Assembly (NCBI GenBank): GCA_007922225.1
Contig: ML679958.1
Coordinates: forward strand, 55,942,838-56,006,837
DNA from: Emydura subglobosa
Taxonomy: Eukaryota; Chordata; Testudines; Chelidae
Direction of reading: 5' to 3'
DNA length: 64,000 nucleotides
Positions 1 to 64,000 of this stretch are shown here, in pieces; within the stretch, counting starts at the first letter, position 1, and every line of letters begins with the position of its first letter. The notes beneath the pieces are model-generated. The model had not been told where the DNA came from. It saw only the letters and a list, made by a program, of their open reading frames with translations, and did not search any database. Both the position numbers and the translations under genes were made by a program.

Positions 1-544
1 AGAACTTGCTTTCTCCCTGAAGTATGCCCCTATTTGCTGTCCATTTTTAATAAAATTATTGCAGTGACTCAATTAAAATTGCAAAGAGCAGAGCAAATGA
101 AGAATCCTCCAATCAAGTGTGCCTGTATAACAAAAAATATATTGGATAATCATTAATTTTAACACTTGTTCTTACACTTATTGTTCTCCACTTTTAACAC
201 CTGCTGTTCTCCACTTCATTTTAACACTTGTTCTCACACTTATTGTTCTCTACTTTCCTCCTCTTCCCTCCCCCACAAAAAAATCCCCTACAATCATTAT
301 TGGTAAGACCGCCTGCAAGTGACCCTACTCAGTCAAATGCCTTTTTCTCCCACATCGAGCACAAGCATCATCTAAAGCTTTTGCTTATTAGATAAGTGAA
401 ATAACTCCCTTACATATTGATTGCTGTTAACCTTCTCGAAACGAAACCTAAAATATCCTTGTGTATGATCTAAGAAAATGTATTTTCAAATCTTTCAGCA
501 AAAGCTTTAGTTTCAAAAAAGTAACTGTTCTATAGCATTAGACA
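1..544. other. non-coding, nothing recognised
   Basis: AT-rich. A short local direct repeat (TTTTAACACTTGTTCT at about 159 and 214, with ACTTATTGTTCTC after each) is the only structure seen. Confidence 0.6.
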
Positions 545-1080
545 AGAGAACAATCATATCTCCACTCAGCCTTCATTTGGTTAGGCTAAACAAGCCAAAC
601 TCCTGAGTCTCCTCTCCTAAAGTCTTCCTCTGATCATCCTAGTAGCCTTTCTCTGCACCTGTTTCAATTTGAATTTGACTTTCTTAAAAATGGGAGACCA
701 GAACTGAACACAGTATTCCAGATAAGGTTTTACCAGTGTCTTTTATAATGGTAATAACACTTCCCTATCTCTACTGGAAATACCTCACTTGATGCATCCT
801 AGAATTGCATTAGTCTTTTTCATGGCTCATTACACTGGCAGATTATAGTCATCCTTAATCAACCAACACACCCAGGTCTTTCTCTTCCTCTGTCACTTCC
901 AAGTGATACATCCCCACCTTATAGCAAAAATTCTTGATGTTGGTACACAACTGCATGACCTTGCACTTTGCACTACATTATTAAATTTCTTCCGATTTCT
1001 ATTACTCCAATTTTCAAGGTCATTCAGATCTTCTTGTATAATATTCTGTATTGTTCAATATCAGATTTCTAGCTGAAAGT
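545..1080 (-). mobile_element. old CR1-type LINE fragment, minus strand
   Basis: Plus-strand phrases such as GGCTAAACAAGCCAAACTCC, AGTAGCCTTTCTCTGCACC and CACAGTATTCCAGATAAGG parallel the antisense CR1 at 16480-16640. Many stops and indels, so an ancient copy. Confidence 0.8.
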
Positions 1081-2690
1081 ATCACTATCCTTCCTGCTAT
1101 ATTCCCCATCATGTATTTTACAGTATTCCCTCTCATGTATTTTACATAATAGTAATTCCACCACCAGAGAATAACAAACACCCTTTCCTCTTCCACAGCT
1201 TAAACACCTTGCTTAAATGTATGAGGCAGACTCCTCCAATTCCTTTCAAAATATTTTTACTCCTCTCCATTCTCTTGACTAACACTTGGAAATCTCTCAG
1301 TTTCCGTCTGAATATCCCCACCTCTCTCATATAGCATCTCTTACAAAAATGAAGAGCAAAAGAACAGAGTTCAGGATCCCATTCAACACCCATGTCTCTT
1401 TGCAGGAGATCTTCAAAGATGCACAGCAGGATGTAGTGGATTCTACAACTTTCTGCACCAGCAGTTTTGTGTCTTGAGGCAGAAAATCAGGCTCTCCTGT
1501 CATTCTTCTGATAAGCCCAAGGGCCCCTTAACATATCCCATACATATTTAATGGCACAGGCTAGTGAAGACGTCAAGGCAACAGCTTCTCCTAGGGCAGC
1601 AACAGACGTTGAAACAGCAGCTGCTGCAGCAGATACCATATGAACAACTTTCTTCTAATGGGACAGAATGTGTTCAGTTTCTGGCTTAAATACACTATGC
1701 ATAAACAAGTCACTAAACAAGGTCAAGCAAAAATTCAGCAACTGCAGCTCTAGTAGTGCCATTAAAAGAGAAAAGCAGAATTTGCTGAAAGAAGCAGGTT
1801 GCTATAGTTCTCTTAGATGTTGGTGCATGGCCATGTACTTCAGGCATTCTAACTGCTTTAATACAAGAATGTGGGGGTAGAGAAGGGGAGAGGAGGCAGG
1901 AAGAGATTCTGTATGTACATGTATAAAACAAAATCTACAATAAAACCTTTATGGAACATTGCAGTGTTTAAACTGCACATGTGGATTTTACTTACTTGGG
2001 GGGGGGGGGGGGGGGGGGGAATTTGCCACACTGCAATATAACTAAATCAGCAATATCAAACTCATTCTGTAGAACAGGCTGACTTACATCTTCAATTATG
2101 GTTCCTGGCTAGTTATTCTGTGGCTCAAGACGAAGTGGCCCTGATGTTAATGGGAAGCCTGCACAAAGTAGTATGATAGAAGGAGGCAAAAAGAATTCTT
2201 AATAAAAAACTTTATTAAGCAAGTTGCCATCACATTCACCATCAATAGAGAAAAAATATTATGCAGAGAACTTTTAATGCTATTACCATTTCGGCCTTTT
2301 GTGTGTGTAACATACAGAATTTGAGCTATTAGGTGCTCAAATTAGGCATGCAGTTGTGTGCCTGGGTTATCTGAAAATTTGGCTCATGAAATCTAGCCTT
2401 CAGATTTGATACTCCATTAAGATGAATCGGGGTCATTTTACACCTCTGTGAGCTGCTGTTTCAGGCTAAAACTGCATGACATCAGTTCACAACCATAAGG
2501 ACTAGAAATTTTTGTTTTAATGATCAGACTGAGGCATAAAATCTTAGCAACATTAAGGCAGAATATGTACGGAATGTATGGCAGTTAAATATGCCAATCT
2601 ATTGATCTGTTGTGACTGAGGTCACAGTGAAGGTTTTGGCCTGGAGTATGAGTTTGATGAAGTACATATTGCTTTCACTAGCTGTTGGAG
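1081..2690. other. non-coding, nothing recognised beyond the G run
   Basis: Short open frames lack any family signature. No RNA gene or clear repeat boundary. Confidence 0.55.
1998..2019 (+). repeat. homopolymer G run (22 nt)
   Basis: Uninterrupted G run; length may be inaccurate in an assembly. Confidence 0.9.
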
Positions 2691-2693
2691 GGG

Positions 2694-3399
2694 TGTAACG
2701 TGGTGGCTTGCCCTTAGGGCCTGGAGGACCAAGCGTTAGCCAAGGATTAGGAAGGAGCCACAGCTAGATTGGATCAGATGGTTTCACTATAAGAACAACA
2801 GGGAGCAGTGGGAGCAGAGTTGCTGGGTCTGACAAAAAGCTGTGGAAGAGATACTCCAGAGATACAGTGCTTCAGGCATTGTCTATGTCAGGAACCAGGA
2901 TGTGTGCAGTCATGTCCAGTGGTTACAGCCATAGGTGGTCAGGCTTGAGGGATCAAGCCCTAATCGGTAGCCAGGGTTCAGAGCTAAGGGTTACACCAAG
3001 GTTAATAGCTGAGGGTCAGACTCAAGGATCAGGCTTGAATCAATAGCTAGGGACTGGAACTGATCGTCAGGCTGGAGCCAGTAGCCAGGAACAGGAGGGC
3101 ACGGTGAGGAGGCAGGAACTGGAAACATTGCAAGACAGCAGGAACAACGTAAGGAAGCAAGAATAAGGCTGCATCTGTCTCAGGAGCAGGTCAGGAATTT
3201 GCCTTGCATAGACAACTTCTCAGTACTCCCTCCAGGCTTAAATTGTAGGTCTGGGCCAATCAGAGGTCACGGGAGGGGCTGCCAGTCATCTCCCACAGTG
3301 ATTGGTTACCCTGGATACAGAGTGTTGACTGTGGTAGCCTGGAAGCAAACTGCCTGCCTAGACTCTGCAGACAAGGTTTGAGTCCCAAGAATCCTCACA
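2694..3399 (-). repeat. possible solo LTR of gypsy type, minus strand
   Basis: Read on the minus strand it starts TGTGAGGATTCTTGGGACTC and ends TTACA. It contains a TTAAG promoter-like box beside CTCTGATTGGCCCAGACC, the same arrangement as the LTRs at 29.3 and 34.0 kb, plus GGATCAGGCTTGAA / GGATCAAGCC repeats. No matching 5-bp flanks. Confidence 0.4.
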
Positions 3400-4020
3400 G
3401 TCTACGCTTGTGGTGGTATAGGTTTATGTGTAGCTACACCTGCACTGAAGGATAGGCTGTGCCCACACTGCAATATGTAGCTACGTGAATCGGAGAGAGG
3501 CTCTGGCAGCAGGGAGGCAGTTGGGAAAGGCGTGGGCAGCAGGACACTTGGAGGCGTCGATTGGGTGTGTAGAAAGCTATGTAGGGTAACTTAGGACCGT
3601 AGTGTAGCTCTACTCTAGTTGCCTAAGAAGTGTCTCACTATGTGCACTGCTATTTATACCTGTTCTAGCTGGGTGTGCAGTGTCTCTTTTCAACATGACC
3701 CCATACGTGTAGGCCTTTTGATGGGAATGAAATGGAGAGCTTTGAAGAGAAAAATTGTTTGCAGTGAACTGGAGAGTCACCCCTGGTCAGGAGAGGGAGC
3801 ATGGGAGGCAACTGATCCCACTACAAGGGAGAATTGAAAGTTGTCTGGGGTGTTGTAGTGTATTATTAACAGTGCTGCAGCCAGTGTAAAATGGAAGGCA
3901 AGGAATACAGGAGCCTCTCCCTTAATGTCTTATTTCTGTGCTTTTCAGGTTTTAAACTGGTGAGGTGGATCCTGATGCAGCTTTAACTTTCATAAAATGA
4001 AATCTGTGTGTTTATTTCTT
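3400..4020. other. non-coding, possible MITE remnant
   Basis: GTGTAGCTACACCTGCACTG (3429) and TATGTAGCTACG (3474) with AGTGTAGCTCTAC (3600) resemble degenerate hAT-MITE ends. Not firm enough for boundaries. Confidence 0.35.
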
Positions 4021-4023
4021 TGG

Positions 4024-4043
4024 TTTTTTTTTTTTTTTTTTTT
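4024..4043 (+). repeat. homopolymer T run (20 nt)
   Basis: Twenty T followed by AAACAGG. It may be a retroposon tail, but no partner element was identified. Confidence 0.85.
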
Positions 4044-4252
4044 AAACAGGGTTAGCATAGTGGGTAGGTTCCACGGGTCAGCGAGAAGAGAGGGTGAGAT
4101 GACAAATGACTAAAATGTTTAATTCCTGTATTTTGGTGTCATAATATAATGTACAGATTATAACAGTTGTTATAAATGTATTACAAGATATTCTCTCATT
4201 GTGTGACTTGTTTTAAAAAGAAACCTTGAAAAACAAGATCAGTCACATGCAG

Positions 4253-4434
4253 CCATAACATGCCTTCCCATGGGTCAACTACAGGATTGAAACAATGGAC
4301 CTTCAGACCCCCAGAGCAGAGCTCTAGTAGTTGAGCCATAGGAGTATCTGCCAGTCTCCGTTTAGTTCATCCACTAGATAAGATGAAGACTTAACATACT
4401 TTCCCAGTGGGTTACATAATTGCTTACTGAATAG
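4253..4434 (-). mobile_element. tRNA-derived SINE with 13-bp target duplication
   Basis: The minus strand contains an A-box-like TGGCTCAACTACTAGAGC and a B-box-like TTTCAATCC spaced as in a tRNA. Flanked by identical CAGTCACATGCAG at 4240-4252 and 4435-4447. A similar tail-type segment occurs on both sides of the tRNA-like part. Confidence 0.7.
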
Positions 4435-4447
4435 CAGTCACATGCAG

Positions 4448-6900
4448 GAGATAATTATGTCCCTGATTTTAGGAGAAGAGTGTTGTTAGTGATCAGAGAT
4501 CATCTAACCAAAGCATGCTCAGTATGAAAGGAAGCATGGCTAAGAAGTTAAGATTTGCTTACCATGCTAGAGTCCTAGGTACTAAGCCTGCAGTGATTTT
4601 ATGTGAGAAACGCGGAGCTGCTATATAATATTGTGAACACTGAGAGTGACAGATATGACAAGATTCTGGGCAAACTTTATGGGATTAAGTTAAACCTTAC
4701 TGAATTATATTTAACACCGTTAGGGGATCCATTGTATTGAAAATGCAAGTGTTTGTGTACTATTGGGGGATTGTATGGAACTTCTTTAGGAGGAAGAAGG
4801 ATAAATGCAATCTCTGGAAAATAATGTGAACTTCAAAACTGTATGTTGAACAATAGAGCAGACACAATTGATCTTTTGAGACAATGTGTGTGAAGTAGAA
4901 TTCCTGGGGAGGAGGGGATTACAAGCCCGCAACTAAGGACTCAGCCTTTGAAGCTTTGCCCTGCAGGAGGGGTGGGATCTTTTGTCTGCTGATCACCTGT
5001 AATGGGAGGACAATTCAAACACCCAGTCTGGATTCTCCCACAAAGAAAGGATTTTTGGATAAATAGTTTGCTCCTAAATGGGCTCAGGGCTTTTGTTCTG
5101 ATCCCACAAATGGACAGGACCTCGGGTCTAGAATCTTTAGGGAAGGGCTGGAATGACTAACACCAATCAAAGCCTTGTTGAGATTTTTTTTGGGGGGTAA
5201 GCAGGGGATTCACCGCTGGTAAGCATACTATGCATGTAGGCTCTTTTACTGTTTTTAATGTTTTCTCTGTAATACTTTTCCCTAAGACTAAAATATGCTT
5301 GCTTAGAAAGAACTGTGGTAACTTATAACTCTAGCAATTACACTATGTACCGTCTGAGGAGAAAAGCAAAGCAGGGCTGCTGAGGCAGATGCCTTTTGCT
5401 GCAAACACCATAATTAAGGCAGGAAACTATTCAGCCTGGAAACACCCTGGTCAGAAGGGAGAGAGAGATGAGGGGCTTCACCCCAGAGAGGCAACAGCGA
5501 GGGAGCCAGAAGCCTAGGACTGGGTGTCTTTGCTGAACCATGAAGGGCAAACACAGCTGCAGTTCCCCTGCACTGTGACACTGAGATCTACCAATTTTAT
5601 GAACATTGTATGCAACTGGATCAATGCATGGAAGTTGTTGTATATTTGGATAATGAGACTTTCCTCTATAAATGCACAGATCTATCTGAATAGGGGGCTG
5701 TGGAAGAGTAAACAGGGAAGCAACAAAAGCAGCCCCAAGCACACACTTGGAAAATAATGGGGGCAGCTGTTAACTTCAAGGAACCTGTCTCCACCCAATT
5801 GCAAACTTTTGCCAAAACCGGGTGTACTAGATTAAAAAGCAGTTAAAAAGTGTTATGATTCCTGCAAAGTAGGGTGAGCTGCTAGGGGCTGTCCAGGGAG
5901 CATCAGTGACTTCTGACAGGGCAATAAACAGAGTGAGGCTCTGTGGAAGAATCTACATGGAGTTAGTTCTACTATGGTCTCCATGTAGAAAATAGCTAAA
6001 CACCCTGTAACCTAGACATGCTTACACTCTGTTTTATTGTTTTAAGTTCTGTTTTCTCAAATGTTTTTATTTCAAATAAATGATACTTGGTTTTAAGGAG
6101 GCTGTTTCATCACTGATTACCAATGTCAGTGCCCCACAGGGAACATAACTGCAGGGTCTAAGCCTAAGACTGCCCCCTGGACCCAAGTTCCCCCCTCCAC
6201 CCCCCCAAGCTCAGGTGATGACCTGAAACCAGAAAGGGAGGGACAGAGGTGTGGTTCTCACTAACTGACATCTTGCTTAACTTCTCTGTTAACTAACTTA
6301 TAAAATGAGTTAGCAGCTCATACTTAAATACCTTCTAAGTTTGGGATGGCTGGTGTTGGTCAATAATAAGTGTGAGGAAGTATGAGAATATAAACCATAC
6401 TCAATAGACATGAAATTTGAAATAATCTCCTGTTTCCCAGTTCAACTTTCTCCTAAGATATTGGGGTATCTGACAGGAGAGTTAGTCTCTAGTTTTTACC
6501 CCAGCACACAAATTAAGCTATCACTGTTAAATGAGTCATGTTCAGCGTGGGGTATTTCTTTTCCATTACTGAGAAAAACTGAAAATTATGAGATTGATAT
6601 ATCTGTTATGGGAGTATCTCTCTATCATATCTAGAGCAACATGTGGTGCACAGTACAGGTGCCACAGAATTTAGATTTCTTGCAAAGAGTGTCCCAAAAA
6701 AGCCTGTGAAATGGATACTGCCAACCCCAAGTGTTAAAAAACTTTGAGTTAAACCATTAAAAAAAATCACGAGATTTAAAAAATAATAAAGTTTTGGTTC
6801 TTCTTTGACTTTTTGGGTTTTGAGCCTTTACGTTCATGTTTTCAAGCTTTTGTCTGCAATGATAAGGGCTAAAAACATCCTTGTTTTAAAATAAAGATTT
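4448..6900. other. non-coding, nothing recognised
   Basis: No coding exon, RNA gene or sure transposon. The 103-codon minus-strand frame at 5431-5742 has no family signature. Confidence 0.5.
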
Positions 6901-6967
6901 TGGTGTGTTCATGTGTCTCTAAGCTTGGACATCACAAGAACACACCAAATATTATGAGACTCATGAT

Positions 6968-6992
6968 AAAAAAAAAAAAAAAAAAAAAAAAA
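6968..6992 (+). repeat. homopolymer A run (25 nt)
   Basis: Twenty-five A, possibly the tail of a decayed retroposon to its left (6700-6967), which I could not identify. Confidence 0.85.
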
Positions 6993-6999
6993 TCACAAA

Positions 7000-9900
7000 A
7001 CTGGCAAAACTGCAATCCAGGGAAAAATGTCAAAACATGGATCATTTTAGAACTCTTACAATCCTGTCAATATCAACCCAATTTTCATCAGGTCACCAAA
7101 AAGATTCAAATAGTACTCAAAGTTTATTTTCTGTTTCACTTTTTGCCATATCAAATGAGATTTTTACAAAATAGAGGTTTAAAGCTCCTGTTACACTAAA
7201 AATTTCTGACTCAACCTTAACTTTGTCAATGTGCTAGATCCTTACACAATGGATAGCACAGTATCATTAATTCCACTGGATATAGAATTAGGCCATATGG
7301 GCTGAATCCTATAAACTTGTACTCAGATACACATAGCCCCGACACACAGATATGTTGATAGAACTGCTCGTGAATGAAGCCCCAAATTTTGCAAATACTT
7401 GGCATGCAAGTAGTCTCATTGTTTTCAACAGAAATATTTATATGCATGTTTGCAGGATCAGAGATTAACTTCTTCCAGCATGGCTACGTTGGTGAAGGGT
7501 GTTAAGAGGTGTGATCCCTGGTACTCCCTAATGCAGATACAACTATAAATAGCAACTGTGCTTTTACTGATACAGCTTGTTTCAATGGTAAATGGTGATT
7601 TTACTATGCTGAAACAAAACACCTTTGCTGATTTAGCAATGTCCACTCTCCAAGAACTTTGTCAGTATAGCTTACTGGTATTCCTATACTTGTAAAACAT
7701 TCCCAGTTTAAAGATAAGAAAGACCTATATAAAACTTAGACAATCTTATTTATCACCTAATTTGATTTCTCCAATGATCTCTAAATGAGGGGAAAAATGG
7801 GAAGGCAACTGGTAATTTCATGGTCTACTGAAATACTACTAATTTTTAAAAATTCACACCATGTTAAAAACCAGTATTTAAAGTGTGAACCAAAAAATCC
7901 AAAGGTAAGGCAATTGACTGCAGGAATGGAGCAAGATACCAGAGGCATCAGTTCAGTGCATGATACCTCACTTACCATTTATACTACAACACAATAGGCA
8001 CAAAAGGATGGAGTGTCCTTCCTTAAGTTTAATTTTTTTGTTCAGACTACGGTATAGAAACAGATTTGTGTTACAGGAGGGAAAAGTGATGAAAATATGG
8101 AACTATAAACATGATTTCATAAATTTTATGACTCAGCTACAGCTCCCAAGCCAAATGAAACCTTCACCTTTAATATGGAAGCATTCTCAAGGAGACTACA
8201 GGTCTTTGTATCCAATGCTTCAATTTGATTTGAGCAGACAGCCAGTTGGAAATCTGTTCCAGGTTATGCAATTGAAGTGCAGTTCCAAGGCTGCTGCTGC
8301 TAAGCTGCCAATGCAGTCCCTGCTCCACTACAGTCAGATTTACAAAATAAAGAGAGCTGAACAAAGATTTTTTTTAAATGGTTGCAGAAAGTTAGGTTCC
8401 TATGTTCACATTTAGGATTCTACATAAGCAGCCAGATTTTCAGAAATGCTGACCACCCAACAGCTGCCTCTGACATCTACAGGACCTGTTGGGTACTCAG
8501 CACTTTTGAAAAAAAATCAGTCCACTTATTTAGAAGCCTAACTAAACACTTTAAAAAAAATGCTGGCCCAAATATGGAACAAACACACACACACCAAAGG
8601 TCTTCAGACAGATTTATGAAGCAGCTCTACCAGCTTTTGTGGTACTTAGTCCATGCTGGCTCTATGGTACAGTTGTTTTATGCACACACCTCACTGCATG
8701 GTTAATAGGTTTCTGAGGTGCACAATATAGGCTGGGTCTACCATAACAGTATAATTTATGAACAGTTTATGAGCTTAGAAGGTGTGGATTTCTAGAGCTC
8801 ACAACTTTGGGAAGCAATTTGCCGCAGCTCATCCATAAATTAGTCCTTAGCAATTGGTAAGGCATTTTAATAGAGATTAGGAACAAGTAACCACTGCTTT
8901 TATTTATTTCAGAGGGTCCACTTTAATGCTTTCCTCACTAGTAACTGAAATACTAAGAAAATAATGTGAACTAAACTAGACAGTGTTAACTAAAACCTCT
9001 TATAACTGAATAAAAACAGTTCCAAATTGGTTTATTTGGCATGTTAAAAATGTTTTAAAATTGACTGAGAAACCAAATTATATTGCTATTATAATGCATT
9101 AATGTTTCAATGTAAACAAAAAGAAATTTTTGCATAGTATTAAAAATTTGTCCACTGGGTGGCAGTAACATTTCACTGGGCCCAAAACACATACATATGT
9201 ACACATATGCACAAAGTAAGCCTAAAAAATATTGTGCCTGTTAAATGTCTGGAAACAAAAAACAGCAGTTAAATAGGAACAGTAAAGCCATCCCACCGGG
9301 CTTCTGTACATAAATCATTTAGCTTGCTCCCAAGTTTAATATCTTCACGCTGGCTTTTGGTTTAACATGCTGCTTGCACTTAACACTCTGCAGTAGGTCT
9401 ATAGCGCTGTAGGACTTTACATCATTTCACTGGACCCACAAAGATTTAGCCAAGTTTCTTAATACTAATTCATAGCAATACTTTTTCAGCTTCTTCAGAG
9501 AGGTTATGGTGAAATCCAATTTGGGATCTCTAAAATTATTTTGTATACAAAGGAGAAGCTTTTAGACATTTTGCCTAATTCACTTTTTTAATAAAAATAT
9601 AAAAAGAATTTGTGGTCTAATAGCAAGCAATATTCATTTATAAATACAAGTTTTAAGTTTAGAAGAACACAAAAAAGTATAATAAAATCAGTATGCTTTT
9701 TCCACCAAATTCTCATTTAGAGTCATTTCAGCAGATTCATTTCACAGTTTGTTTTAACAACTGTTTCCAGAGAAGGAGTATATAGACCAAGTTTCAACCC
9801 TGTGAACATTTTATAACTATGTTGTAAACTACACAAAAAATGGGGGCTTATAATGGAAATGCTGACAGATGCATAACTACTGCAGTTAGCTATGACATTC

Positions 9901-10700
9901 TGACCACAGGGCCGCCTTCAGAAAAAAGCAAACTTACTTTTTCTTTTTTTTAGGTTGTTCTTTAGGAAGCCTAAGAGTAAAAAACTTGGTTGCTATCTCT
10001 GTTTTCTATATTTGTTCTGAACTTTTTTGTTACATTTACAGCCCACTTTTTTTTTTTGTAACAAACAATAACAGCCTCTGTATTTAATGACTCATTACAG
10101 ACTTTTCACTGGACTTCTTTCTCCTCCCCGGGAAGACTATAGCAAAAGGCTATCGGTTGTGGTTACCTCCCTTACCCAAACACTTTGGAGTGGGCAGAAA
10201 GAAAGAAAACCAATAAAATATATTGGGGGGAGGGAAGGAGATCTAGGGTCCAAAAGTATCAAGGGCCACAAAAGGGGGGGAAGAGCAGTAGGACCTTTCA
10301 AACTTACTCTGAGCTACTTTTTCAACAAATTAAAAAGAAGACTTGTCTGTTCCATGTATAAGATAAGATCATTTCCAGCCAACTCAATACCTAAGAGCCA
10401 TAATTATTAGGTGATAAACATCATCAGGTTCCAATGAAGAAACAGCCAGTCTGGGATGTATTTAGAAAGAGGCAGCAACAGGCTGCTGCTGCAGTGAGTA
10501 CAAACACATACACAATGTCTGGCAAACAAAGTACTGACACACACACACGTATTTCCCTAAGCCCAGCTTGGAGCCCATCGTTACAGGACAAGACCAAATT
10601 CATACCTATGTAACTCTATAGAGCTGCACACACCACACAGGCAGAGCAGATACCTGAAACTCCCCCAGTCCCTCTAGTGCACTAGCCCAGCAAGCTTATC
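7000..10700. other. non-coding upstream region with scattered MITE-like debris
   Basis: 8430-8560 (CCAGATTTTCAGAAATGCTG, GCACTTTTGAAAAAA) and 7290-7450 look like fragments of the same palindromic repeats seen at 61.9 and 15.1 kb. If ELF1 is divergent, this could be its first intron. No exon is visible. Confidence 0.45.
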
Positions 10701-10719
10701 TGAACCAGGACAGCTGCCA

Positions 10720-10935
10720 TGGGAGCGGGGGAGGGCATCGACTATCTGATGAGAGGGGGAGACCCCAGGGGGGGCAGCGGCAATCTGGTGAGAGGGAGCA
10801 TGGGGGTAGCTGAGGGATTTGGGTCTGATGATAGAGGAACTCAGGTTCTGATGAAAGAAAATGTTGAGTAGGGTCTGGTGAAGAGAGAGAGCCTGAAGCA
10901 GGACCTGATAAGAGGGAGCCCTGGGAGGGAAAAAG
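10720..10935. repeat. purine-rich imperfect minisatellite, part 1
   Basis: Repeated units containing ATCTGATGAGAGGGGGA, ATCTGGTGAGAGGGAG, GTCTGATGATAGAGG, GTCTGGTGAAGAGAGAG and CCTGATAAGAGGGAGCC, spacing roughly 30-50 bp. Confidence 0.6.
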
Positions 10936-10964
10936 GCCATGTGGGTGGGAAGGGAGGTCCGGAG

Positions 10965-11330
10965 CAGCAGCTCTCAGCCTTTCCAGACCACTCTACCCCT
11001 TCGAGGAGTCAGATTTGTCTTGCACACCCGGTTTCACCTCACTTAAAAACTCCTTGCTTACAAAATCAGACATAAAAACACTAAAGTGTCACAGCACGCT
11101 ATTACTGAAAAATTCTTCACTTTCTCATTGTCACCATATAATTATAAAATACATCAACTGGAATATAAATATTGTACTTACATTTCAATGTATAGCACAT
11201 AGGGCCGTATAAACAAGGCATTGTATGAAAGTTTAGTTTGTACGGACTTGGTTGGTGCTTTTCACGTAGCCTGTTTTATGTAACCTCTCCATACCCCCGG
11301 GGACACACGTACTTCTGGTGGAGAACCAGG
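10965..11330. mobile_element. hAT-like element inside a purine-rich repeat block
   Basis: Starts CAGCTCTCAGCCTTTCCAGA and ends GGGGACACACGTACTTCTGG-GGAGAACCAGG, with the AT-rich interior (TATAATTATAAAATACATC) of a common reptile hAT family. No clear target duplication. Confidence 0.7.
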
Positions 11331-11334
11331 GCTT

Positions 11335-11520
11335 TAGAGAAGGGGAACCAGGAATCATCTGGAGACAGGGGAGGATCTCGTGAGAGTGAGGGGCAGATCT
11401 GGGGGAGTGAAGGGGAGGATCTGGTGGGGAGGGGAGAAGGGGGGCGGGCTGGGGATCTAGTAAGAGGCAGCAGAGGGGGCCACAGGGTGGATCTGGTGAA
11501 GAAGGGAGCGCGGGGAGGGG
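11335..11520. repeat. purine-rich imperfect minisatellite, part 2
   Basis: The same motif family continues: GATCTCGTGAGAGTGAGG, GATCTGGTGGGGAGG, GATCTAGTAAGAGGCAG, GATCTGGTGAAGAAGG. It is separated from part 1 by the hAT-like element at 10965-11330. Confidence 0.6.
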
Positions 11521-12088
11521 GGAGCCCGGGCTCTCTGAGCTCAGGAGTAGCCGCGGCGGGGGCAGGGAGTCCCGGGACAAGCAGGAACAAAACTAAGGCG
11601 GCTCCAACTCCAAGAAAAGTTGGCGCAGCCGCGTGGGTCGCCGCTGCGCCGCGCCTCGGCCGCGGGCGCCTCGCGCACAGCTGCTGGGACTGGACGGGAC
11701 TAGCCGGAGCCTGGCGCTCCCGTCCCGGGTGTCATTCGCCCCACCCCGCGCCGCGGGCTGAGAGCCCCGCGCTAGAGGGGGGGGGGGTTCCCCCCCGCTT
11801 CTCAGTCCTGGAACCAGCCCCGTAGCGGGGCTCGAACCCGTGACCAGGCAGCAAGAACCCCCTCCCCCCCCGCCACGGGGCGAACGCAGCTCCTCCGGTC
11901 TGGGCAGCCCCTAGCGAGGCAGGGCAACGGCCCCCTCCCGCGCGCTGAAATTCCGAGGAGGGCGGCTGGCAGGGGCTGCCCCGCGCCTTCCCGCCCCCCA
12001 GGTGCGCAGCCAGTGTTGGCACGAGAGGGGAAGGGGCGTCAAGAGCCACCTGTTACCTGTGGCGCGCGCGCGGGTCGCCCCCACTCAC

Positions 12089-12200
12089 CCAGTCTGCCGC
12101 GGCTCCCTCCCTTGCTCAGCGGCTCCCCGCGGAGCGCTGACTGACTGACTCTCCCGGGAGGGGGCGGGGGAGCGCGGCTTGAGCCTTCCCGGCGTCCGTA
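12089..12200 (-). other. possible non-coding first exon of ELF1
   Basis: On the minus strand a consensus donor (GTGAGT, plus-strand 12083-12088) follows GC-rich sequence, about 250 bp from the WBP4 exon 1 donor and pointing the other way. ELF1 lies divergent to WBP4 in other amniotes. Nothing coding for an ETS domain is in the window, so the assignment rests on position only. Confidence 0.3.
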
Positions 12201-12346
12201 GCAGCTCCAGAGCCTGTGACGGGCCAGATCGTGCCGCGGCTGAGTGTAGCAGCTCGCGGGGTTCGCAAGGGCCCGGCGCGCGGGGCTGGGAGCAGCGGCG
12301 GCGGCGGGAGCAGCAGCGGCGGCCCCCGGCGAAGCGGAGCGGCGAT
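12200..12346 (+). other. WBP4: WBP4 exon 1 (5' UTR plus first two bases of the start codon)
   Basis: A consensus donor (GTGAGT) begins at 12347 directly after GCGAT. Joining that AT to the G that opens the exon at 19638 recreates ATG GCT GAT TAC TGG, the conserved MADYW start. The 5' edge is a guess: there is no TATA box and the area is CpG-rich, so initiation is probably dispersed. Confidence 0.75.
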
Positions 12347-15300
12347 GTGAGTGTCTGTGAGGGGGCAGCTCCACTCCTCTCGCCCTGTGTGTGCGGGGAG
12401 GAGCAGTAGAGCCTCTCCCCCGCCGTGTGGAGTGCGGGGGGATGGACCCCCCCATGCACGCCCCGCAGCCAAGCTCCCCCTTAGTGCAGGGGGCAGGCAG
12501 CCCGAGCACACACTCCAGTGGGTCCCCGCCGGCAGTGCACGTGCCCAGCCAGCTTCCCCCCCCCCCCGGCCTCCGCCTCCCGCCCCGCCGCTCACCATTC
12601 CACACTGCATCATCCCCGGGAGCCTGGGGCAGCAGAGGACCCTGTCTGGCTAAAACCATCAGCACTTAAAAATAAATCCCTCACCTGTGCTACCAATAAC
12701 ATCCAAGAGGATTAACAGTGAGGATTGACAAACCTGATTCACTTCTCCCCCATTTGGGGCGGTTTGGTTTGTGTGTCTCTGAGAGTGTGATTGTGTCTTG
12801 TCTTAGTATGGGAAGCCAGCAAGTGGGCAGCTTCACTTTCTGTTTCTAGTGCACTTCACTTTCTTATGCTGCAAAATGCTGCAATCTTTGGGTGGTAAAC
12901 ATTGCAGAGGAGTGTTTACATTCCATCCCCCAAACAGGGCTCCTTGAGTGCCTATAGATCCAGAGATACAGCTTGTGTTGAATAAATCGATATAGATACA
13001 TAGATTTCATGCTATTTTAAATTATTGGAAAAAGCTATATTTAATTTTAGCTCTTACATTTTTTCTTACAGTATTTAAATTTTGGCCTTAATCAACTTGA
13101 CAATAATGAGTTAAGAAGTCAGTGTGAGTCAGGTGAATAAGATTTGTTATAGTGTCCCTTCAGTCTCCTTCCTGTATGTTTCTATAGTTTGAATTATTTG
13201 TTAAATATACTTAAATGCTAATACTTCACTTTGTAGCTGCAATGCTTTTATATGGTTTCTACCACCTGTTAGGATTTCAAAAATTAATTGCTCATGCAAC
13301 CGGAAAGAGACCAGAACAGGGGGTAGAGATTTTTGTTTGTTTTTTTTCTTTTATTGTATGATAAAGTTGCTGCAGTTCAGAGCAACTGCACCTATATTCC
13401 CTCTCCATGGTTCAGCAAGTGTGAACCCATGCTTTGCTCCAACTCCTCAGTCATCACCTCACTTGGGTAGAGACCTGCATCTCTCTCCCTTCTGACTGGA
13501 ATTTTTGAAGGCTGCACAGTTCCCTGCCATACTGTTCTTCCCAGCAAGCCAGAGCTGCCTAAACAGGCACTCGCTCTCTCTCTCCCTTCCTCCCTCCCCA
13601 GAGGCTATAAAAAGTGTAATTGCCCAGTTATAAGTTATCACACATCTCAATTCTATGCAAGCTCATTTCTTCTTACGGTGAAAGCATTACAGAGAAAACA
13701 GTAAAAACAATAAAAGAACCTACACGCGTGCTAATAAACTTACCAGAAATCACTCTACTCCCTCTCCAACAAGGGCTCAGGTTAGTCCTTCAAACCCCAC
13801 TAGGGTATTTTTCTGTGGTTACAAGTTCATAACAGCCTCTGCTCAGAACAAACACACAGACTGGGTAGATCAGCCTATTCAGGGATGGCCAACCAGTCAG
13901 AGATGAAGAGCCCAAAAATAGCTATAGATACGGCAAAGAGCCACATTTACCTTACCCTTCACTGAAAATTCACGCTGATCCCTCAATTTCAGCTGCAGCT
14001 TGTCAATTTCGCTTTTCAGTTTCCCCTCCTCTCTTACCCTCCCCATAGTCACTTACACATGCACCTTCAGAGTTCCACCTGAGCTGTGGTCACTCTGTCT
14101 TCTAGTTCAACCCCTTTGGGGGAAATGTGACAGGAAAGCAAGGAACATAGGTTTAGCAAAGGAATTTCTTAACCACAGTCACTTTACTCTTAAAAGGCAC
14201 AGAGCTACAGATTTCTGCAAAATAACAAAAGTTCTGAGACAAACCCTCCCCTGCTTTGGTCTCACTCTTATTCCTTCTATGAGTCTGAGCTTTCTCAGTG
14301 TTTCTGGGTGGGCAGAGGCCTACCTCCTGCTTTCTCTCTCATGCACATCCTGTTTCCGTGGGGCTGACCCCACCTCTGAAAAATGCCATGCCCAAATACA
14401 GTCTCTTGTGTCACGTGCCCAGGCGGAGAAACTGTATATCAACAAGCCATGTACAAAAAAAATTGTTCCTTGGGGTTGGGCCAGCGGTTGAGAGACAGTT
14501 TATGACCCTAGGTAGCTTTATGATGGCTTCTCAGTGTTAGTTCTTCAACAAGGCATCAAGCACCTTTCCTGTGCAGGGTGGCTGTCTGGAATTCATCATA
14601 ATAGATTTGCCTTGGGCAAGGTAACACGTGGTTAGCATATAACACAGGATGAAGTTTATAATACAAAATGGAGATTATATGACAAAATGGAATATACAAT
14701 TTGGTGCATGCATATCCCACTCTTTTGCATTGTTTAAAGGATTTGGGATCTGGAAAACACAGTATGCTATCAGCAGTTTAGCAAGGTGTACTTTTGTTTG
14801 GCAGTGAGAAAGCTAAACTGCTTGCTCTTCACATGTTTGTCATACTAGTCCTTGGATACATCTGTTATATCCAAGAACAGTGAGAGCTTATCCCAGAACA
14901 GATGCCTGATTTACATCTTTTTCTTACTGTATTGACCATTTCTGTTTCAAGTATTATTTTACCATATATCCAATTATCTTTGATGTCTGATGACTATTTT
15001 TTAATGTAGCATGTTTCAAAAAGAATAAACTTGCCTTCATGTATAATAAACAGCACTCTGTAAATGTGCACAATGCTTAACAAATTTAGACCCCAATCCC
15101 ACAAATAGCTAAGCATGTGCTTAACATTATGCGCTATGGGTTTGCTTTTCCACTGCACCTCAGCATAGGTGTAAGATGGTGGAGATTCTCCTTACACTGC
15201 GGATAGTCTCTGGTGATAGTCTCAGTTTCCTTCAAGTGGCATGAAATTAGCTTGGTGGACTGGGGAATCTGCTCCTTTTAGTAGTCCCTAATGGGACTAC

Positions 15301-18300
15301 TTAGTGCATATAACTGAGCATGTATATACGTCGTTGGAGAGTTGGAACCATAGTTTTTACAGTTAAAATCACACATGAAATGCAATAATATTAAAGTCTG
15401 CAGCATTGCACGTGCATATCCTTTATGTTTTATACATTTAACAACATGGGGTGAAATCCTGGCTCCATGGAGAACACTAGGAATTTTGTCATTGACTTCA
15501 ATGGGGCCAAGATTTCAGCAGTAGGCCCCAATCCCACCCTTACATTTGCTAGCATGCACTCCAGTTCCTGTGCAGAGCTTCGTTGACTTCCTACCAGATG
15601 TAATGAAATCATGTTCGGTAACCTACTAAATGGGAATTTATTAAGGAAAACAAGAATAGATTATTCATTTGTTTAATGTAACAGAGTTTTAACAGCTTAG
15701 GAACCTCACCTTATTCATTTCTTGACTTCTGGTGACTTTAGCGCTTATTTGGATTTTCATGTATTTTATTTTTTTAAAAGATTGAGAAGTCCCACATGAT
15801 ATACTAATTGGAGTTATATGATGTTCTGGGGCCTGTCTTAAATGTGTAGTCCTTTAACCATGCTATTAATACCCATTCACTTCAAAGAATACAGCCTTAA
15901 AAGTGAGACTGAGTATTTAAACTGGTCCACTACTTCTAAAATGTTAACCAGGGATTATCTTGGGGACTCACTTTCCATGGGTTAAAAGAATTATAGACAG
16001 TTTAGGAAGAACTTCTCAACCAAGAGAGCAGGCTGAAAAGGTACTGTGGACCTGCTCTCTAATCACCTATTTCAAATTTCCCAGTCTTTCGCTTACTACA
16101 TTTTGAGACATAGAATCATAGAATATTAGAGTTGGAAGGGACCGCAAGAGGTCATCTAGTCCAACCCCCTGCTTAAAGCAGGACTAACCTCAGCTATATC
16201 ATCCCAGCCAGGGCTTTGTCAAGCCTCAGCTTAAAAACCTCTAAAGATGGAGATTCCACCACCTCCCTAGGTAACCCATTCCAGTGCTTTACCACCCTCC
16301 CAGTGAAAAACTTTTTCCTAATGTCCAACCTAGACCTCCCCAACTGCAACTTGAGACCGTTGCCCCTTGTTCTGTCATCTGCCACCATCAAGAACAGCCA
16401 AGCCCCATCCTCCCTGGAACCCCCTTTCACGTAGTTAAAGGCTGCTATCAAATCCCCCCTCATTCTTTTCTTCTGCAGACTAAACAAGCCTAGTTTCCTT
16501 AGCCTCTCCTCATAAGTCCTGTGCTCCAGCCCCCTAACCATTTTTGTTGCCCTCCGCTGTACTCTCTCCAACTTCTCCACATCCTTTTTGTAGTGGGGGG
16601 CCCAAAACTGGACACAATACTCTAAATGCGGCCTTACCAATGCTGAATAGAGGGGAATAATCACTTCCCGTGACCTGCTGGGAATGCTCCTCCTAATGCA
16701 GCCCAATATGCTATTAGCTTTCTTGACAACCAGGGCGCACTGCTGACTCATATCCAGCTTCTTATCCACTGTTACCCCCAGGTCCTTTTCTGCAGAACTG
16801 CTGCCTAGCTCGTCGGTCCCCAGTCTATAGCTGTGCATGAGATTCTTCCTTCCTAACTGTAGGACTCTGCACTTTTCTTTGTTGAACCTCATTAGATTTC
16901 TTTTGGCCCAATCCTCTAGTTTGTTTAGGTCCTTCTGTATCCTATCCCTACCTTCCAGGGTATGTACCACTCCCCCCAGCTTAGTGTCATCCGCAAACTT
17001 GCTGAGGGTGCAATCTATCCCATCTTCCAGATCATTAATGAAGATGTTGAACAAAACCGACCCCTGGGGCACTCCGCTTGTGACCGGCTGCCAGCTAGAC
17101 ATGGAGCCATTGATCACTACTCGTTGAGCCCTATTCTCTAGCCAGTTCTCTATCCATTTTATAATCCATTCGTCCAACCCATACTTCTTTAACTTGCTGA
17201 TAAGAATACTGTGAGAGACAGTGTCAAAAGCTTTGCTAAAGTCAAGGTATATCACATCCACCGCCTTCCCTACATCCACAGAGCCAGTCACCTCATCATA
17301 GAAAGCAATCAGGTTGGTCAGGCATGACTTTCCCTTGGTGAATCCGTGTTGACTGTTCCTGATCACCTTCCTCTCTTCCAAGTGCCTTAAAATGGATTCC
17401 TTAAGGACCTGCTCCATGCTTCCAGGGATTGAAGTGAGGCTGACCGATCTATAGTTCCCTGGATCCTCTTTCCTCCCTTTTTTGAAGATGGGCACTATAT
17501 TTACTTTTTTCCATTCCTCAGGGACCTCCCCCTGTTGCCATGAGCTTTCAAAGATAATAGCCAATGGCTCTGAAATTACCTCAGGCAACTCCATCAGCAC
17601 CCTCAGGTGCATTGCATCCGGCCCCATGGACTTGTCTATGTCCAATCCTTCTAAATAGTCTTGGACCTGTTCCTTCAGCACTGCGGGATGTTCGCCTCCT
17701 TCCCATTCTGTGCCACTCAGTGAAGCAGTCTGGGAGCTGATCTTGTCTGTGAAGACAGAGGCAAAAAAGGTATTGAGTACCTCAGCTTTCTCCACATCCT
17801 CTGTCACTAGGTTGCCTCCCTCATTCTCTAAGGGGCCCACACTTTCCCTAATCTTCCTCTTGTTGGCAACATACCTGTAGAAACCCTTCTTGTTCCCCTT
17901 CACGTCCCTTGCTAGCTGCAACTCCAATTGTGCTTTGGCCTTCCTGATTTCATTCCTGCATGTTCGAGCAGTATTTTTATAATCCTCCCTAGTCATCTGA
18001 CCAAGCTTCCACTTCTTGTAAGCTTCTTTTTTGTGTTTAAGTTCGCCAAAGACTACTTTGTTAAGCCAAGCTGGACGCCTACTATATTTGCTATTCTTTC
18101 TGCACATCGGGATGGTTTGCTCCTGTGCCTTCAATAAGGTTTCTTTAAAATACAGCCAGCTCTCTTGGATTCCTTTCCCCCTCATATTAGCCTCCTAGGG
18201 AATCCTGCTCATCAGTTCCCTGAGGGAGTCAAAGTCCGCTTTTCTGAAGTCCATGGTCTGTATCCTGCTGTTCTCCTTTCTTCCTTTTGTCAGTATCCTG

Positions 18301-21300
18301 AACTCGACCATCTCATGGTCACTGCTGCCTAGGTTGCCACCCACTTCTACTTCCCCTACCAAATCTTCCCTGTTTGTGAGCAGCAGGTCAAAAGAAGCAT
18401 GGCCCCTAGTTGGTTGCTCCAGCACTTGCACCAGGAAATTGTCTGTGACACTATCCAAAAACTTCCTGGATTGTTTGTGCTCTGCTGTATTGCTCTTCCA
18501 GCAGATGTCAGGGTGATTTGAAGTCCCCATGAGAATCAGGTCCTGTGAACTGGAAACTTTCCCTAGTTGAGTAAAAAAAGCCTCATCTACCTCGTCCTCC
18601 TAGTCTGATGGTCTATAACAGACACCCACCATAACATCACCCTTATTGTTCTTGCTTCTAACTTTAACCCAGAGACACTCAACTGGCTTATCTCCAGTTT
18701 CATACTGGAGCTCAGAGCAATCATATTGCTCTCTTACATACAGTGCAACTCCTCCACCCTTTCGCCCCTGCCTGTCCTTTCTGAACAGTTTATACCCATC
18801 CATGACAGTGCTCCAGTCGTGTGAGTTACTCTACCAAGTCTCAGTTATTCCAATCATGTCATAGTTTCTTGACTGTGCCAGGACTTCCAGTTCCTCCTGC
18901 TTGTTTCCCAGGCTTCTTGCATTTGTGTACAGGCACTTGATATAAGTAGCCGATTGGCCTACTTTCACAGTATGAATCGGGAGGCCTCCCCTGCTGCACC
19001 CTCCTCCTTCTGCTTCCTTGTGGTGTCCCTCTTCCCCATTTACCTTTGGGCTTACGTCTCCATCCCCCATTGAACCTAGTTTAAAGCCCTCCTCACTAGG
19101 TTAGCCATCCTGTCTGCGAAGATACTCTTCCCTGTCTTCGTTCGGTGAATCCCGTCTCTTCCTACCCATATTCCAGAATCTATTCTGCCTCCTTTGTTAG
19201 ATCTTCAATAAGCCTAACTACTATAGCTGTTAATATTTGGAAGGTTATATCTGACAACAGAAGGATCAGAAACATAATTCCTGTTGTAAATGAAGGCTTC
19301 CAGTCTGACTGTAGACGTTTTTGCAAAGCCACAGGGAACAGCTTAGGCATAACCCAGTGGTTGCAAACTTCTGATCTACTTAATGAAACACTGCAGTCGA
19401 GCTCATCAATAAATCTTTGGACCTAGAATACCCACTCTAATGTGTCCACAAAAACTTGTGCAGAAGAAATCCTTGGCAGCATAACCAAGCACCTGGCAAG
19501 GCTGAACTTGGTTTCTGATCCTCTCTGTTTCAGAACTTTTTGCTTTGGTTATTTTGTTTCTGATTATGCATAAATCTGCCTACCATTTCTTTCTCTCTCT
19601 CGCTCTCTCATTTATTTATTTATTTATTTATTTTTAGGGCTGATTACTGGAAATCACAGCCAAAGAAATTCTGTGATTACTGCAAGTGCTGGATAGCAGA
19701 CAACAAACCTGTATGTTGGTCTATCTAGTGTAATATTACTGATTCTGAAGTACTAGCATTTGAATTATATGCTTTAAAATACTTTTTCAGTATTAGTTTA
19801 CTGAGATGTAAATTAATATTTACCTAGTGTTGTTCATGTGTTTTAAATATGCCTTTGTAAGACATGTTAGCTATGAAACTAGGGGGAAAAAACTTGCAAA
19901 TTAAGACCTGCATCCTGCATTAAGAGTTTTGTTTATCTCCATGGATCTCAATGCAAGATTGGAGCCCTAGAGCTTGATCCTCCATTCCTTATTTATGTGT
20001 AAAAGGTCTGAAGACTCCAGTTCCATTTTCTCAGGCTCCATAATTTGAATTTTGCTCCACCTTGAAGCAGGGTTGGCAATTTCCTGGGAGAAACTTAGGA
20101 CAGGGTATTGGTAAATACCGGTTTAAACTGGGAAAAATAAAATTATTATAAAATATATTAATGAAAATTACTGAAAAATATTTAGCAATATGATAATAAG
20201 TTTGCAGTATATATAATTTATATAAATACTGAAAACTGAAATATGAGTCATGACATATAACCAAAATATTTTCAGACATTCCAATGTTCAGTATTTTATT
20301 ACATATATTGGTATTACGCCTACTGCATTTTTACTTTTTATTTGTACAACCGTAAATTAATCTCCAAATCTACTGTGTTACTGACTTTGACAATTTGGAT
20401 ATGTAACTAAAACAAAGTGTAATGTGGTGTGTATTAATGAAAAAGTTTTTAAAATAGAAAATGCCTTGAACTGGGACTAACTAGCTTTTCCTGGTGCAGT
20501 AAAAACCATGATTTTACCTAGTAAAAAGCACCCAGGTAAATACCATGCCTATCCTTGCCTTGAAGCTTTATCTCCATGCAGATCTTCTAAAGTCTACAGG
20601 ACCTGCTGTGGACCTTAATATGTCAGCAGAATCCACAGGCCCACAGTTGTGTTGCTTCCTTCTTGTAAGCCTTCTAAAGTTGGTGCTGTGAGTACTTAAA
20701 ACCAAATTATCACTTTGGGCATGCACTATTTGCCATGTTGGCACATCAAGCAGCCAGAAGTACTTTAGAGACTTGCTTGACAGCCAGTGTACTAGCACCT
20801 GGCCTAGGATTTGATTCCTGCAACCTCACGATCTCCTAAACTCCCCACGACTTTCCCAATATACCTTCCTCGGTGCAAGACTTCTAAGCTGTTCTGGCTT
20901 TTTTTGCCCCTATTCTGTCTGGCAGCCTTTTTGTTTTAGAGGCTCTCCAATTGTCTTCCTAAATTGTGCACATCCTATTCCCAATCTGCCTGAACGCTAG
21001 TTTACACCTTGATTTCTGTGTCCAGTCTCAGATTTGCTTACCTGCTGAGTTTTTAAAGTCCACAGGAGCTCTGTGTATCTTATTATGATCTTCGTGAGGC
21101 CCATAAGTTCCTACTGATCCACTAAGGTCTGTGTAAGTCCTATAGACTTTGAAGATAAAGGGGAGCAGAAATTGAGATATAAACCCTGGGGGTGTAGAAT
21201 GGAGCTGGAGTACCAGGGACCATACAAAACTCCCAAATTACCCAGGGGTCCCTGCTCTTTAGTTTGCTTAATAAATATTTTTTAATTAATACCCCATACA

Positions 21301-24300
21301 AAACACCTGATATCATTAAGACCCAATACGTATAAAAGTTCACAGTGCCATTTTTCAGAATATAACTGCATTTCCATACTTTCTAATGCTGGGTTTCTTT
21401 TATGTTTAAACTTTACTTTGAATTTCCAAAGTTTCTAATGGTTGAATTTTTTCATAGCAATTTTTACCTAAGTTACTGTTAGGTACACTCATTCTTATCT
21501 CCAGCCTAACTAAGTTTTTCTTTTTGTTTGGTTATATTTTTGTAGTTTGCCAAAGTAAATTAGTTTCATGCAAAATTATTTTTCATTGTATTTTAATTTA
21601 CTTTTTTCCTCTTTAAGAGCATTGAATTTCATGAAAGGGGAAAGAACCATAAGGAAAATGTGGCAAAGAAAATTAGTGAGGTAATTTGATTTTTTCCTTT
21701 TTCCCCTAAACATTTGATTTTTTAATCTCTTTTGTTTATAGCCTTGGTCTATTTCCCCCTTCCCCTTTTTAAATTGTAGATTAAAAAGAAAAGTATGGAA
21801 AAGGCAAAAGAAGAAGAAAAAATGTCAAAGGAATTTGCAGCAATGGAGGAAGCTGCACTGAAAGCATATCAAGAGGATCTGAAAAGGCTTGGAGTTAAGT
21901 CAGGTAGTTCCTGTAGCTGCTAGAAAAGGCTTAAAGGCAGCAATAGAGAGAATATTGAACAGGACTTTCTTTTTGAATTATTTTTGCAAAAACTCCAGGA
22001 TTGTGTTTACATTGGCCAAAATGGGACTTATAATTTGCCACTGGAATTAGCAGTAGTGGAAGCTGCTAAGTTGTGTAAACAGCGGTTGGATATTTTTACC
22101 ATCATGTCTTCTAATCCTCAGGACAATTCAGCTGGAAGTTGAGGTTAAACATCATGGTAGAAAAAGGGCCTAACCACTATCTACTGTACAGCTTCTGTTA
22201 TAACAAGTACTGGTGGTGCTGCACCAGTCATCAATTATAGGTCCCAGTGGAGACAAGTATGTGGCTAATAGTTGAGCTTTCACTCATCATTTAACTTTGA
22301 GTCTTTTTCATCTTTTAATCTCCTCCCATTTTACAGTTGAGTAGGTGCTTTCGTTCTGAGGATAAACTACCATTTTTTAAATTATTCCTGTTAGTTTGAA
22401 CCCCCACCTCCATAACTCTTTTGGTTTCTAGCTTGTGTTATCTCAGTTCTCAATAGCCCTGAGATAATCTTTGTATTTAGATTTTTCAGCATGTTGTTTC
22501 TCCTGCTGATCCTCAGACAGATTCATAATAGTATAGTCTTTGAAGAATTTTTTATTTTAAGAGTTTTTGATTTTTAGTACACGAAGAAGAAGAAACTACT
22601 TTGGACTAAGTTGCTATTTGCAGTTGCCTTATGTAATGCCAGTGTTTAAATTCTGATTATAATTCTGAAAAAATGGGTGTTATTTTCCTTAAGATTCTGT
22701 AGGTCCCAGTTCAATACAAAGTAAACAGGAGGAAAAGAAAGAAAAGAAGGAAAAGAAAAAAAAGAGAAAATACACCTCCGAAGCACCATCAGATGAAACA
22801 AAGGAATGGGTGCAAGGATTTTCCCCCGAGGGTTATATGTATTACTACAATACTGTTACCAGAGGTAAATAATGGCAAGAAACAAACATTGATCTAATTA
22901 TTTCCTCTAAATTAAATCAGGCACCATACATTTCACTAACCTTCCACTATCTCTGTTGTTGATAGGTTGATTATTAGAGTGTGGACAATTATATAGAGTC
23001 CAGGTATTATTATAAATTCATGACTTTTATAATTATGTGAGAGCACCCAGAGCTTAAGATGGATCCTGTTGATATTTTATTAATCAATAAATAACAACGG
23101 AACTCATGGACATTCCTAGAAGTTCTTGACACCATACAAAGATTTTATTTAAAATGCACAGAAGGGCAATCCTCTTTCCTCTCCTCCTTCCCCTCCCCAT
23201 CCTCAAAAAGGACAATCAGAATCCACTTTATCAGGACTCAGGTATAAAATGGGTAATTTTGAGGACCAACAGTATCAGAAGGTAAATGAGATTAGAGTGT
23301 GATTACAGGGTTTCTTGTTTACGTGCACAGGATTAAATTGATCACCTTATTTGGGGTCAGGAACACAGTGTGTTGATAGGGCTTTAATGATGTGTTTGCT
23401 CTTGAACACTGAAGGGATTCTATATTACGATTAGATGAAGATATTACACCCGGTTTCTTGCAGGACTGACATTGGTGGAACTTTCAGTCCTTCCTAACTT
23501 CCAAACCATAAAAGTCTTGTATTTGTCAGTCTCTCCTGGCTGATTCTCTCATAAGGAGATATTCTAAATGTACTATAACTATAATAACTATGTATCACCT
23601 ATAATGCAAGTAGACGTGTACAAGTAATAGTGGGCTTGACTATCATCATACCCTTACTCCACATTTAGTCTCAGTTACTTAAATTACTCTTGGGTTACTG
23701 TTCAGTGGAGTAAGGGAATACCAATCTGACCCAGTGTGACTTCTTTTTAGATGAGTAATACTGTACATATTTTACTCATGCATGGGTATGCATACACATC
23801 TGCAGTATGTTCAAGTCAACTATTTCTCTTAATGGTTGATGATAAAAAATTAAATGGTTTTATAGAAGTTGACCTTTTCAAAGGGCAGAAATAACTGATA
23901 AATAAAATGTTTCTGTTTTAAGAATCGCAATGGGAGAAACCTGAAGAATTTCAAAACAACTCCAGAAACTCACAAATGGTAATCAAATGTTGATAGTACT
24001 ACTACTTAGTTCTTAAAAAAAAAATTTTGCTGTCTGATGGACTCATCTCTCATGCATATATTATTCACAATATCAAATTCAAACAACTTACATTTTGTGG
24101 AGTTTAGGAAAATATATTGTATCTTAAATACATACAGTTATGAAATCAAAACTCAATTTTCGTTACAAACTCCTGTTTTCAATTACAGATAACGTTTTTA
24201 AAAATTATTCTTTTAGGCTCAAATTTTCTTGATTGGTTTCAGCTGAAAAAGCTGAACATTTTTGGAAAAGACTGAGCAAATCCTGTTCTACCTTTTCCAA

Positions 24301-27300
24301 ATTAGTCAACACAGGAAAAAATTATACATTCACATTTTAAAATAATTTATAAGATTCTTTTGCTTGGAAACGGCTAATGTTTGAAACTTTTTACATGTGG
24401 CTAGTTCTCCTTTAGGAATAATTACTGGGGAGACGTTACATGCAATGTGTATATATGCATGCAATATATTATGCACCCAAAAGCTATGTTAAAAGAAAGG
24501 TAATGTTGCAAAGTCAAGCACTCAAAAGTTAAGAAATGCCAGAATCAAGGTTTCCTGAGCAATCCCACCCATAAGCAATTTAAAATTTTGCTTTTTTTCT
24601 ATTATACTATTATGCTGCAGTATTGTTATTTCCTTGTTTAAACTAAACTAAGGAAATTAGATGGAAAAAATAATGTGTGTTAAGTTTGCACATATAAGCA
24701 AAAGAAGTAGGAAATACTAAAAGCAATGTTGCCTTTCACATTTTGTATGTATGTAATATGCTGGATTACTAGTTAGGTTCAGAGGTTCTCCTGGTTTTAC
24801 AGCCAGCAGAAAGTGCTTAGACCTCACACAAACATATAGGGTGGAGTAATAAACAGTGCTGTGTACTGAAGTGTAGCTGCTATAGTGGTGCAAGCTATAT
24901 AAACATGGACATACAGAGAGACAAGGTGGGTGAGATAATCTCTTTTATTCAACTAACTTCTGTTAGTGAAAAAGACAAGCTTTTGAGCTACACAGAGCTC
25001 TTCTTCCTCCTTCCTTCCTTCTTCAAGTTAACCTCCTGTCTAAAGAAGTTTTGTCTCACCCAGACTGCAGTTTTCTCCACCAAGGCTGGTTCTCATCCTG
25101 GTTTTTTTTATTGCAAATGTGCTGTCCGTTAACTGCTGATATGCAGGATGAGGGGATGTCTTCTTTGCCTTCTACATATACCCTTCTCTCCACCACGCTC
25201 CAGAGTTCATTGTCTGTTCTCAGAGACAGGATAACCACATGTGGCAGTAAGGGGTTCTTGGGTCCCAACATGCTTAAAAGTTAAGCATCTCTTTGAGTGC
25301 TATGCTGGATCAGTCCCAGAATGTGCCACGTAGCTTTAAGAGACATGTGCTCTAATAGAAAGGACCAAGTTATGCCACAGGCTGTTTTTTGTTGCCTGCT
25401 TTCTGGTTATGCAAAACCAGTTTTTCTTTTGTTTCCTCTTATTGAAACTAGTGCACTCTAAAACCACAAGAATAAAACCTTGAGGAAACTTGCTCACTGG
25501 GGCTTGTTTTTTCTTCTCTGAATCAACTGATTTCATTTCACCAATGTATATACGAAGACTTCTATATATTATGTGGAAAACTGTTACCAAGAGAATCTTA
25601 ATTTTTTATTTTCTTAACTTTTTAAAAAAATGAAGTCTAGCATTGCATGAAGTCAAGGCTGTTGTGTATGTGATTAATTATAATCCCACATATATTAATG
25701 TAAAAATAACACTGTGGGGCTAGATTCTCTCCTGTACTAGAACTCTGCTCAGTGTGCAGCTTAAGGGAATTTTCGCAGGCTCATGTCCAATATAACAGTC
25801 ATGACTTCGTTACTAATGTTCAATGTAGTGTGAAAATTAATATATATATATAATATATATTTGGCAAACAAGCAAATGCATTAGTCTTCAGTGAGGACTA
25901 TGTCCAGGCCAAGTTTCACTCTTCAGCCATTGTTGCCCTATGCTAGAAGCCCTATGTTAGAAGGAAGACAAGTATTGGCTTACTTATGTTTTCAATTTGG
26001 AGTAGGGTTTGATGTTGGTTGTCTCCTACCTTCACAAAACTCTAAATCTGCTGGATAGATTTTTCTCAGACTTTCTGAGAACTTTTCTTTTAACTTTACG
26101 TAAAAAAACAACTCTGGAAAATGTCAATTCAAGCGGTGTATGTTTGGAAAGCCACAAGCCTGTGAAAATAATAATGGGTTAAGTCATAAATTCAACTGTT
26201 TGGCAACCTTAACTACAATGATTGCTACAGAGCACCTACTTTTTAAAAACTAATTATTTGTACGTATACGTGAAATATATGTATCTGTAGATTGTCTGTG
26301 TGCATGCATGAATGTGTATTACTTGAAATTACAAAGTCCCTATCTAACTGCCAGTAGAGTCAATAGGGAATTTTTCCAACAACTTTAATTTGAGATGGAT
26401 CAAATCCTAAAAACATCATAATTACCATGACTGAAAAAGTACTGGAGGGCTGAATATCTTTATAGTTTGTCAGCAATTATTTGGTTAGTGATTAAAATTC
26501 ATTCCACTAATTCACGTTTTGTGTGTTTTCATTAGACAGGAGTGTGGGTGGAAGGAGTCAGTGAAGATGGTCAGACCTACTATTATAATACAGAAACAGG
26601 AGGTAAGCAGCATTGTTTTCACAATTAAGCTCTGTCTAGAAAGAGACAGTTTTGTTTTGTTTTTGTTTTTAGTAAAATGCCCTTTCTTAGGACCATTTCA
26701 AACTTTTGAACCTTTTGAAAATGTAGCAATGGCTAAAATATGCCTGTTGCTTAAATCAGTGTTACCCTCAGCTGAGAATCATCTGATGCTTTGTTAAAGC
26801 ACTCCTAGTTTTGTTGGCCTACAGGCAAACTGTTGCATCCAGATGAATGATTTCTTCACTATCCTTGATAGCATGCATTTTGTATATGTCTATACATTCA
26901 GTTTGTAACTGTGACAGATGGGTAGTCCATATGCATAATTTTATTTAAAAAAATCTTTGTTTGGAAACTCAAGAGGGACAGGGTCTTGTTTTGTTTTGTT
27001 TGCTGTAACTTAGGTGCTCCTATTATTGTTGTTACTATTATTCTTTATATTATGATAGTGCCTAGGAATCCAAGTCATGGACCACTACCTTATTGTGCTA
27101 GATGCTGTACAAAAAGACAGTCCATGCCACAAAGAGCTTACAATCTAAGTATAGGGTAAGAGGCGACAAATGGATACAGACAAACAGATAAGGATACAGT
27201 GAGACTATATTAGTCAGCATGATAGTTATTGTCAATGTTTTTGCAGATTTCATGGCAAAGGAGTTTGAAGGATGATAATGGTTTAGTTTTGTGGATGTTT

Positions 27301-30300
27301 ACAAGGAGATTCTCCCAAGCATGAGTGGCAGTATGGGAGAAAGCATGAAGGTGCTTGTTTTGTAAATGTAGCAAGTGGGCAATGGATGTTAGCATTCTTG
27401 GGCCGATTGGAAGAAGGAGTCAATCTTTTGATATTGAATGAGAAATAATAGGAAGGGTAGGAATAGGTCGTGAAGTGAAAACAAGTAGCTAATATTTGAT
27501 TTTATAGATCAGAAGACAGTAGAGAGATTCAGAGAGAAGGATGACATAGTCCAAGTGACAGGCTAGAAAAATTATCTTTGTATTCTAAATGGATATCAGT
27601 GAAGCAAGATTGCGTTTGTTGAGGCCAGAGAAGATGATGATGGAGTAATTGAGACACATGATGATGAGAGCCTGTCTGAGAGTGTTAGCTGTGTGGAAGG
27701 ATAGGAAAAGCCATATTTTAGAGATGTTATGCAGAAAGAATCTGCAAGACATAGTCATAGCCCTGATGTGAGGACCTAGAGAGCTGAAGATGATGCCTAG
27801 GTTATGGGCCCAAGTGACAACAGGATGGTGATGTTGTCCACAGTGATTGAGAAAGGAGTAAGCAGGGAAGGCTTGCAGGCAAAGATTAAGAGCTCTGTTT
27901 TAGCCATGTTGAGCTTGGGCTAAACATCCACGAGCAGATGTCAGAGAGACTGGCTGAGGTTTTAGTTTGGACAAAAGGAGGCAGGTTGGGAGAGGCAGAT
28001 CTGTGAATCATCCACACAGAGATGGTATTGAACTTGTGTGTGTGTATGAGATTATCCAGAGGTAACAGGTACAGATGGAGAAGAGAAGGGAACTAAGGTC
28101 AGAGACCCATGGAACCCTTACAGAAAGTTGGAAGGCAGATGAGGAGGATCCACCAAAGACCACACTGAAGGAGGTATCATAGAGGTGAGAGGAGAACTGG
28201 GAGACGATAGAGTTATGGAAGCAAAGGGAGGACATGATTTCAAGAAGAACATGTTAAGGCTGACAGGTCAAGGAGGATAAGAATGGATTCCTGGTTATGA
28301 GATTTGGCTGGGAAAAAGTCATTAGAGACTTTGACGAGAGCAAAAGTACAATGGGGGAAGCCAGATTGGCGAGGGTCCAGGATGGAATTGGAGGACAGGA
28401 GCTGGAGACAACGATTGTAGATGCCATGTACAATAACTTAGAGATGAAAGAAGAAGGGAAATGGGGCAGTAGTTGGAGAGGCAAGTCTGGTCAAAGATTT
28501 TTTTTTAAGATAGGAGAGATTGAAACATTTGTACTGTGAGAGGCAAGAGCCAGAGGAGAGTTAAAGGTTAAGAAAAATATAAGGAAGGGGATGAGAGTGG
28601 GCTATCTTCACAGATACACTTTATATACTTTCTCTAGCAAGTCACTGAGCTTTACTTTCATAAAATGAAATATATACAACATAGGAAATTATAGAATAAG
28701 ATTTAGATTTTAAAGTAATCCAGCCAGTGAATGAAAACCAGCTTCCCCCATTACTTCACTAGTGGACTGAATTTGGTAATTAACCAATTTTTTTATTATT
28801 GATTGTACATGTGTTTGACCTGAGCGTAGGACCAAATAACAGTAACCTGGAGGTTTCCTCCTACAGAAACACCAGTGGGAGAGGTATTGCAGAGATCCTT
28901 TAAGAGCTTTCCTTAAACTCTTTTCTTCAGTGATGCAACTTTCTGCACACCCCTTTAAAACAGACAATTCTTCTGTCTCTAAATACTAGTGATCTATGGG
29001 GTCAATAGGACAGGCTGTCTGTGTGCAGATCCTGTGCTTTTGTTGCAGCTGTGGGGCCCCTTTATGCTCCCAAGCAGGACAGCTACAATCAAGCATACTG
29101 CCAGGGATTTAGCCATTAGCTGTTCCTTGAAAGGGGATCCCCAAGTCCAGAGAGAATGAGAGAGTGGAAGGATAATACAGCATTAGGCTGCATTAATTAC
29201 ATGCAATGCTCCCCCTTCAGCCTACATACTTCAAAGCCAGCTTCTTCATGAGGTCCAGGCTGCAAGTGGTAAGGTAAACACTGCCATGGGGGCAGCTGAA
29301 CCCCACCTTATGCAGGATAAGGGAGCACCTTACTGTATAGATGTGGGGACTAAAACCCAGATCTGCAGAGCCTGGGACAGCTGACATTTCCACAACACCA
29401 CTGGGAGGCCATGCAGAGCCAAAGCCAGGGAGTGCTGTGGAGAATAGGCTCTGTTAGGAAGTACCTCCCAAGGGAGCCAGAGTGATAATACCCAGCAACC
29501 CTCTGATCAGCCACCCTCCCTATTTAATCCCAGAGAGTGCTCCAGCAAGTTGCCCGGACAAGTACACAGATCTCAGGTCTCCTGCGATTCCAGACCTCTC
29601 CTCATCTCTGGCCTCTGACTCTCAGCTTGATTCTGACCCTGATTCTTGCCTCCTGGATCTTGCCTAGTGCTAACTCTGACCCCAGCCTGACTTCGACCCC
29701 AACTTTTGCTTATTGAACCCATCTCCAGCGATTCCTCTGACCCCGGTTCACTGACTATTGTCCCTGACATGTGGACTCCAGCCCCGTTGTGACCGCTAGG
29801 TGTGACTGCCTATCCCCTGGTTACTTACAGTTGCCCAGACCCATTTCCGACCTCCTCCACAGGAGCCCCTTAAGAGGGACATGGAAGGGATGGGTCTACC
29901 ATCATCCACTGGACCCCACATGGTACCATATCTGTAGGAGTGTGTTGTGCAACTCCAAACCAAGAACCACTTGCTGCAGTCTCATCTGACACAGCTCGTA
30001 GTGGAAAATCAGACACTCCGCGAGCAGCTAGCATGGTCCTCAGAAGAGAATTTCATGCTCCAGGCTTGGGTTGGGCCTCTGCACAGGGCCTTGCAGTACC
30101 ACTACCCGAATATTTTGTGGAAACCACAAATTCAGGGGGTTCCTACCAATTTCATCTCTTTTTCCTGCTTCACCTTCAGATGTACCCCACTGACCAGGCC
30201 AGGGTGGGAGTAGTGATCAGTTTTCTAGCTGGAGAAGCGCTGAATTGGGCCTCCCCTCTGCTGGAGCAGGACAGCCCAGAGTTAGTGGGGTGGAACACCT

Positions 30301-33300
30301 TCCTGCAAGCATGTTTTGATGACCCTCATTGCTCTTGCCCAGCGGAATCTGCACTATGAAGGCTCCAGCAAGGCCAGGGGCCAGCTGCTTGATATGCTGA
30401 CCAGTTCCATCACCTTGTGGCTGACATTGAGTGGAATGAGGCAGCCCAAATTTATTATTTTCGGTGTTGATTTAGTGAGGAAATAAAGGATGAGCTATGC
30501 CAAGTTGAGACCCCGACCCACTTGGATGCTCATTGACCTTTCTCTCCACATCAACAACCGGCTACATGAGTGAACCCCACACCAGAAACCCCAAGGCCCA
30601 ACTGCGAACTGATGCAGATTGATTTGGGCCACCGATGTTTGACCCTGGAAGAAAAGGAACAACAGCAGCACAATAATCTATACTTTTATTGCAGAGCATC
30701 AGGATATGCTTTTTGCCTGTTGCAGCCCTTAACCTGCAAGGAACTGGGAAACGAGTGAGTCCAGGCCCTATGGGAGGGAAGGGAGGCACCACCAAGGTAC
30801 TATGCTCTGGAGCTAACCCCCAGCCTTCAAAAGAAACCCAATCCAGAACACACAGATCCTCCCCACATTTCCAAGTACTAATAAATTTACATACCAGAGA
30901 TGGGGCCAAACTGATTCCCCCTTAGTGGGCCCTGATTAATTCCAGGGCTACTGATAACTTTATAGATGCTAAAGCTGCTTGACCACTATAAATCCCCGTC
31001 CGTTTAAAGCCTACATCAGTCCTTGTAGAAACATAGATGGATCCTTCCTGTCCTAGGGGCCAGCAACACAGGAAACAGAATCCCTAGAGGCCGTAATCCA
31101 GGCCCATCGGGAGGTGCTACAATTCAGCGTGATCTGCTCTCCACACTTCTCCCTTATTCTTGGCATCATCTGGCCGGAGCAGCATAACGCTTGCATCTCT
31201 TGGTGAGAAAAGAGGATCAGCTTTCCCTCTGAATACTGCTGAAGGGTCTGCCTCCATGCAGCCGGCTCCAACCCTGTGGTCTCAGATTCCTGTAGCCAAT
31301 CAGAAGTGACATCATCTGTGAGGGAACTCCAGATGGTGGTGGTTAGCTAGAAGAAGTCACTCCCAAGCCTGAGTCTCCATCTCCCTGAAAAGTATTGGGA
31401 TTATGCAGATGTTTTTTAAAAGAAAAATGCAGACATGCTACCTGCTCACCATGACTACAACTGCCCCATAGCTCTGCAACCTGGGGCAAAGGTCCCTTAT
31501 GAACATATTTATGCAGTGTCCAAGCCAGAACTGGCAACCCTTCATGTTTGCATCCAGGAAAACCTGACCAAAGGCTTCATCCAGTGCTTCACCTCCCCAG
31601 CAAGGACTCCAGTCCTTTTTCATTAAGAAAAAGGACAGAACCCTGTGCCTTTATGTAGACTATTGGGCTCTAAACCAGATGACAGTCCAAAACCTGTATT
31701 CCTTGCCCTTAATCTTGGAGTTACTATATCATGTGCAATTTGCCAGAATTTTCACCAAACTGGACCTCTGGGACACTTACAATCTAGTGCGCATCAGGGC
31801 AAGAGACTAATAGAAGACTGCCTTTTGAACCCGCAATGGGCACTTTGAATATTTAGTAATGCCATTAAGGCAGACCAGTGCTCCTGTGATTTTTCAGCAC
31901 TTTGTGAACAACATATTTAGAGACATCCTGAACCAGTATGTAGTCATCTGTTTTGATGACATGCTTGTGTTTTCAGATAATCCTGAGCAACATTATTACC
32001 ATGTCTATTCCATCCTGGAAAGACTACGGAAGCATGACCTGTTTGTGAAATTGGAAAAATGTACCTTTGATCAGTCCTCCACAGAATTCTTGGTTACATC
32101 CTTTCTGCAGAGGGCATGAAGATGAACTCCCAGAAGGCAGAGAAGGTAGTGGAAGCTAATCCCTCCAGTGTAACCATCGGGGCCATGCTTTCTCAGAGGC
32201 ATGGTCCATAGCAGGTGTTGCACCCCTGAGCCTACTATACTCCCAAAAACTCACCCCTGCAGAATGGAATTATGAGATATTAGATAAGGGACTACTTACA
32301 ATTAAATCAGCTTTGGAAGAGTGACACCATCATCTCAAGGGAACCTGACACCCAGTGCAAGTCTCTTCTGACCTTAAGAGACTTGAATATCTACAGAAAG
32401 CTCAAGCATTAAACCAAAGACACCTCATGTGGGCATTCTTTTTTTCACAGTATAATTTTGTCATCACCTCTCACCCAGGAATAGGAAAACCGATGCCCAA
32501 TCCAAAAATGGAAAATACTATCAAGAGAACGAGGAGCGTAGCCAAGAACCACTCTGTTTCCTGAAACCACACAGCTTCCTTAGTGTCACAATACAGCAAG
32601 ACATGCTTGCTCTAATCTGATCTGCTTCACAGGGTGACCCGTTATCCCAGGAAGTGACAGAACATCCTGAGCAAATCAGAGCCAGAACCCAAATACAATG
32701 CCTCACACAGGATGGAATCACTTACCTCGATGGGCACATATATGTTCCACTGGGGCCTTCTGGCTAGAAGTGCTCCAGCTCTGCCATGACCCTCCATTGG
32801 CAGGGTACTTTGCTTGCCTTAACACTTTCCACGTGGCTTCCCATTTCTTCTGGTGGCCCCGTATGCAAGCAGAAGTCCAACACTACATTAACTCTTGTGA
32901 CCTGTGTGCATTCACCAAGACACTCAGTGTTAAGCCCTTCAACACTCTAGTAACTCTGGAGACCCAAACTACATCCTGTGTCGTACTCACCCTGGACTTC
33001 TTAGTGGAACTCCCTGATTCAGATGGCCACACTGTGGTCTTGACTGTTGTAGATCAACTAATCAAAATGGCTGACTTCCTCCCCTGTAACAGCCTGCCCT
33101 CTGCTGAAACAGTGACTCAGCTCCTAGTGGTTCATGTGATCTATCTTCATGGGCTTCCAGACTGTATCAACTTGGACCGAGGCCCACAGTTTATCTCACA
33201 CTTTTGGCACGAAGCACTGCGGTTAAGGGACATTCATCCCTTTAGCTCATCGGCATACTACCCCCAGACAGATGAGCAGACAGAGAGGATGAACAAAGTA

Positions 33301-36300
33301 TTAGAGCAACACCTACAGTGCTTTTTCAGCTACCATCAAGATAACTCTTTCTCCCTCCTCTGTTATGCTGAGTTCTCATACAACAATGCTGACCACACCT
33401 CCATGGGGTGGAGTCTCTTCATTGCAAATTATTCGGTTCCACCCTTGCTTCCACCCAGTCTTGCCAGCAGCCTCCCCAAAGAGAGCAGCCACAGACTGGA
33501 TCTAATGAATTAATCATATCCAGGAGGAGCTTAAAGACTACTTCAAAGATGCGAAAAGAGACTACACAGCAGTATGCAGACCATCAGTGCTGGGAAGGCT
33601 CAGCTCCCATGGTAGGTAAAAAGGTCTGGCTTGCAGCAAAACGCCTCCAATACAAACAGCCATCCTGAAAGCTGGACCACCAGTTTCTCAGCCCTTTCCA
33701 GATTTGTCAGTAAATCAACCCCATCACGTTCAAATTGCAGTTCCCTCATCCCTTAAGGTACATCCTATTTTCCATGTATCCCTTCTGACACCTCACACAG
33801 AGGACCCCTTTCCTGATCGGTCCCAGCAGCTGCCCCCATCAGTCCAGGACCTCGACTCTAAACTTCAGAGGGGGAGGTATACTACCTGATCGATTGATAG
33901 GGCTATGCTCTGAAGAACACTCCTGGGAACCCGCTGCCCATGTCCATATCCCTGACCTGGTAAAAAGGTGTCCTCAAGACCATGTAGATAAACTGGAGGA
34001 GGAGAGGAAGGGCTCCCCTGAGGAGGGGCATGATGTAGGGACTAGAATCTGGGTCTACAGAACCTGGGATGACTGATGTTCCCATAGTGCCATTGGGAGG
34101 CCATGCAGAGCCACAGCCAGGGCGCGCTGTGGAGAATAGGTGCTGCAGAAAGTATCTCCCAAGGAAGCTAGAGTCACAGTACCCTGAGATCCTCTGATTG
34201 GCCAACCATCCTATTTAACCCTGGAGGGTGCCCCAGCAAGTTGTCTGGGCAACAACACAGACTTCGGGCCTGCTGTAACTCCCGACCTCACCTCATCTGC
34301 TGATCTCCCACTTCCTAACCCAGCTTGACTCTGACCCTCACTCTTGCCTCCTGACTTTAACCTGGTATTACCTTTCAGAGAGACCCATCCATACCAGTGC
34401 AATTGGGGAAGTAATTGAACCCAGTAAGAGTTCTTGGTTCATAAATTCTACACATTCATGTACGATTTTTTTCTTTTGCAATATGTTGAGAGAAAAAGCA
34501 TTAAATGATATAAACATATGAAAGTAATAAAGTCTCAAATCATATCTTAACTAAACAGCACAAGGTATGTTTAATAGTAGTTGTATTGCATCTTTTGTTC
34601 AAACTGTAGCCCCAAATCATATACAAAATAAAATAAGAAGTATTGAGGTTCACATACAAAGCAAAAAAAGGGCTTGTGCCCTTTCTTACTTTATATTTTA
34701 AAAGAGCGTTTTCTGAGAGCCTGAAATTCTTTTCAAAGGTGTGTTTTTCTGCTTTTCCATCATAAATATTAGATATAGCAAGTCTTGTCTACCCTGTTTT
34801 CTGCAGGACAAAAGAACTAGGTCTTGTGTACACTTGTGTTCTTCAAATCTCCCACTTCTGCATATCATGGATGCAGCTCCACCATTGATAACAATGGTGG
34901 AAAAACCAGTGCAGAATGGCAGGTGTTTTTTTTAATCACAATGTTATCAAGACCTACTGTGAACAGGGTTAAACATAACGGTGGTAGCAACAGCTGCAGC
35001 TTCTCCACAGTAGCACTTTCACTATTACCACCATTACTGTAGTTATGGTCCTAAAATGGAAGCTTTCTTAGCCCACAGCTGAAGGTACAGAGGCATTTGA
35101 ATCTTTAACAGAGAACTTTTTTTTCCTTTGGCGTCAGAATTTTGAGTTACATATGTGGAATCAAACAGGTTTAAGCAATCCAAGTTAAAAACCCTTCTTC
35201 ACCTGCAAAAAACTGAGCTCTGCCCTTCTTTTGATTCGTTATGATGTATGAAGAAGAATTGAAAGGATGGTTTTATTTATTTACTGGTTGTTTTTTTCCT
35301 CCACATTAGAAATTCAGCATTTGTTTAGTCTTGAAAAGATTCTAGGATAGAGAACTAGTGAAATAATATCACAAGATCCAAAAGAATGAAGGTTGAGCTT
35401 TTGAGAGGGAAAGTGATCTTAGTTAATTTCTTGGAAAAACTCTTTGCTTTTTGTTTGTTTGTTAACACCTATTTAACTGTAATAACTAATCAACATTTTG
35501 GAGAAATAAATCTTTGTAAATGAGTAAAGGACCTGCCCTTCACTTAAGTCTTCAGTGCATAGAATAGACACCTTCTGAGACTCCTGACAAGTTCTCCAGA
35601 AAAAGCTGGGAAAATCAGACTTGAAATTCTTGATAGTTCTGAGGAAGCAGAAAAATAACTCTTCTCAGACCTTTACCTATCATAAATATGCAAAAGGGTG
35701 AGTTTTGGTTTGGGGTTTTGTAGATTTGTTTGCAGGTCACTTTCCGTGGTCTCTTTTAAATTCCAGTGTATATTTTATCATTTGTGTTTTGTTGCTTTTG
35801 ACAGTTCTACTTGGATGTGTAATCTGCATGAACAACTTCTTTGTAACTATTTTGCTTGGTATTATTTTATACCTGTTGGATTTTGAGTTACCGTTCACGG
35901 TGAACACAATACAAATATTTGTGCTTTTTATTTTCAGTGCAATTTAACTCTGTTGGGGCATACATCCTCTTAGTTAACCCCATGATCTAAAGCAGTGGTT
36001 CTCAACCTAGGGTCCGAGGTCCTCTGGGGGCCACGAGCAGGTTTCAGGGGTCTGCCAAAGTAAACCAGAGCAGGGCCGGCGTGAGAGTCACTGGGGCGCA
36101 GGGAAGAAAGCCAAGCCTCACATAACTGAAGCCAAAGCCCAACCAACTTTGTTTCACAGGACCTCCTGTGGTGTGGGACCCTAGGCAGTTGCCCTGCTTG
36201 CCACTCCCTAATGCTGGCTCTGGCTTTTAATTTGCTGGATATGCAGAAAAACTGTTGTGAGACAGGTGGACTGTGGAGTTTTCATAGCATGTGGGGGGGC

Positions 36301-39300
36301 CTCAGAAAGAAAAATACTGAGAACCCCTGTTCTAAAGAAAAAACGAGAGTCCCGTAGCACTTTAAAGACTAACAAATTTAATTTCTGAGGCATAAGCTTT
36401 CGTGGGCTGTAACCCACTTCGTCAGTTACAGCCCACGAAAACTTATGCCTGCAAAAATTAAATTTGTTAGTCTTTAAAGTGCTACGGGACTCTCGCTGTT
36501 TTTGCTGTATACAGACTAACACGGCTACCCGTCTGGAACTGTTTTAAAGAAGAGACAGTTGTCAACAAAGGTTCTGTTTCATTGCTAAGAGCTTTGAAGG
36601 CCACTAGATGTCAGTAGAATACATCTAAATAAGAAAGCTTTTGCTCTTTGAAGATAATAAATCTTAGAAGTGTATTTGTTTAAATGTCTTCAATTAATAT
36701 GTCTAAAAATGTGTAAAATAAATGCCAGAGGTACCATAGTTTTTATTAATTCGAGTGCACCTTAAAATAATTTTTGAGAGTCAGTGGACTTTCCAGTGTT
36801 ATATGACTAATTTGGCTAGTCAAATAGAACCTGTCTATGGTGTAAACTATTCAGCTAATTGCTGACTCTTCAAATGAATGCTGGAAATGATTTGGTTTTT
36901 AACTTAATAGTGGAACATTTTATTAAAAGCAATGCATTTAAGGCAATTAAGTGATGACATTGGGATTTTCAATATGTGGATCCATACATCACACCACCTC
37001 ACTCAACAAGTTTCCTGGAACATCATTGTTTAATTCAAAATAAGGTCATGTCCCTCAGCTGTTTGAGGGCCTTCCTATAAATCAGGTTTGGATATGTAAA
37101 CTGCATTTTAATTAATTCTACTGTATTCTACTGAGTCAGCTAGCATTGAGAAAACTGACTGACTTGCAGTCTGTAAATAGGGGTGCTGGCTTTAAAGTCT
37201 GTGTGGAGGGTTGGGAACATCATATCTGAGTATGTTGCACTAATCCAGGCAAGAGATGGCAAATGCATGTTCAAATGTATTTTTGTAGTGGGGAGCAGTG
37301 TGTGTTATAGCTGTGTTAATTATGTTCACAGTATACACACCAAAGATTGTAACCCATTATTAGTGCTATTATAGTTCAATTATCCAATCTGAGAAGAGAA
37401 ATAATGTTATGAAAAGTAAATAATATATAATAGGTTGGATGGTTTTTATTTGAAGTATGTCTATTTTATAGAAAAGATCAAATGCATAGTAGAGGACAGG
37501 ACACAACAAGCCTTGTCATAATTTGAGTGCAGCTGTCATGACACTTACGTTTAAAAGTAAAATATTAAAAGAAGTAATTCTGAAAAGTCTAGAAAGAAAA
37601 CAGGAGATAAAAGAAAAGAAGAAGGGTTTATGCTAAATTCTTTGTTGTATTTTCAAATGGACCACATGGTACTGCTTAAGGCTAATGTTGTCGAAGTGGG
37701 AATGGTGTCAGGCCAGAATTAGAAACATGAATAATGTGGCTATCCAAATATGCTGAACAGTATCAACATGGGAGAAGCCTGATGGTTTTGTTTCACCTTC
37801 GAATGAGAGCAATCAAGATAACAATCATCCTGAAGAAGACACCACAGCAGATTCAAAGGGATCTGAATCAGATGCTGAGAAGGGAGATAAAAGTGAAGTA
37901 CAAAAGCGAAAAACAGACTTCAAGGTAAGTTTTCCCATCTTTACTTTATGTACAGTATTAATGTTCTGGAATAACATTGTTACCCCTGAATTTGGACCCA
38001 AGGGATCCCATAGTGGTGTAGGTATATTAATGAACCAATCCCAAGCCTAAATTCTAAAAATGAATAACAGGAAGTGATCTGCCTAGGAGATTTACAAGGA
38101 TTTATCAGGGGTTTCCATTTAAATCATTTGGAAAACTCCCTAGACCTGCCTGCTTGAGTTTATCCTTGGGAGGACACAGTTACAACCCTCTACTCAAAGA
38201 ATTGACACTCAGACAGTACTTTCTTCAAAAACAAAATGTCTCTTTATTCAATGCAAATTTTAATACAATTTAAATCTTATATAAAAAATTAACACAATGT
38301 AACAAATGAAATGAGTCACTTAAGACAATACAAGACACCATAAAGTATACAACCCAATATGGTGCACCATCGAATATATCATAAACTCTAAAATTGCAAT
38401 CCAGTACTCATAACTCAATTTAAAATTTCCTTAGCACATATTATGATATGAATACTTAATTGTGGCGTAGCATGATAGACATAATGTTACAACATAGGAT
38501 AAAACAGAGGGAGAAAAGAAACCCTCCATACATATGTATAAAGCCGTAATACAATGTTGTATTAGGATACCAAACTTATTATAATATAACATACAGTTCC
38601 TTTATACATATGTATACAGTGACATTACAATAACACACTTAATAATATTGCTACCAACTAACATTCTGTGAGTGTTTATCAGGCAATCAGAATGGGTGGG
38701 GTAGGAGGCCACTCAAATGCAAGCATGTGGCTTTATTTACAGTCATACCCATGCATTCCTTACTTTTAGAAGAGTCATACTTATTATCCTTCTTGGTTAA
38801 ATCCTTTTGTTTTGTCTTGGGTCTTTCCGCTCTGTCTTGCTGCTGCTCTAGTATCACCTCTTCTCCTGATCATCATCCACACTCAAGCCTGTCAGCTCTC
38901 TGCCTTATATATGATTTTCTGCCCTTTTCTGATTGGTTGCTTTCTTAATGTCAGTCAACAGCATCTTCCCCTCCCAAGAGTGATATCATTTTTGACCAAT
39001 CAGTTGTCTGATATGCTAATTAGTTTCACTTGTTTACTCAAACTTGGACCTTCTTGAGATCTTCCTTCCTACCTAGCTGACCCCGCCCTGCAAGTATAAT
39101 AAGTGACCTTTATTTCACCCCAGTCTATCTTTCTGATATTGATCAATTTCTTAACACCTCCATTTTGTTTCTCTCTCTCTCAGCATGACATCATCGCAGC
39201 CATCATTTTAGGTTTCTAGCTAAAACTTGCTCTAAACTATCATTATTTATTACTTCTCAAAAGCCTTAAACTTAAAACTAACTATATTTCTATTATTTCT

Positions 39301-41575
39301 AATCATTATGATACTGTCACCATTTTTCTTATTTAAATTAGGACAGGTAAAATCCACGATATTTTCTCCCCCTTTCTGCCTGATTTTCAGCTGCATGGCT
39401 AAATGCTGTCTCTGGTGCTGATTTTCTTATATGGACTAGAACAGCTTGGAAATCTCTTGTATCAACATGGTTTCATCTTTGTGAGTGGCTATATTGACTA
39501 TAGTTAGGTTAAACCTTATTGATCTTGATAAGAATTGGCACTTCATAGTGCTTGAAAAGCAAAATAAATAACTGTTAATCTATTGGGACATCAGCTGCAC
39601 TGTTACATTATGGAAGATACAGTCTTGCCCCCCTCCTTTCAATGTGGATGGCTTGGATGTAGCTAGAAGTGCTCATGGTTTCTAAGGAAGGGCACTAGCA
39701 TCCCCATTTGATGATCCTCAGATTGATATTGACTTCAATATGTGGCTATAATTTATAATGGGACACATCACAAGATCATGGTCATTGTCTGAAAATGTGA
39801 CAGTTGTAGGCTGTCCCATTAATTGTCCTTGAAGACCAACAGTAAGATAAAAGTAGCATCAAAAGTAGGTATTAAGTCTTAATGTTAAAGTTCATAATAA
39901 AGGCTGTACTTTTAGATATGGGTAGATAAAAGTTTTTCAGTGCCTTTTATTCTGAGGTCCAGATACAGTAATTTGGGCTTCCAAAGATGCTACTTTCATT
40001 TAAAATGTGAAAATACCTAGATACAAATGCTTTAAAGTGGAGTATTCCAGTTTCTCCCTCCCCGTGTGTAAAACTAGTCAAAGTTCTATCAAATTTTATC
40101 CATAAGAAAGTGTGCAAAGAGCATATAATTAAATAAAAAATTAAAAGTTAAAATATATATGATAGAGCTTTGTTTTGTAAATGTGCGTGTGATACTCCAC
40201 TCATTTTCAGCTGTGTGAGATGGGACCTTTTAACTATAGCTTGTTCTAATGATTGTTTTTCAGTTATGCATGTACTGAATGATTCTGTCCTTTTCTGAAT
40301 TGAGTAAGAAGTTTGGGGAGAAATGTATTAAAATTCTACTAAAATATTGTTTTTTCATTGCTTTTGGTTTTTCTTGGTTGAAAAATATAAATAATAGATG
40401 TGAAATAGAGCAATATTTTGTTGTTTCATATAGGCATTTTTGCTTGAAGTGTTTTTTTTCCTCAGATGAAAAGAGATAGTGATGAAGAAACAGAGGAAGA
40501 GAAGCCCCCTAAAGTTAAAAAGAGAAGCCCTTATGGAGAGTGGCAGGAAGTTAAACAAGAAACTGATGTTGCGCAGGAAGAGGCCGTGTTAGTTCCACAA
40601 GATACCTCCCACAAAGTATCTAAAAAGACAACTCCTTATGGAAATTGGGAGGCAGTTACAGAAAAGGAAGATCCATAGTAAGTGTCCATTTATCGTAAGT
40701 ATTTATAAGATATCTATCACCTTGCTATACCAGAGGCCCTATACTATAGCGCCAAAAACTGCATTCCTCACTCAGGCAGTGTTAACACTCATGTCAGTGG
40801 GAGTTTAGCCTCAGAAAAGACTCAAGGATTTTACCAATGGTGAGTATTTAAAAAGTAGTTTTGATTCTTTTTTTAATGCTGAAATAATCAAAGGTAAACT
40901 TCACAAATTGCTGGTGACTTAGTGGATGGTTGTTTTCGATGGATCTAGCATTCAGATGCCATGGACCAGATCTGTAAGTGTGGTTTTGTAGGCACCATTC
41001 TGGGTGTGAATGAAAATTGGCATGCACACAATTTTTTTTACCTTTAAAAATTTGAGTAGCAATATTTACTATTATAGGACTTACATGAGCAACATGCTTA
41101 AGTGTTTACAGGACTGGGGTCTCAGTTTGCTACTTTTGTCTAAAACACCCTACCATTTGCCAGCTCACCCAGGGCACATAAAATATTTATTTTTTGCCAG
41201 ATTATCATGTTCCTGATAAGGATGGGCTAGTAGACTTTGAACCCAGGTTATAAAATTTCATAATGATTTTGTAGGGCTGCTATGAAAATAAAAATGCTGT
41301 CTGCATTCTGTGTTGCAACTCCTGTTCTTGTCATCTAACAGTTATTTTTTTTAACCTCCACTCCTAGTGCAAAAGTGGACTTGGAGCTTCCCAGTACAGA
41401 GAGTGACTGTCTACCTCTACCAGTGCTCCAGGTTCCAGAGGATGCAAAAGTGATATTTAAAGAAAAAACAGTCACCTCCCTGGGAGACCTGACGGAAGGG
41501 GTACCAATCTTCAAAAAGAGAAAATTTGAAAATGGAAAATCTAGAAACTTACGACAAAGACCAAGTGATCAGTAA
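12345..41575 (+). CDS. WBP4: WBP4 (FBP21), WW domain-binding protein 4, complete coding gene in 10 exons
   Basis: Spliceosome-associated protein of the U2/pre-catalytic complexes; its WW domains bind proline-rich splicing factors in the nucleus (family knowledge). Joining exons 12345-12346, 19638-19710, 21618-21680, 21780-21903, 22694-22864, 23923-23978, 26536-26602, 37761-37924, 40466-40677 and 41368-41575 gives 1140 nt, 379 residues plus stop, near the roughly 376 of human. All junctions have GT/AG sites and compatible phases. Visible parts: U1-type C2H2 finger (C13, C16, H30, H36) after [12 protein letters not shown]; Lys/Glu-rich helix to about residue 113; WW1 with W126 and W148 around YYYN; WW2 with W167 and W189, again with YYYN; acidic low-complexity region; twin PYGxW motifs (PYGEW, PYGNW); C-terminal basic tail ending NLRQRPSDQ. 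The start codon is split AT|G across intron 1. No frame damage seen. Confidence 0.96.
12700..13600. other. WBP4 intron 1, nothing recognised
   Basis: Single-copy-looking AT-rich sequence without sites I can support. Confidence 0.5.
13600..14700. repeat. dispersed repeat, LTR-like, copy 1
   Basis: The part from about 14055 to 14690 is colinear with 51905-52560: shared GGTCACTCTG, TAGTAAAGGAATTTCTTA-like and CCACAGTCA, TCCTTGGGGTTGGGCCA / TCCTTGGGTTGGGCCA, and GATGGCTTCTCA in order. No coding capacity. Length and AT-rich end suggest an LTR, but ends were not fixed. Confidence 0.6.
15089..15345. repeat. inverted-repeat MITE-like element
   Basis: CAATCCCACAAATAGCTAAG with GCATGTGCTTAAC at the left; GGGACTACTTAGTGCATATA and GAGCATGTATATACG at the right read as imperfect inverted halves. 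Confidence 0.5.
15450..15620. repeat. GGTGAAATCCTGG-type palindromic repeat
   Basis: GGTGAAATCCTGGCTCCATG and TTCAATGGGGCCAAGATTTC form imperfect inverted halves around TTGTCATTGACTTCAATGG, a frequent reptile MITE pattern. Confidence 0.55.
16194..18185 (-). pseudogene. CR1 ORF2, reverse transcriptase portion
   Basis: Uninterrupted 663-codon stretch with all RT blocks, including FADD, and the C-terminal CR1 domain up to the stop at 16194. It belongs to the longer ORF2 that starts near 19070, so as a protein it lacks the endonuclease because of the upstream TAG codons. Confidence 0.9.
18195..19070 (-). pseudogene. CR1 ORF2, endonuclease portion broken by in-frame TAG codons
   Basis: Same frame as the RT part. 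Segments 19070-18831, 18803-18600 and 18530-18195 read as APE-type endonuclease, separated by TAG codons. No frameshift is present. Confidence 0.88.
19611..19637 (+). repeat. (TTTA)5 microsatellite forming the WBP4 exon 2 acceptor tract
   Basis: Five TTTA units (19611-19630), then TTTTTAG, preceded by a CT-rich run (about 19588-19609). It is directly at the splice site that supplies the last base of the start codon. Confidence 0.9.
19638..19710 (+). CDS. WBP4: WBP4 exon 2: start methionine and zinc-finger cysteines
   Basis: Codes residues 1-25 together with the two bases of exon 1. It contains both finger cysteines (C13, C16). The acceptor TTTTTAG ends at 19637 and is preceded by a (TTTA)n run; the donor is GTATGT at 19711. 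Phase 0 exit after Lys-Pro. Confidence 0.93.
20068..20557. mobile_element. AT-rich non-autonomous hAT-like element
   Basis: Flanked by a perfect 8-bp duplication CCTTGAAG (20060-20067 and 20558-20565). Imperfect inverted ends: CAGGGTTGGCAA with GTAAATACC inside, and GGTAAATACCATG...ATCCTTG at the right. Confidence 0.7.
20570..21610. other. WBP4 intron 2, nothing further recognised
   Basis: No exon or clear repeat between the hAT element and exon 3. Confidence 0.5.
21618..21680 (+). CDS. WBP4: WBP4 exon 3: zinc-finger histidines
   Basis: Codes residues 26-46 beginning [15 protein letters not shown], which supplies H30 and H36 of the U1-type finger. Acceptor TTTAAG, donor GTAATT. It is followed by a very short intron of 99 bp. 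Confidence 0.94.
21780..21903 (+). CDS. WBP4: WBP4 exon 4: charged helical segment
   Basis: Codes residues 47-87, beginning [19 protein letters not shown] and ending LKRLGVKS, a Lys/Glu/Ala-rich stretch predicted helical. Acceptor TTGTAG, donor GTAGTT (weak). Exit in phase 1. Confidence 0.93.
22694..22864 (+). CDS. WBP4: WBP4 exon 5: Lys-rich linker and most of WW1
   Basis: Residues 88-144. A Lys/Glu-rich run (about 98-113) resembling a nuclear localisation signal is followed by [16 protein letters not shown], the first half of WW1 with W126. Acceptor CTTAAG, donor GTAAAT, phase 1 exit. Confidence 0.93.
23634..23745. repeat. palindromic MITE-like repeat
   Basis: CATACCCTTACTCCAC (about 23648) is mirrored by GTGGAGTAAGGGAATACC (about 23705), within WBP4 intron 5. 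Confidence 0.5.
23923..23978 (+). CDS. WBP4: WBP4 exon 6: end of WW1
   Basis: Completes the split Glu codon, then [10 protein letters not shown], carrying the second WW tryptophan (W148) and the closing proline. Acceptor TTTTAAG, donor GTAATC, phase 0 exit after Met163. Confidence 0.92.
23980..26530. other. WBP4 intron 6, mostly unrecognised
   Basis: Apart from the repeat at 24905-25030 only short low-complexity runs (TATA-rich at 25840-25860) are seen. Confidence 0.5.
24905..25030. repeat. dispersed repeat with GACAAGCTTTTGAGCTAC motif
   Basis: ACAAGGTGGGTGAGATAATC, TTTTATTCAACTAACTTCTG and GACAAGCTTTTGAGCTACAC form a pattern I associate with a widespread reptile SINE-like repeat. The name is not certain. 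Confidence 0.4.
26536..26602 (+). CDS. WBP4: WBP4 exon 7: first half of WW2
   Basis: Residues 164-185, [18 protein letters not shown] and on, with W167. Acceptor CATTAG, donor GTAAGC, phase 1 exit. The intron that follows is 11.2 kb and stuffed with transposable elements. Confidence 0.93.
27035..28620 (-). mobile_element. L2-clade LINE, minus strand, degenerate
   Basis: On the minus strand the pieces read [49 protein letters not shown] and [11 protein letters not shown] in L2 RT order. The 3' tail at about 27050-27140 (minus: GCATCTAGCACAATAAGG) is typical of L2/CR1-like elements. Several frameshifts and stops. It sits in WBP4 intron 7. Confidence 0.75.
29338..29672 (+). repeat. 5' LTR of the gypsy element
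   Basis: Pairs with 34031-34375: shared GGGAGGCCATGCAGAGCC, GCTGTGGAGAATAGG, CTATTTAA and CTTGCCTCCTG in the same order. A CTATTTAA box and a CTCTGAT-CAGCCA motif are the likely promoter. Edges are approximate. Confidence 0.8.
29936..30760 (+). pseudogene. gypsy gag remnant
   Basis: Fragments such as [40 protein letters not shown] and [15 protein letters not shown] lie in different frames. The knuckle region (about 30680-30730) no longer has a full CCHC pattern. Confidence 0.75.
30925..31240 (+). pseudogene. gypsy protease remnant
   Basis: Reads [15 protein letters not shown] followed by a stop, then [18 protein letters not shown] and [11 protein letters not shown]. The expected Asp-Ser-Gly active site is Asn-Ser-Arg, so catalytic residues are lost as well as the frame. 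Confidence 0.7.
31430..32120 (+). pseudogene. gypsy reverse transcriptase remnant
   Basis: Fragments: a YDLxP-like opening region at 31440-31620; then, after a frame change, [20 protein letters not shown]; then [13 protein letters not shown] with the catalytic FDD pair, and [20 protein letters not shown]. Broken by at least two frameshifts between 31620 and 31860. Confidence 0.82.
32698..33513 (+). pseudogene. gypsy integrase, longest open part of the element
   Basis: 271 codons open. Shows the His/Cys finger ([10 protein letters not shown] ... CDLC) and the catalytic core with Asp in LTLDFLVEL, Asp in [10 protein letters not shown] and Glu in [10 protein letters not shown], so the DDE triad is still readable. 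The frame is lost after HRLDLMN, before the chromodomain. Confidence 0.85.
33690..33990 (+). pseudogene. gypsy integrase C-terminus and chromodomain remnant
   Basis: Shows [20 protein letters not shown], then [10 protein letters not shown] and, after a frame change, [19 protein letters not shown], the W-E-P pattern of a chromodomain. This places the element with the chromovirus-like gypsy group. Confidence 0.7.
34031..34375 (+). repeat. 3' LTR of the gypsy element
   Basis: Begins TGATGTAGGGAC directly after a purine-rich tract and matches the 5' copy through to CTTGCCTCCTG. Contains a CCTATTTAA TATA-like box. Confidence 0.8.
34376..35980. other. WBP4 intron 7 between gypsy and hAT elements
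   Basis: 34820-35060 shows weak inverted symmetry (CTTGTGTACACTTG; CCATTGATAACAATGG) like a decayed MITE. Nothing else supported. Confidence 0.4.
35993..36329. mobile_element. non-autonomous hAT element with 8-bp target duplication
   Basis: Inverted ends CAGTGGTTCTCAACCT and GAGAACCCCTG. Flanked by ATCTAAAG (35985-35992) and TTCTAAAG (36330-36337), an 8-bp duplication with one mismatch, the hAT length. Confidence 0.85.
36340..36538 (-). mobile_element. Cry-type SINE with a full fold-back (inverted) duplication
   Basis: The minus-strand head reads GTAGCCGTGTTAGTCTGTAT and then GACTAACAAATTTAA, the cryptodiran tRNA-derived SINE. The body is present twice head to head: 36341-36412 and 36426-36502 are reverse complements with a 13-nt loop between them. 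The whole unit is bracketed by one target duplication, CTGTTCTAAAGAA (36327-36339) and CTGTTTTAAAGAA (36539-36551). Confidence 0.85.
36555..37750. other. WBP4 intron 7, last part, nothing recognised
   Basis: AT-rich, no clear repeat before exon 8. Confidence 0.5.
37761..37924 (+). CDS. WBP4: WBP4 exon 8: end of WW2 and acidic region
   Basis: Codes [10 protein letters not shown] (W189, closing WW2) followed by a Ser/Asp/Glu-rich tract ending KRKTDFK. Acceptor GAACAG with a poor pyrimidine tract, donor GTAAGT. It begins in phase 1, fitting exon 7. Confidence 0.9.
38100..39350 (-). repeat. LTR-like block, minus strand
   Basis: Minus-strand reading gives CCAAT-type boxes (plus: CTGATTGGTTGC, GACCAATCAG), a TATATAAGG-like box and AATAAAGAGACATTTTG at about 38255. 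That order suits U3-R-U5. Ends and target duplication are not established. Confidence 0.4.
39360..40460. other. WBP4 intron 8, nothing recognised
   Basis: No supported exon or repeat between the LTR-like block and exon 9. Confidence 0.5.
40466..40677 (+). CDS. WBP4: WBP4 exon 9: PYGEW/PYGNW repeat region
   Basis: Residues 241-310. Two copies of a KKxxPYGxW motif ([12 protein letters not shown] and [12 protein letters not shown]) about 36 residues apart. Acceptor CCTCAG, donor GTAAGT at 40678. Reading through the donor meets a TAG, so the splice is needed to continue. Confidence 0.93.
41368..41575 (+). CDS. WBP4: WBP4 exon 10: C-terminal exon with stop
   Basis: Completes a Tyr codon, then [14 protein letters not shown] and on to the conserved [14 protein letters not shown] and [17 protein letters not shown], with TAA at 41573-41575. 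Acceptor CTCCTAG. Confidence 0.95.
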
Positions 41576-41714
41576 TAATTTAAGAAAGTATTATAGATGC
41601 TGTTTAAACTAGAGAGGGTCTAAAGTTACTATTTTAAACAAGCTTTTTTAAAGAAAACGTTGATTAGAAATTAAGAATTTATAGTTACTCAAAAATGTAT
41701 TGGATGTGAATAGT

Positions 41715-41720
41715 AATAAA
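41715..41720 (+). terminator. WBP4: WBP4 polyadenylation signal AATAAA
   Basis: First AATAAA after the WBP4 stop codon, 140 nt downstream, followed by T/GT-rich sequence (41750-41760, 41800-41820) suitable as a downstream element. Confidence 0.6.
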
Positions 41721-41729
41721 TTTATTATT

Positions 41730-43115
41730 TTTATGTTGATGTGATTATATTTTGTTTTCTGAATGGATAATTGCACAATTTATGTAGTGTTGTTATTTTG
41801 TTGTTATACATTTGTTATTTTAACCCTGTTATCTGAATTTAATTTGGTCAGTGTGTGCTACTTAAAATACAATACAATATTTAAGTTTTTGACTCCTCTC
41901 CTAGGTATATAGGAATACATCAATGCATAGCTTGGAAAAATCTGGTACAGAGCATTTATGTGAACATAAGAAGTGGATAAGCAGTGGTGCACTAGGACCC
42001 ATGTACTAGAAAATAGAATTAAGACGCAGTATGATATATGCAGAGTGGCCTTCCAGTAAATGTGCTTTGATTTAATGGTTACAAAATTGAAGGTGATGAG
42101 AGTACAACAACTCCAGGCATAGTTTGAGATTTTCAAAGCCAAGTTAGGGGAATGAGCCACACAGATTCCATTTATTTTGAAAGGGAGTTTCAGAATGTTT
42201 GAAAATCTCAACCAAGTGAATCTAATTGAGATTCATGGAAATCAATTCTGTACATACATGATAAATATATTGCAATTAGAGATTCAAACCTTGTTCTGAT
42301 TAATCTGTTTTTCATGATACCAGCATAAGTACCACCTCAGTTTCAGACCTCTTTCTGTGGTATCTTCCTCATTGTATTTTTTACTATGTATTGGTGTCTC
42401 TATGATTTTATTTCCAGTTACACATTTGTTTTCTTTCTTCTCTCCATATTTTCTTTGTCTGTTTCCATGTCAGTCAGGAATGTCACACACTGGTTTCATG
42501 AACAAGTACTTCAAAGTTGGAGTCATGCTCCAGTGCACAACACTATTTTAGTAGCTGTTGCTTGTCTGAATTGTTCAGATGAGTGCACTGCCTAACTACA
42601 GACAATGCCAGATTACTGATCATAGATGCTGGTACAGACCATGTGGATAGTGATCCCAACATGTGTACTTACATTGGGAAAAGAAAACAGAAGGATGATG
42701 AACGTAGTTATTGTAGAGCTGTCACAGAAAGCTGCAGCTGGCTATCAGCTCAAAGTCCGTGATGTAAATTAAACACTTTGTTAAATCTAAAATTCACAAA
42801 TGGAGTTTTCTATTTTTTCAGATGACAGTTTAACATCAACAAAGGTCCATGGACTGCAAAAGAAGATGGGTATACATAGTGCTTCCGAAACTGCTGGTTG
42901 TGATCCACTGGGGGGGAGCAGTGTGTGTGTCACAGAGTTTCTAATGAAGAACTAGTGTGGGTTCATAATGTGTACTGTCGCCACTTCTAAAGTCACCAGT
43001 ACCTTTTTAGAGAGGGTCTCAGTCAATTATAGAGCATGTGTACAAGCTATGAAGTATTATAGATACAATGTGGTGTACCTTCTAAATGCCAGTCCTGCAC
43101 TTCTTTACTCTGCCT
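41730..43115. other. WBP4 3' flank, nothing recognised
   Basis: Intergenic AT-rich sequence. Upstream exons of the death-domain gene could hide here, but none could be supported by frame plus splice sites. Confidence 0.45.
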
Positions 43116-43119
43116 TGAG

Positions 43120-43392
43120 CAAAGGCAATGTCTGCGTGGTCCCACCGTTCATACAGTCTGCACTAGCATGCTGTGCTATCCCTCTCCTGTGTGAACATGG
43201 CTGGCGTAAACTATAAGATACCCAGTTCCCATGAACTTAGGCCTCTTTTAAACAAGACTATTTTAATGCAAACTAGATACTTTTTAGTTTGTGTCAGCAG
43301 CATCCACATGGGGGATTACAGTGCAGCATGCTAGTGCATACTACAGTTCACACCCCCATAGTCTGTACTGTGGAGGCGTGTAGACAAACCCA
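43120..43392. mobile_element. inverted-repeat MITE
   Basis: CTGCACTAGCATGCTGTGCT (from about 43160) mirrors GTGCAGCATGCTAGTGCATA (from about 43322). The right end TGGAGGCGTGTAGACAAACC resembles turtle hAT-MITE ends. Confidence 0.6.
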
Positions 43393-43394
43393 AA

Positions 43395-44755
43395 GAGTTC
43401 AGGATTGGGGACCTTGACCTATAGCTGTAAATTTATAATTGGGATTGTTAATTTTTTTTTTGTTTTTAAAGCTCTGTTATTTTCCGTGGATGTAGAGAGG
43501 AATTAAGTGATTACAGATTTGATTCCCTGTGTGCTACTTGTGTTGCATTGTCATAGCAATTGTGTTTGCTTTGGCACCTGCCATGCTGTGAGACATTTCA
43601 AGGAACTGTTTAGTGTCCACTCAGAGATCAGCCCACATAAGAGCAACTTTTCTAGATGCTCTGAATGTCATCATGGTCATAGGTCAAGTAATGGTTAAAT
43701 TTATTCAATGCTAACTTGATCAATAGGAAAAAATACTATGCAGGTAGTGGCCTAGGATACCTGAATTGGTGTGATCATGTAGAAACTGCCTAACTATAGC
43801 TATATGTTGTTTTAAAAATATCTTAAAATGAGAAGTTAAAATTGTTAAAACTTGTGTTCCTTGAGGAGCTGCTGAAAAAAAGGAAACCAGAAACCAAAGA
43901 CCTTGCAATATTCTGAGTTTAATATTTTTTATTATTTTATTATTTTTAGTAAGAAAAAGGATCAGAGGTTTTCTTGATTCACCATGACAATCTTCATTCT
44001 CTTTTCTCAATGGTGGTTCTTCTGATTTTGTATCTAATGGCTGCTAAAGAAGGGGAGTTGAAAAGCCACTACCCCATAACTTATTAAAAATTTAAAAATT
44101 GTTCCATCAGAAGTAAAATTTACAAACTGAGCCAAAATGAGGTGAGAGTCACAGTAAAGTTATGTTAGGATCAGTCTGGCTGCTTTCATTAGGTACATTT
44201 GTATGATAGTAAGTGTTGTTTCTAAAACCTACTTTCCACTTCATGTGAAATGCATCATTTAAGTTCCTTTTCAAAAACACATTAATAATTATATCAGTAT
44301 TATGTCATTTTAAAGTGTAATCTGGGCTCTTAAGAAGCTTCATATTTAAATAGCCATTGTTGCTTTTGGACCATACTCTGGCACTTCAGCAGCTATTTCC
44401 TTATTGCATACCTAAACTAAATATTTTCTGATCACATACAGAAGTGTTACCTCATCTGAGAATTAGCTAGGGATACTGATACTCCAGGGCATATTTATGT
44501 CCAGAGCGCACATGCACTGATAACCTCTCCCCCCACCTCCTCGAAAAGTCTCATGCCTTCGGCAATTAGCACTCCAGGAGATTTTATGGTAACTAGTTAT
44601 GCTCTATATATTTTAATCCATCTTTAAATTGCACTTCTTTAGCAGGTCCTTTTAATTTGTCAAACAAAAAAATGTTGTTTTATTGTTTAAAAAGAAATCT
44701 GAGGTGTTTTCTGATCAATCAGTTTCCTCATCTCCTGGTACATTTTATATTTGAA
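43395..44755. other. intergenic, nothing recognised
   Basis: The 63-codon frame at 43507 has no flanking splice sites that make it a convincing exon. Confidence 0.45.
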
Positions 44756-44759
44756 TTGT

Positions 44760-45150
44760 ATTGTTTTTCTGCCTAGATTATAAGCTCCTTGGGACAGGAA
44801 CCATGTCCTCCTTGTTGTGTACAGTGTCATGCACTCTGTCAGCACTATAGTGCACCAATGATTATTGGAGAGAGAGAAAGAGATGATGTGGTCCACAGCA
44901 CTAGAGTGGGACTCAGGAGACCTAGTTCCAGACCCAGGCGCTGCTACTGTCTGGCTCTGTGATCTTGGGAAAGTCACTTCACTACTCTATTTTTGTTTCC
45001 CTTTCCACCTTTTGTCTGCTTCGTCTATTTAGCTGAACTTTTTGGAGTAGGACTGTCTGTTACTAATTGTTATACAGTGCTTAGCACAATAGGGCCTGAT
45101 CTTGGTTGCGGTCTTTAGATGCTAACATAACATTATTTTGTTTGTTTGTT
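44760..45150 (+). repeat. MIR-like SINE and adjoining LINE tail
   Basis: 44890-45000 reads GGGACTCAGGAGACCTAGTT, GATCTTGGGAAAGTCACTTC, the MIR/CORE-SINE signature. It is flanked by AAGCTCCTTGGGACAGG (44783) and a tail GTGCTTAGCACAATAGGG, and ends against a TTTG microsatellite. Confidence 0.7.
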
Positions 45151-45161
45151 TGTTTGTTTGT
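45137..45161 (+). repeat. (TTTG)n microsatellite
   Basis: Six tandem TTTG units at the tail of the MIR-like element. Confidence 0.85.
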
Positions 45162-45489
45162 GTTTTGGCTGATGTGGAACTTATCTGCCAGGAACTCCAC
45201 TGAGACCATCTAATTTTCACTTTGCAACTACCTGATAAGAGTTTGATTCTACACCCTGGGGTCTGAACTCGTCAATTTATTTGAAATCCACTTGTTTCCG
45301 TTTTGAGGAATAGTTGTGTTCAGTGTTTGTATTTGACACGTTACAGTTCTAGAGACCACATCAGATCCAGTTATAATGTTCAGATTTAGGGTTTTTGTCA
45401 AGTCTAACTCTGATCACCACCTGAATTAGAGTCAAACTGGTGAAAATGTCTTTAACCCATCACTAACCCCATGAGACTTCAAGTCATCT

Positions 45490-46330
45490 TCCTCTGTTTT
45501 ATTCTATAAAAGTAATTTTGAGCAACCATTTCTTGACCTACAACTGTCTCCCAACAGTATCTCCCATATGTGCAAATATATATCACCGAATATGCTGCAA
45601 TACCAATGTACGTCTTTTCACCAACCTTTACTACTGAAAATACCCGCTGATGCCTTCATTTCCTCTCAGCTTGACTATTATAGTTCCAAACTCTCCAGAC
45701 TCCAGTGTATGCAGTATGCTCCTGCCAGGCCTGCCTCATGAACACAAGAAGCATAAACACATTACATGTATTTGCAAGCAATTTTCTAGTCATTTCAGGA
45801 TTGACTTCAACTACTCTTTGATCCAGTTCACAATTTCCCTTCTTGAGACAAATTTTACTCAGTTAGTTACACTGATAAAAATTCAGAGTAGCTTAATTGC
45901 AGTTAATCAAAGGAGTTACTATGGATTTACACCAAAATTTGACCCCTTGTTTTTAATTTTTAAAACCTGACATAAACCTAGTCCATCTTAGTTTACTAAT
46001 GTCTCTCTGTTTGCTCCCCTATCTATTTCTTCTTCTGGACTCACTTCCTAAATGTCCTTTCACACAGTCTCAGTACTGTTGGTGCAAGAGCCATCTCCTT
46101 TATAGCTTCTGCCATCTGTAACTGCCTTTTTGTGTTTCTATCTCAAACTCTTTGTCTGCTCCCTTGCATCTACCTTGTAATTCCTCTTTTCCTCTACCTG
46201 CTATTTAACTTTTGACTTGTACTATTTCATTCTGTGATTATATAACCTAGCTCTGTAAAACATTTTGGGATATAGTTTGTATGAAAGTTGCTGTACAAAA
46301 TAAAGCAATACTGTATTGTAAATAAAGAAG
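45490..46330 (+). mobile_element. degenerate L2-like LINE 3' end, plus strand
   Basis: Fragments such as SQLDYYSSKL and a tail with TGTAAAACATTTTGGGAT, GTATGAAAGTTGCTGTACAA and AATAAAG resemble L2-type 3' ends. Highly decayed. Confidence 0.5.
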
Positions 46331-47009
46331 TAATCTCAACAAATTGGAGTTTGAGATGTGTAGTTGCCAAACACAATTTCCAGAAAATGGTATGAAACTT
46401 GTATCAAATCAAACTGGTATCAGATTTATATTTGTAAATGTAGAAATTCTCTATAATAATGTTAGTTTTTTCCCCAAAAAATTATACATGTCAGTTTTGC
46501 CGTTTATTTGCAATCGAATGTTTAAATGGATAAACAGGAACAATAGACTGCTAGAAGTTATATGTTTGGTTTCTTTAAATTCATAATTTGCCATTAAATG
46601 CCAACTAACAATTCTCATTTTAATAACTTCTCCATTTCAAGTACAAAATATTGCCAGCTGCTGAAGTGGAACTGATATGAAAATGCTGAATAAAGCTTAA
46701 GAGGAAAGCCATTGCTGATACTCTTATTCCTATTGTTGAAGATTTTTAAAGCAGCATAAGAAATTTAGACACATCTTCTATTAAAAACCAAGTATACAGT
46801 AAATATAAACTGAAAGAGGTGTGTTACTTCAGAACTGTTTATATGAAATTCTATTCTAACTAAGTTCTTATATCATGTTCATCACCATATTATCTGAGTG
46901 TCTTCCAGTAGTGCATTAACCAGTTACCAGAAATTGCTTTATCCAGTGCACCAATCATGAGTAACAAATGACCTTGGGTTAAAATTGTTAATTTTTAAAT
47001 TTTTAACAG

Positions 47010-47153
47010 AATGTGGTTGGGTTTTGTTGTAGTTACTGCTTAGCAACATCCAAAGTATATATTGGAAAGGATGTTTTTCATGGAACAGATTATCATGAAG
47101 TTGTCTTGACAGTTATTGATCTTCTGGATGAGAAACAACTCAGAAACATTAAG
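47010..47153 (+). CDS. death-domain gene, exon A
   Basis: Open frame NVVGFCCSYCLATSKVY and on to DLLDEKQLRNIK, donor GTTAAG at 47154, phase 0 exit. Two acceptors are possible: TTTTAACAG ending at 47009 (better pyrimidine tract) or TTGTTGTAG ending at 47032, which would remove the first residues. Function unknown. Confidence 0.55.
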
Positions 47154-50100
47154 GTTAAGAATTTTAATAAGATGGGTAATACAAGCAAATATTTTTATCA
47201 AGTTTCTTTTAAAAAGAAAATCCTGGTAGTAAACCTGTTTGGGAATTTCTTTTACAGAAAGCAGAGCCACCTGCTCACCCGGACAAGGAGGACAGAAAAA
47301 CTAAGGTAAGGTCCAAGCAAACAGTTTTTTGAATATGAAATTTTGTTTATCATCATTCGGGGGAAGTTATTTCTGGCAGTTAACTGTATTTCTACTTCAG
47401 GAAACATTCATAATCCTAAAAATACTGATGACACTGATCAATACAGACTTAAGCCAAAGAAACAAACTTCATTTTTGTAATTGGTTATAAGAATAACTTG
47501 TTGGTATTCTAAGTGACTGAATTCATTCATAGCTTCAGGATCACTGAGAATTTTGTTGATACATTTTATGAATGATGAAATGAAAGCCGGATTTTTATTA
47601 AGACTGATATTTTCTATTGGTCTAGAAAAAAAATCTGTATTTCCACTGTCTGGCCCATAACTTAGTTATGCCTAATGGTTTTTCTATTACATGTATTTCT
47701 TCCTAAACTTATGTTTAATCCATGCACATAAGATATATATATATAATTTAACAATGCTATAAAAGTACTGTCATACTTAGAGGTATGAGAAGTCAGAGAT
47801 TTTAACATGTCTTACAGTGCTGTTTCACTTAGGAATAATGTTGCTAAGCTACAAATGGAGTATTGTCCTATTCTAGAAGTCAGAGGACAGAGGAGATAGG
47901 ATCAGAATGATTAATATTCATGTTTCTTTAAAATATGGACATGGACATGGACATGGACATATCTTACGTCACTAATCATCAACACATCAACCAAAAGCTC
48001 TAGATAATATATCTCCATGACAGATTCCTTTTATGAGTTCCCAGTGCACTGAAAGAAGTGTTCTGCTTCTGTCTGCTGGGATGTAAACCACAAAGAAAAG
48101 CCAGGTATGGAGAGTGAAATTTTCAGAGACACTGTGCTCTCTATAGCACACGCTAATAAACTGGCAACATTTGCCTGAAACATACTTATCCTGTGAGCAA
48201 GTGTTGATCCTGCTAAGAAAGCTGAGTCGTTGAGGCAGATGCCTTATATATAAGGGTCATGGGCATGGGAGCGACTCTGTAGAACAGAGGTTCTAGGGTG
48301 TGGGCTGAGAAGTCCTAAAGAGAGACAGCTTAAGTAGGACTTTGTGATCTTATTGTTAATTGATTTCTGTCAATAAATCTAAATCCAGGGAAGGTTGAAT
48401 TTGGACTCCATATAGTGTGCAGACTGTGTGCGCAGAGCCGTTTGACAAAGGTGCCTATTCACACACAACTAAAAATATTTAATGTGAATGTTTAGTCATA
48501 TAGGTGTTCAAAGTGGCTTCCTACTGGGCTCTATTTTGTACGTGCATAACTATGGACAACAGGTTTTGTTTGTTTTGTTCTTAATTTTCATTTATCATTT
48601 CAAGTGTTTATCAATACAATATTGGGGGCCTGGCTCAGAAAATCGCATTGTTCCATTACAGCAGTTAAGAGATTGTGTAACAGAAATGTCAGGAAACCTG
48701 AGCACAAGAAAAGAACTCTGCCCTCTCTTATTTCCTGCTCAGATCTGGCATGCTGAACAACTGATCAACTTTCACATGAGAAGTATCCCTGAGCCATCAG
48801 ATGGCCCAGTAGCCTGTATGAAGGCACCCTTAGATTTTGTCACCATGGTTTTCTTTTCCACAATGCATTACCCTCGATTTCCACCTATCATAGTTCAGGA
48901 CAGATCTGGACTTCAACAGCAATAAAGACAGCCAGAAGCATTGACACCCCTATATAACAGGACTTTTTGCGTATTATCTACTGCTGATTTGCATTTCTTG
49001 GCTTTTCCAGGTCAGTTAGAAGAGCTGATGCAGTTTGAACAGTAAATGCCATAGTCATGTAAGATACTTTTGTAAAGTAATGTGTGAAATATAATTATTG
49101 AGAAAAATACTGTTGCATTATATCTATCTGAAAATACTTATTTATCTTTCTCATTGCCATCCTGATAGCTGTAAAGTAAAGAAGTTTTGCCAGATGTTCT
49201 AGTGGAATCTACATTAAAAATGCCAAATAAAGCCCAAGAGGTAAACAAAATGTACACTTAATCTTCAGATAAAGCGGGGGGGAGATGTTTGTTGTTTTTG
49301 TCACATGGAATTGTCTCTCAAAGTGTTTCAGAGAAGCCATTAATTTTAAAATAAAGATGCTTAAAAGGTTATATCTGTCTTATCCATATTCATGCACTTA
49401 AGGCTCCTAGAAATGGAAAATAGTGCCTTGGATGTCTAGGCACTACAGTAATGGAGTACTGTCAAACAGGTAAATTGAGAAGGATCTTGGTGACTTACAA
49501 AGCATTACTAGTGCCTGAAAAACATATTTGCCTCTTAAACTAATTAGCATATCTAATTTTTTAATAAATATGAATGTTAACAGTTTTTAATTCTCTTAGT
49601 AAAATTGCATGTGGTAACTATAAACAAGATGCTGAATACTAGATAAAAAGTTATTTATTTATATTATAATAGCATCCAAAATGGACGAAGTGCTGTAAAA
49701 ATATGAAGAAACAGCCATAATAAAGTGCTTGCATTATAAAAAGAAACATACAAAATCAACATGTAAGTCCATGGGGGAGGATCACGGTAGTGTCAGAGGA
49801 CACTTCCATGGCAACCAACTGGTATAATGGCTTGTACCCCAGAGTAGGAGGGTTGGCCAACCAAAAAAAGATATGATTAAGGTTCACATAACAATCTCTT
49901 GAAGCCATTGGCAAGTAGTGTGATTTAGCACAGCCTAAGATCAGGCAAATGCAGAAGTAGCTTAAAGGGTACATGGTCAAAGGACACATCTACGTTGGAG
50001 ATGGAGCTGTAATTTCCGGTTCAGGTAGCTTTGATCAAGTGAGCACACTAAGAATAGAAGTGTAGCTGTGGCAGCGCAAGGGGCGGAATGGGCTACCTGC

Positions 50101-53100
50101 CCCAAGTGCATGCCTAGGGTTTCAGATGGGATCATATTCAGGTGGATGGGCTCTCATGACGGCGTGGCTACACTTCTATTCTTAGTGTGCTAGCTCAATC
50201 AGATCTACCTGCTTTGGAAATTACACCTCCAGCTCCAATGTAGACATACTCAAAGATGAATTGTTTTACCACATGATTCCACATTTTATCAAATATGTAC
50301 CACCACCATGTATGTAATATTTGTGCACATCTATTTGCCTATAATTATATGTATATAAATCCTTCAAGGGTTTTTATTACTGTTATTTGTGTTGTGGTCC
50401 GACCTAGGACACTAGTCATAGACCAAGACCCCATTATACTAGACACTTTACACATAACATAAAGAAGATCCATTCTTTACTTGAATATGTATATGTTATA
50501 GAATCATCATAGAAATGTGCTAGAAAGGATCTCAAGAGATCATCTAGTCCATCCCATTGTACTGGGGCAGGACCCAGCATACCTAGATCATATCTGAAAG
50601 GGTTTGTCCAACCTGTTCTTGAAAACCTCCAATGTTGGAGATTCCACAGCCTCCCTTGGAAGCCTGTTCCAGTGCTTGACTACTCTTAGAGTTAGAAAGT
50701 TGTTCCTAATATCTGGCCTAAATCTCCATTGCTGCAGAGTAAGTTGATTATTTCTTATCCTACCTTTAGTGAACATGGAGAACAATTGATCACCATTCTC
50801 TTTATAACGTATTTGAAGAATGTTTATTCTGTTATCAGGTCCCCCCTCAGTCATCTTTTCTCAAGACTAAACATGGCCAGTGTTTTAACCTTTCCGCATA
50901 GGTCAGGTTTTCTACACCTTTTATAATTTTTGTTGCTCGCCTTTGGACTATCTCCAATATGTCCACATCTTTTTTTAAAATGTGGCACCCAAAATTGGAA
51001 ACAGTACTCCAGCTGAGGCCTCACCAGTGCTGAGTAGACTGGAACAATTACCTCACATCTTCCATACGATACTCCTGTTAATATATGCCAGAATGATATT
51101 AGCTTTCTTCACAACTGCATCAAATCGTTGTCTCATATTCAATTTGTGATCCATTATACCCACAAAATCACTTTCAGTAGTATACCCTCTAGCTAGTTAT
51201 TCCTCATTTTTTAGTTTTGCATTTGATTTTTTTTCTTCCTAAGTGTAGTACTTTGCATTTCTCTTTATTTCATAACTTTCTTTTCAATGAATTAAACAAT
51301 GTGAATTTGTTTGATCACTAGGATGCTGTGATTAACCTGAAATCAGTACAAGAACTGGGTAAGCAACTGGGTTTTGAGTGGACAATAGTTGCTAATGAGC
51401 TGGGATTCAGCAGAGCAGAAATAAGTCAGTTTCACTCAGCTACCACAGAGAAGAAGATTCAAGCGCAAAAAATGCTGGAATGTTGGTAAGTAGCTCAAGG
51501 TGAGAGAGGAGTGCAAAGTCCCTCATCCTTTCAAATAAATAGCTTTATTCATCATTTTATATTCATCGACATTTCACAGTTAAGATAGCCCTGGTCTAGT
51601 AGGCTACTTTTAGATTATTCCTATTTTTCTTATCTCTTCCAAAAGAAATGTATATATGATACTTGTCACAGTCTGGCCCAATACTCTTCTGTATGGTCAG
51701 CAGTCTGTTGCAAGTAAACCCATTTGTTGGGTCCCGTGTGCATCCAAGCCAAATGGGTCTGGGTAGAGTCTTGTCACTGTTTCTAGTTATGAGACTAAAG
51801 GGCACACTCCTAGGCTCAGATCTGACACCCTTCTTCTAAGGGACTGATGCCCAGCTTTCCTAGACCCTGAAATCAGTGTCTGAGATCTCTCAATCCCCCT
51901 CCACGAGGTTGCCTATACATACTTTCCCAGAATCCCACCTAGGCTGAGGTCACTCTGAGTTCCTAATTTAACTTATTTGGGGACAATATGGCAGGAACTC
52001 AAGAAACGCCAGCTTAGTAAAGGAATTTCTTAGCCACAGTCATTTACTCTTACTTAAACTACTTAAGAGTTACAAATTTTTGAAAAGAGGATAACTCCTG
52101 GGACACATCCTCCCCTGGTCTGATCTCACAGAATCTGTTAGTCCCAGGTTTGTCAGCATTTGAGGCTGGGCAGAGTTCCCCTTGCATGCTTTCTCCTTCA
52201 TGTCCTCCTTACATGTGGCAATGGTCAGTCCTCCTGCACAGAGCAGAACATTGTTCTTAAGTAGGTTGCTCCTGTGCTATGTGTTCCACTGGAACGATCC
52301 AGCCTGCTTCCCCAGTCATGTTTGCCCTACTTGTGTAGAAAAAAATTGATCCTTGGGTTGGGCCAATAGTTGAGATAATCAAAGTCGATCACCCTAGACT
52401 GCAGCCTTGATGGCTTCTCAATGAAACATCCAGTACCTTTTCCAGGTAAGGCAGCTGTCTCGTATGCAATACAATAGATAGATTAGTATAGATATGTTCA
52501 ATACATAACACAAATGGAGTTCATCCTTTGATACAGACACAATGCCAAAATGTTCATTACAGTTTAAGTGAGAATTGTAGCAGCAAAACTTCGGCATGCC
52601 CAAGAGGAGAGAGAAATGTTTTCAGAGTAAAAATGAGACAGTTGAGTTGTGTGCCGCATGAACAAATTCCTCTTTAAAATTATTTGTCATTTTTCCACCT
52701 TTATTATTGTTTCTGTAGCACTCTAAATGTGCACTTTTCTGTACAGGAGGTAAACTGTCAGACAAATAATGGTGCCTGCCCAACAGAGATGAAAAGTATA
52801 ACTATATACAAGTACAACATTTCTAGCTTTGTATTCTTACACACCCCTGGATGGTATAATCTGATATGAAGTGAACTGTTGTAATGATCTTTAATCCCTG
52901 TCCAATCAACCAGCCACCCAAAGAAATTTGGTGGATATTTTCAATATATTAGATTTTTGCAGTCACTGAAATAACCTTTATTGCTAAAGACATCTTCCTG
53001 GATCCCTCTGTAATATTGAGTGCTATGAACCATTTTGTACAGAATATTAGTTCAAACAATCTCAAATGATTGTGTCTGGCCCTTGCTTGCGGGCACAAGA

Positions 53101-56100
53101 ATGCTCCTATTGCACCAATAATTCCTTCCCCCAGGGAAGTCCCTGAAATCCTGGGTTCAAGAACTGCTCCCTGCTACTACTGCCCATAACTATACACAAC
53201 CGCACCTGCTCCAAAAGAGATAAGAAAAGATGTTGATGAGGTGAGTTATTGTCCCCCATCTTCTGCACACCAATGAACAGAGCATCTAGCTGGGAAACAG
53301 TGCACACTGCTGACTATAAACCCACTTATTCTGGTCTAGTGTGTTCATCATAGCAATGCACCCTCGTACTAACTTTCAGATACCTAGTAGAGAAGAGTGG
53401 AGGAAAGAGGAAGAGGCAGAAAGGAAAAGAGAGGGATAGGAAATAAAAAATGAACAAACAGAAGCATGGATGGATCTCTAAAATCTTATTAGCTTTGTTA
53501 TGGTGTTTTTCATTGGGACTGAAATACAACAGCAGACTGAATAATCCAAAAATCAGAACCAGAGACTTCAGAAATAGATATTTTGCTTTAGATTTACAAA
53601 AGAGAGTGAAGATCTGTCCAAGACAGGAATTTTGTTTCCTGAGAATCAACAGGAGTTAAAGTGGGAAGATCATTATAGGACTGTTCTCAGTAGTGGAAGA
53701 TGACAGTACAAGGAACAATGGTCTCAAGTTGCAGTGGGAGAGGTCTAGGTTGGATATTAGTGTGACGTTCCCCTCTGCAAGCTGGACTGGTATATCGCTG
53801 TATCACCCCAATGCCCCACTCCTGGAGCGCATCTCACTCTGCTTTGCTGTGTGAATCCCTACGCCTGTGCAACTCATGCACAGCCACCAGCAAGCAAGTT
53901 GTCCCCCCGACTCAGTGAATGAGTGCCTCTAGTCAGCCACTTCTGGGATTATGCAATGGTTTGCCCCCCTCTCCCCCCCTCCAATATCCCCAGTCCCAGA
54001 TGCAACACTAGGAACTGCCATCTTACAGAGGTCAGTGCTGCCCACTGGGCTCTGCAAGCTTATATGTTCGTCAGTTAATCAAAGAAATTGATATGCACCA
54101 GCTCTGTCACTTTAAATGAAGTCTCTACACGCACCCAAACCACATACAGTGCTTTAGATAAAACAAACAAGTATATTAAATAAAGAAAAATTTTAAGTGA
54201 TTATAAGCCAGAAGAAGGGAGGTCAGATTTAATCAAAAATAAAAGGCAAATTGCATTCTAAACTAAGCTTAACACTTTTAGCAATCTTACAGTCTTAGAT
54301 GGTACTCACCACAGGCTGATTGGTTGGCCTCCAACCAGGCTCCCCTGTGGTCAATGCTTCAGTTTTTTTATATTGTCCATAGCAGGATTGCAAGAGTGAG
54401 AGAGACCCCAAAATGTCCCCCTTTTTGAAATGCCCCTGTGTCCCCCTCTGGGGCCTCACCTCTGCACTTCAGGGTCAGGTGACCAACAGTATTCCTGCAT
54501 GGTCTTCTCCGCATCCTGAGTCAAAGAGCATCACCTTATCAGATGCTTAGGCCAGTCTGTTGTTCCTGGAAGAGCTGGGTTGTTTTATGCATGCCTTGGT
54601 AAGGTGTGAATTACCTCTCTGCTTTTAGTGTTTGCCTGGATCTACTTCAAGCCATGTGAGACACATATTTGGGAATATTACATAGCGGAGCTTCTTAACT
54701 GTACATATGACACTGCAGAAAACATACTATCATAACAATAATGTTCAGTATGTCATGAGCATTCCAAAAACACCTTATATGACATATTTTGGATTAAACA
54801 ATACACATTTACACTATAAGGATGAACATGAATGATATACAATCATACCATGAGGGTGTACATAGTTGGGGTTGGTCCTACTTTGAACAGGGCGTTGGAC
54901 TAGATGACCTGACCTTCTGAGGTCCCTTCCAATCCTAATCTTCTATGATTCTATGACTGTCAGCCTGATAGAAGTCTCGCACAAGATAATGGGATGCCTG
55001 AGATGGGACTCGATTAATAAAGAATTAAAGAAGGGTAATGTAATTAATGCAACATGGGTTTATGAAAAATAGATCCTGCCAAACTAACCTGATATCTTTT
55101 TGGTGAGATTACAAGTTTGGTTGATAATAGTGTTGACTAAAATAGACTTCTGTAAAGTGGTTGATTTAGTACCACACAGCATTTTGATTAAAAAAGTAGA
55201 ATGATATAAAATTACCATGGCACACATTAAATGGATTAAAAACTGGTTAGCTGATAGGTATCAAAATGTAATTGTAAACATGTAATCATCATTGAGTGGG
55301 TATGTTTCTAGTGGAGTCCTGCAAGTATCATTTCTTGGCCCTACACCATTTAAGATTTTTCTCAGTGACTTGGAAGAAAACATAATATCATCACTGATAA
55401 AGTTTACGGATGACACAAAAAGGGGGGGAGTGGTAAAAATGAAGAGAATAAATCACTGATTCAGAGTAATCTGACTCACGTGTTAAATGGGGGGGAGGGG
55501 CAATCAAACAATATGCATTTTAATACAGCTAAATGTAAATGTATACATATAGGAACAAAGAATGTGGGCCATACTTACATATTAGGGAACTCTGTCCTGA
55601 GAAACAGTGACTGAAAAAGATTTGGGGATCATGGTGGTTAATCAGCTGAAAATGAGCTCTCAATGTCATGCCGTGGCCAAAAGAGCTAATACAATCATAA
55701 ACGGGAATCTCAAGTAGAAGTAAATAGATCATTTTACCTCTGTATCTGTTAATGGTGCGAGTGGTACTAGAATGCTGTGTCCAGTTCATGCCCACAACTC
55801 AAGAAGAATGTTGATAAATTGGAGAGGGTTCCGAGAAGAGTCACAGAAATGACTAAAGGATTAGAAAACATGCCTTATAGTGATAGAATTAAAGGGTGTC
55901 TACACTACAATAAAACACCCATGGCTGGCCTTTGTCAGCTAAGTTGAGCTCTTGGGGCTGGGGCTTGGGCTGTGGGACTATAAAATGGCAAGTGTAGACA
56001 TTGGGACCCCACAGAGCCCTAGCTCAAGCCCAAATGTCTGTACAGCAATTTTATAGCCCCATAGCCCAAACACTTGAGAGCCTGAGTCAGCTGACATGGG

Positions 56101-57785
56101 CCAGCCACAGGTGTTGTACTGCAGTGTAAATATACCCGAAGAGCTCAATCTGTTTATTTTAACAAAGAGAAGATGAAGAGAAGATTGACTACAGTCTACA
56201 AGTATCTACCTGGGTAACAAATATTTAATAATGGGCTCTTCAATTTAGCAAAGATATGACACAATCCAATGGCTGGAAGTTGAGGCTAGACAAATTCAGA
56301 CTGGAAAGAAGGCATACATTTTTGACAGTGAGGGTAATTAATCATTGCAACAATTTACCAAGGGTCATGATGGATTCTACATCTCTGATGATTTTTAAAT
56401 CAAGATTGGATGTTTATCTAAAAATATGCTCTAGAAATTTGAGGGAGGGGGTAAGTTCTATGGTATGTGTTATACAGGAGGTCAAACTAGATGATCACAA
56501 ATGGTCATTTCTGGACTTGGAATTTCTGGAAAAACATTGACTAATAATGATTACCATTGTTATACCATAATACAAAGTCTGGATCATATACTGAGGTGGT
56601 GAAATTTACTGACCTCCTGAATCCCCCTCTCCATTGGGCAGAATCCTCTAGCCATACCACCCTGCGACAGGGCAGAAGCTCAGAGTTCCCCACCCCAGTC
56701 TGCTACGCAGAGAATGGGGCCGGGGGAGCAGAGGGGGCTCCGCAAGCCTCATTTTAACTGTGAAAGAACTGCATGCAGCTCACGAGCCACAGTTTGGCCT
56801 CCCCTGTTATATACAGTCATGAGTATTGAAGAAAGTGAGAGAGTGGGTGGTAAAGCAGGTATTTGATCTGTTTGTTGCAATTTTTATTTTACAGGCAAAC
56901 AAACTATAAGGCATTAAGGATTACTGTACAAATTAAACCAAAGTACTGTACTGTACCGGCTTTGTTCTACAAGGATACAATGAGCAACTGTATTGTCTCT
57001 ATGGTGTATTTGCTGCCTTTATAATAGTCACTTTTCTTTCCCTTTTGACACTGAGTTGTCATTAATACTATTCTCATAAATAGGTTTAGAATAATATCCA
57101 TCTAAGGACTATTTCTTGGTAGTGACTATTTTCACAAGTGCTGAGCATCCAGCAGCTTCCTAAAATCAGGCCCTGTTTAAAGTACTTAAATGTAGACTGA
57201 AGAGCCTAAATTTAGGATACCCAAATATTGGCCTAGGTAAATTAGGACCTATAAGTCACAACTGGTACAGGTTCACCAGTGTTGATTTTCCTATTACAAG
57301 TGCAGCCCAAGGGGCTTAGACTATCTTGCTACAGTGTCCCTGCTGTTATCCTCCATTGCAATCCTAGGGTGGATAGTAGAAGCTAGAAGGAAAATAAGGT
57401 CTCAGAGTATCTTGTCTTTTGGGGGAGGTGTGTGTGTGTATTTTTATAAAATATGGCATAGCAGTTGGTACACTTCAAGTACAAATGGAGATGACGTATA
57501 TTGTATGTTGACTGATCATGCTGCTGTAATGTTTATTGCAACAAATGCAGGTATGAACGATCATGGAATAAACTTAATAAGACAAAGCTCCTTCAGGATG
57601 CCCTGGAACGGGCTGGAAGAAAAGACCTGGCTGATAAACTACGGTGCCTGCACTGGGGACATCAGAAGTTAAGCAGCAGAGTGGAGCTCCCTTCTGCTTT
57701 CCCCTTTCTCATCACAGTGCACAAAACTATCAACAACAAAGAAGGGCTTAAGAAAATTAATGAACTTAGTCGCAAGTATCCCTAA
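47010..57785 (+). CDS. unnamed death-domain protein gene, 3' part (four exons, 5' end not found)
   Basis: Exons 47010-47153, 47258-47305, 51322-51485 and 57551-57785 have GT/AG junctions and compatible phases. They join into 196 residues ending RKYP-stop. The third and fourth exons together encode a six-helix death-domain pattern: LKSVQELGKQLGFEWTIVA, then ELGFSRAEISQF, a conserved central Trp (ECWYERSWN), and LLQDALERAGRKDLADKL. Death domains recruit signalling partners in apoptosis and NF-kB pathways, so an adaptor or receptor-tail role is inferred only. A tail of about 40 residues follows the domain. The first two exons give CLATSKVYIGKDVFHGTDY and a short Lys/Glu/Pro linker of unknown fold. 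No initiator Met is in exon A, so upstream exons are missing from my reading. I do not recognise an ortholog between human WBP4 and MTRF1. It could be CRADD-like or a lineage gene; decay upstream is possible. Confidence 0.72.
47258..47305 (+). CDS. death-domain gene, exon B (16-codon linker)
   Basis: Acceptor TTTTACAG, donor GTAAGG. Encodes KAEPPAHPDKEDRKTK, a charged, proline-containing linker. Enters and leaves in phase 0, matching exons A and C. Confidence 0.65.
47310..49160. other. intron of the death-domain gene, nothing firm
   Basis: Holds the GGACAT repeat and a 145-codon frame at 48488-48925 without any recognisable domain. Confidence 0.45.
47937..47960 (+). repeat. (GGACAT)4 tandem repeat
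   Basis: Four perfect hexamer units in the intron after death-domain exon B. Confidence 0.85.
49984..50251. mobile_element. palindromic MITE with about 80-bp inverted arms
   Basis: The left arm (ACGTTGGAGATGGAGCTGTA ... CACACTAAGAATAGAAGTGT) is mirrored by the right arm (ACACTTCTATTCTTAGTGTG ... CCTCCAGCTCCAATGTAGAC). The short centre (50080-50155) is unique. It lies in the intron before death-domain exon C. Confidence 0.85.
50505..51250 (-). mobile_element. CR1 LINE fragment, minus strand, 3' part
   Basis: The CR1 3' signature near 50510-50560 is followed on the minus strand by the CR1 C-terminus (RPDIRNNFLTLRVVKHWNRL, then REAVESPTLEVFKNRLD). Truncated at its 5' side, it ends about 70 bp before exon C of the death-domain gene. 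Confidence 0.88.
51322..51485 (+). CDS. death-domain gene, exon C (first helices of the death domain)
   Basis: Acceptor ATCACTAG, donor GTAAGT. Encodes DAVINLKSVQELGKQLGFEW through KIQAQKMLEC, with the final Trp codon split TG|G. It lies only about 70 bp downstream of a truncated CR1 element. Confidence 0.78.
51600..52620. repeat. dispersed repeat, LTR-like, copy 2
   Basis: Colinear with copy 1 at 13.6-14.7 kb, same orientation, clearly diverged. Located in the last intron of the death-domain gene, just after exon C. Confidence 0.6.
52625..53660. other. intron of the death-domain gene, nothing recognised
   Basis: Sequence between the LTR-like copy 2 and the CR1 3' end; no supported feature. 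Confidence 0.45.
53665..54956 (+). mobile_element. CR1 LINE 3' end, plus strand, split by a later insertion
   Basis: 53665-53758 matches the CR1 C-terminal region (GGTCTCAAGTTGCAGTGGGA, GGTTGGATATTAG). The very 3' end resumes at about 54850 (GTTGGACTAGATGACCT, CTATGATTCTATGA). The intervening 1.09 kb is foreign. Confidence 0.82.
53759..54850. repeat. 1.09-kb insertion inside a CR1, LTR-like
   Basis: It begins TGTGACGTTCCC and ends near CATACCA, has no open reading frame, and includes an AATAAA near 54180. Size and TG...CA ends suggest a solo LTR, but no target duplication was established and some CR1 sequence is missing at the site. Confidence 0.4.
54956..56535 (+). mobile_element. degenerate CR1/L3-type LINE, plus strand
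   Basis: Reading in pieces gives HGFMKNRSCQTNL (about 55046), KFTDDTKR (about 55402) and, at 56256-56420, RLDKFRLERRHTFLTVRVIN with NNLPRVMMDS, i.e. CR1 RT blocks and C-terminus in order. Frameshifts and stops throughout. It is interrupted at 55893-56138 by a palindromic MITE. Confidence 0.82.
55893..56138. mobile_element. palindromic hAT-like MITE inside the LINE
   Basis: The ends are inverted repeats: GTGTCTACACTACAATAAAA and GGCTGGCC at the left, GGCCAGCC and GCAGTGTAAATATACCC at the right, with further inner symmetry (AGCTAAGTTGAGC, GAGTCAGCT). The LINE reading resumes directly after it. Confidence 0.8.
56540..57545. other. intron of the death-domain gene, nothing recognised
   Basis: No repeat boundary or exon before exon D. 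Confidence 0.45.
57551..57785 (+). CDS. death-domain gene, exon D (last helices, tail and stop)
   Basis: Acceptor AATGCAG. Completes Trp, then YERSWNKLNKTKLLQDALER and GRKDLADKLRCL (helices 5 and 6), and a tail VELPSAFPFLITVHKTINN to ELSRKYP and TAA at 57783-57785. No AATAAA is evident soon after the stop. Confidence 0.78.
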
Positions 57786-58533
57786 GGTGCTGCAGTTGAA
57801 ACACTGGAGTAAATCTCTTTCGCTTACACAACTTTTCACTTACACAAGTGAGGCTTGGATTGGTTTTTTTAGCACTCATATAGAGCTTTTCATCTTTGAG
57901 CACTTTATAAGGTTTAACTAATTAATCCTGGATCTGGAATTTAATATGATGAAATACTCACCTTGTAAGAAAACCTTTTAGGTTGTTGAAGCTGTGTAAT
58001 TAATTAGTGAAATAATTTGTTATATTTATTTGAAAGCCTCTTACTCACACCTGAGCTGACACACATACTAGAGCTCATCAAATTATTTGTGAATTTGTTG
58101 GATTTGCCTTTATTCTCTTTGCAGATTGTCTGCAGATAAGTTATGAATTCTGTATTTGAAGTTGTTACAAGGAAGCCACATTGCCAAAATACTGAGAAGA
58201 ATGCGGCCCACCTGATGGTCAGAGGCAAGGCTTCCACACTGATAGCCTCGTCCTCCTTTGGCTCCCTGGCAATCTTCCAGGTTTAAGGCATTTTGGGGGT
58301 GGGATGTGTGCATGACCTCACACCTTGATGAAATGATGTGGGGAGATCTGTGAAGTGAGGGGGGCCTTTCAGAGATTTCCATTCCTACAGCTCTTGCCAT
58401 AAATTTTAATCTAAGGGGGGGATGATCTGGGCCCATGTTAAGAAGTAGTGAATTTACTAAAAAACGAATAGGGGAACTGGCTGGATCAGAGTCTTCAGGG
58501 ATATATGTCCACACAGCCCCCCAGTCCAGGTTG

Positions 58534-58742
58534 ACAAATTTAGATTTGCAGGATTCTCATTAATGTTCTAAAAATAGCTATCTGTAGTCAGTGCTTTGAC
58601 CTTGCAGCTTCGGTTAGAGCTCACATCGACAGCCGAGGTAGAAGGGTGTGCTTAGAGCCTGAGCTCCAGACTGAGCTGCAACTTCAAGTGATTGTTTATA
58701 CAGCTATTTTTAGAACACTAGCACAAACCCAAATCTGTCCAT
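58534..58742. mobile_element. palindromic MITE downstream of the death-domain gene
   Basis: GACAAATTTAGATTTG and GTTCTAAAAATAGCTAT on the left mirror ACAGCTATTTTTAGAACACT and CCAAATCTGTCC on the right. Confidence 0.75.
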
Positions 58743-59229
58743 TGGCCTGGGAGGCTCATTGTCATGGCCTGTGTAGATGTATCCTTCATTACTGGTTTAA
58801 CCTGTCAATAGTGATTGGAAGTTGTTACCTTCTCATTGGTGGTCTCAGCCCAATTCCCAGGGGAAACGTACTTCGCAAAGCCACTTCCACCAATGGCATT
58901 ACAGAGTAATTCTCTTGTTCATCTGAGAAAAGGGGCCAAGGACTGAATGGGCATGGAAACCAAATACTCTGACTCCTTCATTAAGGTTAGAGGCACCCTA
59001 AGGGGAAGTTTGCATTGCCTATGCTGCACTGTTCTGAGGATAAACTGAGGACTTCGGTTTGCAAGACTCATAGGTTGGCATCTTTCACCAATACTAATTC
59101 ACACAAAATAAAGAAAACAAAGCTGAAATAAAGTTTTTCACCTTCCTCTGCAGACTGGGACATGGGTCACTTGCTGGTGGATTCTCTGTACCTTGAAGTC
59201 TTTAAACTATTATTTGAGGACTTCAGTAA

Positions 59230-59350
59230 CTCAGTCATAGGTTAGGGGTCTAATTACAGGAGTGGGTAGGTGCAGTTCTGTGGTCTGCGTTGTTCAGGTC
59301 AGACTAGATGATCATAATGGTCCCTAGTGACCTTAATGTCTATGAGTCTA
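59230..59350 (+). repeat. CR1/L3-like 3'-end fragment
   Basis: GGTCAGACTAGATGATCATA and GGTCCCTAGTGACCTTAATG form the typical 3' end of this LINE group. No coding part is retained. Confidence 0.6.
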
Positions 59351-59478
59351 AGTTGAAAATATTTTAAAAGCCTGTTGCACAGTTAAACAAAATACAACTT
59401 CATATTTGACCATAGAAGAATATTGGAAAGAAAGGCACAGATTTTAATCAACTTTTGACATCTAACAAATATTTCCAT

Positions 59479-59484
59479 TTTATT
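59479..59484 (-). terminator. MTRF1: MTRF1 polyadenylation signal AATAAA
   Basis: Plus strand TTTATT, read AATAAA on the minus strand, about 65 nt after the MTRF1 stop codon. It implies a short 3' UTR. Confidence 0.5.
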
Positions 59485-59546
59485 TGCCATAGAATTACAG
59501 GTACTTGTGTTGTATTTAGTACAAAAGCTCATCAGCCTCCTCCTCC

Positions 59547-59651
59547 TCAAGATTTAAAGTTTTCTAAATGTTGTATTAGGGCCTCCATCTCTGCAGACTC
59601 CAATAACCTGTTGATTAGCTCATCCAGTGCCCCCTCCCCACAGAGAAATTC
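59547..59651 (-). CDS. MTRF1: MTRF1 last exon with stop
   Basis: Acceptor TTTGATAG on the minus strand, 34 codons EFLCGEGALDELINRLLESA to HLENFKS, TGA at plus-strand 59547-59549. Confidence 0.93.
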   Translation of the reverse strand, partial: EFLCGEGALDELINRLLESAEMEALIQHLENFKS

Positions 59652-61100
59652 CTATCAAACAAAAAAGAGAAGCATTAATGATTATAGACCAATATTTTTG
59701 GAATGCTGATCACTCAAGAAAAATTCCTGGAATATATTTGCATGGAGCCTGATCTTTATGCATCGACTTGTCAATTTTGCATTACTCCCCTGGTGTGAAA
59801 TCAGTTTTAGGTAGTATAAAGGAATCAGCCGTAGGTATGCTGCTGAAGAACAGCACATGGTTACATAGCACCTTCTTGGCAATAACAAATGGAATTATTG
59901 GCACCATCTTGCCTCTCTCAAGCCACAATGCCTAAAAGAAATTAACTAATCTAGCAAGAATGTATGAGGATATAGGATATTGTAATGAATAATGACCAAA
60001 TTCTGATACCCTTATTCATGCTGAGTAGCAGCTTATTCACAAGACGTTCCACTGACTTCAGTAAGACAATTTGTGGAGTAAGGTACTATTCCATGTGAGT
60101 AAAGGTATTAGAATAGGATTCTAAAAATAATAAAATCAACAAGCAAATAATCTATACTGTCATAAGATCTTATTTGTGAAACCATGTCTTATTCTCCACC
60201 ATATTGTCATGTGTATAATGATCCTCACTCACATGTCATATCTTAACCTACACTGTAAATATTCCAGAGCAGGGACCTGTACTCCTCTGTGTTCTCTAAG
60301 GGGCATAGCACATTGTTCAGAACAATTAAGTAAGTGCTATTTGCTCTCTGATGACAATTATATTAAATCTTAAACCTAAACAATAACATTTATATCTAAA
60401 CTTAAAATATAAATCCAAATTATAGAACAAACTCAATCTTTAAACCCACCCCAAGAGTTAAAATCATTGTAAAACCTATCCATAAGTTGAACTTGCACAG
60501 AATACTTGCATATCATGTATTTGTTCGGCACATTCAAATAAAAAATATAACCATTTATAGAATTCTACCCAGAAATATAATGTCGATAACCTTAAAAAGA
60601 AACTTTCCTGTTTCCTTTAATGGTGACCTGCAAAGTGCAAAAATAATAATAATAATAATAATAATAATTTAAGTGTGTGTGTGTGTGTGTATCTGGAAGT
60701 GAGGGGTCGAGGGTTTTTCTTTATTTTTTTTTTAATTTTCAAACTTTTCTTCTTGCTTTTTTACCCTACACATATTAGGAATGTCAAGTCAAGTCCTCCC
60801 TGGTTTTACTGGAGGACTCATTTGATGTCACAGGTAAGTGCTGTGCGCTTTATTAGGCCTTCTTTATACACAAGAGAATCAAAAGAATTGGACTTGTGAC
60901 TTTTTTTTTTTGGTTGTTCCTCTTTAATAATATAATGTGTCACAAAGGGGGGAAAGAAAGATATAGGCTTTCCCAACCTATGATGTTCAGTACTTACTGG
61001 TATTTAATGGTAATTTACAATTTATATGCACTCTTAACGTCTTGACAAATTTAGCAATTACTTTCACAAGATTTACGTTGGCTTATGATGTAATAAGAAT

Positions 61101-61135
<35 letters not shown>

Positions 61136-64000
61136 CTCTTCTGAAAAGATTTTACATGTGTTATCATAAACATAACTACCTTGATATTGCGGACATCGTA
61201 TGAGATTCTGTGGTCAGTGACTCTGTCCTGGTTGAAGTTATAGGTACGAATTCTCTCTGACTGGGCTCTTGTCCCTATCTGTACAACAACAACTTCCATT
61301 ATTTTTTGAGTTTTATAAACAAAATTCCTTAAAAAGCAGTATATGAATACTCTCAAACAAAATTGTAATAGATCAACCTCTACTATAGATACATATAGTA
61401 CTTTAAACACACAGATTATTAATCTGATCATTACCTTGGATATTTTGGTCTACTGTGTAAGTATATATTTTGACAAGGTTTAAGATCTCTTCAAGCTCAC
61501 TATTTCTGCACTGGCCCTAAAGTGATAATAGGAGTTAAAAAGCAGTTTAAGAAAACAAAGTTGTCACTAATGTCAGCAAATATGTCTACACACGTTAGGT
61601 CAACTAAGTAACTATTTTATAGTGACTCCTCAGAGTAGAACTGTAATATTGGAACCATCAAAATATATTATACTTCCACTAAGAGCCTCATCCTGCAAAA
61701 AATTCTGCAGGTGAGTAATTTTGTGTGTAAATAGCATCATACACGAGCATAGTTACTCATGTGCATAACTGATAAAGGCAGTGGGCTTGATCCAGTACCC
61801 ATTGACTTGGATGGGTACTTGACCTGGGTACTCTGGCCTGCAGGGCCAGAATTTTAAAGGTATTTAGGCACCTATATATTCAGAGAGGTGCCTAGTAGGA
61901 TTTTTAAAAGCCAATTTAGATGCTTAGGCATTTTGAAAATTCCATTATTTACTTAGTCGCCTACACCGGCTTTTGAAAATTCCACTAGGCGCCTAGCTGC
62001 CTCTTTAAGTGCCTAAATACCTTTCAAATTCTGTCCCTCGGTCACTAAAGAAAATATAACTAATTGCTTATAACTTTTGTTGGTAAAGAAAGCCATGATT
62101 TAACTAGTCAGACAGTTTCCATTATAACCATCCATTTCCAAAGAACACTCAAACTTTCTGAATAAACACTTTCTTTCCAGCTGAAAAGTCTCACAGTTGA
62201 TAGCTCAAAGATGCATGTGGGGGAAATTTGAGAAAAATGGTGTAGAGATGTTCTTCAGTGTTGCAAGACTATGAAAATATTTTCCCATTTTAAAATTGAG
62301 AAACCTCTAGCAGCTGCCAGCTCACTGTTTAAATGTCCCATTCTGAATGGCTACTATCTTTACAGCAGTGGCAAGGAACTTTGCTTGGAACTCCCACAGT
62401 CCTAGCTAGATGAAACTGTAGGGTTGCAACTCTCACTAATGGTAATTAAAGTGGCACTTCTAATTATGAGTTCCAGAGGGGTAGCTGTGTTAGTCTGTTT
62501 TTAGCAAAACAGCGAGAGTCCTGTGGCACCTTAAAGACTAACAAATTTATTTCGGCCTAAGCTTTTGTGGGCAGAAACCCACTTGGTCGGATACATGCCA
62601 CAAGACTCTCGCTGTTTTACTTCTAATTATGTAATCAGCAAACTCAAAATGTACTCCATATAACAGAGGTATGGTGAAGGACCAATACTAGAGTATGTCT
62701 GAGAGAAATGAAGCAAGAAGAAATAAACAGAGTATTTGTGACATTGGGAGTCCTCTAGTGGTGACAAGATAAAGAGTTAAAAGCAAATCTGAAAGTTTCA
62801 AAACTGAATTTCAATTACAGTTTTTGGTTGGTTGGTTGATTGGTTTTTTTTTAATGGAGGGTGAGACTTTGAAAAGTGCTCAAGGAAACAGATGCACAAC
62901 TCCCATTTAAAATCAACAGAAACTGGATGCCTAACTCACCTAGGGACTTTTGAAAGTCTCACTTGCAGCCATATTTATATTTCCAAACAAAGAATTTATT
63001 TAATACATTCTGAAACATTAAGGGTGGGAGTTTCAATTCAGCTGTCCAATCCCATTAATTTTAATAGGAACTGCACATCCAAATCCCTTAGGCAGTTTTG
63101 AAAAATCTCAGCCTAAATTCCAAACAATAAGATAAAGGCTTCATCAGCTGTAGTTAACTTAAATGCAATCTGCAGTTAGTGGTTAAATAACTGACTTGGA
63201 AGTTTGTAAGTACTGAAGCTTTGGGGTTTTTTGTTTTTTTTATTAATTGCTTCTTTCCACTGAAGAAGTTCACATTGTAAAGACCAAGATGCTCAGAGCA
63301 AGAGATAAGAATGGTGGTGTACAGGAAAAAACTTCCAACCTTACAACTTAAGTTAATTATAAGTTAATCAATAAAAATTATTTCTTCCTCAAGAGCTTGG
63401 CTAAACTTTCAAAAACATAATGAATCATCATATGGCTCTAACGTGGCAAGTTTTTTGGTATCAAGAATGTTCTTATTTTTCCCCACACTCTGCAGGTGCC
63501 TAGCAATTACTGTATTTTAGAATTGAATTAAGAACTTGACTACCAAAACTCATTGGACCAGAAAGCTCCTTTATATCACTTGGTAGTGTAAAAGGGCATT
63601 AAAGTGGGTTAAGTTACATGAAGTTATAAAGTTAGATTTGGATAATTATATCCATATTAAGTCTCCTTTACACTGCCAGAGAAATATAAACTCTGGCCTT
63701 GATAGTAATTAAGGGCCTGATTCTAATATGCATCTACAATCACATGCTTTCGTTTTTACCTACATCCTTCTGTACATACTTTCTCTCCTACTGCCTACAC
63801 GAACAATGGGGGAGAAATTATTGTCACTAACCCTGAAAGCCCAAAGCTATGGCATAATGTCATCTCCAAGTTTCAATAAGGAAAACACGTTCTCACCTGC
63901 AGTTTTCTAGCATTCTGCTTTTGGCTCAGATCTTTCTCAATGATTTGCTGATACAGCTTAGTTCTCAGTGTCCGCAGAGCTATCTCCCTATTCAAGTGCT
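59547..64000 (-). CDS. MTRF1: MTRF1, mitochondrial peptide chain release factor 1, 3' part (last three coding exons)
   Basis: Class I release factor family of mitochondria; hydrolyses peptidyl-tRNA on the mitoribosome via a GGQ loop. The GGQ exon is not in the window: only the C-terminal part is seen, reading from the right edge. Exons 63897-64000, 61180-61278 and 59547-59651 splice in frame. They give REIALRTLRTKLYQQIIEKD, the very conserved IGTRAQSERIRTYNF and DRVTDHRISYDVRNIK, then EFLCGEGALDELINRLLES and a stop after ENFKS. MTRF1 rather than its paralog MTRF1L is chosen because MTRF1 is the neighbour of WBP4 in human. Transcription converges on WBP4 and the death-domain gene. The 5' end lies beyond the window. 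Confidence 0.93.
59997..60125. repeat. palindromic MITE-like repeat
   Basis: CCAAATTCTGATACCCTTAT and GGTATTAGAATAGGATTC at the ends, with CACTGACTTCAGT at the centre, form imperfect inverted halves. Confidence 0.5.
60642..60690 (+). repeat. compound microsatellite (ATA)n-(GT)n
   Basis: About nine ATA units (60642-60669), then nine GT units (60673-60690), 90 bp upstream of the exon-like segment at 60779. Confidence 0.9.
60779..60833 (+). other. exon-like segment, plus strand, inside an MTRF1 intron
   Basis: 55 nt bounded by a very long pyrimidine tract plus CATATTAG and a perfect GTAAGT donor. One frame reads ECQVKSSLVLLEDSFDVT with no stop. It contains the inverted repeat AGTCCTCC/GGAGGACT (60792-60818). 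No companion exon found, so it may be an orphan, alternative or fortuitous exon. Confidence 0.35.
61103..61132 (+). repeat. (AC)15 microsatellite
   Basis: Perfect AC run about 50 bp from the MTRF1 exon donor at 61178. A good polymorphic marker candidate. Confidence 0.9.
61180..61278 (-). CDS. MTRF1: MTRF1 penultimate coding exon with the RAQSERIRTYNF motif
   Basis: Exactly 33 codons in phase 0, acceptor TTGTACAG and donor GTAGTT on the minus strand. Encodes IGTRAQSERIRTYNFNQDR and VTDHRISYDVRNIK, the most conserved C-terminal block of the release-factor family. Confidence 0.95.
61852..62034. mobile_element. palindromic MITE (AGGCACCTA type) in an MTRF1 intron
   Basis: CAGAATTTTAAAGGTATTTA at the left is the reverse complement of TAAATACCTTTCAAATTCTG at the right with one or two changes. 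Inner GTGCCTAGTAGGA / CCACTAGGCGCC also pair. Confidence 0.8.
62469..62618 (+). mobile_element. Cry-type SINE with a short fold-back 3' end
   Basis: Begins AGTTCCAGAGGGGTAGCTGT, body GACTAACAAATTTATTTC, then AAGCTTTTGTGGGCAGAAAC. Its last 21 bases (62598-62618) are the reverse complement of its own internal segment 62506-62526. Perfect 13-bp target duplication ACTTCTAATTATG at 62456-62468 and 62619-62631. Confidence 0.9.
62860..63115. repeat. palindromic MITE-like repeat
   Basis: CTTTGAAAAGTGCTCAAGG and ACAACTCCCATTTAAAATCA at the left mirror the segment around 63040-63110 (TTAATAGGAACTGCACATCC, TTTTGAAAAATCTCAGC). Confidence 0.45.
63582..63683. repeat. short inverted repeat
   Basis: TGGTAGTGTAAAAGGGCATT and its mirror AAGTCTCCTTTACACTGCCA lie 60-70 bp apart, a MITE-like pair. 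Confidence 0.45.
63897..64000 (-). CDS. MTRF1: MTRF1 exon (C-terminal helical region), cut by window edge
   Basis: Minus-strand reading NREIALRTLRTKLYQQIIEK and QKQNARKLQ, donor GTGAGA (plus-strand 63891-63896). The exon continues beyond position 64000. Confidence 0.92.

What the first reader, a model, noticed from the sequence alone, without database searches (positions are those of the whole stretch)
47010..57785. Unnamed death-domain gene between WBP4 and MTRF1
Four plus-strand exons join with matching phases into a C-terminal death domain in a place where human has KBTBD6/KBTBD7 and no death-domain gene that I know of. The domain core (LGFEW, SRAEISQF, central ECW, LLQDALERAG, LADKL) is intact, so it looks selected rather than decayed. 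The N-terminal part has no fold I recognise. It may be an adaptor lost in mammals or a reptile-specific signalling gene.
Basis: partly seen in the sequence, partly recalled or inferred. Interest (0 to 1): 0.75.

Follow-up and report, generated by a model that had tools for sequence, protein, structure and literature searches.

The report
Conserved vertebrate death-domain-only gene in turtle
The turtle sequence carries an intact, single-copy gene for a small protein made of one death domain (a signalling module) plus a highly conserved tail; relatives are catalogued but little studied from sharks to marsupials, and none showed up for placental mammals or birds.

Summary
Exons 3 and 4 (51322-51485, 57551-57785) are correct. 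Exons 1 and 2 (47010-47153, 47258-47305) are not part of the conserved protein. The missed start exon is 49220-49240 (MPNKAQE). Together these encode 139 aa: one PF00531 death domain (42.9 bits, cut-off 22.6) and a 45-residue tail. The gene is neither unnamed nor reptile-specific. It is the turtle ortholog of the catalogued, uncharacterised zebrafish gene wu:fc50b12, found in sharks, ray-finned fish, coelacanth, lungfish, frogs, squamates, platypus and opossum. It is often auto-labelled PIDD1 or THOC1, though this genome has separate loci for both. It is single-copy and lies between WBP4 and MTRF1 with no KBTBD-sized reading frame. No bird, crocodile or placental row is named in three searches, but annotation gaps weaken that: only one turtle row appeared. 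The tail core is more conserved than the domain (0.93 against 0.77; whole tail 0.85). Most likely it is a small death-domain adaptor or decoy, like CARD-only and pyrin-only proteins. Binding partner and function are inferred, not shown.

The parts
49220..49240 (+). coding exon 1: ATG start, MPNKAQE, ends in phase 0 at |GTAAAC
   Evidence: unnamed single-exon sequences P0114 and P0117 end at the same W
   Evidence: platypus P0110 and unnamed P0109 lose similarity at the same RYE border
57648..57782 (+). conserved C-terminal tail, residues 95-139 (LHWGHQKLSSRVELPSAFPFLITVHKTINN...)
   Evidence: mean top-residue frequency 0.93 in the tail core (27 columns) and 0.85 in the whole tail, against 0.77 for the death domain (second half of the domain 0.84); mostly low-confidence structure
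53495..53581 (+). intronic stretch similar to an insert of about 23 residues in the Pelodiscus gene model; no GT donor at the matching place here
40448..40678 (+). left flank: open frame holding a WBP4 exon
   Evidence: WW domain-binding protein 4, E 2.7e-5
59550..59651 (-). right flank: C-terminal coding exon of MTRF1; a frame with the release-factor GGQ motif lies just outside the window (motif recognised by eye)
   Evidence: mitochondrial release factor 1, E 1.9e-4

Best explanation
This is the turtle ortholog of the jawed-vertebrate gene catalogued in zebrafish as wu:fc50b12. Three coding exons make a 139-residue protein with one death domain and a strongly conserved tail, and no enzyme or other recognised domain. 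Shown: gene structure, family, single copy, conservation. Inferred: it works as a small adaptor or decoy. The death domain would dock onto or cap another death-domain assembly, as CARD-only and pyrin-only proteins do in theirs, and the tail would recruit or block one fixed second partner, which would explain why the tail core is more constrained than the domain. Identity about 0.95, mechanism about 0.5.
Against: No binding, expression or knockout evidence was available. The reading as adaptor or decoy is by analogy with the architecture. The whole tail (0.85) is about as conserved as the second half of the domain (0.84); only its core stands out. The tail is modelled below pLDDT 50 for much of its length, so it could also fold back on the domain. 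Conservation over the whole of jawed vertebrates is higher than I would expect for a simple decoy: CARD-only and pyrin-only proteins are, as I recall, evolutionarily young.
Confidence: 0.6

Rival explanations
1. It is specifically a PIDDosome part or regulator: a free-standing relative of the PIDD1 death domain that binds CRADD (or RIPK1) and modulates caspase-2 or NF-kB signalling.
For: PIDD1 is the closest death domain by profile in the PDB (44.8 bits, THOC1 37) and among the 20 death domains scored from this genome (39.9 against 33.6), and the closest in the structural second look. The alignment runs past helix 6 into the first residues of the tail (LELGRRK / LHWGHQK).
Against: The intron inside the PIDD1 death domain of this same genome lies 14 codons earlier (AG|G of Arg) than this gene's (TG|G of Trp). 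The tree gives no joint clade with PIDD1. Foldseek on the coelacanth model ranks THOC1 above PIDD1. R815 of human PIDD1, needed for CRADD binding (PMC7791037, passages), aligns with A39 here; but it is Q in turtle PIDD1, so this says little.
Confidence: 0.25
2. It is a nuclear, THOC1-like factor with a role in mRNA export or transcription rather than in cell death.
For: THOC1 is the second-best profile match (37 bits) and the best Foldseek row (E 2.3e-4); some sources name homologs THO complex subunit 1 or 1-like.
Against: Pfam finds nothing but the death domain over its cut-off; a separate THOC1 death domain sits at C7:34.77 Mb of this genome (named by its near identity to the human THOC1 row printed).
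Confidence: 0.1
3. One reading: a longer reptile protein with its own N-terminal region.
Against: P0001 itself runs through MPNKAQE.
Confidence: 0.03
4. In turtles the gene is a decaying pseudogene or only a non-coding transcript.
For: Only one turtle protein row was found among 101 clusters; no CpG island in 40-59 kb (highest observed/expected CpG 0.38 in 400-base windows); on a crude score the last exon's acceptor is weak (287 of 1153 AG sites score higher).
Against: Intact frame, canonical splice borders, 132 of 138 residues identical between two turtles against 47 of 72 in non-coding rows and 15 of 23 in the insert.
Confidence: 0.04

Closest known systems
wu:fc50b12 family (zebrafish clone-derived name; uncharacterised)
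   Same: length (38 of 40 aligned rows have 135-141 aa), MPNKAQE-type start, death domain, tail motif, exon borders
   Different: nothing of note; this is the turtle ortholog. Here the gene has a defined place, between WBP4 and MTRF1; synteny in fish was not tested
[quoted passage not shown]
   Same: closest death domain by profile and in the structural second look
   Different: the Pfam scan of the translated exons shows only the death domain over its cut-off, whereas PIDD1 has a leucine-rich part and self-cleaves (PMC7791037, passages); different intron inside the domain; its own locus in this genome
THOC1 death domain
   Same: second-closest profile match, best Foldseek row
   Different: a 657-residue chain of the THO complex; separate locus here
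CARD-only and pyrin-only proteins (COPs, POPs)
   Same: a lone death-fold domain in a small protein
   Different: different subfamily (death domain, not CARD or PYD); those lack a long conserved tail as far as I recall; papers seen as search listing and start of abstract only (PMC3775265, PMC10803020)

Membership tests
Death domain (PF00531) | Pfam score over the curated cut-off | tested here: met
   42.9 bits against 22.6
Death domain (PF00531) | death-fold helical bundle | tested here: met
wu:fc50b12 family | about 139 residues with a MPNKAQE-type start | tested here: met
   exact MPNKAQE in 18 of 40 homologs, same pattern in 39 of 40
wu:fc50b12 family | tail motif LHWGHQKLS-RVELPSAFPF | tested here: met
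wu:fc50b12 family | same exon borders (before DAVIN, inside W62) | tested here: met
   similarity ends at these borders in P0109, P0110, P0114, P0117; only P0110 (platypus) has a species name
wu:fc50b12 family | same neighbours (WBP4, MTRF1) in fish | not testable with these tools
   no fish genome is held
PIDD1 | leucine-rich and other upstream domains in one protein | tested here: not met
   only PF00531 over its cut-off in the translated exons; complete 139-aa frame with an upstream in-frame stop
PIDD1 | intron position inside the death domain | tested here: not met
   turtle PIDD1 AG|G at Arg; this gene TG|G at Trp 14 codons later
PIDD1 | binding to CRADD | not testable with these tools
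   needs co-precipitation
THOC1 | full-length THO subunit with upstream domains | tested here: not met
   separate THOC1 death domain locus
COP/POP-like death-fold decoy | lone death-fold domain without effector domain | tested here: met
COP/POP-like death-fold decoy | inhibits a death-fold assembly | not testable with these tools
   needs assay

The most novel reading that the evidence does not exclude
A death-domain signalling protein kept little changed since the ancestor of jawed vertebrates, with a tail that binds a partner no known death-domain protein binds, was lost on the way to placental mammals and perhaps again in birds and crocodiles. Human-centred cell-death maps would therefore miss a whole branch of PIDD1-type signalling.
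Probability: 0.3. Interest if true: 0.75.

Novelty: new member of a known kind. Interest (0 to 1): 0.45.

Why it matters
Death-domain proteins are usually listed from human and mouse. This one is found from sharks to opossum, is single-copy here, and has a tail core whose commonest residue averages 93% per column, yet no paper in the searched library holds its clone name in the main text. Sources often label it PIDD1 or THOC1, which can mislead fish and reptile expression studies. A zebrafish knockout would show whether placental mammals lost a cell-death or immune regulator.

Tried and rejected
Shared intron with PIDD1: from PMC7791037 (passages: skipping of exon 15 gives R759G and a stop) I first guessed that PIDD1's intron sits at the same Trp codon. 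The turtle PIDD1 exons showed it 14 codons earlier; rejected.

Tail found elsewhere in the genome: weak rows L012 and L013 (41% over 54 and 36% over 61 columns; one search counts one stop in each) look like chance; rejected.

Invertebrate or lamprey relatives: the profile search (only the 7996 candidates sharing most words were scored) lists 119 rows; after 118 family rows (E up to 3.4e-16) comes one at 0.026, an unnamed death-domain protein. No relation claimed.

A tree of 20 turtle death domains and 8 family rows puts the family in one clade (98/92) but does not resolve its nearest kin. L036 groups with it weakly (90/64) on a long branch; not used. The 20 are 19 of the 27 Pfam matches plus PIDD1; the 8 left out are exon fragments, among them ones that look like ankyrins (recognised by eye). 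The CRADD label in that tree is also by eye.

Paper searches: death domain with WBP4 or MTRF1 (11 papers, none on this gene by title and abstract start); name fc50b12 (none); death domain with 'lost in placental mammals' (none); PIDD1, PIDDosome and zebrafish (15 of 79 listed, none on this gene by title); 'death domain only' and like phrases (5 papers, none on it by title); gene loss with death domain, placental mammals and marsupials (one paper, on caspase-16). Listings and abstract starts only.

Control first chosen too favourably: I compared 132 of 138 with the worst upstream row (23 of 43, p 4.6e-10) and with the insert row (18 of 29, p 4.3e-6). Pooled with the other upstream rows it is 47 of 72, p 1.2e-8; the conclusion stands.

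Full report
What is there. The window is turtle DNA by its closest protein match (Pelodiscus); the genome held for it has 1.93 Gb. Between WBP4 on the + strand and MTRF1 on the - strand (C-terminal exon at 59550-59651; a frame with the GGQ motif at about 65.0 kb, just beyond the window end, recognised by eye) lies a three-exon + strand gene: 49220-49240, 51322-51485, 57551-57785. It encodes MPNKAQE, a death domain and a conserved tail, 139 residues in all. No reading frame of KBTBD size is listed in 40-64 kb (longest 148 aa), nor from 57.8 kb to 20 kb past the window end (the only frames of at least 150 aa are 151 and 153 aa, near 81-82 kb).

The two exons with the death domain are right to the base. 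The two upstream exons join in frame, but only by chance or as untranslated sequence. The 139-aa frame matches 132 of 138 residues; codon 62 was left out because the Pelodiscus model has an insert there. With the 14 residues just before the ATG (11 of 14) the non-coding rows give 47 of 72 (Fisher p 1.2e-8 against the frame), and the insert compared with the window's intron gives 15 of 23. So the protein is under strong purifying selection and the upstream part is not visibly so. The true start exon has only 21 coding bases, which explains why it was missed.

What family it belongs to. Of 101 clusters, 10 carry no name. The named rows are sharks, rays, chimaera, ray-finned fish, coelacanth, lungfish, frogs, squamates, platypus, opossum and one turtle. 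Names given by sources include uncharacterised protein wu:fc50b12, p53-induced death domain-containing protein 1, and THO complex subunit 1 or 1-like. A profile search (119 rows, candidates capped at 7996) and a search with the last exon (39 rows of 40 candidates) add no row named for a bird, crocodile or placental mammal. [quoted passage not shown] The passages I saw do not mention this gene.

Orthology. A 27-row tree (25 of the other 100 clusters, the window protein and the trimmed Pelodiscus protein) groups cartilaginous fish, ray-finned fish, frogs and squamates broadly as expected, with low support at several deep forks (6 of 24 inner branches starred; the lungfish falls among ray-finned fish). 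The genome holds one copy: two exon matches at the locus, next best E 0.039, the THOC1 death domain. Exon borders agree with sequences from platypus and unnamed sources.

The tail. Over 81 homologs the commonest residue averages 0.93 per column in the 27-column tail core, 0.85 in the whole tail, 0.77 over 81 death-domain columns, and 0.84 in the domain's second half. H96, W97, G98, Q100, L102, S103, E107, F112, P113 and T121 are at 100% there. Both models give much of the tail a pLDDT below 50, with short helices. A tail core under more constraint than the domain suggests a main binding surface.

Mechanism. Inferred: the domain joins or caps a death-domain assembly and the tail holds a second partner. 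A lone death-fold domain is the build of CARD-only and pyrin-only proteins; pyrin-only proteins are reported to inhibit inflammasome filaments (abstract start of PMC10803020; PMC3775265 also seen as listing and abstract start). Whether this one inhibits or bridges cannot be told. A link to the PIDDosome is the most testable version: PIDD1 interacts with CRADD through its death domain (PMC7791037, passages). The one residue named there that I could place, R815, is alanine here but glutamine in turtle PIDD1 too, so it decides nothing.

Verdict. A real, intact, selected gene; a turtle member of a catalogued but uncharacterised vertebrate family; interest moderate, because the family's depth, its tail and its possible loss in placentals are striking while the function is open.

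Noticed in passing
P0001 (Pelodiscus LOC102449690): The public Pelodiscus gene model carries an insert of about 23 residues inside the death domain, similar to intron sequence at window 53495-53581, and a non-conserved N-terminus; it looks like a faulty model.
   Followed up: partly
window 50588-50860 (-) and 54849-54960 (+): Frames and end sequence that look like CR1-type retrotransposon remains in the introns (recalled likeness, not searched).
   Followed up: no
database names: Many fish and reptile orthologs of this 139-residue gene are labelled PIDD1 or THOC1, a mislabelling that may enter expression studies.
   Followed up: partly
   Followed up: no
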